DNA of 64,000 nucleotides, taken from contig NZ_KB446646.1 in the NCBI RefSeq assembly GCF_000340375.1, positions 251,958 through 315,957 of the forward strand, written 5' to 3'. The notes under the pieces are model-generated. The model saw only the letters and a program-made list of their open reading frames with translations, was not told the DNA's origin and ran no database searches. The stretch comes from Eggerthia catenaformis OT 569 = DSM 20559 (GTDB lineage: Bacteria > Bacillota_I > Bacilli_A > Erysipelotrichales > Coprobacillaceae). Of the stretch, positions 1 through 64,000 are shown in pieces. Positions within the stretch are counted from its first letter, which is position 1. Every line of letters begins with the position of its first letter. The position numbers and the translations under genes are program-made.

Positions 1-2
1 TA

Positions 3-893
3 GAATATGGTTTTAGGTTACCAAGTGCTTTAGATAATAGACCATTACAGTTTGATGAATTTGAAAAACTTGTACCTCAGTCTATTTATGTATCAGCGAC
101 ACCGGGAGATTATGAACTTGAAAAAGTAAATAATCATGTTACTGAGCAGATTATTAGACCGACAGGATTATTAGATCCGGCTATTGAGGTAAGACCTATT
201 AAAGATCAGATAGATGATATTATTAATGAAATACAGGATCGTATTGAAAAAGATGAAAGAGTCTTAATTACTACATTAACTAAGAGAATGGCTGAAGATT
301 TAACTGATTATTTAAAAGAATTTGGACTGAAAACAGCTTATCTTCATTCAGAAACAAAAACTTTAGAAAGAACAGAAATCTTAAGAGATTTAAGATTAGG
401 AAAATATGATGTATTAGTAGGTATTAATCTATTAAGAGAAGGATTAGATTTACCGGAAGTTTCCTTGGTATGTATTTTAGATGCAGACAAAGAAGGCTTC
501 TTAAGAAGTTATCGCTCAATGATTCAGACAATTGGACGTGCTGCCAGAAATGCGAATGGCAAGGTTATTATGTATGCTGATGTAATGACTGATTCAATGA
601 CATCGGCTATTGAAGAAACAAACAGAAGAAGACAGATTCAGCAGGCATATAATGAGGAACATCATATAACACCAAAGACCATTAGAAAAGAAATCCGAGA
701 AGCTATTCATGGACAGAACTTTGTAGATGAAGCAGCTAAGCTTGTTCAAAAAGGTAAAAAGGCTTCTAAAAAAGCACGTGAACAACTGCTTATTGAATTA
801 GAAAAACAAATGAAAGATGCAGCAAAATCTTTAGATTTTGAAAGAGCTATGGAATTAAGAGATATGATAGAGGACATCAAAAATGAATACTAA
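3..893 (+). CDS. uvrB: UvrABC excinuclease subunit B, C-terminal part
   Basis: This is the 3' part of UvrB, the damage-verifying helicase-like subunit of nucleotide excision repair; its 5' end lies outside the window. The frame is open from base 3. The translated text includes the family signature with S-A-T-P-G-D-Y-E, the [14 protein letters not shown] helicase block, the [14 protein letters not shown] block and [11 protein letters not shown]-terminal UVR motif ([23 protein letters not shown]), which contacts UvrC, ends the protein. An internal ATG at 288 is not the real start. Its stop overlaps the next gene by 11 bases, so the two are probably translationally coupled. Confidence 0.97.
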
Positions 894-2244
894 AATCACA
901 GTACCTAAGCTGGCAGATACAATATTTAGAGATATTCATGATCATGGCGGTGAAGTTTATCTGGTAGGAGGGTTTGTCAGAGATCATATCATGAAAAGAG
1001 AAAGTAAGGATATTGATGTAGAAATCTATCATTTATCTTATCGTGATCTTACAGATATTCTCTCATCTTATGGAGCAGTCCTAACTTTCGGTGAAAGCTT
1101 TGCGGTAACGCATTTGAGTACTTTGCCAAATGTAGAATTTGCTTTACCAAGAAAAGAGAAAAAAACAGGGAATAGACATCAGGATTTTGATATTATTGTA
1201 GAACCTGATTTATCTTTAGAGCAGGCTTCTTCCAGAAGAGATTTTACTTGTAATGCTTTGATGTATGATTATTTTAATGAAACTATTAAAGATTTTCATG
1301 GTGGTATAGAGGATATTAAAAATGGAATATTAGAGATTGTAGATTCACATACATTTATTGAAGATCCTTTAAGAGTCTTAAGAGCTGCTTCGTTTATTTC
1401 TCGTTTAGAATTTAAAGCTAGTCATAAAACATTAGCTTTATGTCGAGAGATGGTTAAAGATTATATGCTGGAAGAATTAAGTTTAGAGAGAATTAATGAA
1501 GAATATGATAAGATTCTTATGTCTTCAAGACCATCTTTAGGCTTTGCGTTTTTAAAAGATATTAATGCTTTACCTGATTATTTAAAAAATCTTATAGGAT
1601 GTTATCAGAGACCTGATTATCATCCTGAAGGTGATGTATGGAATCATACGATGCTGGTAATAGATATAGCTGCTTTAGTTAAGAGTAAAGCAGCTGATCC
1701 GTTAGGATTTATGTGGGGATCATTGCTTCATGATATTGGTAAGCCGGCAGTGACTGATCAGGAAGGACATGCCTATCGTCATGCTGAAGTGGGAGCAGAT
1801 ATTTTTAATCATGATGTAAAATTGATTCTTTCCAAAAGAAGACGATTATATGTAAGAACTCTCATTTACTATCATATGCGCCTCATGCAATTGTTTAATG
1901 GTCATTCCAGACCTATAAAATATAAGAAATTATTAAAGCATATTGAGAATAAATGCCCTCTTAATGATCTTATTCTTATTACTAAATGTGATAAACTGGG
2001 AAGAGGATATTTATCTTATAAGGGAATCTTAGATTTTGAATTATATATGAGTCTTATGAAGGTTCATTATGGCGATAAGGCAGAGAAACCTATTATTGGC
2101 GGAGCTGATCTGATTAATAGTGGCTTTACTGATCATCATTTATATAAGAAGCTTATTCATGATGCCTATAATTATCAGCTAAGCGGTATGAGAAAAGAGA
2201 CTATTTTAAGGAGGCTGGAAAAAGATGTCAAAAAATCTTATTGA
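883..2244 (+). CDS. cca: CCA-adding enzyme / tRNA nucleotidyltransferase with HD domain
   Basis: Class II nucleotidyltransferase of the poly(A) polymerase/CCA-adding family, 453 residues, which would repair or add the 3' CCA of tRNA. Residues 26-33 carry the GGFVRD head motif, followed by the metal-binding D-I-D (KDIDVE). RRDFTCNAL (about residues 113-121) and the DPLRVLRAA motif follow in the usual order. A C-terminal HD phosphohydrolase domain shows HDIGKP near residue 285. It overlaps uvrB by 11 bases and uvrA by 20 bases. Sitting between the two excision-repair genes is unusual. The exact activity (CCA versus A or CC addition) cannot be read from sequence alone. Confidence 0.9.
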
Positions 2245-5047
2245 AATAAAGGGAGCCAGAGTTAATAATCTTAAGAATATTAATCTTACAATCCCTAAAG
2301 ATAAGCTGGTGATCATGACAGGATTATCAGGAAGCGGTAAGACATCTCTTGCCTTTGATACAATTTATGCTGAAGGACAAAGACGTTATGTAGAATCATT
2401 AAGTGCTTATGCCAGACAGTTTCTAGGAGGTATGGAAAAGCCGGATGTAGATAGTATTGATGGACTTTCTCCGGCCATTGCGATAGATCAGAAGACAACT
2501 TCTAATAATCCTCGTTCTACCGTAGGAACAGTGACTGAAATATTTGATTATTTAAGATTGTTGTATGCTCGTATAGGACATGCTTATTGTCCTAATCATC
2601 ATATTTTAATTGAAGCTCAAACTATTAAGCAGATGATTCATATTGTTGATGAATATGATGAAGGAGATAGACTGCAGATTCTTGCCAGAAAAGCAATGAA
2701 TCAAAAAGGAACACATAAAGATTTATTTGAACAATTATTAAAAGATGGATTTATCAGAGTAAAAGTAGATGGTGAAATGCATCTTTTAGAAGATGATATA
2801 ATCCTTGAAAAAAATAAAAAACATACTATTGATGTTGTTGTGGATAGAATTATAAAAAAAGAAGGCTATCATACCAGATTATCGGATTCTTTAGAAACAG
2901 CCTTAAAATTAGCCGGAGGAGAATGTATAGTAGAGAATCTGACTAAAAAAACAGAGAGGCTTTTCTCTGAAAATCAGGCTTGCCCAATCTGTGGCTTCAG
3001 TGTTCCAAAATTAGAACCTCGTCTGTTTTCTTTTAATAATCCTTTAGGAGCATGTCCTGACTGTAAAGGATTAGGTATTAAAGAAGAAGTAGATGATGAT
3101 CTGTTAATTCCTGATTGGAATCTGTCTATTAATCAGGGCGGGATTCGATATTTTAAAACATCTATAGGGACTGATCGTATTGAGTGGCAGACATATTGTA
3201 AATTATTAGATTACTATCATATTGATTATGATAAGCCATTAAAAGACTTTACAAAGAAAGAAAAGGATATTATTTTTTATGGTTCAAAAGAACCTATCAG
3301 TTATGAGATTATTTCCTCTAGCGGTAATATATCTAAAACAACCCGTTTTATAGAAGGAGTTAAAACATTAATAGAAAGAAGATATCAGGAAACGACATCT
3401 TCATGGGCAAAAGAATATTATGCCAGCTTTATGAGTGAGCATACTTGTCCATCCTGCCGGGGAAAAAGACTTAATGAAATGGTTCTGGCAGTACAGATAG
3501 GAGGCAAGAATATTGCTGAATTTACAGATATGTCGATTGATCAGGCATTAAGTTTTATTAAAGATTTAAAGCTTTCTATTATGGAAGAAAAGATTGCCAG
3601 ATTAATAATTAAGGAAATCAGAGATCGTTTAACTTTTCTTCATAATGTAGGATTAGGTTATTTGACTTTATCGAGAAGAGCAGGAGGACTTTCCGGAGGA
3701 GAGGCTCAGCGAATCAGACTGGCTACTCAGATTGGATCTCGGTTAACAGGTGTCTTATATGTTCTTGATGAGCCTTCTATTGGACTTCATCAGAGAGATA
3801 ATGAAAAATTAATAAAAACTTTATGTGAAATGAGAGATTTGGGGAATACAGTTATTGTGGTTGAACATGACGAAGATACGATGAGATCTTCTGATTATAT
3901 TGTTGATATTGGACCGGGAGCAGGTGTTCATGGCGGAGAAGTTGTAGCAGTGGGAACACCACAGGAAATTATGGCTAATCAGAATTCCATTACAGGAGCT
4001 TATTTATCCGGCAGAAAGAAAATATCTGTTCCATTAAAAAGACGTAAAGGAAATGGCTTATATTTAGAAGTGAAGGGAGCCAAAGAACATAATTTAAAAA
4101 ATATTAATGTTAAGTTTCCTTTAGGAGAGTTTATTGTAGTGACAGGAGTATCAGGGAGCGGTAAGTCTACTTTAGTTAATGATATTCTTTGTCGTGCATT
4201 AAAAGCGGAAATCTATAAGTCTAAAGAAAAGCCGGGTGTTTTTAAATCAATTAAAGGTATTGAGAATATTGATAAAGTGATAGAAGTATCACAAGAACCG
4301 ATTGGACGAACACCACGTTCTAATCCGGTAACTTATACCGGTGTCTTTGATGATATCAGAGATCTTTTTTCTAAAACTCCGGAAGCTAAAATCAGAGGTT
4401 ATGATAAAGGAAGATTTTCCTTTAATGTTAAGGGGGGAAGATGTGAAGCATGTCAGGGAGATGGAGTCAAACGAATCTCTATGCATTTTCTTCCGGATGT
4501 TTATGTACCTTGTGAAGAATGTGATGGAAAAAGATATAATGAGGAAACTTTACAAGTTACCTATAAAGGAAAGAATATCTATGATGTATTAGAAATGACT
4601 ATTGAAGAATCATTAGAATTCTTTGAAAATCTGCCTCGTATCTATAATAAAGTTAAAGCACTTTATGATGTAGGATTAGGTTATATTAAGCTGGGTCAGT
4701 CATCAACAACTCTATCCGGAGGAGAAGCGCAGCGTGTTAAATTGGCTTCAGAACTTCAGAAAAGAGCTACCGGAAAGACTCTTTATATTCTTGATGAACC
4801 AACAACCGGCTTACATAGTGATGATGTTTCACGACTGATTAATGTCTTACAGACTATTGTTGATGGAGGGGATACAGTTCTTATTATTGAACATAATCTA
4901 GATGTTATTAAAGTTGCTGATCATATTATTGATTTAGGGTTGGAAGGCGGAGACGCCGGTGGTACAATAGTCGTATCAGGAACTCCGGAAAAAGTTGCAC
5001 AATGCAAAGAAAGCCGAACCGGAGCATTCTTAAAAGATTTACTATAG
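2225..5047 (+). CDS. uvrA: UvrABC excinuclease subunit A
   Basis: Full-length UvrA (940 residues), the DNA damage-sensing ABC ATPase of nucleotide excision repair. It has two ATPase halves: Walker A motifs GLSGSGKTS near residue 32 and GVSGSGKST near 640, each followed by an LSGGEAQR signature and a DEP Walker B. Zinc-binding cysteine pairs are present in each half (CPICG with CPDCKG, and CEACQG with CEECDG). The start codon lies inside cca, with a purine-rich AGGAGGCTGG stretch just upstream. A gap of only 10 bases separates it from hprK. Confidence 0.98.
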   Translation: MSKNLIEIKGARVNNLKNINLTIPKDKLVIMTGLSGSGKTSLAFDTIYAEGQRRYVESLSAYARQFLGGMEKPDVDSIDGLSPAIAIDQKTTSNNPRSTVGTVTEIFDYLRLLYARIGHAYCPNHHILIEAQTIKQMIHIVDEYDEGDRLQILARKAMNQKGTHKDLFEQLLKDGFIRVKVDGEMHLLEDDIILEKNKKHTIDVVVDRIIKKEGYHTRLSDSLETALKLAGGECIVENLTKKTERLFSENQACPICGFSVPKLEPRLFSFNNPLGACPDCKGLGIKEEVDDDLLIPDWNLSINQGGIRYFKTSIGTDRIEWQTYCKLLDYYHIDYDKPLKDFTKKEKDIIFYGSKEPISYEIISSSGNISKTTRFIEGVKTLIERRYQETTSSWAKEYYASFMSEHTCPSCRGKRLNEMVLAVQIGGKNIAEFTDMSIDQALSFIKDLKLSIMEEKIARLIIKEIRDRLTFLHNVGLGYLTLSRRAGGLSGGEAQRIRLATQIGSRLTGVLYVLDEPSIGLHQRDNEKLIKTLCEMRDLGNTVIVVEHDEDTMRSSDYIVDIGPGAGVHGGEVVAVGTPQEIMANQNSITGAYLSGRKKISVPLKRRKGNGLYLEVKGAKEHNLKNINVKFPLGEFIVVTGVSGSGKSTLVNDILCRALKAEIYKSKEKPGVFKSIKGIENIDKVIEVSQEPIGRTPRSNPVTYTGVFDDIRDLFSKTPEAKIRGYDKGRFSFNVKGGRCEACQGDGVKRISMHFLPDVYVPCEECDGKRYNEETLQVTYKGKNIYDVLEMTIEESLEFFENLPRIYNKVKALYDVGLGYIKLGQSSTTLSGGEAQRVKLASELQKRATGKTLYILDEPTTGLHSDDVSRLINVLQTIVDGGDTVLIIEHNLDVIKVADHIIDLGLEGGDAGGTIVVSGTPEKVAQCKESRTGAFLKDLL

Positions 5048-5057
5048 GAGAGAAGCT

Positions 5058-5996
5058 ATGGGGAAAAGTATACAATTAAAAAAAATCTTATCAGAAGGTA
5101 GCTATACACGTATTACCGGTGATGAAGAATCAATGGAAAGAGAAGTCTTTGTAGCTGAAATAAATAGACCCGGTTTTGAATTGGCAGGCTTTTTTAAGCA
5201 TTCAGACTTTAGAAGGATAATTCTTCTTGGTGAAAAAGAGAATGCTTTTATACAGGAAATGTCAGCTGAAGCCCAGCTTGCCTGTTTCTCTAAACTTGTT
5301 AATGATGAAACACCTTGTATTATTATTGCGAAAGGTTATAAAACACCGGATATATTAAAGAATATAGCTATCAAACGTAATTTTCCTGTTTTTGAAACAG
5401 ATCAGCCGACAGGCAGAATATCTATTGGCTTAACAGGAAAACTGGATGAATATTTAGCAGAAGATACATTAATGCATGGAGTCTTTTTAAATATTTATGG
5501 GAAAGGTGTTATTATCAGAGGGGATTCCGGTATAGGTAAATCTGAAATTGCTTTAGAATTAATAAAAAAAGGACATCTTTTAATTGCTGATGATGCGGTA
5601 GAGATTTATCATATTGGTACAGGATTACAGGGAAGAGCACCGACTGTATTAAAGAATCTTTTAGAAATCAGAGGTATTGGTATTATTGATGTAGGGAAGA
5701 TGTTTGGTGCAGGCTGTGTTTTAGATAAGGATCAGGTAGAATTGATTATTCAATTAGAAAGATGGCTTCCAAGTCGTGAATATGCAAGAATAGGTCTTGA
5801 AGCAGATGATAATACAGAAGAAATTTTAGGTGTTTCTATTCCTAAAATGGTTGTTCCGGTAACCGGAGGAAGAAGCATGGCAGCTATTATTGAAGCGGCT
5901 GTTATGAATATGCAGTTAAAATCAACAGGATTTGATTCATCTAAAGAATTTGTAAATAGAGTGCTTGAAAATATTCAAAGCAAAAAGGAGAACTAA
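5058..5996 (+). CDS. hprK: HPr kinase/phosphorylase
   Basis: Bifunctional HPr(Ser) kinase/phosphorylase, 312 residues, the metabolic sensor that phosphorylates Ser46 of the PTS protein HPr and so activates CcpA-dependent catabolite repression. The P-loop GDSGIGKS is at about residues 155-162 and the family signature LEIRGIGIIDV near 205. The N-terminal half matches the usual substrate-type domain. A GGAGAGAAGCT ribosome binding site precedes the ATG. It abuts lgt (ATG at 5996 overlaps the stop), the classical hprK-lgt arrangement of Firmicutes. The cre-like site at 21427 in this window is a plausible downstream target of the pathway. Confidence 0.97.
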   Translation: MGKSIQLKKILSEGSYTRITGDEESMEREVFVAEINRPGFELAGFFKHSDFRRIILLGEKENAFIQEMSAEAQLACFSKLVNDETPCIIIAKGYKTPDILKNIAIKRNFPVFETDQPTGRISIGLTGKLDEYLAEDTLMHGVFLNIYGKGVIIRGDSGIGKSEIALELIKKGHLLIADDAVEIYHIGTGLQGRAPTVLKNLLEIRGIGIIDVGKMFGAGCVLDKDQVELIIQLERWLPSREYARIGLEADDNTEEILGVSIPKMVVPVTGGRSMAAIIEAAVMNMQLKSTGFDSSKEFVNRVLENIQSKKEN

Positions 5997-6787
5997 TGTA
6001 TTTATTTCCGGATTTTTCAACATTTCTTAAAATAGGCAATATGAGTATTCGTTATTATGCATTACTTATTCTTTTAGGAGCAATATTTGCTTATTTATTA
6101 GGACAATATCGTTTTAAACAGTTAGGGTATAGTAAAGATATCTTATCTGATTATTTTGTATCAGTTTTAGTTATAGGGATAATAGGAGCTAGAATATGGT
6201 ATGTCATCTTTATGTTTAAAGAATCTTATCTTCAAAATCCTCTAGAAATTTTTGCGATCTGGCATGGCGGTCTAGCCATTCAGGGGGGACTATTTACCGG
6301 ACTCATCTATTCTTACTATTATTTTAAGAAGAAAAATATTCCTTTTTTAGTAGCAGGGGATGCTATTTTACCGGGAGTATTAATAGCACAAGCTTGTGGA
6401 AGATGGGGAAATTTCTTTAATCAGGAAGCTTTTGGCGGTGTATGTTCATTAGAATTCTTAAAATCTTTACACCTTCCTAACTTTATTATCTCTCATATGT
6501 ATATTGATGGAGCTTACCATCATCCGACATTTCTCTATGAATCTATGGGTAATATAATTGTATTTCTTATTATTGTTCTTATTATCAGACATTTTGCATC
6601 AAAGAAAGGAATGCAGTTTTTTGCTTATTTTATAGGTTATGGCATAGTCAGATTCTTTGTGGAAGGAATGCGTACTGACTCACTGATGATCGGATCATTG
6701 AGAACAGCGCAGCTTATATCTATAATATTTATTATAGCGGGTATTATAGGTGAAATATATTGTTTAAAGAAAGGACAGAATATCTAA
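5996..6787 (+). CDS. lgt: Prolipoprotein diacylglyceryl transferase
   Basis: Integral membrane enzyme (263 residues) that transfers diacylglycerol from phosphatidylglycerol to the lipobox cysteine of prolipoproteins. The Lgt signature GRWGNFFNQEAFGG is complete, preceded by the conserved HGGLAIQGG loop. Seven or so hydrophobic segments are spread over the chain. The ATG overlaps the hprK stop by one base, so the two are almost surely one operon. A terminator-like hairpin overlaps the last codons. Confidence 0.97.
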   Translation: MYLFPDFSTFLKIGNMSIRYYALLILLGAIFAYLLGQYRFKQLGYSKDILSDYFVSVLVIGIIGARIWYVIFMFKESYLQNPLEIFAIWHGGLAIQGGLFTGLIYSYYYFKKKNIPFLVAGDAILPGVLIAQACGRWGNFFNQEAFGGVCSLEFLKSLHLPNFIISHMYIDGAYHHPTFLYESMGNIIVFLIIVLIIRHFASKKGMQFFAYFIGYGIVRFFVEGMRTDSLMIGSLRTAQLISIIFIIAGIIGEIYCLKKGQNI

Positions 6788-6800
6788 CATTCTGTCTTTT
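6770..6800 (+). terminator. Intrinsic terminator at end of lgt
   Basis: GACAGAAT (6774-6781) can pair with ATTCTGTC (6789-6796), followed by TTTT. The stem overlaps the last codons and stop of lgt and would close the uvrB-lgt run. Confidence 0.6.
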
Positions 6801-6840
6801 CATAGGGACTCAAATTATATATACTTTTCTTGGTGATAAA

Positions 6841-8223
6841 ATGAATCATTTATTAGAAAAATTACGAAATGGAGATTCTTTTAATACAAAAGATTCTCTT
6901 TTACTTACAATTTATTTAAGTATACCGGCTATTCTTTCTCAGATTACCGTAGTAGTTATGGAATATGCTGATGCTTCAATGGCAGGAAGACTGGGTGCTA
7001 AAGCATCAGCATCTATCGGTCTTGTTTCAACAACAACATGGCTAATAGGAGGACTTCTTTTGGCTGTATCATTAGGATTTAGTGTTCAGATCGCTCATCA
7101 TATTGGAGCAAAAGAAAACAAAGAAGCCAGAAATCTTGTTAAGGCGGGACTCTTATCAGCAATGATCTTTTCTTGCTTAATATGCCTTATTTCAGTGTTA
7201 ATTGCACCTTATCTGCCAATATGGCTAGGAGGAAATAAAGATATTATTCATCAGGCATCTCTTTATTTTCTGGTCTTTTCACTTGCAATTCCTTTTCAGG
7301 AGCTTTCAGTTACATGCAGTGGTATGCTTCAATCCAGTGGAAATATGAAGATACCGGGAGTCTTAAATGTTTTTATGTGTCTCTTAAATATTCTTTTTAA
7401 TGCTGTCTTTATTTTTCCTCAAGGTACTTTTGCTTTTTTACCGGGCTTTAATCTTGGTGTTTTAGGAGCCGGCTTAGGAACAGCTCTTTCACAGATTATT
7501 ATTTCTTTATGTCTTCTTTACTATCTTTTATTTAAAAGTGAGATACTTCATCATCGCAAAGATGAAAAGACAGTTTTCCATTATTACTATTTTGAAAATG
7601 CGGTTAAGATAGCTTTACCGGTTATCTTAGAACAGATTGCTTTAAATGGAGCACAGATTATATCCACAAGAATCATATCACCATTAGGTAATATTGCGAT
7701 TGCTGCCAATTCTTTTTCAGTAACTGCAGAAGGATTATGTTATATGCCCGGCTTTGGTATTGCATCAGCAGCCTCTACAATAATTGGACAAAGTATTGGA
7801 GCAAAAAGATCCGAGCTTGCCAAAAGACTAGGATGGGTTGTTATAGTTTTTGGTATGATCATAATGACATTAATGGGTATTCTTATGTATATTTTTGCTC
7901 CATTAATGATCGGTTTAATGTCTCCTGATCCTGCTATTAGAGAATTAGGAGTATCGGTATTAAGAATAGAAGCTTTTGCTGAGCCTCTTTTTGCTGCTGC
8001 AATTGTAGGGACAGGAATCTTTAGAGGTATTGGTGATACCCTTATGCCTACAATAATAAACTTTATGAGTATGTGGCTGATCAGATTGCCTTTAGCTTAT
8101 TTTTTAGCACCGATACTTGGATTAAGAGGAGTTTGGATTGGAATGGCTTTAGAATTAACAGGGAGAGGTTTTCTTTATCTTTTACGATTAAAAACAAAAA
8201 AATGGTCAGAATATAGACATTAA
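6841..8223 (+). CDS. MATE family efflux transporter
   Basis: Multidrug and toxin extrusion family membrane exporter, about 460 residues with roughly 12 hydrophobic segments in two repeated halves. It likely uses a cation gradient to expel organic compounds; the substrate cannot be inferred. I place the start at the ATG at 6841 (MNHLLEKL), behind a TTGGTG element. An upstream in-frame start at 6760 would run through the lgt terminator and give a non-MATE extension. The N-terminal SIPAILSQ and VVMEYADASMAGRLG segments are typical of the family. Confidence 0.9.
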   Translation: MNHLLEKLRNGDSFNTKDSLLLTIYLSIPAILSQITVVVMEYADASMAGRLGAKASASIGLVSTTTWLIGGLLLAVSLGFSVQIAHHIGAKENKEARNLVKAGLLSAMIFSCLICLISVLIAPYLPIWLGGNKDIIHQASLYFLVFSLAIPFQELSVTCSGMLQSSGNMKIPGVLNVFMCLLNILFNAVFIFPQGTFAFLPGFNLGVLGAGLGTALSQIIISLCLLYYLLFKSEILHHRKDEKTVFHYYYFENAVKIALPVILEQIALNGAQIISTRIISPLGNIAIAANSFSVTAEGLCYMPGFGIASAASTIIGQSIGAKRSELAKRLGWVVIVFGMIIMTLMGILMYIFAPLMIGLMSPDPAIRELGVSVLRIEAFAEPLFAAAIVGTGIFRGIGDTLMPTIINFMSMWLIRLPLAYFLAPILGLRGVWIGMALELTGRGFLYLLRLKTKKWSEYRH

Positions 8224-8257
8224 AACTTTAGATAAATATTATTGAAGTAAAAAATGA

Positions 8258-9166
8258 ACTAAAAACTATAAGGAATTAAAGGCAATTGATGATTTATCTT
8301 TTGTAGTTCATCAGGGAGAAATACTAGGCTTGCTAGGACCTAATGGAAGCGGTAAATCAACCACAATCAATTGTCTTTTATCTTTATTAAATTATAGTCA
8401 AGGAATGATTAAGATATTTAATCAGGAAATGACTCCTGATAGTTATGATTTAAAATCAAAAATAGGAGTCATTTTTCAGGATATTTCTGTTTTTGAAGAA
8501 TTAACAGCCGAAGAGAATATTGATTTCTTTTGTGGTTTATATATTAAAGATAAAGCCAAGAGAAAACAACTTGTTCAGCAGGCAATAGAATTAACAGGAC
8601 TGGAAGATTTTAAAAAATTCTATCCTAAGAAATTATCCGGAGGTTTATTAAGAAGATTAAATATAGCCTGTGGTATTGCTCATAAGCCTCAGCTGATATT
8701 CTTAGATGAACCGACTGTTGCGGTTGATCCGCAAAGCAGAAATAATATCTTAGAAGGAATAAAAAAATTAAGAGATCAGGGAGCAACGATTGTTTATACA
8801 ACACATTATATGGAAGAAGTGGAAATGCTTTGTGATCGTATTATTATTTTAGATAAAGGAACGATTATTGCTTCCGGTACAAATGATGAATTAAAGTCAT
8901 TAGCTCGTATAGAAGAAAAAATATCTGTTGAAATAAGAGATTTAAATCAGGAATTGTTTGCTAAAATAAAGAATCTTGATAATGTAGATAATGCAGACTA
9001 TAAAGAACATACTTTATTTATTACATATAAAAAGGGACAAACGAATCTTGCTGATCTGATTAAGTTTTTAAATAAAGAGAGTATTCATTATGATAAAATT
9101 TATTCAGAAAGACCAACACTCAATGATGTATTTCTTGAATTAACAGGAAAGGAATTACGTGATTAA
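8258..9166 (+). CDS. ABC-2 type exporter ATP-binding protein, 5' end damaged
   Basis: DrrA/CcmA-like ATPase driving the two permeases downstream. It shows Walker A GPNGSGKST, Q-loop FQDISVFEELT, signature KLSGGLLRR, Walker B LIFLDEPTVAVD and H-loop TTHYM. The N-terminal lead-in is broken. Residues I-E-V-K-N are read at 8241-8255, then the frame must shift by one missing base before T-K-N-Y-K-E-L-K-A-I-D-D (8258 on). In the main frame a TGA stands at 8255. The codon where ATG is expected (8238) is ATT. The first ordinary start in frame is the TTG at 8330, which already lies in the Walker A region. Either the gene is inactivated, a rare start is used, or the assembly has an error. Confidence 0.8.
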   Translation, partial: TKNYKELKAIDDLSFVVHQGEILGLLGPNGSGKSTTINCLLSLLNYSQGMIKIFNQEMTPDSYDLKSKIGVIFQDISVFEELTAEENIDFFCGLYIKDKAKRKQLVQQAIELTGLEDFKKFYPKKLSGGLLRRLNIACGIAHKPQLIFLDEPTVAVDPQSRNNILEGIKKLRDQGATIVYTTHYMEEVEMLCDRIIILDKGTIIASGTNDELKSLARIEEKISVEIRDLNQELFAKIKNLDNVDNADYKEHTLFITYKKGQTNLADLIKFLNKESIHYDKIYSERPTLNDVFLELTGKELRD

Positions 9167-10344
9167 TGTTTATCCATCATTTTAAATACTCTTTAAAAAT
9201 CCTTTTTAGAAATAAAATACTGATTTTCTGGATTTTCTCTTTTCCTATTATTCTTGCAACATTTTTCAGTATGGCTTTTTCTAATATAGAAAAAGGAGAA
9301 AAACTTAATCTTATTCATATTGCGATTATTAATAATAAAGATTTCAATCAGAATACTTTATTTAAAGATTCATTTAAAGAAATGAGTAATAAAAATAGTA
9401 AGAATAGATTATTTATTATTGATTATACAACCAAAGATCAAGCTGAACAGTTGTTAAAAGATGATAGGATTATAGGTTATCTTAATCTTATTAATGATGA
9501 TCCTCGGCTGACTTTTAAAAGCAGCGGTATTAATGAAACAATATTCAAATATGTAACAGAAGAAGTATCTCAGACTTATAATATAGTTAAGAATCTCTCT
9601 AAGAAAGAGATTGAAAAAGAAATATCTTCAGGTCATTATCAGATTGATTATCAAAAGATTAGTCATAAGGTTCAAAGTCTTATTCATACTGATGTGAAGA
9701 TTAAAGATAAATCAAAAAAGAATTTAAGCTATATAGTTATTGAATTCTATTCTTTAATTGCTATGTCATGTCTAATGGGAGGTTCATTAGTCATTGCTTC
9801 GTTAGATAATAATCTTCCTCAGATGTCATCTCAAGGAAAAAGAATTGCGATTGCGCCTGTTAAGAAAGCCGGGCTATTATTAAGTAGCCTGTTTGCCGGT
9901 TATATTACTCAATTAACAGGATTATTACTCTTATTTGTCTATACAATCTTTGTTTTAAAGGTTAATTATGGAAGTAATCTTGGACTTATTGTCTTATTAA
10001 GTATTGCCGGCAGTCTGGCAGGTCTTTCTTTAGGAATGGCTATTGCGGTTGTTTCTAAAGGAAACAGCAGTTTTAAATCATCTCTGCAAATATCAGTTAC
10101 AATGTTAGGATGCTTTTTTGCAGGTATGATGGGAGTGACTACAAAGTACTTTATTGATAAGAATATTCCTATTATTAATATGTTAAATCCGGCAGGTATG
10201 ATTACAGATGGCTTTTATTCATTATACTATTATGATACATTACATCGCTTCTTCTTTAATCTGATGAGTTTATTGGCTTTTTCACTTATTCTTATTATTA
10301 TCTCTATTATCGTTTTAAGGAGACAGAAATATGACAGTATTTAA
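9166..10344 (+). CDS. ABC-2 type transporter permease
   Basis: Membrane subunit (392 residues) with one N-terminal helix, a large extracytoplasmic domain (about residues 40-195) and a C-terminal block of five or six helices, the standard ABC-2/YhgE-like layout. It pairs with the ATPase just upstream, whose TAA overlaps this ATG by one base, and with the second permease downstream. Substrate unknown; drug, lipid or peptide export is typical of the family. Confidence 0.85.
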   Translation: MFIHHFKYSLKILFRNKILIFWIFSFPIILATFFSMAFSNIEKGEKLNLIHIAIINNKDFNQNTLFKDSFKEMSNKNSKNRLFIIDYTTKDQAEQLLKDDRIIGYLNLINDDPRLTFKSSGINETIFKYVTEEVSQTYNIVKNLSKKEIEKEISSGHYQIDYQKISHKVQSLIHTDVKIKDKSKKNLSYIVIEFYSLIAMSCLMGGSLVIASLDNNLPQMSSQGKRIAIAPVKKAGLLLSSLFAGYITQLTGLLLLFVYTIFVLKVNYGSNLGLIVLLSIAGSLAGLSLGMAIAVVSKGNSSFKSSLQISVTMLGCFFAGMMGVTTKYFIDKNIPIINMLNPAGMITDGFYSLYYYDTLHRFFFNLMSLLAFSLILIIISIIVLRRQKYDSI

Positions 10345-11479
10345 AGCATTTCTCAAGATTATTAATAAAAATAAAATGATTATCTTGCTTTATACAGTTT
10401 TATTAATTGTTTTTGGTGTACTTAATGCTCGTTCAAGTAATCCTAATACTGTCTTTCAGTCAAGCAAGCCTGATGTTATGATTGTGAATAGAGATCAGAA
10501 TAAGGGAATGACTAAGAACTTAATAAATTATTTATCTAAGCATTGTCATATAGTTCATCTTAAAGATGATGAAAAAGCCATTAATGATGGATTATTTTAT
10601 CGTGAAATTAATTATGTTGCTTATATTCCAAAAGGATATCATCAGGAGTTTATGAAAGGACATCATTTAGAACTGTCAGTAAAAAGTACAAATGATTACC
10701 AGGCTTCATTAGCAAAGCTAATACTGACAAGATATTTAAAAACTGCTGATATTTATGCTAAAAGTATAACTGATGAAAAAGAATTAATTAAAAATATTAA
10801 TGAAACATTATCAAAAACCTCAAAAGTTAATATAATTTCTAAAATAGATACCGATAAGCTCTCACAGGTAAGTTTTTATTATAACTTTGCCAGCTATAGT
10901 ATATTAGCTTGTCTGATTTATGTTATTTCTCTGATAATTTATGGCTTTAAGAAACCGGAAGTACGAAAAAGGATATTAATCAGCAGTATCAATTATAAGA
11001 CATTTAATAGACAGCTTCTTTTATCTAACTGTTTGTTTGCTTTTATGATCTGGCTTATCTATGTGGGTATGAGTATGATGATATTAGGTAAAGTTATGTT
11101 AAGTTTATCCGGCCTATTATATATACTCAATTCATTTATCTTTACTTTTACTGCGACTGCAATTGCCTTTTTTATAGGACAGATCGTCTTTAATAAGAAT
11201 GTCATTAATGGTGTTGTTAATGTTGTGGCATTGGGATCAAGTTTCTTATGCGGAGCATTTGTACCGGTCAGATTATTACCGGAGAATGTCTTAAAAATAG
11301 CACATATTCTGCCATCTTATTACTTTATTAACAGTAATGAATTATTAAGTAAAATAGAAACCGTTAATCTGCAAACAATCTACCCTCTTTTAATCAATAT
11401 ACTGATTCTCTTATTATTTGCTTTGTTTTTTATAATCCTTACAAATATTATCACTAGAAAGAAAAGAAAGATTAATTAA
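10331..11479 (+). CDS. ABC-2 type transporter permease
   Basis: Second membrane subunit (382 residues) of the same exporter, with the same topology: N-terminal helix, long soluble loop and a C-terminal multi-helix block (SSFLCGAFVPVRLLPE is a typical ABC-2 stretch). It overlaps the first permease by 14 bases, with an AAGGAGACAG ribosome binding site inside the upstream gene. The two permeases probably form a heterodimer. Confidence 0.85.
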   Translation: MTVFKAFLKIINKNKMIILLYTVLLIVFGVLNARSSNPNTVFQSSKPDVMIVNRDQNKGMTKNLINYLSKHCHIVHLKDDEKAINDGLFYREINYVAYIPKGYHQEFMKGHHLELSVKSTNDYQASLAKLILTRYLKTADIYAKSITDEKELIKNINETLSKTSKVNIISKIDTDKLSQVSFYYNFASYSILACLIYVISLIIYGFKKPEVRKRILISSINYKTFNRQLLLSNCLFAFMIWLIYVGMSMMILGKVMLSLSGLLYILNSFIFTFTATAIAFFIGQIVFNKNVINGVVNVVALGSSFLCGAFVPVRLLPENVLKIAHILPSYYFINSNELLSKIETVNLQTIYPLLINILILLLFALFFIILTNIITRKKRKIN

Positions 11480-11508
11480 ACAGAGTTTAAATTAAAAATA
11501 TATACTAA

Positions 11509-11634
11509 AACCGAGCCGTTGGGGATAGATATAAGGCAAGGAGAGAGGAGAAAAAACAGAAGAAGCTAAAAGCTTTGAAAATGACAAGAATACAGGTTAA
11601 TAAGTTAGAAAAAAAAGAGATTGAAATTCGGTGA
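11509..11634 (+). other. Possible coding relic in intergenic region
   Basis: A 41-codon open stretch with no start codon reads R-A-V-G-D-R-Y-K-A-R-R-E-E-K-K, then lysine-rich sequence. The charged, non-repetitive composition looks like an eroded gene fragment, but I cannot name a family. It opens the decayed segment that runs to about 14.6 kb. The rest of 11480-11679 shows nothing recognisable. Confidence 0.25.
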
Positions 11635-11679
11635 CTTCAATTAGGGATTTTTAATCTCTGAAATAAGCGGCATAACTTA

Positions 11680-11727
11680 TGATATGTACCCTCTTTACTG
11701 GACAATCAGTAAGGAGGGTACATATCA
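11680..11727. mobile_element. 48-bp remnant of an IS3-family element
   Basis: The first 41 bases are identical to the left end of the complete IS3-family element at 60384-60424. They are followed directly by CATATCA, the last bases of that element's right end (61848-61854). The whole internal 1.4 kb is missing. The result is an inverted repeat with 21-base arms (one mismatch) around a 6-base loop. GGGTA occurs both at the left-end junction and in the right end, so an internal deletion through that short repeat explains it. No target duplication is visible around it. Confidence 0.85.
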
Positions 11728-12129
11728 TATATTCCATTTAGTGCAGGCAGTTTTTTTATAAAAACTTCAGATGTAGGAAGTGTGATATCTTCAATGGATA
11801 AAATTAAATTACCTCGCTCTGTTTCTATACCAATTGCTGTAATGTTTAGATTTTTCCCGTCGTTTAGAGAGGAAAGTAGGAATATAAAACTTGCTATGAG
11901 GATACGAGGAATTACATTTAAAAATCCGATTTCATACATTGAATATGTAATAGTACCTTTACTTGTTATATCATCCAATATTTCTGATGATATCGCAAAG
12001 GCTGCAGAAACAAAATGCATTGAAAATCCTATTAAAAAAACAAGATATATATCTATTAAAATAAAAATAGTCGATTTTATCTATGTGTTTTTAATGCTAA
12101 TTATGATTATAGGAGGAATTTTATGGTAG
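11728..12129 (+). pseudogene. ECF transporter T component, C-terminal fragment
   Basis: The frame is open right from the edge of the IS remnant and reads into the EcfT/CbiQ-family C-terminal signature: S-V-S-I-P-I-A-V-M-F-R-F-F-P-S, then EESRNIKLAMRIRGI, followed by two hydrophobic stretches. EcfT is the scaffold that couples ATPases to a vitamin- or metal-binding S component. About the first half of a normal ~250-residue protein, and any S component, are missing. An internal ATG at 11782 could still be used, but the product would lack most membrane helices. It overlaps the ATPase gene by 7 bases. Confidence 0.75.
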
Positions 12130-13493
12130 AAATTGAAAATTTATCTCTATCTTATGGGAATTACCCCAAAGTGTTAAAAGACATTTCTTTAAATATAAAT
12201 AAGGGAGAATGTGTATTATTTACAGGAAAAAGTGGAAGCGGAAAATCTTCAATTATTAATTCTATCAATGGATTAGCTGTACGATATGACGGGGCTTCTA
12301 TGGAGGGAACTATAAGGATAGATAATAGAGATGTCAGGAATCTCCGACTGTATGAAATATCCGGTTTGGTATCAAGTGTATTTCAGAATCCAAAGACACA
12401 CTTTTTTAATATAAATACTACCCTTGAATTACTTTTTTATTTAGAAAACATAGGTCTTTCAAAAAAACAAATGGATGAAAGACTAAATGATATGTTGGAT
12501 ATATTTCCGATAAAACACCTTTTAAATAGAGATATTTTCAAGCTTTCAGGTGGAGAAAAGCAGATTTTATGTATTGCTGCAAGTTATATATCCGGAACGG
12601 AAATAATTGTTTTGGATGAACCTTCATCAAATCTTGATGAAGAAAATATTATAATTATAAAAGGAATGCTTACAAAGCTAAAAAATAAAGGAAAAACTCT
12701 TATTATTTCAGAGCATAGAATATACTATCTTATGGATATTATAGATAGAGTTTTTTTGATTCAAGATGGTAAAATACAAAGGGAATATACAAAAATAGAT
12801 TTTATGAAAATACCATCTAAAAAACTTAATGAGTTAGGGTTAAGAGATAAGTCTAAAACAAAGCTTGTAGTGCCTGAAATTCAAAAAAAGGGAAATTTTG
12901 AAGTAAGAAATATTGAATTTAAATTTAATGGTGTAGATAACAAATTACTTTTCAAAAACATCTTTTTTGAAATGGGTAAAACCTATGGCATAGTGGGAAC
13001 AAACGGACTTGGTAAATCTACTTTGCTAAGATGCCTTATAGGTTGCGAAAGAAAATCAAAGGATGAAATCTATTTAGATGGTAAAAGGCTTTCAAAAACA
13101 GATAGGCTTAAAATATCATCTCTTGTGATGCAAGATGTTAATCACCAACTTTTTACCGATTCTGTTATAAATGAAGTAAGTCTTGGAACAAAAAATATTA
13201 AAAACAGACATATTGAAGATATCCTAAGAAAACTTGATTTGTATGAATTGAAAGATCGTCATCCAATGAGTTTGTCGGGTGGGCAAAAGCAAAGGGTAGC
13301 AATAGCATCTGTACTTTGTAAAAATTCCCAACTTTTATTTTTTGATGAGCCTACAAGTGGGATGGATTATTACAATATGATGAATATTTCTCATATAATC
13401 AATGAATGTAAGAGTGATAATAAAATAATATTCATTGTTTCTCATGATCAAGAATTTTTAAATTCAATAACTGATTATGTTATACATTTATAA
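12123..13493 (+). CDS. ECF-type ABC transporter, fused double ATPase
   Basis: A single 456-residue chain carries two ABC ATPase domains. Domain 1: Walker A GKSGSGKSS near residue 35, signature KLSGGEKQ, Walker B LDEPSSNLDE. Domain 2: Walker A GTNGLGKST near 295, signature LSGGQKQRVA, Walker B FFDEPTSGMD. This matches the YkoD/EcfA1-EcfA2 fusion type that energises vitamin uptake together with EcfT. The GGAGGAATTTT ribosome binding site sits in the truncated ecfT just upstream. With ecfT decapitated and no S component nearby, it is probably an orphan. Its codon usage and surroundings look acquired. Confidence 0.85.
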   Translation: MVEIENLSLSYGNYPKVLKDISLNINKGECVLFTGKSGSGKSSIINSINGLAVRYDGASMEGTIRIDNRDVRNLRLYEISGLVSSVFQNPKTHFFNINTTLELLFYLENIGLSKKQMDERLNDMLDIFPIKHLLNRDIFKLSGGEKQILCIAASYISGTEIIVLDEPSSNLDEENIIIIKGMLTKLKNKGKTLIISEHRIYYLMDIIDRVFLIQDGKIQREYTKIDFMKIPSKKLNELGLRDKSKTKLVVPEIQKKGNFEVRNIEFKFNGVDNKLLFKNIFFEMGKTYGIVGTNGLGKSTLLRCLIGCERKSKDEIYLDGKRLSKTDRLKISSLVMQDVNHQLFTDSVINEVSLGTKNIKNRHIEDILRKLDLYELKDRHPMSLSGGQKQRVAIASVLCKNSQLLFFDEPTSGMDYYNMMNISHIINECKSDNKIIFIVSHDQEFLNSITDYVIHL

Positions 13494-13566
13494 ATATCAA
13501 TAAAGTAGATTAATATTTTTTAAAATTAAAATAAAGGAGATTTAATAATGTTAAGGAGATAAAGTT

Positions 13567-14278
13567 ATGTGATGGTTGAAATTTATTGGAATATCGGTAA
13601 GAAAATTATTGATGGACAAAGGTTATTACAAGAACTATCTAAGCAGATGACAAAGGATTTTGGAAAGGGATTTATAGTTGTAAATCTTAAGAATATGAGG
13701 CAGTTTTATCTTGCTTTTTCAAATGGCTAGGCACTGCATAGCAAATTGAGTTGGACAGTTTAATGCGTGTTGAAAACGAAAAGACAAGGAACTTTTATTT
13801 AGAAGAAGCTATAAAATTCAATTGGAGTACAAGGCAACTTAATAGGCAAATAAACAGTTTTTTTTATGAAAGTGATTTGGAACAAGCCTTAATAACTCAT
13901 TTACAGAAGTTTCTTTTAGAATTAGGGAGAGGTTTTTCATTTGTAGCAAGGCAGAAAAGATTTACCTTTGACGGAAGACATTTTGATAGATTTGAAAATT
14001 GGAGATTTAACACATCAAGATTTAAGACAAATGTAGATGTATATTCATTATTATGAAAGAGAAAAGATGAATGAGGGAGATAATTCTCCGATAGGTATTG
14101 TACTTTATGCTGATAAGAGTGATTCTATTGTTAAATATACTCTTCCAAAAGATAGATATTTGCATCAAAAGATAAACTATATTTACCAAGTGAAGAAGAA
14201 ATTTTAAATGAATTAAACAAGGAATATCTATCCATAGAAGGCTATGCAGATAAAGAAAAAGATAAAAAATTAAAATAG
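13567..14278 (+). pseudogene. YhcG/DUF1016-type PDDEXK nuclease, multiply broken
   Basis: Pieces of one protein are scattered over different frames in the correct order: MVEIYWNIGKKIIDGQ, MTKDFGKGF, NLKNMRQFY, then KLSWT, ENEKTRNFYLEEAIKFNWSTRQLNRQI, LGRGFSFVARQKRFTFDGRHF. In another frame come LIDLKIGDLTHQD, then SPIGIVLYADKSDSIVKYTLP, and finally LPSEEEILNELNKEY. This order is that of the YhcG family (DUF1016 N-terminal domain plus PDDEXK nuclease), usually found in restriction or mobile-element contexts. Stops, frameshifts and an internal deletion before LIDLK make it non-functional. Confidence 0.8.
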
Positions 14279-14280
14279 TC

Positions 14281-14307
14281 AATTGGTCAGAGAACATCTG
14301 ACCAATT
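14281..14307. repeat. Perfect 11-bp inverted repeat
   Basis: AATTGGTCAGA and TCTGACCAATT flank a 5-base loop, directly after the YhcG relic. No T run follows on the plus strand; the minus strand reads into a short T run, so it might terminate leftward transcription. Confidence 0.5.
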
Positions 14308-14362
14308 AAAAAACAAAATTTAATATTCAAGGTAATAATCTGTGAAATTGAAAGAACGAAGT

Positions 14363-14393
14363 AAAACGACCGAAAAAAAGCCGGTCGTTTTTT
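14363..14393 (+). terminator. Intrinsic terminator in decayed island
   Basis: AAAACGACCG (14363-14372) pairs with CGGTCGTTTT (14382-14391), followed by more T. It lies between the nuclease relic and the TnpW-like relic. Confidence 0.7.
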
Positions 14394-14419
14394 AGTGTAA
14401 TAAGCAGGAGGAAATTTAT

Positions 14420-14626
14420 GTGTACGAAAATAAAAATGATTAGAATACAGGAACAAAGACGATAAAGAAAATTGGGAAAGTAACCTATGCGGTTGTTGTA
14501 CACTTCAATGAAAATGCTACTGAAACCATGCAAGATAAATTAAAACTTATAATGTTTAGAGAAATGGATAGGAATAAAAGAAACTTTCAAGTCATATACT
14601 TAGTAATCAAATTCCATTTATGGTAG
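14420..14626 (+). pseudogene. TnpW-like small transposon protein, interrupted
   Basis: Behind a good AGGAGG site, the frame from GTG 14420 reads V-Y-E-N-K-N-D, an in-frame TAG at 14441, then N-T-G-T-K-T-I-K-K-I-G-K and VTYAVVVHFNENATETMQDKL. This resembles the short TnpW-type proteins carried by Tn4451-like and Firmicutes conjugative transposons. The in-frame stop and an unusual tail mean it is probably dead. It marks the right part of the accessory remnant. The family name comes from recall of the motif, so treat it as tentative. Confidence 0.5.
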
Positions 14627-14648
14627 ATTATTCCATGTGAGGTAATAT

Positions 14649-15434
14649 ATGAATACAAATATAATAATAGGGGTATTAATTCCTTTTGTCGGAACAACAT
14701 TAGGATCAGCAATGGTCTTTCTAATGAGAAACCGTATGAATAAACTTTTAGAAAAAATATTATTAGGATTTGCAGGCGGAGTCATGATGGCGGCTTCTGT
14801 CTGGTCATTACTTATTCCTTCTATTGATATGAGTCATTCCTGGGGAAAACTTAGCTTTATGCCGGCAGTGATAGGAATGTTGGTAGGTATCTTTATGCTT
14901 CTGGGAATTGATGAGTTAGTCCCTCATCTTCATTTAAATGAAGATGAACCGGAAGGACATCTTCGTCCTAAATTGAAAAAAACCACTATGATGATGCTGG
15001 CAGTTACTATTCATAATTTTCCTGAAGGTATGGCAGTAGGTGTTGTTTTTGCAGGAATGCTGTCAGGAGGAACGAAGATTACTTTAGCTGCTGCGATGGC
15101 ATTATCTTTAGGAATAGCTATTCAGAACTTTCCTGAGGGTGCTATTATTTCCATGCCTTTAAAAGCAGAAGGAATGGGTAAAATAAAAGCATTTATTCTT
15201 GGGACATTATCCGGATTAGTAGAGCCGATAGGTGCTATTTTAATGATTCTTTTATCAAGACAGATGATACCTATCCTTCCTTATCTTTTATCATTTGCAG
15301 CCGGAGCTATGATTTATGTTATTGTAGAAGAACTTATTCCTGAAGCTAGTAAGGGTAAGCATTCTAATATTGCAACAATTGGATTTGCGATTGGATTCTG
15401 TGTTATGATGATCTTGGATGTTGCATTAGGATAA
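14649..15434 (+). CDS. ZIP family metal transporter
   Basis: Predicted zinc/iron uptake permease of the ZIP family, 261 residues with about eight helices. The two metal-site helices are clear: HNFPEGMAVGV near residue 121 and QNFPEGAIISMPL near 159, plus the conserved E-E-L-I-P-E near the end. A short histidine-containing loop (HLHLNEDEPEGH) lies between helices 3 and 4. A TGAGGT ribosome binding site precedes the ATG. It is closest in pattern to the ZupT/GufA type. Whether zinc is the natural substrate cannot be said. Confidence 0.92.
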   Translation: MNTNIIIGVLIPFVGTTLGSAMVFLMRNRMNKLLEKILLGFAGGVMMAASVWSLLIPSIDMSHSWGKLSFMPAVIGMLVGIFMLLGIDELVPHLHLNEDEPEGHLRPKLKKTTMMMLAVTIHNFPEGMAVGVVFAGMLSGGTKITLAAAMALSLGIAIQNFPEGAIISMPLKAEGMGKIKAFILGTLSGLVEPIGAILMILLSRQMIPILPYLLSFAAGAMIYVIVEELIPEASKGKHSNIATIGFAIGFCVMMILDVALG

Positions 15435-15487
15435 TAAACTTGAAAAGCAATAAAACATTCTGTATTATTAGCTAGGGAGGAAAATTT

Positions 15488-15880
15488 ATGAAAAATTTAT
15501 GGAATGAATTTAAAGAATTTGCATTTACCGGAAATGTTATAGATATGGCTGTAGGTGTTATTTTAGGTGGTGCACTTAAAGAAGTGGTTACAGCAGTTGT
15601 AAATATGGTCATGGGTATTATTTCAGCAATTATTAAAATTCCGGCAAGTTTAGATAAAGCAGTTGCTAAAGTAGGAACTGTTGAAATAGCTTATGGAGCT
15701 GTAGTATCATCTTTAATTAATTTCTTATTATTAGCTTTATGTATATTTACAATGATTAAAGCTATTAATACAGCTAAAAATAAGATGAAAAAAGCAGAGG
15801 AACCAGTTGCTGCTCCCGAAGCAAAAAGTGCAGAAGTTCTATTATTGGAAGAAATCAGAGATTTATTAAGCAAGAAATAA
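15488..15880 (+). CDS. mscL: Large-conductance mechanosensitive channel
   Basis: MscL, the pentameric membrane valve that opens on hypo-osmotic shock; 130 residues. The N-terminal amphipathic helix and first membrane helix (FKEFAFTGNVIDMAVGVILGG) are textbook, a second membrane helix lies near residues 75-95, and a charged C-terminal helix ends in LLLEEIRDLLSKK. GGGAGGAAAATTT is the ribosome binding site. Its stop codon is directly followed by the inverted repeat of an IS1182-type element, but the protein looks full length. Confidence 0.96.
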   Translation: MKNLWNEFKEFAFTGNVIDMAVGVILGGALKEVVTAVVNMVMGIISAIIKIPASLDKAVAKVGTVEIAYGAVVSSLINFLLLALCIFTMIKAINTAKNKMKKAEEPVAAPEAKSAEVLLLEEIRDLLSKK

Positions 15881-15930
15881 TTAAAAGGGGCTGACCCGGT
15901 TAAATAAAACTGAGTAGCTTAAAAATAAAA

Positions 15931-15967
15931 ATGCGACGGAGACATCCGACGCATTTTTTTGTATAAT
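15931..15967 (+). promoter_or_regulatory. Hairpin plus transposase promoter of the IS1182-type element
   Basis: ATGCGACGGA and TCCGACGCAT (one mismatch) form a stem with loop GACA and a T run, a terminator for inward readthrough. The -35-like GAGACA (15939-15944) lies in the hairpin and a perfect TATAAT is at 15962-15967, 17 bases later. The transposase ATG starts 7 bases after the -10, so the transcript would be leaderless. Confidence 0.55.
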
Positions 15968-15973
15968 GTTTAT

Positions 15974-17584
15974 ATGACTAATACAACAGTATACAAAAAA
16001 GATTATAGCGTATTTCAGACCTATGCGCTACTCGATTTTACTATTTCTTTCGAGAAAGATGTGCCTCAGGATGATCTTGCACGTACCGTTATTGAGATTA
16101 CGGAAAGGATAAACATTGGTAAATATGTTAATCTCAATAACCGCAAATCACATGGGCATGATCCAATGAAATTATTAAGATGTATTTTGTTGGGATTCGC
16201 TGAAGACGGTTATATTTCTACACGTGAATTGGAAAATAAAACTATTTCAGATATTAGATATAAATTCTTTACCGGAAACGTATCAATCGGTCACTCAAGT
16301 TTCCAGCGTTTTATGCACAATGACCTTCTTATGCCAATTGAAGATATTTTCTATGAACTTAATAAATTCATAGAAAATGATGACAGAATTGACATGGTTG
16401 CAGATATTCTGACTATTGATGGATCTAAGTTTGAAGCAAACGCGAACAAGAATACTTTCGTATGGAAAAAAGCTACAAAACGCTACTATGAAAGAACATG
16501 GAAGAAATTCATGAATCTTATCAAGAAGTTAAACAAATTCTTTAAAGCCAACGGCATTGATATATTCTATTCCCAAATAAGAGAGCCTAATCCTGCCTAT
16601 ATGCTTAAAATCGCTGATTGTATTGAAAAATATATGGAGGCTCAGGGAATTCAGATGGTTATTGGACGTGGCTATAGAAAGCAGGAAATCCAGAGATTAT
16701 ATGATGAGTTAAAGGATCTATGTATCAAGATATATAAGTATATGATACATTTTGACATATTAGGTGATCGTAACAGCTTTTCAAAAACTGATCCGGACGC
16801 TACGTTCATGCATATGAAGTGGGACTATTACAATCATACCAATATATTCAAGCCCGGATACAATGTACAGCTTGGCATCAGCAGTGGATTTATCAGAAAC
16901 ATTCTCATTACATCTAACGGTAATGACCTTCCTACTTTCATTCCTTTTTTAAAGAAGTATAAGAAGCATTATGGAAAGTATCCTTCTATCGTGGTTTGTG
17001 ATGCCGGATATGGGGACTATGACAACTATAGCTTTTGTGAAGAAAACGATATTGAATATGGATACATCAAGTACTCAGGAATTTATAAAAAGCAGGAAAA
17101 AGTAACCGAGAAAAATCGATACTTCAAGAGACATCTAAAAAGAAATGACGATGGATTTTTTGTATGTCCTGAAGGTCATGTGTTTAATCCTGTAAGTCGT
17201 AGAGTTGAGAAGCGTGGGCTTTATGACAAGGAAAATATCAAATGTGAATGTGATGGATGCAGTACCTGTCCTTTCAAGAGTAAGTGTAGCAAAGCTTTGG
17301 GAAATAGAACAATGACTGTATGCAAGAAGCTCGAGGATTTTCACGATCACGTTGATGAAGCTATTCATACATCTGTCGGTAAGCAGTTAATGCAATCAAG
17401 ACAGATATATAGTGAGGGTACGTTTGGAATTATTAAACAGGATTATGGATATGAAAGATTACGTCGAAGAGGCAATTCCAATGTAAAATTTGAATTTTAC
17501 ATGCTCGCAATCGGCTTCAATATCAGGAAGTACCATAATATGATACAAAGCAAAGCCAGGTTAGAGTGCAAACAGGCCTGCTAG
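15974..17584 (+). CDS. IS1182-family transposase
   Basis: DDE transposase of the IS1182 type, about 536 residues. It has the N-terminal DUF772-like domain (KLLRCILLGFAEDGYISTRELE, ISDIRYKFFTG), a catalytic core with LTIDGSKFEAN and VVCDAGYGDYDN, a cysteine cluster (CECDGCSTCPFKSKC), and the C-terminal SEGTFGIIKQDYGYERLRRRG block with the last acidic residue. I choose the ATG at 15974 rather than the TTG at 15959; it has no ribosome binding site and follows the -10 directly. The reading frame looks intact. Confidence 0.93.
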   Translation: MTNTTVYKKDYSVFQTYALLDFTISFEKDVPQDDLARTVIEITERINIGKYVNLNNRKSHGHDPMKLLRCILLGFAEDGYISTRELENKTISDIRYKFFTGNVSIGHSSFQRFMHNDLLMPIEDIFYELNKFIENDDRIDMVADILTIDGSKFEANANKNTFVWKKATKRYYERTWKKFMNLIKKLNKFFKANGIDIFYSQIREPNPAYMLKIADCIEKYMEAQGIQMVIGRGYRKQEIQRLYDELKDLCIKIYKYMIHFDILGDRNSFSKTDPDATFMHMKWDYYNHTNIFKPGYNVQLGISSGFIRNILITSNGNDLPTFIPFLKKYKKHYGKYPSIVVCDAGYGDYDNYSFCEENDIEYGYIKYSGIYKKQEKVTEKNRYFKRHLKRNDDGFFVCPEGHVFNPVSRRVEKRGLYDKENIKCECDGCSTCPFKSKCSKALGNRTMTVCKKLEDFHDHVDEAIHTSVGKQLMQSRQIYSEGTFGIIKQDYGYERLRRRGNSNVKFEFYMLAIGFNIRKYHNMIQSKARLECKQAC

Positions 17585-17638
17585 AAAAAAGATAATCACA
17601 CCTGAAAAATGACTTTTCACAACAGTATAGGGATATTG

Positions 17639-17661
17639 CGCCCAAAAAAGGGTGTTTTTTT
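17639..17661 (+). terminator. Terminator at the right end of the IS1182-type element
   Basis: CGCCC pairs with GGGTG (one G-T pair) across an A6 loop, followed by seven T. It ends transposase transcription inside the element. Confidence 0.6.
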
Positions 17662-17774
17662 ATGTGGTTTCTCATCAATAAATAGAATTGATAAAATGAG
17701 TATCAGATAATAAAGAAAAAGAACTGACACCAGCTCAGTGATTAACAAAAATCACTTTACTGGGTCAGCCCCTT

Positions 17775-17972
17775 TTAATTATCTTCTTCATCTTTTATAT
17801 CTCTATTAAGATAAGATGTACGATGTGAATGATCTTCTTTTAATTGATCAGATTCAATTTTAACAACTTTTTCTTCTTTTGATGACGTATCAATAAGATT
17901 GACACCTAAAGACCATTCTTCCAATTCAACTGTCAGTTCATCAGTATCTTTTGCCTGTACTTTAATTGCCAT
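17775..17972 (-). CDS. Small acidic protein of unknown function
   Basis: A 65-residue protein, MAIKVQAKDTDELTVELEEW and onward, rich in Glu, Asp, Lys and Ser in its second half, with no signal peptide or membrane segment. An AGAGGTGAG ribosome binding site lies 5 bases before the ATG, which supports expression. The stop codon lies within the terminal repeat of the IS1182-type element, so the tail may have been cut or reshaped by the insertion. I do not recognise a family. Confidence 0.6.
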   Translation of the reverse strand: MAIKVQAKDTDELTVELEEWSLGVNLIDTSSKEEKVVKIESDQLKEDHSHRTSYLNRDIKDEEDN

Positions 17973-18050
17973 ATTCTCACCTCTACTTTAATATTATATT
18001 AATGAAACTTTGTTGCGATGTCAAATTCAAAGTGATATAATTATTTCCAT

Positions 18051-18126
18051 GCTGGAGTAGCTCCAATGGCAGAGCAACTGACTCGTAACCAGTAGGCTGT
18101 GGGTTCAAATCCCATCTCCAGCACCA
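18051..18126 (+). tRNA. tRNA-Thr, anticodon CGT
   Basis: A 76-base cloverleaf with CCA encoded. The acceptor GCTGGAG pairs with CTCCAGC, followed by D arm GCTC...GAGC, anticodon loop CTCGTAA (anticodon CGT, reading ACG Thr), and T arm GGGTTCAAATCCC. One A-C mismatch sits at the base of the anticodon stem. A terminator follows 11 bases later. Confidence 0.95.
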
Positions 18127-18137
18127 TATAAAAAATA

Positions 18138-18160
18138 CCTTGATTTAATCAAGGCTTTTT
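18138..18160 (+). terminator. Terminator after tRNA-Thr
   Basis: CCTTGAT and ATCAAGG form a 7-bp stem with a 3-base loop, then CTTTTTATTT. The stop codon of the integrase relic on the other strand falls in this hairpin. Confidence 0.8.
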
Positions 18161-18238
18161 ATTTAAGATATCCATTAGTTCATCTTTCTTGTTCTTTATT
18201 AAGTGAGTATATGTATCAATAGTGACAGATATCAATGA
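18149..18238 (-). pseudogene. Tyrosine recombinase (integrase), last 29 codons
   Basis: Reading leftward the frame gives S-L-I-S-V-T-I-D-T-Y-T-H-L, then IKNKKDELMDILNKKP and stop. This is the C-terminal end of phage/ICE tyrosine recombinases: the catalytic tyrosine motif (ISVTxDTYTH) and a Lys/Glu tail. Everything upstream is gone. The fragment ends 23 bases from the 3' end of tRNA-Thr and points at it, the usual position of an integrase next to its attachment site. It is likely the scar of a departed integrative element. Confidence 0.65.
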
Positions 18239-18345
18239 ATAAAGGTACCTATTTCAGGTTCATAGCTATGATATCTTTGTGATTCATTGAATTGTGTATA
18301 TTGATTTAAACAAGGATCATTAATAGAAGTGAGTTTAAAAAACAT
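18232..18345 (-). pseudogene. N-terminal fragment of a TrmH-like RNA methyltransferase
   Basis: A leftward ORF of 37 codons with a strong AAAAGGAGAGC ribosome binding site reads MFFKLTSINDPCLNQY, then RYHSYEPEIGTFIH and stop. The ITSINDP start followed by an EPEIGTFI block resembles the N terminus of SpoU/TrmH-type 2'-O-methyltransferases, where the sequence continues as an ESPKVI-like segment. Here it is fused at 18232-18238 to the integrase tail in another frame. The family assignment is tentative. Confidence 0.45.
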
Positions 18346-18423
18346 GATGCTCTCCTTTTCATAATTTGTATATATCTTTCTATTTTAAGAGAAATAAGAT
18401 ATGATAAAGTATAGGTGATAAAA

Positions 18424-19263
18424 TTGGAAAAGAAATATATATTTATTGATGTTGATGGAACATTATTTGAACATGGCTATGATGTTCCGAAAAGTGCTAT
18501 AAAAGCAATTAAAGAAGCAAGAAAAAATGGACATAAAGTTTTTTTATGTACAGGAAGAAATAAAGCATCTATTCAGAAATTTTTGCCAATTGGATTTGAT
18601 GGTTTTATCTGTAGTGCCGGTTCCTATATAGAAACTGATAATCATATTTTAATAGATGAGTCAATGAATGAAAAGACTATTCTTGAATTAACTGAAATAG
18701 CAAAAAGATACCATATCTATTATTCTTTAGAAACTACTCATATAACTTATCAACAGCCTGAAATTACTCAGTTATTTGCTTTGGGAACAACATATGATCA
18801 GTTAAATTCAGAAATGGCAAGAATTATAGAGAATAGAAAAGATGAGATGAAAGCCAAGGATCTTGAAGACTATCAAGGAGAACCTATTCATAAATTTGTA
18901 TTTATAGGGAAAAGCAAAGAAGGTGTTAAGTTATTAAAGGACTATTGTAAAGAGAGATTACGCTTTATATTATTTGATGAAATAATCAGTAATGATATGA
19001 TAAACGGTGAAATTAATGATTTTACTGTTTCTAAAGGATTAGGAATACAGAAAATACTGGATTATTATCATGTTCCTCTGGAAGCTACTATAGGGTTTGG
19101 TGATTCTATGAATGACTTGGAAATGATTAAAACAGTTCATATCGGTATAGTTATGGAGAATGGCAGTGAAAAACTTAAGAGATATGCTGATACTATTACT
19201 GAGAGTCCATTAAATAATGGTATCCATAATGAGTTTGTCAGACAGGGATTAATAAAGGCTTAG
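18424..19263 (+). CDS. Cof-type HAD phosphatase
   Basis: Haloacid dehalogenase superfamily, Cof/YidA subfamily; probably dephosphorylates sugar phosphates or flavin-type substrates in the cytoplasm. Motif I is FIDVDGTLFEHG, motif II LCTGRNK, motif IV GFGDSMNDLEM, with the expected C2 cap between residues ~85 and 190. I prefer the TTG at 18424, 7 bases after TAGGTG, over the GTG at 18415 that overlaps that site. A bidirectional terminator closes the gene. Confidence 0.9.
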   Translation: MEKKYIFIDVDGTLFEHGYDVPKSAIKAIKEARKNGHKVFLCTGRNKASIQKFLPIGFDGFICSAGSYIETDNHILIDESMNEKTILELTEIAKRYHIYYSLETTHITYQQPEITQLFALGTTYDQLNSEMARIIENRKDEMKAKDLEDYQGEPIHKFVFIGKSKEGVKLLKDYCKERLRFILFDEIISNDMINGEINDFTVSKGLGIQKILDYYHVPLEATIGFGDSMNDLEMIKTVHIGIVMENGSEKLKRYADTITESPLNNGIHNEFVRQGLIKA

Positions 19264-19282
19264 CATTTGCTAAGCCTTTATT
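19251..19282. terminator. Bidirectional terminator
   Basis: AATAAAGGCTTAGC and GCTAAGCCTTTATT form a 14-bp perfect stem with a 4-base loop. It overlaps the 3' ends of the convergent HAD and O-antigen-ligase-like genes and serves both. Confidence 0.85.
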
Positions 19283-20487
19283 TCATTATTATAGATACCG
19301 AAACTGGAAATAATTATTAAGAATAAGAATCCCGTCTGAACAAAAAATATTGTTAAGTCTAAAAAGCCGTGAATAAAAATCATTGTGAGACACCCAAATA
19401 TCAATGCCACAAGATTATCATCAAGATGTTTTTTATAGAGTCTTATAATATTTTTTAGAACATCATATATATATGGAACAAGTAATCCTAAACCAATAAT
19501 ACCATAAGATAAAATAGGATCTATATAAATATTATGAGCATGCTGAGTAGGATGACCATGATATTGTTTATAGATATGAAAATAGGTTAGAGGGCCTTCA
19601 CCAAATAATGGATGATCTTTAATACAGCTGATGGCGGCTTTCCAAATTTTCATACGTACCCCAAGATAAGCAATAATATTGTTGACACGAGGAATTTTTT
19701 GCGGATTAAAAGTCAGATAGACAATACCTGCACCTCCTATGCCGGCAATAGAGATAAAGAGTTTGCGATGATGACTTAATAAAAGCATGATAGCTCCGCT
19801 AATTAAAATAGCAGGCCATGCGGTACGACATCCTGATATATACAGACAGAATAAGTTTAAAGAGGTAATTATACCAATCGTAAATAATTTTTTAAGTTCA
19901 TCAGTACCTATTTTATTTTGAAAGATATTGAGTGTTTTATAGAATGCAATACCGACAAAGAATTCGATCATCATAGCATAGTAATTCGCATTAAAGAAAA
20001 CAGAATTAATTCTATTTTCCGGAGTATTAAAGACGATTATTTCTATACGATTTAAATCAAACTTAGATAATATACTTACATACTCTATTAATCCATAAAT
20101 AGCTGCAAAAGCGCTCATATATAAGATAAGATTTGTGAGAGTTTCAAAGAACGGTTTTGTCAGATGTTTTCGGTAGTAAAGCATTAAAGTTATAAAAATA
20201 ATAAATCCGGCACTAATTAATGCTCCCAGATAATTTTTATAAAATAAAGAAACAATGGCTGATAAAATTGAAAAAGCAATCAGATACCAGGCATTTGTGG
20301 TTTCAATATAGAGTTCTTTCACTTCATGCTTCCATAAAATCCTAATAAATAAGAGAGTAAGAACACTTGCACACATATAAAAAGGCAGAAACATTGATAG
20401 GACACCAAGAAGCATAATTCTTTGGGGATGGGTAAGAGTATTTCTAAAATATTCGTAGCCTAAAATAAGGAACACCTCCTTGAACAT
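19270..20487 (-). CDS. O-antigen ligase/polymerase-like membrane protein
   Basis: Multi-pass membrane protein (about 405 residues, 10-11 helices) of the Wzy_C/WaaL superfamily, which join or polymerise glycan repeat units on the outer face of the membrane. The family loop HPLFGEGPLTYF with a downstream H-A-H-N motif (HPTQHAHNIYIDP) is clear, as is GCRTAWPAIL. It stands alone, not in a glycan cluster. I chose the ATG at 20487. A strong AAGGAGGTG lies just inside this start, so a shorter product from a rare ATT codon cannot be excluded; a TTG at 20520 is also open. Confidence 0.75.
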   Translation of the reverse strand: MFKEVFLILGYEYFRNTLTHPQRIMLLGVLSMFLPFYMCASVLTLLFIRILWKHEVKELYIETTNAWYLIAFSILSAIVSLFYKNYLGALISAGFIIFITLMLYYRKHLTKPFFETLTNLILYMSAFAAIYGLIEYVSILSKFDLNRIEIIVFNTPENRINSVFFNANYYAMMIEFFVGIAFYKTLNIFQNKIGTDELKKLFTIGIITSLNLFCLYISGCRTAWPAILISGAIMLLLSHHRKLFISIAGIGGAGIVYLTFNPQKIPRVNNIIAYLGVRMKIWKAAISCIKDHPLFGEGPLTYFHIYKQYHGHPTQHAHNIYIDPILSYGIIGLGLLVPYIYDVLKNIIRLYKKHLDDNLVALIFGCLTMIFIHGFLDLTIFFVQTGFLFLIIISSFGIYNNEIKA

Positions 20488-20634
20488 TTTTATTTTATAC
20501 TTTTCTTTTCCTAAATACAATCATTCATACAACATTATCAATCTTACTCAGTAATAAATATAGAAGGATATACTATATTATATGATATAATTAACTTGTT
20601 ATAGTTCTATTTATAGATTACAGGAGAAAAAACT

Positions 20635-21327
20635 ATGAAATATAAACATATTAATAATCTTAGTAAGAGTGAAATAAAACTTTATGAATATTTAATTCGT
20701 ACTGATATTAAGTTTATGTCTATGCGTGATATTGCCTTAGAATCAAAAGTAAGTACAGCAACTTTATCAAGATTGATTCATAGATTAGGATATAAGAGCT
20801 TTAAAGATTTTAAATATGAATATAGAAAAGTAACTAAAAAAATTGAATCTTCTTATGATTTTGATGAAGTGATAAAATGCTTGGAATCACTTGATTCCGA
20901 TTATTATAAAAGTAAATTAGAAGAAGCGGCTTCATTACTTTATGAGGCAGATATGGTAGTTTGTTATGGTATTGGGAATACTCGGTTTGTCGCTGACTAT
21001 TGTGCAAGAAGTCTTTGTTCTATAGGGAAACTGGCAATAAGCTGTCAAGAGCCCTTTAATTTTAAAATTATAAAAAAAGATAGTAGCGGTAAAAGAGTAA
21101 ATCTTGTTATTTTTAATGCTGAAGATGAAGTCAAAATTGCTGATATGATAATGGAGCTTAAAGCAATAAAAGATAATAGTCTTATAATAACGATCACATC
21201 GTCTTTTACAAGTACAGTAAATAAACTGGCTGATTTAGCGTTAAGCTATTCATTATTAAATAATTCTCAAATTCTTAATGTAACAATAGTTGAAAGATTA
21301 GTATCATGTCTAAAAAATATGTCTTAA
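20635..21327 (+). CDS. RpiR family transcriptional regulator
   Basis: A 230-residue regulator with an N-terminal helix-turn-helix of the RpiR type (about residues 25-70, MRDIALESKVSTATLSRLIHR) and a C-terminal SIS sugar-phosphate-binding domain (VVCYGIGNTRFVADYCARSL). It precedes the cellobiose-type PTS permease by 140 bases on the same strand and is its likely local regulator. CAGGAGAAAAAACT is the ribosome binding site. A second RpiR gene closes the same cluster. Confidence 0.9.
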   Translation: MKYKHINNLSKSEIKLYEYLIRTDIKFMSMRDIALESKVSTATLSRLIHRLGYKSFKDFKYEYRKVTKKIESSYDFDEVIKCLESLDSDYYKSKLEEAASLLYEADMVVCYGIGNTRFVADYCARSLCSIGKLAISCQEPFNFKIIKKDSSGKRVNLVIFNAEDEVKIADMIMELKAIKDNSLIITITSSFTSTVNKLADLALSYSLLNNSQILNVTIVERLVSCLKNMS

Positions 21328-21395
21328 ATTGTTACAATTATGTAACAAAAAAATAAATGATATTATCTATTAAGAAAAACTCAAAATTCTTCCTT

Positions 21396-21424
21396 TTTTT
21401 GTAGATAAACCTATAATCTATAAT
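21396..21424 (+). promoter_or_regulatory. Promoter of the PTS permease gene
   Basis: TTTTTG (21396-21401), a 17-base spacer and a perfect TATAAT (21419-21424). The predicted start falls inside the cre-like palindrome immediately downstream. Confidence 0.55.
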
Positions 21425-21426
21425 TA

Positions 21427-21440
21427 AGAAAACGTTTTCT
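21427..21440. promoter_or_regulatory. cre-like operator (CcpA site)
   Basis: AGAAAACGTTTTCT is a perfect 14-base palindrome with the central CG of catabolite-responsive elements. It begins two bases after the -10 box and covers the likely start of transcription, so binding of CcpA with HPr(Ser-P) would block the promoter. HprK, which makes HPr(Ser-P), is encoded at 5058. Confidence 0.75.
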
Positions 21441-21466
21441 ATATTAAAAGTGAAGGAGGAAAGTGT

Positions 21467-24218
<2,752 letters not shown>

Positions 24219-24256
24219 TTTAGATAATTGTTATTTTATTTAGGATAGTGATAAAT

Positions 24257-24892
24257 ATGGGAATAATTAAAAAATTAAGAAGTTCTGAACCAAATAAAAA
24301 AACTTTTATAAGAAGAGCTATAGCTTATGGTATTGATTGGTACATTGGCAGTGTTCTATCTTCTGTTCCTCTAATTATTATTTATATGATAATACATCCT
24401 GATGCAAAAATTATTCCTAACAGATTATCAATCTTTCCGTATCCGTTAAATATTATAGTGGGTATTGTTTGTATTTTTACTGCTTTTATTTATTATGTTT
24501 TAATCCCTTATAAACTTAAAGGACAGACAATAGGCAAGAAAATCACTTCATTACGAATTGTAAATAGTGATTATAGTGATGTAACACTAGGTAAGCTTAT
24601 ATTTCGACAATTTATAATGATTATGGTCATAGAAGGAAGTATTTATGCAACGACTTCTTCAATGAATCAGATTATTTCAATTTTAACCACACCTTCTGTT
24701 GGAAATATTGTCAAAATGACAGGTTTAGTAATAACTGTTATCTCTATATTAATACTATTATTAACGCCATCACGACAATCATTACATGATATTATATGCC
24801 ATACATTAGTTGTAAATATAACAACAGATACTTATCATAATGCGCTTATTCAATTAGATAAAAAGAATAAAAAGCAAGCTTCTATGAGATAA
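24257..24892 (+). CDS. RDD family membrane protein
   Basis: About 211 residues with four or so membrane helices and the RDD pattern: RRAIAYGIDWYIGSV near the start and a KGQTIGKKITSLRIV loop. Function is not established; RDD proteins are often linked to ion exchange or modification of other membrane proteins. The ATG at 24257 follows AGGATAGTG. It lies between the glucosidase and the second RpiR gene. A strong hairpin covers its last codons. Confidence 0.8.
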   Translation: MGIIKKLRSSEPNKKTFIRRAIAYGIDWYIGSVLSSVPLIIIYMIIHPDAKIIPNRLSIFPYPLNIIVGIVCIFTAFIYYVLIPYKLKGQTIGKKITSLRIVNSDYSDVTLGKLIFRQFIMIMVIEGSIYATTSSMNQIISILTTPSVGNIVKMTGLVITVISILILLLTPSRQSLHDIICHTLVVNITTDTYHNALIQLDKKNKKQASMR

Positions 24893-24913
24893 ATGGCTAT
24901 CTCATAGAAGCTT
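24876..24913 (+). terminator. Strong intrinsic terminator
   Basis: A perfect 16-bp stem (24876-24891 with 24898-24913) and 6-base loop, followed by TTATATT. The first arm is within the last codons of the RDD gene. It closes the beta-glucoside cluster before the second RpiR gene. Confidence 0.85.
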
Positions 24914-24974
24914 TTATATTGAACTTGTTTTTTAAAGATAAACACTAGTATAATTAAAATAGGGTGAGGGTAGA

Positions 24975-25685
24975 ATGAGAGAAACAGAAAACATTAAGTT
25001 TTTAAATGAACTGGAGTTGAATATCTATAATTATATTATAGCTCATAAAGATCAAATTACGCATATGCGCTTAATTGACATTGCAAATAATTTACATGTT
25101 TCACCATCAATGATTACTCGTGTTGCTAAGAAACTGGGATATGAAGGCTTTACTGATTGGAAAATGATTATTAAAATACAAGATGGTAAATATAGTAAGC
25201 CAAATAAAGAAAGCTTAAATTATATTTTAGATTATTTTAATAGAGTTAATAATGGCGAATTTGATGAGGGCTTTAACACAGTTGCTGAAATGGTGAAAAA
25301 GTGTAGTGAAGTTATCTTTTTTGGCATGGGAATTTCAGGAGCTTTTGCCAAGGCCGGGAGCCTATTATTTAATAGAAAGGGAAAGAAATCTTATTATGTT
25401 GGTGATTTTTCATCAAGAATTAAAGATATTTATTCCGGGCATGAAGTAGCAATCATATTAACTGTCTCAGGCGAAACAAGAGAAATCAATCAAGTATTGA
25501 CTTTTCTTAAAGAAGTTCATATAAAAAGTGTTGTTATTACTAATACAGGTATTTCCTTATCAGCAAAATTAGCTGATTATATTATTTGTTATTATATGCC
25601 AAGTGTAAAAGATAGATATTATTATTCATCAGCAACACAAGTTCCGGTTGTTTATATTTTAGAAGCCATTGCTAATAGAATATGA
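24975..25685 (+). CDS. RpiR family transcriptional regulator
   Basis: A 236-residue RpiR protein with an HTH at about residues 30-70 (LIDIANNLHVSPSMITRVAKK) and a SIS domain with VIFFGMGISGAFAKAGSLLF and ILTVSGETREINQVL. It is separated from the upstream cluster by a strong terminator, so it has its own promoter. It may sense a sugar phosphate; targets are not evident. Confidence 0.9.
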   Translation: MRETENIKFLNELELNIYNYIIAHKDQITHMRLIDIANNLHVSPSMITRVAKKLGYEGFTDWKMIIKIQDGKYSKPNKESLNYILDYFNRVNNGEFDEGFNTVAEMVKKCSEVIFFGMGISGAFAKAGSLLFNRKGKKSYYVGDFSSRIKDIYSGHEVAIILTVSGETREINQVLTFLKEVHIKSVVITNTGISLSAKLADYIICYYMPSVKDRYYYSSATQVPVVYILEAIANRI

Positions 25686-25713
25686 TGATTTGAGTGATTG
25701 AAAAATAGAAATA

Positions 25714-25741
25714 TTGTCTTTCTAATAAAATCAGGTATACT
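25714..25741 (+). promoter_or_regulatory. Promoter giving a leaderless transcript
   Basis: TTGTCT (25714-25719), a 16-base spacer and TATACT (25736-25741). The ATG of the next gene is at 25748, exactly where transcription should start, and no ribosome binding site is present. Confidence 0.6.
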
Positions 25742-25747
25742 GAAAGT

Positions 25748-26674
25748 ATGAAAAAATATCTCTATATATCCAATTATTTTGAACCGAATGAATCTTCATT
25801 AGCACAGTGTGAGTTTAAAACATTCTTTAACTGTGATTTTGAACATTACCATTTGAGTGATTTAGATTTTCATTTTCAGCGTTCTGCCTTTATCAAAGAT
25901 CGTATTCTATTACTATGTCAGGGAAAGAATATTGAAGAATTAGTAAGTCAATTAGAGAAAAGACATATGTATTATGAAGACTTTAAGATTGTTTACTATA
26001 AGAATAGGATAACACATCTGGACTATCAAACATCCTTAATCCATGCTCAAAGATTGAGTGATCCGATTGATGGAAGTACCGATCTGAGTCATCCAAAGAT
26101 TATTTTTGCTTATACTCTTATTGAAGATACTTATTATTTTGGTATTTTAGAATCTAATAAGAAATGGAATCAATATGAATATAAGCCTCATAGTTATTCT
26201 CATTCGTTACCGGTTCGTATTGCCAGAAGTGCTATTAATATCGGTGCCGGAATTGATGAAAAGATTCGTATTATTGATCCGTGCTGTGGAGTGGGAACTG
26301 TTGTTTTAGAAGGTCTTTCTATGGGATTTAAGATAATTGGCAGTGATATTAATAGAGATATTTCTTATAAGGCACGCTTAAACTTAGAATATTTTGGATA
26401 TGACCCTAAACTTATCTCCAGAAAAGATATTTATGATATAAGAGAATATTATGATTTATCCATTATTGATGTTCCCTATGGAGTTTATCATTATATTCCA
26501 AAAGAGATACAATTAGCTTTAATTAAACAATCTATTTCTATATCTAGGAGATGTGTAGCTATCACTCATTTAGATTTTAGTGATGAATATAAAAAAACAG
26601 GACTTCAAATAGAGAAATCATGTTATTATAGAAAAGGGAACTTTTATAGATATTTAACAGTATTAAAGGGATAA
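25748..26674 (+). CDS. Trm11-like RNA/DNA methyltransferase (UPF0020 type)
   Basis: SAM-dependent methyltransferase, 308 residues. The SAM-binding motif I is IIDPCCGVGTVVLEG near residue 177 and the catalytic motif IV is IIDVPYG, the D-x-P-Y-G variant of the N-P-P-Y motif seen in Trm11/TrmN-type tRNA guanosine methyltransferases. The N-terminal 110 residues resemble a diverged THUMP-like region. A tRNA substrate is likely but not shown. The gene seems to be expressed without a 5' leader, and the lipid kinase follows after 3 bases. Confidence 0.75.
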   Translation: MKKYLYISNYFEPNESSLAQCEFKTFFNCDFEHYHLSDLDFHFQRSAFIKDRILLLCQGKNIEELVSQLEKRHMYYEDFKIVYYKNRITHLDYQTSLIHAQRLSDPIDGSTDLSHPKIIFAYTLIEDTYYFGILESNKKWNQYEYKPHSYSHSLPVRIARSAINIGAGIDEKIRIIDPCCGVGTVVLEGLSMGFKIIGSDINRDISYKARLNLEYFGYDPKLISRKDIYDIREYYDLSIIDVPYGVYHYIPKEIQLALIKQSISISRRCVAITHLDFSDEYKKTGLQIEKSCYYRKGNFYRYLTVLKG

Positions 26675-26677
26675 TTT

Positions 26678-27517
26678 ATGAAACATATATTTTTATTAAA
26701 AACACCGGAATTTATACCTGTTATTCATGAGGTTATGAAAGGTTATGATTATGTGATCAGAGTTTCTCAATATAGTCATCATGTAGATAAGATTATTAGA
26801 GAATATAAAGAGCCAGCACGTTTTTATAGTATTGGGGGAGATGGTTTCTTTAATCAGGTTATTCAAAATCTGGTTAATACAGAACATGAAGTTGTGATTA
26901 TTCCCAAGGGAACAGGTAATGATTTTAGTCGTAGTGTGAATCAGTCTTCTGATCCTAAACAGGTATTAATAGATTCATTGAATAAAGAATCAGTACTTAT
27001 TGATACGGTATCAGTTAATGATGTCTATGCGGTTAATTCCATTTGCTTTTCATTAGATGCTTTGATTGCGAATTCTATCCATGAACATTCAGATAAAACG
27101 AAGAATTCTAGTAGATATTTCTTATCTGTTTTTACTAAGATAAGACATTATCCTTTTCATCATGTTAAGATTATTGAGAATGAAAAGGTTATCTATGATG
27201 ATCAGACAACATTATGTACATTTATGAATGGTCAGTATTATGGAGGAGGTATTCAGATTGCTCCTAAGGCTTCATTACAGGATGGTTTATTGAATGTCTT
27301 TATTATTCCCAAGATATTAAAAAGGAATGTTCCTTTCTATGCCGCTAAGATATTAACACATCATATGAATAAGATAAAAGACTCCCTTAGTTTTAAAACG
27401 AAAGAAGTCTATGTTTATACTAAAATATGTAATATTGATGGCGAAGAAATTGAAGCATCTTCTTATCATCTGAAAGTAAATCCTCACAGTTTAAGGGTTA
27501 TTCAAACAAAGAAATAA
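26678..27517 (+). CDS. Diacylglycerol kinase-like lipid kinase
   Basis: A 279-residue protein of the DagK/YegS/BmrU family, which phosphorylates diacylglycerol or related lipids to recycle them into phospholipid synthesis. The nucleotide-binding signature GGDGFFNQV and the IIPKGTGNDFSRS motif are both present, as is FMNGQYYGGG. It follows the methyltransferase by 3 bases, in one operon. Its 3' end overlaps the convergent LysR gene by 20 bases. Confidence 0.88.
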   Translation: MKHIFLLKTPEFIPVIHEVMKGYDYVIRVSQYSHHVDKIIREYKEPARFYSIGGDGFFNQVIQNLVNTEHEVVIIPKGTGNDFSRSVNQSSDPKQVLIDSLNKESVLIDTVSVNDVYAVNSICFSLDALIANSIHEHSDKTKNSSRYFLSVFTKIRHYPFHHVKIIENEKVIYDDQTTLCTFMNGQYYGGGIQIAPKASLQDGLLNVFIIPKILKRNVPFYAAKILTHHMNKIKDSLSFKTKEVYVYTKICNIDGEEIEASSYHLKVNPHSLRVIQTKK

Positions 27518-28343
27518 ATTCTTTTGCGATGGGTGATAGATTATCATCTAATCTGGACACAACAGCAACACCGGTATAAAGGTCTTTATCTTTTAGCGTG
27601 ACTGCTTTTAATGAACTGTTAATAAGAGGTTCAGCAGTATCAGGAATAATTGCGATTTCATTAAGCGTTAAAGCCCAGTAAATGGATGTTCGGCAATCAT
27701 CGCTTTGAATATGAATATAGGGATTAAAAGATAATCTGTTAAGACAATAATCAGTAATTAAAGACTGATAACGTCTATGTATAATTAAAGGCTTATCTTT
27801 ATAATCAATTAAATGATTCATATGATCATTAATCATATCTTTAGGACCAATCGCAAGCATTGGTCCTTTCTCTAATGCGATTGAAGCTATATTTAATGAA
27901 TTATAAGGTGTTCTGACAATACCTATATCTATTTCATGAGCCTGTAAGAGATCTATCATCTCACCGGTAGGACCTTCTTTAATTCTAAAGTTTAAATTGG
28001 GATGATTTTTAATAAAGTTAATGACTTTATCTTCATGAATAATAGCACTATTAGAAGATGTAATTCCTATTCTTAATGTTTCACAGGATATATTTGTGAT
28101 TTCATGACGTGTTAATTCTTCTAAACCTAAGATTTGAGAAGCACGTTTATATAATAATTTACCTGCAGCTGTTAAAGTGACATGTCTTTTTCCTCGTGTT
28201 AAGAGTGAGACACCTAATTCTTTTTCTAAAGATTTCAGCTGCATAGATAAAGGGGGCTGTGCCATATGTAATTTAATAGCTGCTTTAGAAATAGTTCCTT
28301 CGTCTACAATAGTCTTAAAATATATCATTTGTTTAATATCCAT
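27498..28343 (-). CDS. LysR family transcriptional regulator
   Basis: A 281-residue LysR regulator: N-terminal winged HTH (TISKAAIKLHMAQPPLSMQLKSLE, about residues 17-40) and a C-terminal substrate-binding-like domain. It is divergent from the heterodimeric ABC exporter, so that operon is the natural candidate target. AAGAGGAAACG is the ribosome binding site. The intergenic region contains a run of TA dinucleotides. Confidence 0.92.
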   Translation of the reverse strand: MDIKQMIYFKTIVDEGTISKAAIKLHMAQPPLSMQLKSLEKELGVSLLTRGKRHVTLTAAGKLLYKRASQILGLEELTRHEITNISCETLRIGITSSNSAIIHEDKVINFIKNHPNLNFRIKEGPTGEMIDLLQAHEIDIGIVRTPYNSLNIASIALEKGPMLAIGPKDMINDHMNHLIDYKDKPLIIHRRYQSLITDYCLNRLSFNPYIHIQSDDCRTSIYWALTLNEIAIIPDTAEPLINSSLKAVTLKDKDLYTGVAVVSRLDDNLSPIAKEFISLFE

Positions 28344-28400
28344 AGTCGTTTCCTCTTGATTTTTATATTATCATAAATCATAAATAATTGGCAATCTAAA

Positions 28401-28418
28401 TATATATATATATATATA
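28401..28418. repeat. (TA)9 run
   Basis: Nine TA dinucleotides lie between the divergent LysR gene and ABC exporter operon, upstream of the exporter promoter. It could vary in length and alter promoter geometry; nothing shows that it does. Confidence 0.6.
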
Positions 28419-28448
28419 AAAACTATATTCAGAATACAAAACATATAT

Positions 28449-28476
28449 TTGTAATATGTTTAGAATTTAATATAAT
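28449..28476 (+). promoter_or_regulatory. Promoter of the heterodimeric ABC exporter operon
   Basis: TTGTAA (28449-28454), a 16-base spacer and a perfect TATAAT (28471-28476), 20 bases before the ATG with a GGAGGG ribosome binding site. Confidence 0.65.
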
Positions 28477-28496
28477 AAGGGCGTGGAGGGAATGTT

Positions 28497-30206
28497 ATGT
28501 ATTGGAAGAAATATATTTGGAGTTATCGTAAACAGGCATTATTAGGATTCATTTTTAAATTAATAGAAGCATTCTTTGAACTGCTGATACCTTTAGTAGT
28601 TGCTCATATTATTGATGATGGAATAACCGGTCATAATACATCCTATATTATCAAAATGGGTCTTGTTATGTATGCATTATCATTAGCCGGATATTGCTGT
28701 GCTATTGTCTGTCAGTATTATGCCTCTCTTTCTTCACAGGGATTTGGTACTTTGATGAGAAAGGAAATGTTTGATAGAGTTAATAAATATGATTATGAAA
28801 ACTTAGATGATATAGGAACACCTGCTTTGATTACTCGTATTTCTAATGATGTGAATCAGCTTCAGTTGGCAGTTGCCATGACAATCAGATTAGCCTCTCG
28901 TTCTCCTTTTATTATTATCGGTTCATTAATTATGAGTTTTACTATTTCAGTAAAAATAGGCATAATATTTATTTTTATTTCTTTTTTACTGGCATTTTCT
29001 ATTTATTTTATTATGAGTCGTACTCAGCCTATCTATATAAAAATCCAAAAGTTGTTAGATAAAGTCTCTCTTATCACAAGAGAAAATCTCGCCGGTATCA
29101 GAGTGATTCGTGCATTTAATAAACAGTCCAGTGAAAAGAAACGTTTTGAAGATATGACTGAAAAACAGAAGTCTTTACAGCTTTATTCAGGTAATATAGC
29201 CTCTATGTTAAATCCTCTGACAACAGTTATTGTTAATACGGGAATTATTATTATTCTTTTGCTGGGCGGACGTTTTGTTAATGATGGTTCATTGACTCAG
29301 GGAGAAGTAATAGCTTTAATTAATTATATGAATAGTATTCTTTTATCCATGTATGCTTTTGCTAATGTAATTCTTATCTATATTAAAGCCAAAGCATCTT
29401 ATGTAAGAGTTTCTGAAGTATTGGATACAAAGCCGGTTATTATTGAAGGTCACTCTTCAATACCGGAAACATATACTACTTTTCTTTCTTTTGAAGATGT
29501 TTCTTTTTCTTATCCTAAAGGAGAAGCTTTATCACATATTAGTTTTGAATTATCGAAGAATCAGACAATTGGTATTATTGGAGGTACCGGATCAGGGAAA
29601 AGTTCATTGATTTCACTCATTCCACGTTTTTATGATATCGATAAAGGAGAGATAAAAATAAAAGATCAGAATATTAAAAAATATTCTTATCAGTCATTAA
29701 GATCAATGCTTGCTCTTGTCCCTCAGAATGCTGTTCTATTTAGAGGAACTATTAGAGATAATCTATTATGGGGAAATCCGAATGCCTCAGATATAGATCT
29801 AATAGAAGCTTTACGTATTTCACAATCATATGATTTTGTTTTTTCTAATAAAGAAGGATTGGAAACAAAGATTGAAGCATCCGGGAAGAACATTTCAGGA
29901 GGACAAAGACAGAGATTAACAATCGCAAGAGCATTAGTTAAAAAGCCCGAATTGCTTATTTTAGATGATGCATCAAGTGCTTTGGATTATGCGACAGATG
30001 CTGCTTTAAGAAGAGATTTAAAGACTTTACAGACTACTGTCATCATTGTATCTCAAAGAGTATCAGCAATAAGAAATTGTGATCAGATTCTTGTTTTGGA
30101 TCATGGTCATTTAGCCGGAAAGGGAACACATCATGAACTTATTCATTCTTGCCGACTCTATAAAGAAATAGTTCATTCACAGACAGAAGGTGATATCAAT
30201 GAATAA
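28497..30206 (+). CDS. ABC exporter half-transporter, degenerate-site subunit
   Basis: Half ABC exporter (569 residues): six-helix membrane domain followed by an ATPase domain with GGTGSGKSS, ISGGQRQRL and LLILDDASSALD. The residue after Walker B Asp is Asp rather than the catalytic Glu, as in the degenerate subunit of TM287/288-, BmrC/BmrD- and LmrC/D-type heterodimers. The partner gene overlaps by 8 bases. It likely exports drugs or lipids. Confidence 0.93.
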   Translation: MYWKKYIWSYRKQALLGFIFKLIEAFFELLIPLVVAHIIDDGITGHNTSYIIKMGLVMYALSLAGYCCAIVCQYYASLSSQGFGTLMRKEMFDRVNKYDYENLDDIGTPALITRISNDVNQLQLAVAMTIRLASRSPFIIIGSLIMSFTISVKIGIIFIFISFLLAFSIYFIMSRTQPIYIKIQKLLDKVSLITRENLAGIRVIRAFNKQSSEKKRFEDMTEKQKSLQLYSGNIASMLNPLTTVIVNTGIIIILLLGGRFVNDGSLTQGEVIALINYMNSILLSMYAFANVILIYIKAKASYVRVSEVLDTKPVIIEGHSSIPETYTTFLSFEDVSFSYPKGEALSHISFELSKNQTIGIIGGTGSGKSSLISLIPRFYDIDKGEIKIKDQNIKKYSYQSLRSMLALVPQNAVLFRGTIRDNLLWGNPNASDIDLIEALRISQSYDFVFSNKEGLETKIEASGKNISGGQRQRLTIARALVKKPELLILDDASSALDYATDAALRRDLKTLQTTVIIVSQRVSAIRNCDQILVLDHGHLAGKGTHHELIHSCRLYKEIVHSQTEGDINE

Positions 30207-31953
30207 TAATCATACTTTTTCTCGTTTGATGAGTTTTGTTAAACCTTATAAAAAATATTTATTTCTTGCTTTATTATGTTCTCTCATTCATATTATTTTC
30301 ACTCTTTTAATACCGATCTTAACTGGTCGAGCTATTGATACAATGATTGGACCTTCAAAAGTAGATTTCTTATTACTTTATCAAAGAATACTATTGATCA
30401 TAATAACTGTTTTATTAGCTGCCTGTTTTCACTATCTTGTATTAAGGTTTTCAAATAAGCTGACTTTTGAAATTACTCAGCAGTTAAGAAAAGTCTTATT
30501 TAATAAGTATCATGAACTTCCTTTATCTTATATAGATTCTTCTTCTCATGGTGATCTTATGAATAGAATGATTGCTGATATTGATTTAATTGGTGATGGA
30601 CTCTTACAGGGATTTACAAACTTATTTTCAGGAATTATGACTATTCTGGGAACAATAGGATTTATGCTTTCTATTAATATACAGATAGCACTTATTGTTA
30701 TTATACTTACACCCTTCTCATTAATTGTTTCTTCTTTAATTGCTTCAAAGACTTATAAGTATTTTAAAGAACAGTTGTCTATTAGAGGAGAATTATCCGG
30801 TTTTGTAGAAGAAATGGTAGGAAATCAGAAGATTGTTAAGGCTTTTGCTCATGAACGGGAGAATATCAAAGCATTTGATCAAATCAATCAGAGACTCTTT
30901 CATTCAGGTGTAAAATCACAATTTTTAGGGGCTTTAGTTAATCCATCAACGAGAGTGGTGAATGCAATCGTATATGCTTCAGTATGTTTATTTGGTGCTC
31001 TCAGTGTTGTTAATGGGCACTTAACAGTAGGTATTCTTTCCAGTTTTTTAAGTTATGCTAATCAATATACAAAACCTTTTAATGATATTTCAAATGTCTT
31101 TACTGAACTTGAAACATCTCTTGCATGTGCTGATAGAGTCTTTATGATATTAGACCAGAAAGATATTAAAAGACCTGATCATCCTTCTACTATTGATCAT
31201 CCTAAAGGAAATATTGAAATTAAGAATATTTATTTTTCATATAATCCGGAACACAAGCTTATAGAAGATTTTAATCTGTCAGTAAAAGCCGGTGAAACGG
31301 TTGCGATTGTCGGTCCAACGGGATGTGGTAAAACAACACTTATTAATTTATTAATGAAATTTTATGAACCTGTTTCCGGCTCTATTTTGATTGATGGTAT
31401 CAATATGAATAAGATGACAAGAGAGTATATACGTTCTTTATATGGTATGGTTTTACAGGACACATGGTTGTTTAAAGGAACTATTAAAGAAAATATTGCT
31501 TTTGGTTCAGATCATTCTAGTGAAGAAGAAATTATTGAAGCGGCTAAGAATGCTCATGCTCATAAGTTTATTATGCAACTTAAGGATGGTTATGATGCTT
31601 TACTTAGTGAAGAAGGGGCTAATCTTTCTAATGGACAAAGACAGCTTTTATGTATTGCCCGTATTATGCTTGCTAATCCTCCTATGCTGATATTGGATGA
31701 AGCAACATCATCTATTGATACTCGTACAGAAAAACAGATTCAGTCTGCTTTTGATAAGATGATGAAAGATAAGACATCATTTATTGTAGCTCATAGACTT
31801 TCTACTATTCAAAAAGCGGATAAGATTATAGCTATGAAAGATGGACATATTATTGAGCAGGGAACACATCATGAACTGCTTAAACAGAAGGGTTTTTATT
31901 ATCATCTTTATTATAGTCAGTTTGATTTGAATGAAACTGAAAAAAGTATATAA
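30199..31953 (+). CDS. ABC exporter half-transporter, canonical subunit
   Basis: Second half of the heterodimeric exporter, about 584 residues: membrane domain plus ATPase with GPTGCGKTT and a canonical Walker B (LILDEATSSID). Its signature motif reads L-S-N-G-Q, departing from LSGGQ; paired with the Asp-type Walker B of the partner this gives one degenerate and one active ATP site. Start at ATG 30199, inside the end of the upstream gene, rather than the GTG at 30190. Confidence 0.93.
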   Translation: MNNNHTFSRLMSFVKPYKKYLFLALLCSLIHIIFTLLIPILTGRAIDTMIGPSKVDFLLLYQRILLIIITVLLAACFHYLVLRFSNKLTFEITQQLRKVLFNKYHELPLSYIDSSSHGDLMNRMIADIDLIGDGLLQGFTNLFSGIMTILGTIGFMLSINIQIALIVIILTPFSLIVSSLIASKTYKYFKEQLSIRGELSGFVEEMVGNQKIVKAFAHERENIKAFDQINQRLFHSGVKSQFLGALVNPSTRVVNAIVYASVCLFGALSVVNGHLTVGILSSFLSYANQYTKPFNDISNVFTELETSLACADRVFMILDQKDIKRPDHPSTIDHPKGNIEIKNIYFSYNPEHKLIEDFNLSVKAGETVAIVGPTGCGKTTLINLLMKFYEPVSGSILIDGINMNKMTREYIRSLYGMVLQDTWLFKGTIKENIAFGSDHSSEEEIIEAAKNAHAHKFIMQLKDGYDALLSEEGANLSNGQRQLLCIARIMLANPPMLILDEATSSIDTRTEKQIQSAFDKMMKDKTSFIVAHRLSTIQKADKIIAMKDGHIIEQGTHHELLKQKGFYYHLYYSQFDLNETEKSI

Positions 31954-31971
31954 TAGTCTCGGGAGATTATT

Positions 31972-33033
31972 ATGAAAAAATTATTAAAGATGATTAGAAA
32001 TATTCTTATTTGTATTCTTGTATTAGCTATATCCGGATTAGGATTATTAACTTATAAAGAATATCAGCCTGCTAATAAAGCAATAATTCCTTTGGTTCAG
32101 AATTCTTTAAAAAAAGAGGTTTCACTTAATCAGGAAATGAATATATTAACTTGGAATATTGGTTATGGTGCTTTAGGTGAACAGGCTGACTTCTTTATGG
32201 ATGGGGGAAAATCCGTACAAAGCTCTACTAAAGAAAGTGTTCAGAAGAACTTGATAGGTATTCAGAATATTATTAAGAATGAAAAACCGGACTTTGCTTT
32301 ATTTCAGGAAGTTGATTATGATTCAAAAAGAAGCTATTATATAAATGAACAGAAAGTATTATCTGCTGCACTTCCTTATTATTCAAGCAGTTCTGCCTTG
32401 AATTTTAAAGCTTTCTATGTTCCTTATCCTTTACCTCCTATCGGAAGAGTAAATTCAGGAATAGAAACATATTCAGCATATCGTATAAATTCATCATTAA
32501 GATATCAGCTTCCAATTCCTTTTAAATGGCCTAGCCGTACAGTTAATCTTAAAAGATGTTTAACATTAAACAGGATCAACATTAAGAATACCAAAAAACA
32601 GCTGGTTATTATCAATCTTCATTTAGAAGCTTTTGATAAAGGTGAAGGTAAGAAGAAACAAACAGAAGCTGTTAAGAAACTTATTGAAGATGAATATAAA
32701 AAAGGTAATTATGTCATTGCCGGAGGAGATTTTAATCAGACATTTACGCATATTTCATTACAAAACTATCCTCGGTATAAAAATAAGTGGCAACCGGGAA
32801 CGATAGATACATCTGTTTTTAAAGGTTTTAATTGTGTCATGGATAATACTTATCCGACGGCCAGATCATTGGATAAAGCTTATAGAAATAAGTTTAATCA
32901 TCAATATTATATGATTGACGGTTATATGGTTTCTAAAAATATTACTATTAAGAAAATTGAAACAAAAAATTATCATTTTAAATATTCTGATCATAATCCG
33001 GTAAAACTAACATTTCTTTTAAATCCGATTTAA
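31972..33033 (+). CDS. Endonuclease/exonuclease/phosphatase family protein, membrane anchored
   Basis: A 353-residue protein with an N-terminal hydrophobic segment (about residues 10-27) that acts as signal or anchor, so the catalytic domain is outside. EEP-superfamily motifs are in order: ILTWNIGYG, FALFQEVD, IINLHLEAF, IAGGDFNQTF and YSDHNPVKL. Substrates in the superfamily range from nucleic acids to phospholipids and inositol phosphates; here a lipid or surface phosphodiester is plausible. It lies 18 bases after the ABC exporter. Confidence 0.82.
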   Translation: MKKLLKMIRNILICILVLAISGLGLLTYKEYQPANKAIIPLVQNSLKKEVSLNQEMNILTWNIGYGALGEQADFFMDGGKSVQSSTKESVQKNLIGIQNIIKNEKPDFALFQEVDYDSKRSYYINEQKVLSAALPYYSSSSALNFKAFYVPYPLPPIGRVNSGIETYSAYRINSSLRYQLPIPFKWPSRTVNLKRCLTLNRINIKNTKKQLVIINLHLEAFDKGEGKKKQTEAVKKLIEDEYKKGNYVIAGGDFNQTFTHISLQNYPRYKNKWQPGTIDTSVFKGFNCVMDNTYPTARSLDKAYRNKFNHQYYMIDGYMVSKNITIKKIETKNYHFKYSDHNPVKLTFLLNPI

Positions 33034-33079
33034 AAGAATATAAGTATAAAAAATGTATAATATACAATTTTAGAGATAG

Positions 33080-33110
33080 AAAAAGACTTTCCATTAAGAA
33101 AAGTCTTTTT
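33080..33110. terminator. Bidirectional terminator
   Basis: AAAAGACTT (33081-33089) pairs with AAGTCTTTT (33101-33109) between the convergent EEP and alpha/beta hydrolase genes, with A and T runs on both sides. Confidence 0.75.
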
Positions 33111-33854
33111 TCATAGCTTAAAGAATCTTTGCAGTAATCGGGCATAATGTTTTGGATGCTGTAGACTAAATTCTCCATGTTTCATGCCTAATGTTGTATA
33201 AAGCTGAGAATGAGGAATAGTTTTACTGATTAGACGAGCACTTTTTCTGACTGAATGTACTTCTTTTTCACCAAATAAGATAAGTGTATGAGCTAGAGTA
33301 TTTTTTAAAGTTGGCGGAATTGTATAACTCATAGAATCTTTGACTAGATTTGTGAGTGAAGCAGAAGACATTTTTTGAATATCACGATAATAATAAGACC
33401 ACATTGTATCGGGAACACTTATTGCTTCCGCTTGTTTCTTACTAAACCATTTTTGTTTAATTAAAGGATAAATAGTCTTAATAGCAGGTGTTAGGATAGT
33501 TTTTGTAGATATGGATGGAATCACTTCACAGCTTTCAATAATTGCATATTGAGCAATTTTTGAATCTTTAGATAAGACAGTTAATGCTATTTGAGCACCA
33601 ACTGATAAGCCTCCAATCGCAAATATTTTACCATGACATTCACTATGGATATAACTCATAATCTTTTGTGCACATTCTTCATGACTGACATATGTATCCA
33701 TTTCTCCACCATGTCCTGAAAGACATGGAAGAACAACATGATAATTCTTTTCTAACTCTTTTGCGACCGGGAAGAATGACCAGTGAGCAAGCCCTCCGCC
33801 ATGAATTAATATAATTGTTGGATATGCTTTTTTTCCAAATTCTATAAATCTCAT
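33111..33854 (-). CDS. Alpha/beta hydrolase
   Basis: A 247-residue alpha/beta-hydrolase-fold protein with the HGGGLAHW oxyanion segment, nucleophile elbow GLSVGAQ (G-x-S-x-G) and a late catalytic histidine candidate in GMKHGEFSLQHP. No signal peptide. Substrate unknown; esterase or lipase-like activity is typical. AAGGTGAAAAG is the ribosome binding site. Confidence 0.82.
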   Translation of the reverse strand: MRFIEFGKKAYPTIILIHGGGLAHWSFFPVAKELEKNYHVVLPCLSGHGGEMDTYVSHEECAQKIMSYIHSECHGKIFAIGGLSVGAQIALTVLSKDSKIAQYAIIESCEVIPSISTKTILTPAIKTIYPLIKQKWFSKKQAEAISVPDTMWSYYYRDIQKMSSASLTNLVKDSMSYTIPPTLKNTLAHTLILFGEKEVHSVRKSARLISKTIPHSQLYTTLGMKHGEFSLQHPKHYARLLQRFFKL

Positions 33855-33984
33855 CTTTTCACCTTCTATACTTCATTCTACAAAAAATAGAGTAATCTTT
33901 CAATGATAGTTATATTTTAATAACTGGAAAAGATATTAATTATAGAAATTCAACATTTTACAATAGTGAATCCTATTAAAATAA

Positions 33985-34140
33985 TCCAATAAAATAAATG
34001 ATGGTGGAAATGGAACAATAGAAATTATAGATAGTGATGATAATATTTATGATGAAATCATAAGAGATAAAGAGATTTGGTCACTTAGTATAATGGATAC
34101 TGATAATCTTATAAATAATTTTGAAGTTAAGGATGATTAA
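33985..34140 (+). other. Possible C-terminal gene relic
   Basis: The 366 bases between the hydrolase and addA hold one open stretch of 51 codons without a start, reading D-G-G-N-G-T-I-E-I-I-D-S-D-D then EIIRDKEIWSLSIMD and ending at TAA 34138. The protein-like composition suggests the tail of a lost gene. A further short piece (LQLSKGEIEKQLRNFL and stop, around 34161-34211) may belong with it. I recognise no family; the rest of the gap shows nothing. Confidence 0.3.
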
Positions 34141-34220
34141 ATAAATGTAAAACTTTATATTACAGCTTTCAAAAGGTGAAATAGAAAAGCAATTAAGAAA
34201 TTTTCTTTGATTTAATATGT

Positions 34221-37200
34221 TTATACTTCAACAAGTTTTCCGGTTTCCAAGTAATAAACATATCCTTGTACTTTATAACCAGGATAATAAGCTTTTAATA
34301 CTTTTTTATAGTATTCAAGCTGTATACGATGTTTATTTACTAAAGCAGAATTACCGGTATGGGGAGTTATACGATCTGTTTTATAATCTAATACAGATAC
34401 TGTCTGATCTTTAATAAAGACTAAGTCAAAAATACCTTTAATAATTTCATCGTGATCTTTATATAAGAAAGGCTTTTCTTTATAAATAGTATCACTTTCT
34501 TTAATAAGTTGATAAGTATCGCTATGAATAAAGGATAGAATATGAGATTTATAATCATTAATTTTTCGGTAATCTTCTTCATTAAAGAAATCCTGATATG
34601 AGAGTTTATCTATAATATCTTCATCACTCTTAAAATCTAAGAAAGATAAAACATTATGAACTAAAGTACCTAATGATAATGCATCGGTTCTATTTTTATT
34701 GGTAGTATCAAAATATTCAAAATGCTTTTCATCTTCTAAAGCCTGTTTTTTAGTAACCGCAATAGAGCGATGATAATCTTTATAAGGATAAACATAAGAA
34801 TAATAAGCCTGATAGGTCTGATCAAGAGAATGATCAGACTGAGATGCTAAGCTATGTTGTGAGATTATATCATTTATTTCATAATAATGAAGATGAAAAT
34901 AAGCAAGTGCTGTTTCATCAGTATTTAAATTCTTGTTTCTTAATACAGAAGCTAGTATCCATTGCAGATAATTATTAGTAGAACGAATAGATTTGTTAAG
35001 GATAACTGATGAAGGTTTTGCCGTCTCATCAGTGTCATTTATTTTAACTTTTTTTTCTAAAGAGGCAAGCTGTTCCTGATTATCAATCACACCGGATAAA
35101 ATTAATTTATTTTCGGCACGAGTTAAAGCAACATAGAGAATACGCATTTCTTCATCTAAAGCATTCTTATGAATATAATGGGCAATCATATGACGATAAG
35201 GATTCTCTATTTCAGTTAATATCGGTCCAAATTCACTTTTTTTATAAATACGTGCTTTTGATCCGATACCTACTTCCTTATCTAATAAAATTAATGGTGT
35301 TTCATCAGACTTATTAAAGCGTTTTTGAAGATTAGCTACAAAGACAACTTTAAACTGTAATCCTTTAGATTTATGAATAGTCATAAAGCTGACAGAGTTA
35401 CTGTCATCACTCGCAATAACACCGGGAGCAGCCTGAGTGTTATTTTCCAGCTTAGCTAAAGTATCTTTTAAATAAGGTGATTTATCGTTTCTTAGCAGTT
35501 CAGTTAAGGCATCAATATTAGCACTTCTTTGTTCACCATTAATTAAGGCACTCACAAATTCCTGATAAGCAGATAATCTTAATGATTCAATGAGAGTTTC
35601 ATAAGCATTATGAGAACAGCTATATGTTCTTAAATGTTCAAAAACCTCTAAAAAATGCCGAACTTTTGGTAATGAAGATGACTGTAAGTCAAGATATAAT
35701 GGTTTCATTGGTTCTGTATACTGTCTGATTCCAAATAATTCATTTTCATTAAATGATGAAAATGAAAAATGATTATGAAGAACAGACAATAAAGAAATAT
35801 CATCATAAGGATTATGAATAGCTTTTAATAATGCAATTAAAGCTTTAATTTCAGGAGCATCATGAAGACCTTTAGATAAAGTAATGTTTGCAGGTATTTT
35901 ATATGATTCAAAGACTTTCTTAAAAGTAATAAAATCTGTTGTCGAACGCATTAGTACAGCTATATCTTTATATTCATATGAATTTTTTAATGAAAGAATC
36001 TTTTTTGCAATCATATGGGCTTCTATTTCGGCTTTTGTATAAGTATGATCATTATTAGTAACAGCTAAAATAATATCAGTATCATATTCATGATTATCTT
36101 TAAGATCCGCTAAAGTTGTATGTTTTGCCTGATAATCATATCTTAATTGTGCATTAGGATCTTCCAGATACTTTAATCCCCCTATCTTTTCATCCATAAT
36201 ACAGTCAAAGATATAGTTGATACAGTCTAATACTGCTTTTTGAGATCGATAATTATATTTTAAGTCAATACGGATATTATGATCATCTTGATTAGATTGC
36301 TCTAAAGGTATAAAATGATCAAATTTATATTTAAAAATAGATGGATCAGCCTGTCTAAAACGGTAAATAGATTGTTTCATATCACCAACCATAAACATAG
36401 GAATATCCGTATTACCTTGAGCTATCTTAAGTACAAGATTTTCTTGGATCTGGTTAGTATCCTGATATTCATCAATCATAATCTCTTTAAAGAGATTATG
36501 AAGCTTGTCTTTCACTTCAGGTTTATCTAATAATTGAGAGGCATAGTCTTCTAAATCATGAAAATCAAGCATATTCTGTTCTTGCTTCTTTTTTCTGAAG
36601 ACCTCTTGAAATTTTTGTAGTAGCCCATCTTTTCCTAAAAGATAATAGATATCTTTAAATGTATATTGAAGAAGATCCTTAAAATCATCTAATGATACAA
36701 TAGAAATCTTATCTGATAGTTTTTTTAATGGCTGTAAGACAGCTGATTTAAGTTTTGTGAATGACTCTTTATCTTTTGGAGAGATAGAATAATCTTTCCA
36801 TGAGATGCGAGGTAGCTTTAAAGGCATATGTAGGATATTCTCGAGATCTTTATAACTATTCACAGATATATGAGTTATATTATCAAAATACTGATCATAA
36901 GCTTCTTTAGTACTTAAGCCGTTCTTATCAGTATCAAAGAATGGCTCAATAGAATTTTCCAATACAAACTGATAAAGATTATTATAATTTGATAAAGTTT
37001 CATCTAAAGCATCAGAGAATATCTCTTTTATTAATTGAAAAAGGGATGAATCCTCTATCTGATTAAAGGAATAGTATTTCTTATAGATATGAGATAAAAA
37101 TGTTTCAAAGTCTACAAATGAAGCAGTTACACTATGATAATGTATAATCAGAGATATAAAATTGTCAAAGTGATTATTAATATTATATCTAGAAATATAA

Positions 37201-37661
37201 TCTTGAAATTGGGAGTCTAAAATCCATTTATTTAAGCATTCTTCCATAGCTTCTTTTTGTAATGTTTCAGGTGAAGAAAGTATTTCAAAGCCGGGCATAA
37301 TATTAATAAGATAGCCATATTTTTTTAATAATTCTGCACAAAATGAATCAAATGTAGTTATATAAGCGGAAGGCAGATCTAAGATCTGCGCTTTAATATG
37401 GATCTTAATAGATTCATCAAGTGACTGATCCTTTAGATCCTGATGAAGCTGTTCATTGAGTCTTTGTTTCATTTCCATACCGGCAGCTTCAGTAAATGTA
37501 AGTACTAAAAACTCTTTGATTTGATAAAGATCTTTTTTAATAAGATCATCAATTCTTGAAACAAGAATACGTGTTTTACCGCTTCCTGCCGGAGCAGAAA
37601 CAAGAATAGTTTTGTTTCTCAGTTCAATAGCTTTTCTTTGTTCCTGATTAAAATCTGACAT
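34221..37661 (-). CDS. addA: ATP-dependent helicase/nuclease subunit A (AddA)
   Basis: AddA/RexA (1146 residues), the helicase-nuclease that with AddB processes double-strand breaks to Chi sites for RecA loading. UvrD-type motifs: Walker A SAPAGSGKTR near residue 20, LTFTEAAGMEMKQR, motif II IDEYQDTNQIQ, and MTIHKSKGLQF. The C-terminal RecB-type nuclease shows GIFDLVF and VLDYKTDR. The start overlaps the addB stop by one base, giving the operon addB-addA. Confidence 0.96.
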   Translation of the reverse strand: MSDFNQEQRKAIELRNKTILVSAPAGSGKTRILVSRIDDLIKKDLYQIKEFLVLTFTEAAGMEMKQRLNEQLHQDLKDQSLDESIKIHIKAQILDLPSAYITTFDSFCAELLKKYGYLINIMPGFEILSSPETLQKEAMEECLNKWILDSQFQDYISRYNINNHFDNFISLIIHYHSVTASFVDFETFLSHIYKKYYSFNQIEDSSLFQLIKEIFSDALDETLSNYNNLYQFVLENSIEPFFDTDKNGLSTKEAYDQYFDNITHISVNSYKDLENILHMPLKLPRISWKDYSISPKDKESFTKLKSAVLQPLKKLSDKISIVSLDDFKDLLQYTFKDIYYLLGKDGLLQKFQEVFRKKKQEQNMLDFHDLEDYASQLLDKPEVKDKLHNLFKEIMIDEYQDTNQIQENLVLKIAQGNTDIPMFMVGDMKQSIYRFRQADPSIFKYKFDHFIPLEQSNQDDHNIRIDLKYNYRSQKAVLDCINYIFDCIMDEKIGGLKYLEDPNAQLRYDYQAKHTTLADLKDNHEYDTDIILAVTNNDHTYTKAEIEAHMIAKKILSLKNSYEYKDIAVLMRSTTDFITFKKVFESYKIPANITLSKGLHDAPEIKALIALLKAIHNPYDDISLLSVLHNHFSFSSFNENELFGIRQYTEPMKPLYLDLQSSSLPKVRHFLEVFEHLRTYSCSHNAYETLIESLRLSAYQEFVSALINGEQRSANIDALTELLRNDKSPYLKDTLAKLENNTQAAPGVIASDDSNSVSFMTIHKSKGLQFKVVFVANLQKRFNKSDETPLILLDKEVGIGSKARIYKKSEFGPILTEIENPYRHMIAHYIHKNALDEEMRILYVALTRAENKLILSGVIDNQEQLASLEKKVKINDTDETAKPSSVILNKSIRSTNNYLQWILASVLRNKNLNTDETALAYFHLHYYEINDIISQHSLASQSDHSLDQTYQAYYSYVYPYKDYHRSIAVTKKQALEDEKHFEYFDTTNKNRTDALSLGTLVHNVLSFLDFKSDEDIIDKLSYQDFFNEEDYRKINDYKSHILSFIHSDTYQLIKESDTIYKEKPFLYKDHDEIIKGIFDLVFIKDQTVSVLDYKTDRITPHTGNSALVNKHRIQLEYYKKVLKAYYPGYKVQGYVYYLETGKLVEV

Positions 37662-40261
37662 TATTCTGCTCCTTTCAATAAATCTTTTTTATAATCTGAT
37701 AGAATATCTTTATTTTTATTTTCAAAGACATCATAAAGACACACAGAGGCATAATCACAGTATCTGCAAGCATAGATTTTAGAATATGATGATTCATTGC
37801 TTTTAGCCGGATAGATAGAAACATCGCCGGATTTTAACTTGGAATAGAGTTCATTAATATAAGATGTAATCTCATGAATGATCATTTTAAGTTCATATTC
37901 TGAAATAATCTTAGAATTTTTTGATGGTGTACCATCTCTTTTAAAAACGGCGGGAATACTATCAGGATCACTGGCATTCATCACCGGATAATCATCTTGA
38001 TCAATCACATAACCTGTCATCTGATGTGCTTTATAGATGGTATTTGAATCAGGATTATCAGTTAATGATAATTGTTTATTGAGAATCTGTTTTTTCATAG
38101 AATAGTAGAGAACACTTCCGGGCTTTAATTGATGCTTTTGAGTATAAAGGTCTAAATAAACAAGCATTTGAATATTAAATCCCTGCATAGCATAAGATAG
38201 ATTAATATCTTTATTACCTGATTTATAATCAATAATTCTAATGTATTTCTTATACTGATCCAAACGGTCAATATAACCCTGAACAGGTATTTCCCCTAAT
38301 TTTCCTTTGACTTCCTCTTCATATTGAATAGGTATAAACTTACTGTTATTAAGTTGCTTTAAAACAATCTTTACATTTAATTTCATATCCTCTATTAAAT
38401 GATCAATTAAATATTGATTTAAAGGATTCTGATATTTATCATTAAGATTCTCAGCAACATACTGATATCCATAATCAGTAAGATGATCATAATCATCTAA
38501 TGCTTTTTCCATAATATAATGACATAAAGAACCAAGTTCATTAGGTAATAAGCTATCTTCTTTAGAAGGATAAATCTTTAATCCATAACGAATATAATAT
38601 TGAAATGGACATTGATTATAAATATCCAGTCTTGAAATACTCATACCTTTTCCTAATAAATTTCTGTATTTTTCATCAATCAGACTAGTATTATTATGAG
38701 ATGCTTTATAGTGATCTATTTCATTATTAATAGGATAATTATCTATTCTTCCTCCTAATAGATATAAAGGAACTGTATGCAACGGAAGCATAGATTTACT
38801 CTCTTTAATAATAAAGAACTCATAGAGTCTTTTCATTAATGTAGAAGGCATCAGTTCTTTACCATCCAGACTATTTTGACTATATGAAAAGAAGAATTGT
38901 TTATGCGGATTAGATAAAGCATGAATAATATGAAGATGATGTTCTCCCAGTCTTTTGGAAAGACTTAATGGATAATGATTAAGAGATATTAGATCTTCTT
39001 CTAATAAAAGACTATTTTCTTGCATCACTTGAGGAACACAACCTTCATTTAATCCCATGAAATAAATATATTTTTTATGAATAGAACAGGCATTCTTAAA
39101 AGAAGTTACATGAATAAAATCTCCTGAATCAGTGACTTCTAATTGATTACTTAATGTTTCTTGAATATATAATAATAATTCTTTACTTGAGATAAGATCT
39201 TCAAATCTTATAGAATTAAGATAATTGATATAATCTGATGATAAAGATAATTTTAATAATGAATGAATATGATTGTTAAAACTGCATTTAATATCATGAG
39301 TATGAAGATAATCTTCTATTCTCTGATAGTTTTCATCATAATAAAATGATTTTTCTGTAGCTATATCATGAGGAAAATCCCATTCATTAAAGATTCTTTT
39401 TAAATAATCAAGATACATGGGATCTTCAGCTATAATCATAAAATCATGATAATGAAGCTTTTCTTTATAAAGCTTTTCTTTTATATCACTTGTGACTTTC
39501 ATACATTCTAATATGGGATGACCGCCAATAAATAAACAAGCCGGTTCTATTTTCTCTACTTCTTCAATATCAAATAAATGTAGTGAAAGAGGAGAAGCGG
39601 AAGTATAACTTACATCTCCTAAATAAAAATCTTTCTGATAGCTTTCTAAATGATCATTATTATCATAACTTAATAAGAGAACAGAATTAAGTTTTTTAAA
39701 CATATCTCTTTGGATAATGTGAGGATAACTATCTGCTAGGATATATAAAGAGTTCATAGGTTTTAATAAATCTTCAATCATTTCTTCATAAGTGATAAAT
39801 GTATGATTATCTAATGCTTTCATAAGCAAATTATTTATTTCTGAGAGTTCCTGACATTTTCTTATTGTGAGTGAATCTCCTTGTATTTTATCAAATGATA
39901 TCTTTTCCTGATGAATTATTTCTATTGTATGCATGATTTCTTTAAGCAAAGGATAGGGATTTGTATTAAGTTTAAAGAAACTGAAGGAATGATTGGAAAG
40001 AATAGAACGTAAAAGATATAAGAAATCTGTTTTTGGTAATAGATGACGATTAAAAATATGATTCTTAATAAGAAGATCTTTCTGAAATTCTCTAAGTGTC
40101 TTAATTTCAATATTCATTAAGATATCTGTATGTTCAAAGAAAATATCTTCTACAAACTCTTTATTTTCAGTAATGATAGTAACAGGTTCCTCTTTATTGA
40201 CGATCTCACCGGCAAGAGTATACAGTTTACTATGAATATCAATTCCTGCAAGTATTTTCAT
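37661..40261 (-). CDS. addB: ATP-dependent helicase/nuclease subunit B (AddB/RexB type)
   Basis: AddB partner subunit, about 866 residues. The C-terminal nuclease has RIIDYKSGNKDIN near residue 685. The iron-sulfur cluster cysteines are visible: C-P-F-Q-Y-Y near residue 555 and CRYCDYASVC near the end. The N terminus (MKILAGIDIHSKLYTLAG) lacks a Walker A motif, so this is the RexB form without ATPase. I use the ATG at 40261, 5 bases after GGAGG; an upstream ATG at 40273 overlaps that site. Confidence 0.93.
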   Translation of the reverse strand: MKILAGIDIHSKLYTLAGEIVNKEEPVTIITENKEFVEDIFFEHTDILMNIEIKTLREFQKDLLIKNHIFNRHLLPKTDFLYLLRSILSNHSFSFFKLNTNPYPLLKEIMHTIEIIHQEKISFDKIQGDSLTIRKCQELSEINNLLMKALDNHTFITYEEMIEDLLKPMNSLYILADSYPHIIQRDMFKKLNSVLLLSYDNNDHLESYQKDFYLGDVSYTSASPLSLHLFDIEEVEKIEPACLFIGGHPILECMKVTSDIKEKLYKEKLHYHDFMIIAEDPMYLDYLKRIFNEWDFPHDIATEKSFYYDENYQRIEDYLHTHDIKCSFNNHIHSLLKLSLSSDYINYLNSIRFEDLISSKELLLYIQETLSNQLEVTDSGDFIHVTSFKNACSIHKKYIYFMGLNEGCVPQVMQENSLLLEEDLISLNHYPLSLSKRLGEHHLHIIHALSNPHKQFFFSYSQNSLDGKELMPSTLMKRLYEFFIIKESKSMLPLHTVPLYLLGGRIDNYPINNEIDHYKASHNNTSLIDEKYRNLLGKGMSISRLDIYNQCPFQYYIRYGLKIYPSKEDSLLPNELGSLCHYIMEKALDDYDHLTDYGYQYVAENLNDKYQNPLNQYLIDHLIEDMKLNVKIVLKQLNNSKFIPIQYEEEVKGKLGEIPVQGYIDRLDQYKKYIRIIDYKSGNKDINLSYAMQGFNIQMLVYLDLYTQKHQLKPGSVLYYSMKKQILNKQLSLTDNPDSNTIYKAHQMTGYVIDQDDYPVMNASDPDSIPAVFKRDGTPSKNSKIISEYELKMIIHEITSYINELYSKLKSGDVSIYPAKSNESSYSKIYACRYCDYASVCLYDVFENKNKDILSDYKKDLLKGAE

Positions 40262-40473
40262 AAGTGCCTCCATTTTCTTTATTATAAGCTAAAAAGAAAA
40301 TAAAAAAAAGAGTCACTAAGACTGCTTGTATTGTAAAAAAATAATAAAGATCTTTAGCAGTAAAGGTAGGGTTAGGATCTCTTTATCAGATTGAATACAA
40401 TAGTAATAAAAGTAAATTTTTCTGTGTTATAAACAGATTTATTACAAATTATAACTTTATCCTTATCATTTAA

Positions 40474-40501
40474 AAAGAAAGATTGATTATAATCTTTCTT
40501 T
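40474..40501. terminator. Terminator after nadE
   Basis: AAAGAAAGATT and AATCTTTCTTT form an 11-bp stem with a 6-base loop; the minus-strand copy is followed by TTTTAAATG. It ends asnA-nadE transcription. The remaining 200 bases up to addB show nothing else. Confidence 0.75.
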
Positions 40502-40518
40502 GATTTTTGAATAAAATT

Positions 40519-41286
40519 TTATCTGTTTAATTTAAAGCTTGGCATAAGTTTTAGTTTATGAAGATTAATGGTATGAAGATGATCTATACGTTTTTTTGTT
40601 TGTTCATCTTCGCATTCACCTGTTAGGATATAATGATCAAGAGTTTGATAAGTAAATCCCAGTTTATCTTCATCACTCTGATTGCTTAATCCGTCACTTG
40701 GCACTTTATGTACCAGATAATCAGGTAATCTCAATATTTCTCCTAACTGTAAGACTTCATGAACTAATAAGTTCGAAAGAGGAGAGAAGTCTCCGGCAGC
40801 ATCGCCGTATTTCGTAGAATAGCCTACATAATCTTCTGATCTATTACATGTATTCACAATACGACCTCCATGAGGAAGCATTTGAGCTACTGCATAGAGT
40901 GTTGTCATACGAAGTCTGGGTGGAAGGTTAATTCTTGTATCATCAGATAAGGTATCTAAATGGGTTATTTCCTTAAGTTTATCATTGCTTTCAAGCATAT
41001 GCTGCATACCTAAGAAAGCTTCATTAATATTACATTCTATATAAGGAATATCAAGAGTTCTGACTAAGCTTCTAGAATCTTCTATATCTTTTTGGATACC
41101 ATTAGGCATGAGGACTCCAAGAACTCTTTCTTTACCTAGAGCTTCTTTCATAAGAGCGGCAGCTACACTGGAGTCCTTGCCTCCTGAAATACCAATGACA
41201 GCTGTACATTCCGGACCATTCTCTTTAAAGTAATTTCGGATCCAAAGAATTATTTCTTTTTTTGTCTGTTCTGGATTTTTTAGCAT
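40519..41286 (-). CDS. nadE: NAD synthetase (ammonia-dependent)
   Basis: NadE, which amidates deamido-NAD to NAD; about 255 residues, without a glutaminase domain, hence ammonia dependent. The PP-loop IGISGGKDSSV is near residue 32, followed by VNTCNRSEDYVGYSTKYGD and LPDYLVHKVPSDGL. The ATG at 41286 follows TAGGAGATTAAAA; a longer reading frame would overlap asnA. It is downstream of asnA by 10 bases, a pairing of two ammonia-using amidating ligases. Confidence 0.94.
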   Translation of the reverse strand: MLKNPEQTKKEIILWIRNYFKENGPECTAVIGISGGKDSSVAAALMKEALGKERVLGVLMPNGIQKDIEDSRSLVRTLDIPYIECNINEAFLGMQHMLESNDKLKEITHLDTLSDDTRINLPPRLRMTTLYAVAQMLPHGGRIVNTCNRSEDYVGYSTKYGDAAGDFSPLSNLLVHEVLQLGEILRLPDYLVHKVPSDGLSNQSDEDKLGFTYQTLDHYILTGECEDEQTKKRIDHLHTINLHKLKLMPSFKLNR

Positions 41287-41296
41287 TTTTAATCTC

Positions 41297-42313
41297 CTAT
41301 AAGATATGAACATCTTTTTCTTCACAAATCTTCATTGTTTCATCATCCCATAATGAAGCCTGTACTTCACCAATATGACATTTTCTTAAAAAGAACATAC
41401 AAATTCTGCTTTGTCCAATACCTCCACCAACAGATAATGGCAGTACTTTATTGATAATATTCTGATGATAAGGCAATTTGAGTCTTTCCATAGCATCAGC
41501 TTTTTCTAACTGTTCTTTTAAGCTTACCTCATCAACTCTAATACCCATAGACGATAATTCTAAAGCATCATCTAAGACTGTATTATAGACAAGAATATCA
41601 CCATTTAATGACCAGTCATCATAATCCGGTGCTCGTCCATCATGTTTTTCACCGGAAGAGAGAACATCACCGATCTTTTCTATACATACGGCTTTATAAG
41701 CTTTTACGATGGCTTTTTCTCTTTCTTTTGGAGTTAATTCAGGATAAAGATTTTCTAACTGCTGAGTAGTAATAAATTTAATCTTTTCAGGAAGAATAGG
41801 ATCTCCTAATCCCGGATAATGTCTAATCATTGTAAATTCTACATCTAATAAAGCTTTATATATTTTCTTAACAGTATCTTCAAAAAATTTTATATTACGA
41901 TCTTCTTTATCAATAACCATTTCCCAGTCCCATTGATCAACATATAAAGAATGAACATTATCTAATTCTTCATCTTTTCTAATCGCATTCATATCTGTAT
42001 ACAAACCGGTATGCGGTTCAAAACGGTATCTATATAAAGCATCTCTCTTCCATTTTGCGAGTGAGTGAATAATTTCAATTTCATCATCATTATTCAGCTC
42101 ATAGCTTTTAAAAGAAACAGGTGTTTCTACACCATTTAAATTATCATTTAATCCTGTGTTTTTTAATAAGAATAAAGGTGCTGACACACGTGTTAATCTT
42201 AACTGTTCAGCCAGTCTTCTCTCAAAAGTATCTTTTATCATTTTAACCGCAACTTCAGTTTCTATAAGATCTAATGGAGACTGATAGTTCTCAGGTATTT
42301 GAAGCTTACTCAT
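41297..42313 (-). CDS. asnA: Aspartate-ammonia ligase (asparagine synthetase A)
   Basis: AsnA, an ATP-dependent ammonia-using asparagine synthetase with a class II tRNA-synthetase-like fold, about 338 residues. Typical segments are RLTRVSAPLFLLKNTGLNDNLNG, LYVDQWDWE, RAPDYDDW and LPLSVGGGIGQSRICMF. The start is the ATG at 42313 behind GGGGGAG. The promoter region is short and contains no T-box leader. Confidence 0.96.
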   Translation of the reverse strand: MSKLQIPENYQSPLDLIETEVAVKMIKDTFERRLAEQLRLTRVSAPLFLLKNTGLNDNLNGVETPVSFKSYELNNDDEIEIIHSLAKWKRDALYRYRFEPHTGLYTDMNAIRKDEELDNVHSLYVDQWDWEMVIDKEDRNIKFFEDTVKKIYKALLDVEFTMIRHYPGLGDPILPEKIKFITTQQLENLYPELTPKEREKAIVKAYKAVCIEKIGDVLSSGEKHDGRAPDYDDWSLNGDILVYNTVLDDALELSSMGIRVDEVSLKEQLEKADAMERLKLPYHQNIINKVLPLSVGGGIGQSRICMFFLRKCHIGEVQASLWDDETMKICEEKDVHIL

Positions 42314-42341
42314 AATAACTCCCCCTAATAATATACTTATC

Positions 42342-42370
42342 ATCATATAAGCAATTCTATCTAATTTCAA
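42342..42370 (-). promoter_or_regulatory. Promoter of asnA-nadE
   Basis: On the minus strand TTGAAA, a 17-base spacer and TATGAT, about 29 bases before the asnA ATG. The short leader leaves no room for a T-box. Confidence 0.7.
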
Positions 42371-42446
42371 TCATTTTCTATTGTTTTCAATGAAAACTAA
42401 TAATATTTCTTAGCAAATTCCTGCATAATCAGTCCTTCAATAATCA

Positions 42447-42755
42447 TTAACTATAAGGATGAGCTATCTGATCAGGATATCTTAAGGTTGTATAAATATG
42501 TTTGCCCGGCATTAATAAATCAAGTTGCATATTAAAAGCGGCTTCCTGAGCTTTTAATAATCCAAAAACCGCAATTTTAAATGTTATAGGATAAGGTGTA
42601 GCAGATCCTACTGGAGTGATCAGATTTTCATCATGAATAAATTGACCGCTAAGCAGTCTCTCTTCATAACCATGATAATCGGTTACTTTTTTTCCTTTAA
42701 TAATATCTGTTTCTTCTAATAAGAGTGTACCTGAACACATATCTGCAACAATCAT
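42447..42755 (-). pseudogene. DJ-1/PfpI family protein, N-terminally truncated
   Basis: The 102-residue frame begins at the nucleophile elbow region (IVADMCSGTLLLE) and continues with GKKVTDYHGYEERLLSGQF, then ENLITPVGSATPYP, all matching the C-terminal half of DJ-1/PfpI/ThiJ proteins. About 95 N-terminal residues are missing. No good ribosome binding site precedes the ATG. The last 35 residues (to RYPDQIAHPYS) are not typical of the family core and may be a natural extension. It is probably a pseudogene. Confidence 0.6.
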
Positions 42756-42875
42756 TGTTTCACTTTCTTTATAAGTATCCTCTTTTTATTTATATTATTA
42801 AAGGTCTTATGATAAATAGCTAGTCTTTTCCAAAATATGGAAATATGTATGATTGCTTTTAAACAGAAAATAATA

Positions 42876-42904
42876 CTGACATAAAGAGGGGAATTTGTTA
42901 TAAT
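42876..42904 (+). promoter_or_regulatory. Strong promoter upstream of the monooxygenase-thrCB run
   Basis: CTGACA (42876-42881), a 17-base spacer and a perfect TATAAT (42899-42904), about 20 bases before an AAGGAG site and the ATG at 42925. Confidence 0.75.
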
Positions 42905-42924
42905 TTGGGAAAGGAGATAGACAT

Positions 42925-43254
42925 ATGAAAATAACAGTAAATATCTATTATACAGGTACTAATGGAAATGCTCGTAAGTTTGTAAGTGAGATGGAATCAA
43001 GTGGAATTGCTGATAAGATCAGGCAAGAAGAAGGGAATCTGCGTTATGATTATTTTTATTCTGCTAAAGATAAAGAAACAGTTTTATTGATTGATAGTTG
43101 GAAAGATCAGAAATCTATTGATGTGCATCACCAATCTCCAATGATGAAGGATATTATTTTATTAAGGGATAAATATAATCTCCATATGACAGTAGAACGT
43201 TATCATGAAGATGTAGATGGAATACCTGATAGAGACCGAGAATTTATTAGATAA
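42925..43254 (+). CDS. Antibiotic biosynthesis monooxygenase (ABM) domain protein
   Basis: A 109-residue dimeric alpha-beta-barrel (ferredoxin-like) protein of the ABM/YgiN type: NIYYTGTNGNARKFVSEM, EEGNLRYDYFYS, and LIDSWKDQKSIDVHHQSPMM with the conserved helix His. Homologues are quinol or small-aromatic oxygenases or stress proteins; the substrate is not predictable. It is first in the thrC-thrB run, 11 bases from thrC. Confidence 0.8.
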   Translation: MKITVNIYYTGTNGNARKFVSEMESSGIADKIRQEEGNLRYDYFYSAKDKETVLLIDSWKDQKSIDVHHQSPMMKDIILLRDKYNLHMTVERYHEDVDGIPDRDREFIR

Positions 43255-43265
43255 AGGAATGGATT

Positions 43266-44750
43266 ATGGATAAGTTATATAAGAGTACAAGAGGAAAACA
43301 AAAGCCTATTGATTTTTATACGTCTATTTTACAAGGATTAGGTGATGACGGAGGATTATTGGTTCCTGATTTCGACTTTGAAAAGAAGAACTTAAAAGAT
43401 TTAAAAAATCTTAATTATGTTGATTTAGCAACTGAGATTATCAGCAGTTTTACAGATGAGTCCGGTAAAGAAGATATCAGATCATTGATTCATAAAGCTT
43501 ATAATACAGGCTTGTTTGATGAAGAAATTGTACCTGTCAAAAAGGCCGGTGATCTTTATGTCTGTGAATTATTTCATGGTCAAACCGCCGCTTTTAAAGA
43601 TATGGCATTATCTTTACTGCCTCATTTTATGACCTATTCTTTACAACAGAAAGGTGAGAAAAGAGATGTAATGATTTTGGCTGTTACTTCCGGAGATACC
43701 GGTAAAGCTGCTTTAGAAGGATTTAAGAATGTTAAGGGAACGGAGATTAAAGTTTTTTATCCTCTTGATGGTGTTTCTAAGATTCAGAAGCAGCAGATGG
43801 TTACTACAACAGGAGATAATGTTGAAGTTATCGGGATTAGAGGTAATTTTGATGATGCTCAAAGAGCAGTTAAAGAAGCTTTTTCTTCACCGACATTAAA
43901 AGATCTTTGTGAGAAGCATCATGTTTTTTTATCTAGTGCCAATTCTATTAATATCGGGCGTTTACTGCCTCAGATTGTCTATTATTTTTATGCCTATTTT
44001 TCTTTAGTTAATGATCAGGTGATCAAGTTAGGTGAAAAAATAAACTTTACTGTTCCATCAGGTAATTTTGGTAACTGTCTGGCAGGATGGATCGCAAAAG
44101 AGATGGGTCTTCCTGTTCATCGGTTTATTATTGCCTCTAATAAAAACAATATATTAACTGATTTCTTTAAGACAGGTCTTTATGATATTAGAAGAGAGTT
44201 TTTTAAGACAAATGCTCCGGCTATGGATATTCTTGTTTCCAGTAATTTAGAGAGACTGATTTATTTTATGAGTCATCGAGATGCTTTAAAGATTCATGAA
44301 TATATGAAAGAGCTTAATGAAACAGGTATTTATAGAATAGACGAAGAATTACTAAAGGATATTCAAAAAGAATTTCAAGCTAATTATTTAGATGAGAATG
44401 AAATTCTTGATATAATCAGGTTATGTTTTAATAAGTATCATTATTTATTAGATACTCATACAGCTGTTGGTTATGGAGTTTATTTAAAATATCGTAAAGA
44501 AACAAATGATACTGTTAAAACAATCTTATTATCAACAGCTTCTCCTTATAAATTTCCGGAATCTGTTTATGAAGCATTAACCGGTGAAAAGAAAGATGTT
44601 TATGAAGCTATTGATCAATTATATGAAGAGACCGGCATTATGATTCCTGAACCATTAAAAAATATGAAAGATAAAGAAATTCTGCATCAAGGAATAATCA
44701 ATAAAGAGGATATACTAAGTTTTATTGGGGAAAGAATAGAGGAACATTAG
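43266..44750 (+). CDS. thrC: Threonine synthase
   Basis: PLP-dependent ThrC (494 residues), which converts O-phosphohomoserine to threonine. The PLP lysine is in HGQTAAFKDMA near residue 110, with AVTSGDTGKAALEG and FTVPSGNFGNCLAGW further on. The length fits the long (type II) threonine synthases. thrB follows after one base, so substrate and enzyme genes are coupled; homoserine dehydrogenase is not in the window. Confidence 0.95.
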   Translation: MDKLYKSTRGKQKPIDFYTSILQGLGDDGGLLVPDFDFEKKNLKDLKNLNYVDLATEIISSFTDESGKEDIRSLIHKAYNTGLFDEEIVPVKKAGDLYVCELFHGQTAAFKDMALSLLPHFMTYSLQQKGEKRDVMILAVTSGDTGKAALEGFKNVKGTEIKVFYPLDGVSKIQKQQMVTTTGDNVEVIGIRGNFDDAQRAVKEAFSSPTLKDLCEKHHVFLSSANSINIGRLLPQIVYYFYAYFSLVNDQVIKLGEKINFTVPSGNFGNCLAGWIAKEMGLPVHRFIIASNKNNILTDFFKTGLYDIRREFFKTNAPAMDILVSSNLERLIYFMSHRDALKIHEYMKELNETGIYRIDEELLKDIQKEFQANYLDENEILDIIRLCFNKYHYLLDTHTAVGYGVYLKYRKETNDTVKTILLSTASPYKFPESVYEALTGEKKDVYEAIDQLYEETGIMIPEPLKNMKDKEILHQGIINKEDILSFIGERIEEH

Positions 44751-44751
44751 G

Positions 44752-45648
44752 ATGTATGTAAGAATAAGAGTTCCTGCTACAAGTGCTAATTTAGGTCCGG
44801 GATTTGATGCGGCAGGATTGGCAGTGACTTTATATAATACTTTTGTCTTTGAATTATTAGAAGAAGAAAAGCTGGAAATAAAAGGCTGTCCTGCTCAGTT
44901 TGCGAATGAGAATAATATGACATATCAGGCTTTCTTACAGGCAGCCGGTCATATCGGTTTATCATTTAAAGGTCTACAAATAACAACATCAGGAGATGTT
45001 CCTTATACAAGGGGTTTAGGATCATCTTCTACTTGTATTGTTGCCGGTATTGTAGGGGCTTATGCTTTTTTAGACAGACAGGAAGAGAGACAAGATATAT
45101 TGAATCTGGCAACTGCTATAGAAGGGCATCCGGATAATGTAGCACCGGCTATTTTTGGCGGAATGACTGTTTCAGTCATGAAAGAAAATCAAGTTACAAC
45201 ACTGAATATTCCTGTTAAGCATGATTATCGTTATATTGCCTTAATTCCTCCTTTTACTCTCTCTACTGAGAAAGCACGTGCAGTATTACCGGATAAAGTT
45301 TCCAGAAGTGATGCAATCACAAATGTCTCTCATTTAGCCTTAATGGTGGCATCTATTATTAATGGTTATGATGAAGGACTTAAATTAGGATTTAAAGATA
45401 AGCTTCATCAGCCTTATCGTGGCAAATTAATTGAGAATTATTTTCCGATTATGGAGGTATTAGAAAAAGATCCTCATATTATAGGTGCTTATCTGTCAGG
45501 TGCAGGACCAACTATTATGGCTATTATTAAAGCAGATGATGATAAAGGCGTAGTCAGATTAAAAGAAGAATTAGGTGATTTGATTAAAGGATGGAAAGTA
45601 GAAAAATTAGAACTAGATACAAGAGGTTATACTTGTGATTTTCTATAA
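44752..45648 (+). CDS. thrB: Homoserine kinase
   Basis: GHMP-superfamily kinase (298 residues) that phosphorylates homoserine for ThrC. Signature residues: PATSANLGPGFDAAGLA at the N terminus, the ATP loop TRGLGSSSTCIVAG near residue 90, GHPDNVAPAIFGG, and the C-terminal GAYLSGAGPTIMAI. AGGAACATTAGG lies before the ATG. A terminator follows. Confidence 0.96.
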   Translation: MYVRIRVPATSANLGPGFDAAGLAVTLYNTFVFELLEEEKLEIKGCPAQFANENNMTYQAFLQAAGHIGLSFKGLQITTSGDVPYTRGLGSSSTCIVAGIVGAYAFLDRQEERQDILNLATAIEGHPDNVAPAIFGGMTVSVMKENQVTTLNIPVKHDYRYIALIPPFTLSTEKARAVLPDKVSRSDAITNVSHLALMVASIINGYDEGLKLGFKDKLHQPYRGKLIENYFPIMEVLEKDPHIIGAYLSGAGPTIMAIIKADDDKGVVRLKEELGDLIKGWKVEKLELDTRGYTCDFL

Positions 45649-45655
45649 TAGGTTT

Positions 45656-45686
45656 AAAATGTAGGAGCAGTATCCTGCATTTTTTT
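45656..45686 (+). terminator. Terminator after thrB
   Basis: AAAATGTAGGA pairs with TCCTGCATTTT (one G-T pair), then a T run. It separates thrCB from the PTH2 gene. Confidence 0.75.
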
Positions 45687-45702
45687 ATGAGGGGGATTCA
45701 TT

Positions 45703-46119
45703 ATGTATGTATCAAAACAAATGATTGTGATGAGAAGAGATTTAAAGATGAGAAAAGGAAAGATTGCAGCTCAGGCTTCTCATGCTTGCATAGAAGCTGT
45801 TTTAAAGGCTTTAAAGAAAGAAGATTTATTAAATGATATTGAAGTAGAGAATAGTCATATTATTATAGATAGTCATAAAAAAACATCTTTAACAGAATGG
45901 TTTGATAAAGGTGTGGCTAAGATCTGTGTTTATGTAGATAGTGAAGAAGAGTTGTTAGATATTCATCAGAAAGCTTTATCACAAGGTATTATCAGTGCTT
46001 TAATACAGGATGCCGGATTTACTGAATTTCACGGTGAGCCTACTTATACCTGTTTAGCTCTTGAACCATTAGAAAAAGGGCTTGCTGATAGCCTGACAGG
46101 CCATCTGCCGCTTTATTAG
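45703..46119 (+). CDS. PTH2-type peptidyl-tRNA hydrolase
   Basis: A 138-residue protein of the PTH2 (archaeal/eukaryotic-type) peptidyl-tRNA hydrolase family, unrelated in fold to bacterial Pth. The family head K-G-K-I-A-A-Q-A-S-H-A is at residues 18-28, followed by KICVYVDSEEEL, LIQDAGFTEFHGEPT and the C-terminal LTGHLPLY. It would release tRNA from stalled peptidyl-tRNA. GGGGGATTC precedes the ATG; the PHP gene follows after 8 bases. Presence in a bacterium is uncommon. Confidence 0.85.
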   Translation: MYVSKQMIVMRRDLKMRKGKIAAQASHACIEAVLKALKKEDLLNDIEVENSHIIIDSHKKTSLTEWFDKGVAKICVYVDSEEELLDIHQKALSQGIISALIQDAGFTEFHGEPTYTCLALEPLEKGLADSLTGHLPLY

Positions 46120-46127
46120 GAGGGACT

Positions 46128-46892
46128 ATGAAGAAGAATTATCATACTCATACAATCAGATGTCATCATGCGATAGGAACAGAAGAGGAGTATATTCATC
46201 AAGCGATAGATGCCGGATTTGAATTACTGGGATTCTCTGATCATACACCTTGGCATTATGAATCAGGATTTCATCCGATTATGCGTATGGAAGAATCACA
46301 GCTGGAAGATTATGTACATACCATCAGATCATTAGAACAGAAATATAAAGATCGAATTACTATTAAATGTGGTTTGGAAGCTGAATATTTCAGTGATAAA
46401 ATGCCTTGGCTTATTAATAAAACAAAAGAATATCAGATAGATTATTTAATACTGGGACATCATTATGATCAAAGTGATGAAACAGGGATGTATTATGGTT
46501 TTCCATTAAAGTCTTACAGTGAAGTAAAGAAATATACTGCACAGGTATTGGAAGCTATGGATACAGGATTATTTAGTTATTTAGCACATCCTGATGTTGT
46601 TATGTATCATCAGAAAGATAAAAAGAGTCTCTTAGAATTAGAAAAAATATGTATTAAGGCCAAAGAAATAGATATGCCCTTAGAATTTAATATGCTGGGT
46701 TATCTTACTAATAGGCATTATCCCAGTATTCCTTTTATAGACTTATGTAAAAAGCATCATAATAAGATTATTCTGGGAGTAGATGCTCATGATCCTTCAA
46801 TGCTTAATAATCAGAATACTTTTTTATTAGTAGAAAAGAAACTGAAAGAAGAAGGATTAGAAGTTACTGACGAGATTAAGTATTTAAGATAA
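46128..46892 (+). CDS. PHP-domain phosphatase, HisJ-like
   Basis: A 254-residue PHP-family metal hydrolase resembling histidinol phosphatase HisJ/HisK: N-terminal NYHTHTIRCHH metal motif, LGFSDHTPWH, GLEAEYF, ILGHHYD, LAHPDVV and the last ligand in GVDAHDP. No other histidine biosynthesis gene is nearby, so the substrate may be another phosphomonoester. It shares an operon with the PTH2 gene. Confidence 0.82.
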   Translation: MKKNYHTHTIRCHHAIGTEEEYIHQAIDAGFELLGFSDHTPWHYESGFHPIMRMEESQLEDYVHTIRSLEQKYKDRITIKCGLEAEYFSDKMPWLINKTKEYQIDYLILGHHYDQSDETGMYYGFPLKSYSEVKKYTAQVLEAMDTGLFSYLAHPDVVMYHQKDKKSLLELEKICIKAKEIDMPLEFNMLGYLTNRHYPSIPFIDLCKKHHNKIILGVDAHDPSMLNNQNTFLLVEKKLKEEGLEVTDEIKYLR

Positions 46893-46903
46893 AATTAATC
46901 TTA

Positions 46904-46933
46904 TTGTGAATGTATTGACTTATTAATTATAAT
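46904..46933 (+). promoter_or_regulatory. Promoter upstream of a possible leader peptide
   Basis: TTGTGA (46904-46909), an 18-base spacer and a perfect TATAAT (46928-46933). Transcription would start near 46940, giving about 180 bases of leader before the membrane protein gene. Confidence 0.55.
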
Positions 46934-46990
46934 GTGAGATTATTTCTTTAATAGAAAGGGTTTTCAAAGATATTTTAAAAGGTGGAGATT

Positions 46991-47062
46991 ATGAATACTA
47001 GTAGAGTTCTTTTATTTGAGGTACTGCTCTGTTTTTCTGTAGTGTGTCTATATAGAGCCTAA
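46991..47062 (+). CDS. Possible 23-residue leader peptide
   Basis: A short frame, MNTSRVLLFEVLLC then FSVVCLYRA and stop, sits behind a good AGGTGGAG ribosome binding site. It is strongly hydrophobic with an Arg near each end, like regulatory leader peptides or small membrane peptides. Its stop codon is inside a stable hairpin (47045-47087). The next gene, a small membrane protein, starts 57 bases later. I do not recognise it with certainty; function is inferred only from architecture. Confidence 0.5.
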   Translation: MNTSRVLLFEVLLCFSVVCLYRA

Positions 47063-47087
47063 AATTTGTTTTTTAGGAATATAGACA
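47045..47087 (+). promoter_or_regulatory. Hairpin overlapping the leader-peptide stop
   Basis: TGTCTAT (47045-47051) pairs with ATAGACA (47081-47087) and CCTAAAA (47058-47064) with TTTTAGG (47071-47077). A ribosome finishing the leader frame would open the lower stem. No T run follows, so it is not a plain terminator. Confidence 0.55.
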
Positions 47088-47118
47088 TATTCAGCTAATA
47101 GAAAAGGAGGTTAATTAT

Positions 47119-47385
47119 ATGAATAAGAAGAATTATTTATATCATTTCTTTTTTGAAAAAATAGAGAAACCACGACATGTTAAAGTTATACTAGCTATAT
47201 TAACAGTATTTATAATCTTTTGCCTGGTATTTTCAATTGTAGCTTATATAAATCCGGACTATCATATATCACCAGTATTATTTATTGTGATTCTTTGTTT
47301 TCCATTTTTTGCTCTTTTGACTTTAGTTTTTCTTTTATCTAAGTCAATCGAATATGATTACAAGAAGTATATGAAAGATAAATAG
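47119..47385 (+). CDS. Small membrane protein of unknown function
   Basis: 88 residues with two hydrophobic helices (about 22-45 and 52-74), a basic N terminus and a charged C-terminal tail (SIEYDYKKYMKDK). The N-terminal F-F-F-E-K-I-E-K-P-R stretch is probably cytoplasmic. AAAGGAGG gives a strong ribosome binding site. It is expressed behind the possible leader peptide and ends in a terminator. I recognise no family. Confidence 0.65.
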   Translation: MNKKNYLYHFFFEKIEKPRHVKVILAILTVFIIFCLVFSIVAYINPDYHISPVLFIVILCFPFFALLTLVFLLSKSIEYDYKKYMKDK

Positions 47386-47398
47386 ATTTTTTAATCAG

Positions 47399-47428
47399 AG
47401 GATTGCCTTTAAGCAATCCTTTATTTTT
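47399..47428 (+). terminator. Intrinsic terminator
   Basis: AGGATTGC and GCAATCCT form an 8-bp stem with a 6-base loop, then a T-rich tail. It isolates the leader/membrane-protein unit. Confidence 0.85.
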
Positions 47429-47499
47429 TATAAAATTAAGTATTTAAGATAGTCAAGAAAGAATCTTTTGATTATAATGATAATACAGGAGGACTTTTT

Positions 47500-47766
47500 A
47501 TGGATCATATTACAGAAATTGATAAAGAACCTTATTTTGATCATTGTCTTGAACTGGTAAAAGAAATAATGAAAGAACAGAATTACTCTCTTTTAGAAGA
47601 AGAATATAAAGATTTAACTATAGAAATTATGGATACATCTGTCTTTTCGGGAGGAGATTATGATGATGAAAATATTATATTTTATGCGAATGAATATATT
47701 AAAAATAATTTTCTATCAAGATTTAAAATGATCAGAGATAAGGATGTGAATCCTAGTGACTATTAA
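47500..47766 (+). CDS. Uncharacterised acidic protein
   Basis: 88 residues, rich in Glu and Asp, predicted mostly helical with no membrane segment (MDHITEIDKEPYFDHC onward). ACAGGAGGAC is a good ribosome binding site. Its end overlaps the start of the next unknown gene by 11 bases, so the two are likely coupled and may act together. I do not recognise it. Confidence 0.65.
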   Translation: MDHITEIDKEPYFDHCLELVKEIMKEQNYSLLEEEYKDLTIEIMDTSVFSGGDYDDENIIFYANEYIKNNFLSRFKMIRDKDVNPSDY

Positions 47767-48970
47767 TAAAGAAACTATTGAGAGATATCAACAGGAGCAT
47801 CCTCATAAGAAGAAAGGGAAATATAAATTTAAATGTGCTTATCGCAGTAATGAATCGGAGTTTAAGTGTATTTATTATATTATTGATGATACTTTAAGGA
47901 CAGCAGAAATCTTTGTAGATATTAATATTACTGATGAGATAGATGTTAAGTTTTCGGAAAAGATTAGTCAGGATGAAAAGGATTGTATTATTGATAATAT
48001 ATTAGATCTTATTTTATTAAGAGAACAGTATCCATCACTATTACATTATTCATTGTATTCTCAATATATTGAATCATCCGATAGAGAAACTTTTTCTTTA
48101 TTACCGATGGATTATATGGATATCTTAGGATATATTAAATATCATCAGGGGATTAGTCAGAAGACCATTGATTTGTTTTATGATATTTTCATGCCTGCTA
48201 TTAATAGATTAAAAGATGATAAGAAATATAAGAATTATTTAGCTTCAATAGTTTTGTTGTTTAATACTATTAATTATACATATGAGTGGAATTCATCGCA
48301 TACTAATTATTTAGATTCTGAATATCAATATCATCTTTATTACTTAAGAGTTATTTTAAAAGACTTTTATTCATTGATAGATGATTTTTATGAAGCGGCA
48401 TCTGATGAAACATTTATGATTATAGAGAATCTTTGTCTAAATCCACGTTTTGCTTTATTTATTATGGTTGATTATATCAAAAATCTTTTAAAGCCCTCAG
48501 AAAACCAAGATGCTCTTTATCAGATGCTTAAAAATAAATATCATTTTAGTGATGATAAAGAAGATAAAAATTATAATCTGATTTATGCTTATTTATCTGC
48601 GATCTATAGACAGAATCATGAAAAGTATAGAATAACAGTTAAAGAAATACTAAGAGAAGTTATCAAGGTTGGTATTACTTATGTAAATTATGACTTAGAT
48701 CTTGCTTTAGGAAATGCTTTCTTAAAAAGTGAAGGTCATGAATTACTGATAGATATTTTTGAAGAAGATTATAATACTTTCTTATTTAATGTATTTACTA
48801 TTGAATCTTTGCCGGAAGAGTTAAAAAATGAAGTCAGAGAGAAGCTGTGTCAGGCAGTTGTCTTTTTTGCCGGCAGAATGGATAATGAGAAGTTTAGGAT
48901 GAGTTCATTAGAACAGATTACTAATATTAATAGGCTATTATTAGATAATTATCGGGGGTGGTATCAATGA
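47756..48970 (+). CDS. Uncharacterised 404-residue protein
   Basis: A soluble, mostly helical protein starting at GTG 47756 (an AAGGATG element lies upstream). The first 25 residues are basic (EHPHKKKGKYKFK) and the rest is acidic and tyrosine-rich, with no membrane helices or recognised catalytic motif. It is sandwiched between the 88-residue acidic protein and an alpha/beta-hydrolase-fold protein, with an ATGA stop-start overlap to the latter. No function is offered. Confidence 0.7.
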   Translation: MTINKETIERYQQEHPHKKKGKYKFKCAYRSNESEFKCIYYIIDDTLRTAEIFVDINITDEIDVKFSEKISQDEKDCIIDNILDLILLREQYPSLLHYSLYSQYIESSDRETFSLLPMDYMDILGYIKYHQGISQKTIDLFYDIFMPAINRLKDDKKYKNYLASIVLLFNTINYTYEWNSSHTNYLDSEYQYHLYYLRVILKDFYSLIDDFYEAASDETFMIIENLCLNPRFALFIMVDYIKNLLKPSENQDALYQMLKNKYHFSDDKEDKNYNLIYAYLSAIYRQNHEKYRITVKEILREVIKVGITYVNYDLDLALGNAFLKSEGHELLIDIFEEDYNTFLFNVFTIESLPEELKNEVREKLCQAVVFFAGRMDNEKFRMSSLEQITNINRLLLDNYRGWYQ

Positions 48971-49836
48971 AAGTAAATAAAAAGCTTATAGTATTAACCG
49001 CAATAGGAACATCTGCTTATATTTATAAGAGAGTCAGTGATTATACACATGATATGCTTTATCGTTATTCTATTGTTAGAAATGAATTACAGGATAATTA
49101 TACAAAGATTGTACGTTTAAGAAATCATGATGGATTAATTATTTGCGGTTATTTATATGAAAGAGGTCCCGGTCATAAAACAATTATTATGATGCATAGA
49201 TTCTTGGAAGACAGTACCTCATTAATAAATGAGATTAATTACTTTAAAGAACATACCGATGCTAATATATTGGCAGTAGATGCAAAAGCACATGGCTTAA
49301 GTGATGGCTATCATCGAGGTTTCGGCTATGAAGATATCACCGATTTAATGTTGTGGAATAGATATATTTTAAAAAGATATGGGCAGGATCATAAGATTTT
49401 AATGTATGGACAAGGCTTGGGTGCTTCTTGCATTTTAATGTGTGCTAATAAAGGTAAACTAAAAAATGTAGAAGCTATTATTTCTGATGGAGCATGTGCT
49501 GATACCGGGGATTATTTAGTGAAGCATTGTTTTAAGAAGACAGCTATCCCGGGTTTTATTTCTTATCCTATTATTAAAAGAATGATTAGAAACGAAATTG
49601 ATTGTAATCTTTCTGTTATGACACCTATGAATCATATAGAAGATAATAAGATTCCTACATTATTTATACATTCTCGTATGAATAAGGATGTTCCATTAGA
49701 AGATGTTTTTACTCTTTATAATCATGCACAGTGTGAAAAAGAATTATTTCCGGTTAAAGAAGCTTATTTCTATACAATGAAAGATAATGAATATGCTCAA
49801 ACACTTATATCATTTATCAATACTTATTTTAAATAA
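48967..49836 (+). CDS. Alpha/beta-hydrolase-fold protein lacking catalytic residues
   Basis: 289 residues with an N-terminal hydrophobic stretch (about residues 4-17) and a BAAT/YqkD-like alpha/beta hydrolase fold (ILAVDAKAHGLSDG, YEDITDLMLWNRYI). The nucleophile elbow reads Y-G-Q-G-L-G-A (near residue 147), with Gly where the catalytic Ser belongs. The late segment that normally carries G-H-A-x-S reads Y-T-M-K-D-N-E, so the His is missing too. It may be a non-catalytic scaffold or sensor. Start is the ATG at 48967 after GGGGGTGG, overlapping the upstream stop by 4 bases. Confidence 0.75.
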   Translation: MKVNKKLIVLTAIGTSAYIYKRVSDYTHDMLYRYSIVRNELQDNYTKIVRLRNHDGLIICGYLYERGPGHKTIIMMHRFLEDSTSLINEINYFKEHTDANILAVDAKAHGLSDGYHRGFGYEDITDLMLWNRYILKRYGQDHKILMYGQGLGASCILMCANKGKLKNVEAIISDGACADTGDYLVKHCFKKTAIPGFISYPIIKRMIRNEIDCNLSVMTPMNHIEDNKIPTLFIHSRMNKDVPLEDVFTLYNHAQCEKELFPVKEAYFYTMKDNEYAQTLISFINTYFK

Positions 49837-51297
<1,461 letters not shown>

Positions 51298-51413
51298 TAC
51301 TTTTAAAAGAAGTTATTAGAATAAAAAATGTATCTTAGAGTTATTTTATTAACGCCGATATTTCCGGGATTTGGATAATGACTATAACTCTGTTAAAATA
51401 GAAAATAAAGATT

Positions 51414-51450
51414 AAAAAAGAATTCTATTCTTATGATAGAGTTCTTTTTA
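51414..51450 (+). terminator. Terminator after the GH1 gene
   Basis: AAAAAGAATTCTAT pairs with ATAGAGTTCTTTTT (one G-T pair) over a 7-base loop, followed by T. Confidence 0.75.
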
Positions 51451-51506
51451 ATCAATATGTTATAATCCTTTTATGAATCAATTATCAAAAAGCGGGAGGT
51501 ATAAAG

Positions 51507-53246
51507 ATGAAAGAATTACAGAAACTATTAAAATTAAATCAGATTAAATATTATATTGTTCCTACTGATGATGACCATCAAAGTGAATATGTAGGAGATT
51601 ATTATCAATTTAGAAGTTACTTATCAGGGTTTGATGGCAGTGCAGGAACATTGCTTGTTGGCTGGGATAAAGCTTATTTATGGACTGATGGACGTTATTT
51701 CTTACAGGCAGAAAGACAGCTTAATCCGGATATTCAGTTAATGAAGATGGGTGATGAGAAGACACCATCATTATTAGAATTTTTAGCTGATAATATCTCA
51801 GAGAATGATATATTAGGATTTGATGCTAAAGTGATGAGAACATCGCTTATTTTAGAATTACAGAAGAAACTGGATTTTTCTTTAAGATTTAAAGATATTG
51901 ATTTTTCATATATTTGGAAAGATAGACCTGAAAAAAGTCATGAAGAAGCTATGATTTATGATATTCAATATCATGGCAGAAGCACTTTAGAGAAGTTGGA
52001 AGATATTCGAGAATATATGAGTTCTAATGATTGTGATTTTCATATTGTCAGCAGTTTAGATGATATCGCGTGGATATTTAATATCAGAGGAAGTGACATT
52101 ACATATTGTCCGACAGTATTATCTTTTGCGATTATCGGACAAGAGAAGGCTTCTTTGTATTTACAGAAAGGTACATATGATGAGCAGTTTATAGAGGTAT
52201 TTAAAAAGATTAAAGTATCTATTAAAGATTACGATTCTATTTATGATGATGTCTCTAAATTAGGAGGTACGGTATTATGTGACTTTAATCGTATGAATTA
52301 TGCATTATATGACTCTATTGAGGCTAAAATAGTAAATAGTGATAATCCCAGTCAGTACTTTAAAGCTATTAAAAATGATATTGAAATTAAGAATACTAAG
52401 AAGGCTCATATTAAAGATGGTGTTGCAGTCACAAAATTTATGTACTGGCTTAAAAATGAAGCGGAGAATGAAACTGAATTAAGTATTCAGGAGAAACTTC
52501 TTTCTTTTAGAAAGAAACAGAAATTATTTATGCAGCCTTCTTTTGCGACAATATGCGGTTATAAGGATCATGGGGCTATTGTTCATTATCATAGTACTGA
52601 AGAAACAAATGTGATTGTAAAGAAGGAAGGACTTTTATTAATTGACAGTGGCGGTCAGTATCTAGATGGAACAACCGATATTACAAGAATGTTTGTAATG
52701 GGAGATTTGACAGATAGAGAACGAAGAGATTTTACTTTAGTATTAAAGGGTTTTCTTAATTTAATGCATGCTGAATTCTTATATGGTACAAATGGAACAC
52801 AATTAGATATATTGGCACGTATGCCGTTAGCTCGTTATGGATTGGATTTTAGGCATGGGACAGGTCATGGAATAGGACATTTCTTAAATGTCCATGAAGG
52901 ACCGCAAAGTATCAGACCTAGAAATCTTAGTGGAACACCTATAGCTTTTGAGGCAGGCATGATTACCAGTGATGAACCGGGCGTTTATATTGCAGGAAGT
53001 CATGGTATTAGGCATGAAAATGAATTATTATGTGTCAACTTAGAAAAGAACGAATATGGGCAATTTATGGGCTTTGAAACAATTACCTATGTTCCTATTG
53101 ATTTAGATGGAGTAGATATTTCATTACTTAATGAAGAGGAAAAAAACTGGCTTAATGAATATCATCAAATGGTTTATGATAAGATTCATACTCATCTAAC
53201 AAAAAAAGAGGAGCAGTGGCTAAAACACTATACAAGAAAAATTTAA
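51507..53246 (+). CDS. Xaa-Pro aminopeptidase (M24B)
   Basis: A 579-residue three-domain aminopeptidase P/M24B enzyme that removes N-terminal residues ahead of proline in the cytosol. Two creatinase-like N-terminal domains precede the metal-binding pita-bread domain with LLIDSGGQYLDGTTDITR (two Asp), RHGTGHGIGHFLNVHEGP (His), SDEPGVYIAGSHGIRHEN (Glu) and FETITYVPID (Glu). GGGAGGTATAAAG is the ribosome binding site; the gene stands alone between terminators. Confidence 0.95.
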   Translation: MKELQKLLKLNQIKYYIVPTDDDHQSEYVGDYYQFRSYLSGFDGSAGTLLVGWDKAYLWTDGRYFLQAERQLNPDIQLMKMGDEKTPSLLEFLADNISENDILGFDAKVMRTSLILELQKKLDFSLRFKDIDFSYIWKDRPEKSHEEAMIYDIQYHGRSTLEKLEDIREYMSSNDCDFHIVSSLDDIAWIFNIRGSDITYCPTVLSFAIIGQEKASLYLQKGTYDEQFIEVFKKIKVSIKDYDSIYDDVSKLGGTVLCDFNRMNYALYDSIEAKIVNSDNPSQYFKAIKNDIEIKNTKKAHIKDGVAVTKFMYWLKNEAENETELSIQEKLLSFRKKQKLFMQPSFATICGYKDHGAIVHYHSTEETNVIVKKEGLLLIDSGGQYLDGTTDITRMFVMGDLTDRERRDFTLVLKGFLNLMHAEFLYGTNGTQLDILARMPLARYGLDFRHGTGHGIGHFLNVHEGPQSIRPRNLSGTPIAFEAGMITSDEPGVYIAGSHGIRHENELLCVNLEKNEYGQFMGFETITYVPIDLDGVDISLLNEEEKNWLNEYHQMVYDKIHTHLTKKEEQWLKHYTRKI

Positions 53247-53275
53247 GAGAAGCTCATTATAAGCTTCTCTTTTAT
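53245..53275. terminator. Terminator after the aminopeptidase
   Basis: AAGAGAAGCT (53245-53254) pairs with AGCTTCTCTT (53262-53271), then T, just after the stop codon. Confidence 0.8.
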
Positions 53276-53283
53276 ATAGATAA

Positions 53284-53309
53284 AAACAGTCTCTATTTAG
53301 AGACTGTTT
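53284..53309 (-). terminator. Terminator of the rhodanese gene
   Basis: AAACAGTCTCTA and TAGAGACTGTTT form a 12-bp stem with a 2-base loop, overlapping the last codons of the minus-strand rhodanese gene. Confidence 0.7.
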
Positions 53310-53613
53310 CCTGATAAAACTGAATACCGCCAATATTCTTTATATGAGAATATCCTTTTCTTTTTAAAATCATACAGGCTTCCTCACTTCTCGCACCGGA
53401 AAAGCAATAAAGAAATAAAGGGATATTTTTATTTTCTATTCTTTGTTCAATAGAATTTTCAATAACAGATAAAGGAATGTTCATACTGTTAGGAATATGT
53501 CCTTCGCTGTATTCATCTTCTTCTCTAACATCAATTAATACCGCCGGAGAAGTACTCTTATATTCTTTCATACCTTCTTCCATTTGTTTTATATACTGAT
53601 CAAATACACTCAT
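53293..53613 (-). CDS. Rhodanese-like domain protein
   Basis: Single-domain rhodanese, 106 residues: VLIDVREEDEYSEGHIPNSMNIPLS, active-site loop YCFSGARSEEA (Cys followed by a six-residue loop), then GYSHIKNIGGI. It likely handles sulfane sulfur or redox signals in the cytoplasm. AAGGAGAAAT is the ribosome binding site. Alone on its strand, convergent with the aminopeptidase. Confidence 0.92.
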   Translation of the reverse strand: MSVFDQYIKQMEEGMKEYKSTSPAVLIDVREEDEYSEGHIPNSMNIPLSVIENSIEQRIENKNIPLFLYCFSGARSEEACMILKRKGYSHIKNIGGIQFYQETVSK

Positions 53614-53665
53614 CTTCTATTTCTCCTTACTAATATTTTAATAAAGATAAGAGAGATGTCAAAGA

Positions 53666-54142
53666 TTATGATTTGATATATTTTATAAATGTTTCATTCT
53701 TTTGGACACATGTAAAAATGATGGCACCAATAACTAATACAGCAAATTCACCTGCAAAGACTGATGCGGCTGATGCAATAAATGGAAGACCTAAAGCAAA
53801 CTTTAATTCTAATCCGACAATAACCCCATTGATTAATCCTCCAACTAAAGCAGCTAAATATTTGTTGTCCAGTTTCCACATTGCGATTACTGCGAGTAAT
53901 GTCGCAAATGTTCCAAAGACCATATCAAATGCACCTAAACCGGATGGAATATTTGCGATTAGACATCCTAATACCAATCCGGGAATATAATCTTTATTAT
54001 AGAATGCTAAAAAGATCATAATTTCTGATATTCTCATTTGTATGCTGCCATATGAAATGGGGGCAAGCAAGATAGTAAAAGCGGCATACACTGCTGCTAT
54101 AATTGCATTTAAAGCAATCATTTTTGTGTTTAGTTTTTTCAT
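53666..54142 (-). CDS. queT: QueT family queuosine-precursor transporter (ECF S component)
   Basis: A 158-residue membrane protein with six helices of the QueT/COG4708 family, the substrate-binding S component of an ECF transporter for preQ0/preQ1. The N terminus MKKLNTKMIALNAIIAAVYA and IPSGLGAFDMVFGTFAT are typical. The start is the ATG at 54142 after AAAGGAGAAAAC; a longer frame to 54199 would run through the terminator of the riboswitch. Expression is controlled by the preQ1 riboswitch upstream. Confidence 0.92.
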   Translation of the reverse strand: MKKLNTKMIALNAIIAAVYAAFTILLAPISYGSIQMRISEIMIFLAFYNKDYIPGLVLGCLIANIPSGLGAFDMVFGTFATLLAVIAMWKLDNKYLAALVGGLINGVIVGLELKFALGLPFIASAASVFAGEFAVLVIGAIIFTCVQKNETFIKYIKS

Positions 54143-54175
54143 TGTTTTCTCCTTTAAAATTTTTTGGAGCCAAAT

Positions 54176-54197
54176 AAAAAGATGACAGAGCCATCTC
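54176..54197 (-). terminator. Expression-platform terminator of the preQ1 riboswitch
   Basis: On the minus strand AGATG and CATCT enclose a 7-base loop and are followed by TTTTTATTT. The loop and the segment after it contain GGCTC sequences that are complementary to GAGCC in the aptamer loop, offering an alternative pairing. Confidence 0.6.
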
Positions 54198-54212
54198 AAA
54201 AATTCTTCTTAA

Positions 54213-54250
54213 GAGTTTTTTATACTGGGTTTTGGCTCATGAACCAGTGT
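54213..54250 (-). promoter_or_regulatory. PreQ1-I riboswitch aptamer
   Basis: On the minus strand the leader reads ACTGGTTC, a loop, CCCAGT and then ATAAAAAACTC. This is the preQ1 class I pattern: a short stem (CTGG/CCAG) with GGTTC at the loop entry, and the A-rich tail AAAAAACT that docks into the loop. Its position directly before queT agrees. It would shut transport when queuosine precursor is abundant. Confidence 0.85.
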
Positions 54251-54254
54251 TCCT

Positions 54255-54283
54255 AATATAACATATTCATTCATTATATGCAA
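54255..54283 (-). promoter_or_regulatory. Promoter of the queT leader
   Basis: On the minus strand TTGCAT, a 17-base spacer and TATATT; transcription would begin at the first base or two of the aptamer. Confidence 0.65.
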
Positions 54284-54411
54284 ACTCATTATTTTATATA
54301 TTTCCCAAGAAATAATAGAAATTCAATTGGTGATTTTTTACTGAATTTAAGAAAATCAAATACATTATCATAAGATATTATTTTATGGTATAGTCATAGA
54401 GAGGTGAGATT

Positions 54412-56133
54412 ATGGATAGATGGAATTTAGATAAGTTATATAAGGGTTTTGATCAGAGTTTTTTAAATGATCTGGATCATTTAAAAGAAAGGTATGAATC
54501 ATTATCTCAATATAGAACTTCTGATAGTGAAGAAGCATTAGAGAAATATATTCTTAATAAAAGGGAAGCAGATATGTTATATGAGAAGCTATCCTGCTTT
54601 ATTATGCTGACAATGTCAGCTGATACAAATAATACTACCGCAAAGAAATATTATGATCAGTTAAATAGAATGATGGCAGAATTAGTATCTCTAGAGACTT
54701 TAAATAATCAGTGGATTTCTTCTTTTAATTTAGATTGTATAAATAGTCCTCTTATTAATGAGCATCTCTATATTTTAAAAGAGATAAAGAATAATATGAA
54801 ATATGTATTATCAGAAGATAAAGAAACAATTATAGCTCATATGAGGAATACAGGATCATATGCCTGGACTCAATATAAAGATCAGATTATTGCTTCTATT
54901 AAGGTAACTATTGATGATCAGATATATCCTTTAACTGAAGTATTAAATATGGCTTATAGTGATGATTCATCACTTAGAAAGAAAGCCTATGAAGCTGAGA
55001 TAAATGCTTATAAGGATTATGAGGATAGTATTGCCCAATGTCTTAATGGTATTAAGGGAGAAACTCTTTATTTATCAAAATTAAGAGGCTATCAGGATGT
55101 TGTTATGGAATCATGTATAAAATCAAGATTAAAAAGAGAAACACTGGATACATTACTTTTAGTTATTAGAAAGAATTTAAATGTGTTGAGAGATTTCTTA
55201 AAGCTTAAAGCAAATATTCTGGGATATTCAAATGGTCTTCCATGGTATGATATGTATGCTCCTATAGTGAATGATACAAAAGAATATTCTTATCAGGAAG
55301 GATGTCAGAAAGTATTAAAGCACTTCTATTCTTTTAGTACCCATTTAGGAGATTTTGCCAGGAAAGCAATAGATGAACACTGGATAGATGTTTATCCAAG
55401 AGAAGGAAAGACAGGAGGTGCTTTCTGTGAGAACATTATATCTATTAAAGAAAGCAGATTCTTATTGAATTATGGAAATCATTTTTCTGATATTATAACG
55501 TTAGCTCATGAATTAGGACATGGATTTCATGGTGAATGTCTTAAAAATGAATCTATCTTAAATACACACTATCCTATGCCTATTGCTGAAACGGCTTCTA
55601 CTTTATGTGAAACAATAGTTGCGAAAAAAGCTATTAAAGAGGCATCTAGAGAGACTGCTATTACAATATTAGAGAATTCATTAATGGATGCGACTCAGGT
55701 TATTGTAGATATTTATTCTCGTTTCTTATTTGAATATAAAGTTTTTGAAAAGAGAAAAAAAGGACCCTTATCAGCGAAAGAATTATGTGATACTATGCTT
55801 GAATCTCAAAAAGAAGCTTATAGTGATAGTATAGATCCACAGTATTTTCATCCTTATATGTGGACATGGAAACCACATTATTATGATCCGGATTATTCAT
55901 TTTATAATTATCCTTATGCTTTTGGATTACTTCTGGCAAAAGGACTATACGCATTATATGTAAAAGATCATTCTTTTTCTAAAACTTATGAATCTTTTTT
56001 AGCTATGACCGGAAAGAATGATTTAGAAGATGTTTGTCAAACACTTAATATAGATTTATCTTCTGAATCATTCTGGCAAAGTTCAATAGATATTATTAAA
56101 GAAGATTTCAAACAATTAAAATCAATGTTATAA
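54412..56133 (+). CDS. Oligoendopeptidase F-like M3 metallopeptidase
   Basis: 573-residue zinc peptidase of the PepF/M3B family, cytoplasmic, cutting short peptides. The zinc motif is LAHELGHGFHGE near residue 366 (HEXXH) with the third ligand Glu in PIAETASTLCE. The C-terminal YPYAFGLLLAKGLYALY block is conserved in PepF. AGAGGTGAG precedes the ATG. The 54284-54411 gap holds only its promoter region. Confidence 0.93.
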   Translation: MDRWNLDKLYKGFDQSFLNDLDHLKERYESLSQYRTSDSEEALEKYILNKREADMLYEKLSCFIMLTMSADTNNTTAKKYYDQLNRMMAELVSLETLNNQWISSFNLDCINSPLINEHLYILKEIKNNMKYVLSEDKETIIAHMRNTGSYAWTQYKDQIIASIKVTIDDQIYPLTEVLNMAYSDDSSLRKKAYEAEINAYKDYEDSIAQCLNGIKGETLYLSKLRGYQDVVMESCIKSRLKRETLDTLLLVIRKNLNVLRDFLKLKANILGYSNGLPWYDMYAPIVNDTKEYSYQEGCQKVLKHFYSFSTHLGDFARKAIDEHWIDVYPREGKTGGAFCENIISIKESRFLLNYGNHFSDIITLAHELGHGFHGECLKNESILNTHYPMPIAETASTLCETIVAKKAIKEASRETAITILENSLMDATQVIVDIYSRFLFEYKVFEKRKKGPLSAKELCDTMLESQKEAYSDSIDPQYFHPYMWTWKPHYYDPDYSFYNYPYAFGLLLAKGLYALYVKDHSFSKTYESFLAMTGKNDLEDVCQTLNIDLSSESFWQSSIDIIKEDFKQLKSML

Positions 56134-56134
56134 T
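56106..56134 (+). promoter_or_regulatory. Promoter giving a leaderless transcript for the EIIB-like gene
   Basis: TTTCAA (56106-56111), a 17-base spacer and a perfect TATAAT (56129-56134), which overlaps the stop codon of the M3 peptidase. The ATG at 56141 is 7 bases after the -10, and no ribosome binding site is present. Confidence 0.5.
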
Positions 56135-56140
56135 AGTTAT

Positions 56141-56716
56141 ATGCGAAATATTGAAATATTTAAAAAATGGATGATTTATCAGGCATCAGATATTCCCGGG
56201 ATGAGAATAAAAGAAAAGAATCATACACTTTATTTATCTTACAAAGAAAAGCTTGCTTTAATAAAGATAAGTACAAATAATGTAATAGAAGAGAGTGTTC
56301 ATGATCGATATGGAGATGGCTTATTCTATTTATATTATGATTTTGAGCATTATTCCTTAGCTGTTTCTTTTTTTCAAGCCATGTTAAGAGTATTAATAAG
56401 AGAAGAGAACTTATTTTATCATAGAATATTATTATGTTGTAGCGGTGGAATGACGACAAGTTATTTTAAGCTTAAAATGAATAAGTATTTAAGGCTGGCT
56501 CATGCTCCTTATTATGTAGAGGCATCTGCCTTATCTGATATGGGTATGATTGCTCATTTATATGATGCTGTATTTGTAGCTCCGCAAATGACATTTGCGA
56601 TAAATCGCTTAAAAAAAGAATTTCCTGATAAGAAAATTGTGCCTATTGACTCGGAAATATTTGCCAGTTATGATTGTGGGAAGCTGTATACATTATTCAC
56701 AGAACTACTTGACTAG
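56141..56716 (+). CDS. Protein with C-terminal PTS EIIB (lactose/cellobiose)-like domain
   Basis: 191 residues. The C-terminal half (about 93-190) has the EIIB fold pattern: a strand RILLC, the phospho-loop C-S-G-G-M-T-T-S with the candidate phosphorylated Cys near residue 98, then VEASALSDMG, VFVAPQM and KKIVPID. The N-terminal ~90 residues are unrecognised and contain no HTH I can defend. It is not next to an EIIC or EIIA gene, so it may be a regulatory or diverged EIIB. It apparently has its own leaderless promoter. Confidence 0.65.
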   Translation: MRNIEIFKKWMIYQASDIPGMRIKEKNHTLYLSYKEKLALIKISTNNVIEESVHDRYGDGLFYLYYDFEHYSLAVSFFQAMLRVLIREENLFYHRILLCCSGGMTTSYFKLKMNKYLRLAHAPYYVEASALSDMGMIAHLYDAVFVAPQMTFAINRLKKEFPDKKIVPIDSEIFASYDCGKLYTLFTELLD

Positions 56717-56725
56717 AGGAGAATT

Positions 56726-57376
56726 ATGAATATATTTACATTTATACAAATGATAGATCATCTAATCCTATCATTTTATCATCAGTTTGCTTTAATGACA
56801 CAAGGAACTTTTAATACTTTTTTTAGAATTATTTCTTATAGTGCTGAAACAAGAAAAGCTCTGCCTATATTAATCTTTGCGATAATTCTTTTGATTTTTA
56901 AGAAAACAAGAAAAGCAGCATTCTGTATGATTATAGCTATGCTTTTAGGAACTATTTTTGTTGATCTGATTAAAGGCAATGTTGCCAGAATAAGACCTTT
57001 TAAAAGTGGAAATCCGGATTATCTTATCTGGTGGAAGTATGCCGGAAGTGTAAGTATAGGTGAATATTCTTTTCCTTCAGGTCATACAACTGCCGCTATG
57101 GCAGCAATGAGCAGTTTGTTTATTTATACTAAGAAGAAAATCAGCTGGATCGGTTTTATATATGTTTTATTAATGGGAATGTCCAGGAATTATTTGATGG
57201 TTCATTATCCCAGTGATGTTTTAGGCGGTATACTGACAGGCTTATGTGCAGCATTAGCCGGTTATGTTATTACACAGATAACAGTCTATTTTATTAACTG
57301 TCATCAGAATAATAAGTTCTTTTATTATATTAAAGAAGGAAGTTTCTTTAAATTTAAAGAGAATAGAGATATATAA
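56726..57376 (+). CDS. PAP2 family phosphatase
   Basis: Membrane phosphatase of the PAP2 superfamily (216 residues, about six helices). The three active-site motifs are visible: KGNVARIRPF, SFPSGHTTAAMAA and SRNYLMVHYPSDVLGG. Likely substrates are phosphatidic acid or undecaprenyl pyrophosphate at the outer face. AGAGGAGAATT is the ribosome binding site. Confidence 0.92.
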   Translation: MNIFTFIQMIDHLILSFYHQFALMTQGTFNTFFRIISYSAETRKALPILIFAIILLIFKKTRKAAFCMIIAMLLGTIFVDLIKGNVARIRPFKSGNPDYLIWWKYAGSVSIGEYSFPSGHTTAAMAAMSSLFIYTKKKISWIGFIYVLLMGMSRNYLMVHYPSDVLGGILTGLCAALAGYVITQITVYFINCHQNNKFFYYIKEGSFFKFKENRDI

Positions 57377-57385
57377 AAATAATAG

Positions 57386-57422
57386 AGTCTTTTCCAATTG
57401 TTGCTTGGAAAAAGACTTTTTT
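57386..57422. terminator. Bidirectional terminator
   Basis: AGTCTTTTCCAA and TTGGAAAAAGACT pair (one bulge), followed by a T run, between the convergent PAP2 and bacteriocin-ABC genes. Confidence 0.75.
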
Positions 57423-58053
57423 ATTTATGAATATTTATAATACGATCGCATTGAGAAGCAATTTTAGGATCATGAGTAACTATGACTATGGTTTTTCCCT
57501 GTTGTCTGCACTGAAAGAGAAGCTGAAGAATCATCTGACTGTTTATGGGATCTAGTGAACCGGTAGGTTCATCACAAAGAATGATTTGAGACTCTTTTAA
57601 GAGAATACGTGCTAAAGCAGTTCTTTGCTGTTCTCCACCGGATAATGTATATATTTTTCTGTTACTCATATTCTGTAAGCCTACTTTTAATAGGGATTCT
57701 TCAATGAGTTTTTTCTTTTCTTTCTTATTATATTGAGTATATTTTAAGCCAATAAGCAGATTATCATAAACAGTCATCGAGTCAACTAATGCAAAGTTTT
57801 GGAAGAGATAAGATATTGTATGTCGCATTAATAAAGATGATTGATGACTTTTGTGGTTAATTAATATTCCATTATAAAGAATATGACCTGTATCAGGTCT
57901 TTCAAGAAGTCCCATAATATTAAGTAAGGTGGATTTTCCTGATCCGCTAGGACCGGTAATCGCAATAATTTCTTTTTTTCTTACTGATATACTTATATTA
58001 TTTAGAATGATGTAATTATTATATGATTTTGAGATATTCTTAAGTTCCAGCAT
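57421..58053 (-). CDS. Bacteriocin-associated ABC transporter ATPase
   Basis: ATPase of 210 residues in the MacB/LolD-like class that accompanies lactococcin-972-type bacteriocins: GPSGSGKSTLLN, QNFALVDSMTVYDNL, LSGGEQQRTALAR, ILCDEPTGSLD and VTHDPKIA. The ATG at 58053 overlaps the permease stop (TAATG); the longer frame to 58131 is inside the permease gene. With the 660-residue permease it would export or give immunity to the peptide encoded upstream. Confidence 0.9.
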   Translation of the reverse strand: MLELKNISKSYNNYIILNNISISVRKKEIIAITGPSGSGKSTLLNIMGLLERPDTGHILYNGILINHKSHQSSLLMRHTISYLFQNFALVDSMTVYDNLLIGLKYTQYNKKEKKKLIEESLLKVGLQNMSNRKIYTLSGGEQQRTALARILLKESQIILCDEPTGSLDPINSQMILQLLFQCRQQGKTIVIVTHDPKIASQCDRIINIHK

Positions 58054-60035
58054 TATTGATTTCCTTTCAGCATTAGTATGATAGATTGTTTTTCTTGATA
58101 TTTTGTATGAATAAGAAAAAGAATCATCCATGTCAGTAGAATAAGAGTATAAAGAGCTAATAGATAGAAAAGAGAATAATTCATTAATAATGAAATAATA
58201 AAAGATAAAATAAAGGTAATGTTGCTCATTAGTATTAATGATTTATATTTATCAATAAAACGATATCCATTCATTTTTTGAATACTTAAGAGTTTAATAT
58301 TCTGTAAGATATAAAGTTTTATATTTTGAAGAGTAATAATAATCATTAAAGAAATAAGAGTTATAATTGCTATTATGACTCCGATAAAAAGCATCCACTC
58401 ATTATGATTAAGCATAGACATTTCATCATATGCTGTTATATAATTATCGACATACTGAGATAACTGATATTGTTCTAGTATATTTATAATCTTTGCCCGA
58501 TTTGCTTTAATTTTATAAGGATTATATTTATAACCAAGGATAAGATTATAATCACTATCTTTTCCATTATTTTCAGTTAATACCTGAATAATAGGTGATT
58601 GAATCATATTTGTATAGTTATTAGTGATTTGAGAATTATAAGTAAAGAATCTTTGATTATGCTTATAATAAATGATCTTTATACCTTGTGATATATCATA
58701 CATCCCTTTTGTTATGTCTACAATTTCTTCTTTAGAAAAAGGTGTTTTTTCATCTACAAGAACTACTCTTCTGGACTCATTTTCATTAATGAGTATTCTT
58801 TTATTATGACTATCCATAACCTTTTCTTCTTTTAAATAATTAGTATTAATATAAGCCATACTGGTCTTATTTAGCGTCTGCTTATCATATTCATTAAAAT
58901 CGGCTAATATAGAGCCTAAACGATTCAATTCTTTAAATAGTTCTTTTTGTTTATTTAAGAAGCTTTTAGAAGAAAGTTCATCAGGATTTTCTACATTAGA
59001 TAATTCACTAATAAGATAATATTTTTTTGTCTTTTCCCATTGAGTATGGTTATTATATCTGCTTAAAAGTGCTTCTCCTTTATTTATACTTACAGAAGAA
59101 AGAGTAGTTATAAGAACGACAATAATAAGAAAAACAATTTGATTAAAAATAATAAAGTAATGTGAAACAGATTTATTTTTTAAATAATCAATAGGTTTTA
59201 CCTTTGTAAAAAGAGCTATTAATAATGAGGAAATAATAAAAGTAATAATACATAATAATCCCAATAATAAATAAGAGTTAAATAAAAAGATAAAAACAAA
59301 ATGATTAAACTGTCTACAAATAATAAATGTTAGTAACGTAAAAGTTGAATAACTGGTAAGAATTTGCTTAAATATAATATCAATAATAGAATCTTTCCAT
59401 ATTGTATAAAAATCATATCCATTTAATTTATATATTGAAAATCTTTTAAAACTGCCAAGAAGATTATAAATAAGTAAGAGAGTAAAAATAAGATAGAATG
59501 CAAAAATACTTAATATAATCCAAGGCATCATATCTATTTGTCCTTCTTTTGATGTTATTTCAGTTATATGAATAGATAATCTATTATTCATTTCATTTCT
59601 AAATGAAATATAATCATCAGTATTACTGGCTGTAATAATAGCTTCGCCTTCTATCTGATAAGAATCTTTGATAATATTATCAAGAGACTTGATAGTCAGA
59701 TGAAAGCTATGATCAAACTGTTTAATATTGTCTGTTTTAAATGACTTCAAATACTGATTTGAAGTTAAATAAACATATTTAATATAGTTTTCTTTATTAC
59801 TTTTAGTAAGAAAAAAATTAATATGGTGTTGATCAGCTGTTTCCTTAATTGTCTTTATAATCATTTTCTTATCATTTTTTAAGATAGAATGAGGAAGCTG
59901 AATAGTATAATGATATTCTGCTTTCTTTTCACTATATACAATATTATTGAAATTCTGATGTGATGCTAGGCTATATTGCATCATAAAAAGACTGCTTGTA
60001 AGGATAAGTATTATGAATATCATTGATTTTTTCAT
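58053..60035 (-). CDS. Bacteriocin-associated integral membrane protein (DUF1430-like)
   Basis: 660-residue membrane protein: N-terminal helix, a ~140-residue outside domain, three helices, a lactococcin-972-type KLNGYDFYTIW segment, further helices, a second outside domain, and a C-terminal helix trio with IQKMNGYRF. The repeated L-N-G-Y / M-N-G-Y-x-F motif and seven-helix layout match the bacteriocin-associated membrane protein family. It lies between the bacteriocin gene (22 bases upstream) and the ATPase. GAGGAGGAAACTG is the ribosome binding site. Confidence 0.85.
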   Translation of the reverse strand: MKKSMIFIILILTSSLFMMQYSLASHQNFNNIVYSEKKAEYHYTIQLPHSILKNDKKMIIKTIKETADQHHINFFLTKSNKENYIKYVYLTSNQYLKSFKTDNIKQFDHSFHLTIKSLDNIIKDSYQIEGEAIITASNTDDYISFRNEMNNRLSIHITEITSKEGQIDMMPWIILSIFAFYLIFTLLLIYNLLGSFKRFSIYKLNGYDFYTIWKDSIIDIIFKQILTSYSTFTLLTFIICRQFNHFVFIFLFNSYLLLGLLCIITFIISSLLIALFTKVKPIDYLKNKSVSHYFIIFNQIVFLIIVVLITTLSSVSINKGEALLSRYNNHTQWEKTKKYYLISELSNVENPDELSSKSFLNKQKELFKELNRLGSILADFNEYDKQTLNKTSMAYINTNYLKEEKVMDSHNKRILINENESRRVVLVDEKTPFSKEEIVDITKGMYDISQGIKIIYYKHNQRFFTYNSQITNNYTNMIQSPIIQVLTENNGKDSDYNLILGYKYNPYKIKANRAKIINILEQYQLSQYVDNYITAYDEMSMLNHNEWMLFIGVIIAIITLISLMIIITLQNIKLYILQNIKLLSIQKMNGYRFIDKYKSLILMSNITFILSFIISLLMNYSLFYLLALYTLILLTWMILFLIHTKYQEKQSIILMLKGNQ

Positions 60036-60057
60036 TCAGTTTCCTCCTCATACTTAG

Positions 60058-60321
60058 TTAAAATCCATAGTAAGATCTATTTGATTTCCATCCTCCAAAA
60101 TAACGCTGAGTATAAGCATTTGCATAATGTTTTTTAGTAGGATGATAATATTTTGATTCTTGTCTAAACCATAAATTTAAAAATGTACCAACACCAAAAG
60201 ACCAATTTCCGCCATCTGCTTTCATATCATAAATATAAGCTTTTACCGGTGAAAATATTCCTGATAAAACTAAAGCCAATAAGAGGATGCTTGTTCTTTT
60301 TAATAACTTTTTGTTTTTCAT
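60058..60321 (-). CDS. Lactococcin-972-like bacteriocin precursor
   Basis: 87 residues with a Sec signal peptide (MKNKKLLKRT, hydrophobic core, likely cleavage after S-P-V-K-A at residue 27). The predicted mature peptide of about 60 residues has D-G-G-N-W-S-F-G-V-G, then SKYYHPTKKHYANAY and GGWKSNRSYYGF. The W-x-x-G-V-G start and S-x-Y-x-H-x-x-K-x-H-x-A pattern are those of lactococcin 972, a secreted lipid-II-binding septum inhibitor. It contains no Cys. GTGGAGGG is the ribosome binding site. The family call also rests on the two downstream genes. Confidence 0.85.
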   Translation of the reverse strand: MKNKKLLKRTSILLLALVLSGIFSPVKAYIYDMKADGGNWSFGVGTFLNLWFRQESKYYHPTKKHYANAYTQRYFGGWKSNRSYYGF

Positions 60322-60365
60322 TTTCCCTCCACATTTTTATCCTTACGCAAAAAGAATATAATAAA

Positions 60366-60383
60366 AAAACTGCTACTGCTACT
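60366..60383 (-). terminator. Left half of a terminator split by the IS3-family element
   Basis: AAAACTGCT (60366-60374) and GCTAC (60378-60382) once paired with GTAGC (61863-61867) and AGCAGTTTT (61872-61880). Joining 60383 to 61858 (removing the element and one ACT copy) restores a long hairpin with T runs on both strands, positioned just after the histidine-kinase stop codon. The IS landed in its apical part. Confidence 0.75.
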
Positions 60384-60390
60384 TGATATG

Positions 60391-60424
60391 TACCCTCTTT
60401 ACTGGACAATCAGTAAGGAGGGTA
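60391..60424 (+). promoter_or_regulatory. IS left-end hairpin sequestering the orfA ribosome binding site
   Basis: TACCCTCTTTACTG (60391-60404) pairs with CAGTAAGGAGGGTA (60411-60424) around a 6-base loop, with one T-G pair. The second arm contains AAGGAGG (60415-60421), the ribosome binding site for the ATG at 60430. Transcripts entering from outside would carry the whole stem and hide it. Confidence 0.6.
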
Positions 60425-60429
60425 TTTTT

Positions 60430-60999
60430 ATGCGTTATAGCTATGAATTTAAGAAAAAATGTGTTGAAATGTATTATCAAGGAATTTATCCTGATACTCC
60501 TGAGGGGATCGATACCAAAATCTTTCGAAATAAAGTTAGAGAATGGGTTCGAATTGAAGAGGCAAACGGATCGGATGCTCTTCGCCATAAGGCTCACAAC
60601 AAAAATTGGACTCCGGAAGCTAAACTTGAACTTGTGGCTAAAGTGATTGCAGGTGAATCATACAAATCAGTGGCATTTAATGCTGGAATTAGTGATGGTA
60701 TGTTATATCAGTGGGTTCGCAAATATAAGATTTTTGGTTATAATGGACTTATCAATAAAAAGAAAGGTCGAAAATCAAAGAATCCGGATATGAAAAAAAT
60801 AGGTACTAGAAAACCACCAAAACCAAATGAATCTGAATATGAAGAATTAATCAGATTAAGAGCTGAAAACGAATATATGAAAGCAGAAATAGAAGTAATA
60901 AAAAAAGAGATCGCCTTGAGAGAAGAAAAGGAAGCTGCGCGACTCAAGGCGAAAAAGCAGCAATCATCAAAGAACTCCGCAAGAATGGATACAAATTAA
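60430..60999 (+). CDS. IS3-family transposase OrfA
   Basis: 189-residue OrfA with two helix-turn-helix regions (YSYEFKKKCVEMYYQG and SYKSVAFNAGISDGMLYQWVRKY) and a C-terminal leucine-zipper-like coiled coil (EELIRLRAENEYMKAEIEVIKKE). It binds the element ends. Start at ATG 60430 behind AAGGAGG. A -1 slippery site G-AAA-AAG (60951-60957) shortly before its end lets ribosomes enter the orfB frame. Confidence 0.9.
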   Translation: MRYSYEFKKKCVEMYYQGIYPDTPEGIDTKIFRNKVREWVRIEEANGSDALRHKAHNKNWTPEAKLELVAKVIAGESYKSVAFNAGISDGMLYQWVRKYKIFGYNGLINKKKGRKSKNPDMKKIGTRKPPKPNESEYEELIRLRAENEYMKAEIEVIKKEIALREEKEAARLKAKKQQSSKNSARMDTN

Positions 61000-61016
61000 A
61001 GTATCTCCTTAAAGCT

Positions 61017-61817
61017 GTGCCTATGGCTAAATCTACCTATTATTTTGAACTTAACAGAAAAGATGTTGTTGCTGAACGTAATCAAGAATTACTAGAAGAA
61101 ATCAAAAGTATTTTTGAAGAGAACAAACGTAGATACGGAGTAAGACGAGTTCATCAAGAACTTGTAAATCGTGGACACAAGATAAACCATAAGCGAGTTC
61201 AGCGTCTTATGCATGAAGCCAGCTTGTCCGGAAAACGTCCAAAGCAAAAATATCACTCATACAAAGGCAAAGTTGGAAAGATTGCAGATAACATAATAGA
61301 TAGAGATTTCACAACAACTGCACCATTACAGAAATGGACAACAGATATATCTCAGTTCAATTTTTCATGGGGAAAGTGTTATATATCGCCGGTACTAGAC
61401 ATGAATACAAACGAGATTGTTTCATATGATTTATCAACTACTCCAAATCTTGAACAGATAGTAAGAATGCTGGATAGAGCTTTAGATAAGTTTCCCAATG
61501 TTGAAGATCTTATATTTCATTCGGATCAAGGTTGGCAATATCAACATGCTTATTTCAGAAATATTTTACAGGAACACGGAATTATCCAATCAATGTCACG
61601 AAAAGGGAATTGCTATGATAATTGTATTATGGAGTCATTCTTTGGAAGGTTAAAAAACGAGATGTATTATGGTCATGAAAAGGACTATTCTTCTTTTGAA
61701 GAATTCTCGAAGGCTGTTGCAGAGTATATAGATTATTATAACAACAAAAGAATTCAGGCGAAAACAAAATGGATGCCACCTGTAAAATACAGGATAACAT
61801 CCATGTGTTCAGCCTAG
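61017..61817 (+). CDS. IS3-family transposase OrfB (DDE integrase domain)
   Basis: Catalytic half: HTH_21-like segment (RYGVRRVHQELVNRGHKINHKRVQRLM), then the rve domain with W-T-T-D-I-S (first Asp), FHSDQGWQYQH (second Asp) and CIMESFFGRLKNE (Glu). The frame is open upstream of the GTG at 61017 and reads I-I-K-E-L-R-K-N-G-Y-K-L-K-Y-L-L-K-A-V, normal OrfB sequence. The real product is therefore the OrfAB fusion made by -1 frameshifting at 60951-60957. Confidence 0.92.
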   Translation: MPMAKSTYYFELNRKDVVAERNQELLEEIKSIFEENKRRYGVRRVHQELVNRGHKINHKRVQRLMHEASLSGKRPKQKYHSYKGKVGKIADNIIDRDFTTTAPLQKWTTDISQFNFSWGKCYISPVLDMNTNEIVSYDLSTTPNLEQIVRMLDRALDKFPNVEDLIFHSDQGWQYQHAYFRNILQEHGIIQSMSRKGNCYDNCIMESFFGRLKNEMYYGHEKDYSSFEEFSKAVAEYIDYYNNKRIQAKTKWMPPVKYRITSMCSA

Positions 61818-61893
61818 CTCATAAATATGTGTCCAGAATTCTGGGTACATATCAACTTGTATGTAGCGAGAAGCAGTTTTATGCAGTAAAATG

Positions 61894-63162
61894 TTATTTA
61901 ATGACATCAATGAGAACAATTTCATTGATTAAAGTATTATTTTCAAGATGGTATCTATTAATTCCTTGATATTTTGAAATAATGTCATTAATGATATATA
62001 AGCCTATACCATGATGAATAGGATCATTCTTAGTTGTTTGCTTTTCTTTGATAGGAGCAAGATCAAAATCTTCCGGAATACTATTAGAAATAGTAATAGA
62101 GAAAGAATGAATCATATTTTTAAGATGGATAGATACTATTTTTTGTGGTGTTTTTAAAGCAGACTCACAGGCATTAGAGATAAGATTATAGAATAATGAA
62201 CTTAATTCACTAACTGGAATATTAATATAACCTATAATATCATCTGACAAAGAAAGATTTAATTGAGGATATTTGTCTGTAAAGTAATTAAAGATACTAT
62301 CAATATACTGATTAGATGATACTTTTGTATAATGAATAGTATGATGAGTCGTTTTTTGAAGATAATCATTTAATGCATCATTATCATTGTTTTTTATCAG
62401 TGTTTGTATTGTAAGCATCTGGGACTGATAATCATGTTTAAACTTGCGTAAATCCTCATTATTTTTGATAATAGACTCAATATATTGATTTTGAATAGTA
62501 CTGTAAGCAAGTAAATCATTTTTCTTCTTTTCTTCTAATAATCTTTGATAATATTCTTTATTGTAAAGAAATAGAATAAAAATAATTATGATAATAAATA
62601 AAAATATATAAATAAAGGTATTAATAATATTGTCTGTATTAAATAGAGAGTTATTATCGCTATAAATAAGATAAAATAAGAATAGAGAAGACATGAGCGT
62701 TAGGAGAATAAGAAAGCGATTGGTATAACGAACTTTATATATTTTATTAAGAATAAGGTTTAGTAAGAGAAATAATAAGAATACTAATACTGATAAAATA
62801 GAACTTGTGGAGATGAAAGAGTTATTGATGATTTCTATATTAAGATAAGAGAATAAAATAATCATCATTAGATTTACAGAAGCTATAAGAATATAAGAAA
62901 AAACAAATTTTTTAAAAAATGATACTGATAAATGACCTTCCAGATATAAAAAGATAAAGAAGATAGAGATATTATTAAGAAAAGAAACAGGTACAGGCTT
63001 ATTAATGAGTAAAAGAAATAAGGTTAAAGATATGAAGAAAATAGCTATATGTTTTATTTTCTTAATATCAAATTTCTGATTAAAAAATGTATCTGAAATA
63101 ACCAGAATTGAAAGTATAATCATTAATTGTTCAGTTACTGAAGAAATAATAGTAATCATCAT
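61894..63162 (-). CDS. HPK10-type sensor histidine kinase (AgrC-like)
   Basis: 422 residues: six or so membrane helices (about 1-200), then a kinase domain with the HPK10 phospho-acceptor box FKHDYQSQMLTI (His near 245), N box LFYNLISNACESALK and G box HGIGLYIIND. This is the peptide-pheromone receptor kinase type. It overlaps the regulator gene by 4 bases. Its stop codon is only 39 bases from the right end of the IS element. The natural target is the bacteriocin operon. Confidence 0.9.
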   Translation of the reverse strand: MMITIISSVTEQLMIILSILVISDTFFNQKFDIKKIKHIAIFFISLTLFLLLINKPVPVSFLNNISIFFIFLYLEGHLSVSFFKKFVFSYILIASVNLMMIILFSYLNIEIINNSFISTSSILSVLVFLLFLLLNLILNKIYKVRYTNRFLILLTLMSSLFLFYLIYSDNNSLFNTDNIINTFIYIFLFIIIIIFILFLYNKEYYQRLLEEKKKNDLLAYSTIQNQYIESIIKNNEDLRKFKHDYQSQMLTIQTLIKNNDNDALNDYLQKTTHHTIHYTKVSSNQYIDSIFNYFTDKYPQLNLSLSDDIIGYINIPVSELSSLFYNLISNACESALKTPQKIVSIHLKNMIHSFSITISNSIPEDFDLAPIKEKQTTKNDPIHHGIGLYIINDIISKYQGINRYHLENNTLINEIVLIDVIK

Positions 63163-63833
63163 TTTCCTTTCACAAATAAGAAATAAGCTTCTTTAATGGC
63201 TTTAGATTTCCCTCTGGTAATCTTAAAAGAAAGATTGTTTGTAAGAGTTATAGATTTATGATTTAATGATTTAAAATAATTAAAATTAATAATATAAGAT
63301 CTATGAATTCTATAGAATCTATAATCAAGCTTATTTTCTAATTCTTTTAATGTTTTACGAACAAGATAGTCTTTTGTATGAGAATGGATAATAGTATAAG
63401 AACTGCTGGCTTCTAAACAATAGACAGTATTTAAAGATACGGGTATATCATCTATGAAAATATTAGATTTATCAATATATGATTTAAAAATATTTTTTAT
63501 TTTACTTTGATAATCAGAATCATTTTTATCTATATAAGCTAGAACATTTTGACCAAATGCTTCCAATATTTTATCTCTATAGCCTGATAAGAATATAATA
63601 TATGGTTGATAGAGTGATAAAAGATTGTTTTTAACTTCTATACCGTTTATTTTATCCATCTCTATATCTAAAATAATAAGATCATATTGCGTTTTAGAAT
63701 GAAGAAGCTGATCTCCATTTTCATAAAGATCAATAGAATAATCAAGTGAGTAGTCTTCACATAAATGAAGTAATAAATGATAAAGTTCTTCTCTTATAAT
63801 AGGATTATCATCAGTGATAGCTAGTTTTATCAA
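63159..63833 (-). CDS. LytTR-family response regulator (AgrA/ComE-like)
   Basis: 224 residues: receiver domain with the acidic pair DDN near residue 8, phospho-acceptor Asp in LIILDIEMDKINGIEV, and FLSGYRDK; C-terminal LytTR DNA-binding domain with YRIHRSYIINFNY. The start is TTG 63833, behind AAAGG. It is cotranscribed with the kinase and likely activates the bacteriocin genes. Confidence 0.9.
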   Translation of the reverse strand: MIKLAITDDNPIIREELYHLLLHLCEDYSLDYSIDLYENGDQLLHSKTQYDLIILDIEMDKINGIEVKNNLLSLYQPYIIFLSGYRDKILEAFGQNVLAYIDKNDSDYQSKIKNIFKSYIDKSNIFIDDIPVSLNTVYCLEASSSYTIIHSHTKDYLVRKTLKELENKLDYRFYRIHRSYIINFNYFKSLNHKSITLTNNLSFKITRGKSKAIKEAYFLFVKGK

Positions 63834-63853
63834 ATGAGTTTCACAACCTTTCT

Positions 63854-64000
63854 TTATTCAGGAGTATACAGGTAACTATAATTTGTGAGTGTAATATGAT
63901 TTTTTTTAAGATAATTTTTAACTTCTTTTGACATAAGAAAATCAAGTTCTTTAGCACGAGAAAGATTATAACTTGAAATAGTAAGAAGTCTTTGATCAAT
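63854..64000 (-). CDS. Partial gene at window edge, unknown
   Basis: The last 48 codons of a minus-strand gene that starts outside the window: reads I-D-Q-R-L-L-T-I-S-S-Y-N-L-S-R-A-K, then ELDFLMSKEVKNYLKKNH and ends Y-L-Y-T-P-E. No membrane segment or motif is recognised. It precedes the response regulator by about 20 bases and may belong to the same operon. Confidence 0.55.
   Translation of the reverse strand: MDQRLLTISSYNLSRAKELDFLMSKEVKNYLKKNHITLTNYSYLYTPE

Follow-up and report, generated by a model that had tools for sequence, protein, structure and literature searches.

What is a 23-codon hydrophobic open reading frame (ORF), with a hairpin across its stop codon, doing directly ahead of a gene for a small membrane protein, and what is that protein? 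Both questions are raised by a short unit in a 64,000-nucleotide stretch of the Eggerthia catenaformis OT 569 = DSM 20559 genome (contig NZ_KB446646.1, positions 251,958 to 315,957 of the forward strand; 'the window', whose numbering is used throughout unless another contig label is given). An initial annotation of this unit, made from the sequence alone, had likened its arrangement to translation-coupled attenuation and had recognised neither protein. Here, we consider the unit within its host genome (1.94 Mb, eight contigs) and against a set of genomes in which the order and the family are well sampled and the genus is represented by the source species alone.

The unit lies between a HisJ/PHP-like gene (46128–46892) and an 88-aa acidic ORF (from 47500) and consists, in this order and on the forward strand, of a promoter-like site, the 23-codon ORF, the hairpin, an 88-aa ORF, and a terminator. 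The promoter with a perfect TATAAT described initially is present as TTGTGA-18-TATAAT (46904–46933, with the predicted -10 element at 46928–46933); it scores 10/12 in a consensus scan, which measures resemblance and is not evidence of use, and an overlapping promoter-like site (TTGACT-17-GATTAT with TG) is also possible. The hydrophobic frame (MNTSRVLLFEVLLCFSVVCLYRA, 46991–47062) does have the good ribosome binding site (SD) attributed to it, AAGGTGGAG, upstream of the ATG at 46991, and ends in TAA at 47060–47062. Leader codons 13–17 (47027–47041) are complementary to the SD region of the main gene and form a candidate anti-SD; codons 18–23 and the stop lie in the hairpin (47042–47090). The remainder was also described correctly: a strong ribosome binding site (AAAAGGAGG upstream of the ATG at 47119, with the SD itself, AAAGGAGG, at 47103–47110), an 88-aa two-TM protein (47119–47385), and an intrinsic terminator with a 10-bp stem and a T-rich tail (47397–47422). 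An Rfam search of the window at the gathering score returned only a tRNA and no family at the leader or hairpin.

The stability signal resides in the hairpin and not in the leader RNA as a whole: the hairpin has a folding energy of -17.7 kcal/mol (z -5.2), which none of 200 shuffles equalled, whereas the stability of the whole leader RNA is unremarkable (z -1.25). The stop codon is indeed inside the hairpin, and leader codons 18–21 make up its 5' arm, but the two nested 7-bp stems initially reported understate the structure. Seven base pairs is the length of the inner stem (CCUAAAA at 47058, UUUUAGG at 47071); the outer stem has 12–13 bp, with a perfect 9-bp core (UGUCUAUAU, 47045–47053, against AUAUAGACA, 47079–47087). 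This leader-plus-hairpin arrangement exceeds chance. In a scan of 1157 ATG-initiated small ORFs (15–40 aa, with an SD) on six contigs (C1–C6), which made no use of similarity to the leader, 120 had a stem of at least 9 bp across the stop, and 15 of those 120 were hydrophobic; the window unit has the longest stem of these 15, and a relative at 87.7 kb is level with one other ORF for second place. An identical 20-codon ORF, MSAHRILELKSVPRVGLFAH, whose stop is spanned by a 13-bp stem, occurs at seven contig-end positions (C1, C2, C4, C6); these ORFs are probably parts of rRNA operons at which the assembly breaks.

Three simple roles for the hairpin were rejected. Transcription attenuation fails because no U run directly follows the stem; as first noted, the hairpin lacks a T run, and a terminator scan calls neither this hairpin nor that of the relative, in which a T-rich stretch begins a few nucleotides 3' of the hairpin. 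The hairpin ends 16 nt upstream of the GGAGG of the main SD, and direct masking of the ribosome site by the hairpin alone is therefore impossible. Programmed frameshifting was set aside since, on reading the sequence, there is no in-frame slippery heptamer.

The initial annotation had proposed looking for the short frame upstream of homologues of the membrane protein and for compensatory changes in the stems, and one other sequence supplies both. This second copy, on the same contig, is a 23-codon ORF (MENQFILFLGVILCFSLVMPISF, C1:87698) whose end is spanned by a hairpin (CAUGCCUAUAU paired with AUAUAGGCAUG; folding energy about -18 to -19 kcal/mol; z between -4.6 and -5.0). The two peptides are identical at 8 of 23 residues (35%), with LCFS-V common to both, a similarity score reached in 7 of 20000 permutations; both are strongly hydrophobic (best 15-residue mean 2.8–2.95). 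Synonymous codons specify five of the seven shared non-initiator residues, and identical codons the other two. The DNA of the two copies can be aligned from codon 11 through the whole 5' arm if a single 1-nt gap is placed immediately after codon 18. The frames differ beyond this gap, so that the last five residues are not comparable, while the stem arm still matches past it (TG(T/C)CTATAT against ATATAG(A/G)CA). Among the 11 stem pairs counted, two are changed on both sides in a compensatory manner, one is changed on one side, and none is broken, and sliding the partner arm abolishes the pairing. The arms were compared over hand-chosen stretches, a covariance model being precluded because MAFFT matched the hairpins to each other at the loops, and a covariation shuffle (114/500) is uninformative with two sequences. 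This comparison, of two readable copies in a single genome, suggests selection on the coding sequence of the leader as far as codon 18 and on the RNA stem beyond it.

The surroundings of the second copy bear on the identity of the 88-aa protein. Within its locus (L093, C1:78000–97500), the operon comprises the leader ORF, the hairpin, a strong SD, a 253-aa exported protein, a 90-aa ORF, and a terminator-like inverted repeat. Residues 45–249 of the 253-aa protein align to positions 6–197 of the 197-position NCBIfam model of the geobacillin-26 family (NF035925) at 19.7 bits (E 6e-4), below the curated cut-off of 40, and profile-profile comparison (hhalign) with that family gives a probability of 14%. 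The hallmarks of Geo26 and Ali24 are an N-terminal Sec signal and a C-terminal hydrophobic helix (PMC13176240); the 253-aa protein has MKKLRKYTLIILSAFLFLLTSNMHDAFA at its start and FAFPLITGGLGIPAAAAAVGAAFGVLY near its end, which we read by eye as a Sec signal and a C-terminal hydrophobic stretch. We assign it to the geobacillin-26 family in the sense that it may work like its members, and in that sense only. A further locus (L123, C4:62339–64374, minus strand) consists of two tandem operons, each with a geobacillin-26-like exported protein followed by a two-TM immunity candidate. The two exported proteins resemble the 253-aa protein in its C-terminal part, with 63% and 52% identical residues. 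The 5' parts of these operons fall in N runs flanked by identical sequence (C4:62966, 136 nt; C4:64239, 100 nt); leaders are likely there, though unseen, because the sequence immediately before the gaps matches that found upstream of the second copy. Reading of other Geo26 loci, in the order and on the Streptococcus plasmid pG271, showed a small hydrophobic ORF that overlaps or abuts the bacteriocin stop, and no leader plus hairpin.

The 88-aa protein belongs to a family of four paralogues within this one genome (84–96 aa, E 6e-47 to 4e-5). The 90-aa paralogue of the second copy's operon (C1:88623–88892) is about 24–25% identical to it (single-comparison E 9e-5), and a profile of these two recovered the other members, both on the minus strand (C4:62339 and C4:63639). 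Three of the four are each encoded immediately after a geobacillin-26-like gene, and only the window copy lacks an adjacent bacteriocin gene. In a single-sequence AlphaFold2 model of the 88-aa protein (mean pLDDT 76), two long helices follow a short N-terminal one. In the dysgalacticin system, the product of the adjacent gene, DysI, is a membrane-associated immunity factor (PMC8308785). By analogy of operon position and topology with DysI, and not by sequence similarity, the 88-aa protein is probably a stand-alone bacteriocin immunity protein, the putative target of protection being most likely the cell's own or kin bacteriocins. The protein that had gone unrecognised is thus explained, since the operon of the second copy ends in its paralogue.

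The likeness to known systems extends to the whole operon. DysA-DysI of Streptococcus dysgalactiae, geobacillin 26, and alicyclobacillin 24 likewise pair a Sec-type exported protein, about 210–253 aa long and hydrophobic in a C-terminal segment, with a small membrane protein encoded after it. The candidates described here (84–96 aa) differ in having no detectable similarity to the 61–63-aa proteins of the DysI type, and ORFs in the DysI position (61 aa in pG271, and others of 62–81 aa) align poorly even among themselves. Unlike these three systems, the units described here have a 23-codon leader with a hairpin, and the window copy has no bacteriocin gene.

Beyond this genome, searches of 315 genomes elsewhere in the order, a class sample of 394, GTDB contigs, and IMG/VR yielded no homologue; for the proteins, phages and plasmids yielded none either. 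A single-sequence search with the 88-aa protein (GTDB contigs, IMG/VR, phages, plasmids, and 148 relatives) gave nothing convincing, with no match at all in the plasmids searched; those weak matches outside the genome that were read proved to be fragments or parts of larger frames. Hits of a leader profile outside the genome were likewise rejected, being antisense to coding sequence or lacking the layout.

The position of the unit suggests an insertion. Both flanking genes are present in nearly all of the 42 other genomes of the family and are neighbours in most, and in these relatives a few hundred bases, mostly the counterpart of the acidic ORF, lie between them; here the distance is 867. 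A direct repeat of 17 nt without mismatch, ATTAAGTATTTAAGATA, flanks the unit, at 46875–46891 (the 3' end of the HisJ/PHP-like gene) and 47435–47451. The second copy is bracketed by a repeat of 33 columns with two single-base gaps (L093, about 9600–9631 and 10910–10941), and the C4 pair by a 53-nt repeat of about 90% identity (C4, about 64430–64470 and 62209–62262). Scores as high as those of the 17-, 33-, and 53-nt repeats were reached in 5, 0, and 0 of 1000 shuffles, respectively, and the lowest, that of the 17-nt repeat, in 7 of 2970 random genome pairs. The right-hand C4 repeat is at the start of an apparent T-box leader. The repeats differ in sequence from site to site and do not, therefore, represent one att site, which makes a single integrase acting on all copies unlikely. 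Mobile ends of the attC-like or palindrome-associated kind were also rejected, as the hairpin is internal and not at the cassette boundary. We tentatively regard 46892–47434 as an inserted, immunity-only cassette, a reading that is part of the overall explanation weighed below.

It is very likely that the leader and hairpin together are a real control module, whose mechanism is a prediction, and most likely that they form the 5' module of bacteriocin/immunity cassettes. The explanation that we favour, at slightly less than an even chance for the whole, is an immunity-only cassette with a translated, cis-acting leader that would set the translation of the next gene; its translation, pausing, regulation, and immunity components are what we infer, and the frame, the hairpin, the second copy, its similarity, and the operon context are what we observe. 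The cassette would be derived from, or built like, the bacteriocin operons elsewhere in the genome, with the leader and hairpin running straight into an immunity-type gene in place of a bacteriocin gene. The leader would be translated and act in cis. Its hairpin stem would meet the mRNA entry of the ribosome while the LCFS codons are at the decoding centre, and the ribosome should therefore slow there. Ribosome position at about codons 11–20 would then decide whether the hairpin and the anti-SD pairing form, and hence how well the next gene is translated.

The last of these steps was modelled as predicted accessibility of the main SD when codons 11–20 are blocked as by a ribosome, in comparison with 300 genes of the genome (140 nt upstream). 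Unblocked, the accessibility of the main-gene SD is ordinary for the genome. Blocking raises it from 0.30 to 0.78 in the window copy (+0.48, in the top 1.3% of genes) and from 0.50 to 0.55 in the second copy (+0.05, 24%). With a shorter folding window, the second copy responds from 0.10 to 0.55, so that the accessibility result depends on the folding window. The anti-SD duplex itself (codons 13–17 with the SD region) has -11.2 kcal/mol in the window copy, where 1% of shuffles are as good, and -6.8 kcal/mol in the second, where 16% are. Of the original proposal, the leader and hairpin ahead of a membrane protein stand, being found again in the diverged second copy; translation-coupled attenuation is plausible but only partly supported by the modelling, release of the SD being predicted for the window copy and not clearly for the second.

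These results weigh most directly on classical translational attenuation. The leaders of ermC, cat-86, and TnaC are short ORFs of 19–24 codons with an overlapping hairpin and the regulated gene directly downstream, and the layout here is the same. If the unit worked in the erm/cat manner, codons 13–17 would act as an anti-SD opened by a stalled ribosome, as the duplex and the SD opening of the window copy would lead one to expect. We consider this account unlikely, though a serious contender: the anti-SD pairing is clear in one of the two copies, the duplex of the second being unremarkable and its response larger only in the shorter folding window, and the leader differs from those of ermC, cat-86, and TnaC in having neither a known stall motif nor an antibiotic-resistance context, and a hairpin that does not itself include the next SD.

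Alternatively, the 23-residue peptide may itself be the product, as a single-pass membrane partner of the immunity or bacteriocin protein or as a small toxin, with the hairpin only an mRNA element. Type I toxins are encoded by short hydrophobic ORFs with good SDs, features shared by both leaders, whose peptides are exactly 23 aa long and keep their common residues through synonymous codons. Here, in contrast to such toxins, the stop is inside the hairpin and another gene is on the predicted transcript. The last five residues of the peptide are unconserved and the frame is shifted there while the RNA stem is kept, and the peptide precedes two different first genes, all of which makes a role as product improbable in our view, though not negligible. 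The peptide has no match in PHROG, Pfam, or NCBIfam, libraries in which such short queries rarely score.

A constitutive 5' stabiliser or RNase barrier of the transcript, one that senses nothing, would also fit the strong SD, which lies close to the predicted 5' end, and the hairpin of 13 bp, which leaves the next SD uncovered; this account we doubt considerably, as it leaves the conservation of LCFS-V by synonymous codons unexplained. Finally, the leader and hairpin could be a remnant without function, or their likeness only the product of recent cassette descent. The confinement of every copy to a single genome, and the resemblance of the cassette to a derivative that has no bacteriocin gene, would fit this account, which we consider very improbable: divergence is large (the peptides are 35% identical, the immunity proteins 25%), yet the frame length, stop position, pairing, and ribosome site are intact.

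The favoured reading, an immunity-only cassette with a cis-acting leader, would give a handle on immunity expression without the bacteriocin, and the translated leader and hairpin, standing before both a bacteriocin operon and a lone immunity gene, would constitute a directly testable regulatory element. The two-TM family, which has no matches in the libraries searched, would add a group of probable immunity proteins. As of a 2021 review, the regulation of plasmid-encoded class III streptococcal bacteriocins had not been elucidated (PMC8308785). Bolder, and rather unlikely, is the suggestion that the leader represents a new peptide- or ribosome-sensing class that controls class III bacteriocin immunity and forms the 5' module of cassettes that can insert, whether they encode a bacteriocin or immunity alone; its distinguishing feature would be that the conserved LCFS codons of the 23-codon hydrophobic leader are read as the ribosome collides with the hairpin.

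Some minor observations concern the neighbourhood of the unit. The acidic ORF (47500–47766) and the 404-aa protein encoded after it (47756–48970) have no clear match in Pfam, NCBIfam, or PHROG; of the 43 family genomes, 42 have the latter, and in most of them it is preceded by the HisJ-like gene and the acidic ORF. In two genomes of the family, the site downstream of the HisJ gene contains unrelated insertions (G015:C1:2434873-2435723, locus L074; G019:C9:8934-11264, locus L082), and because these differ, the site looks like an insertion hot spot.
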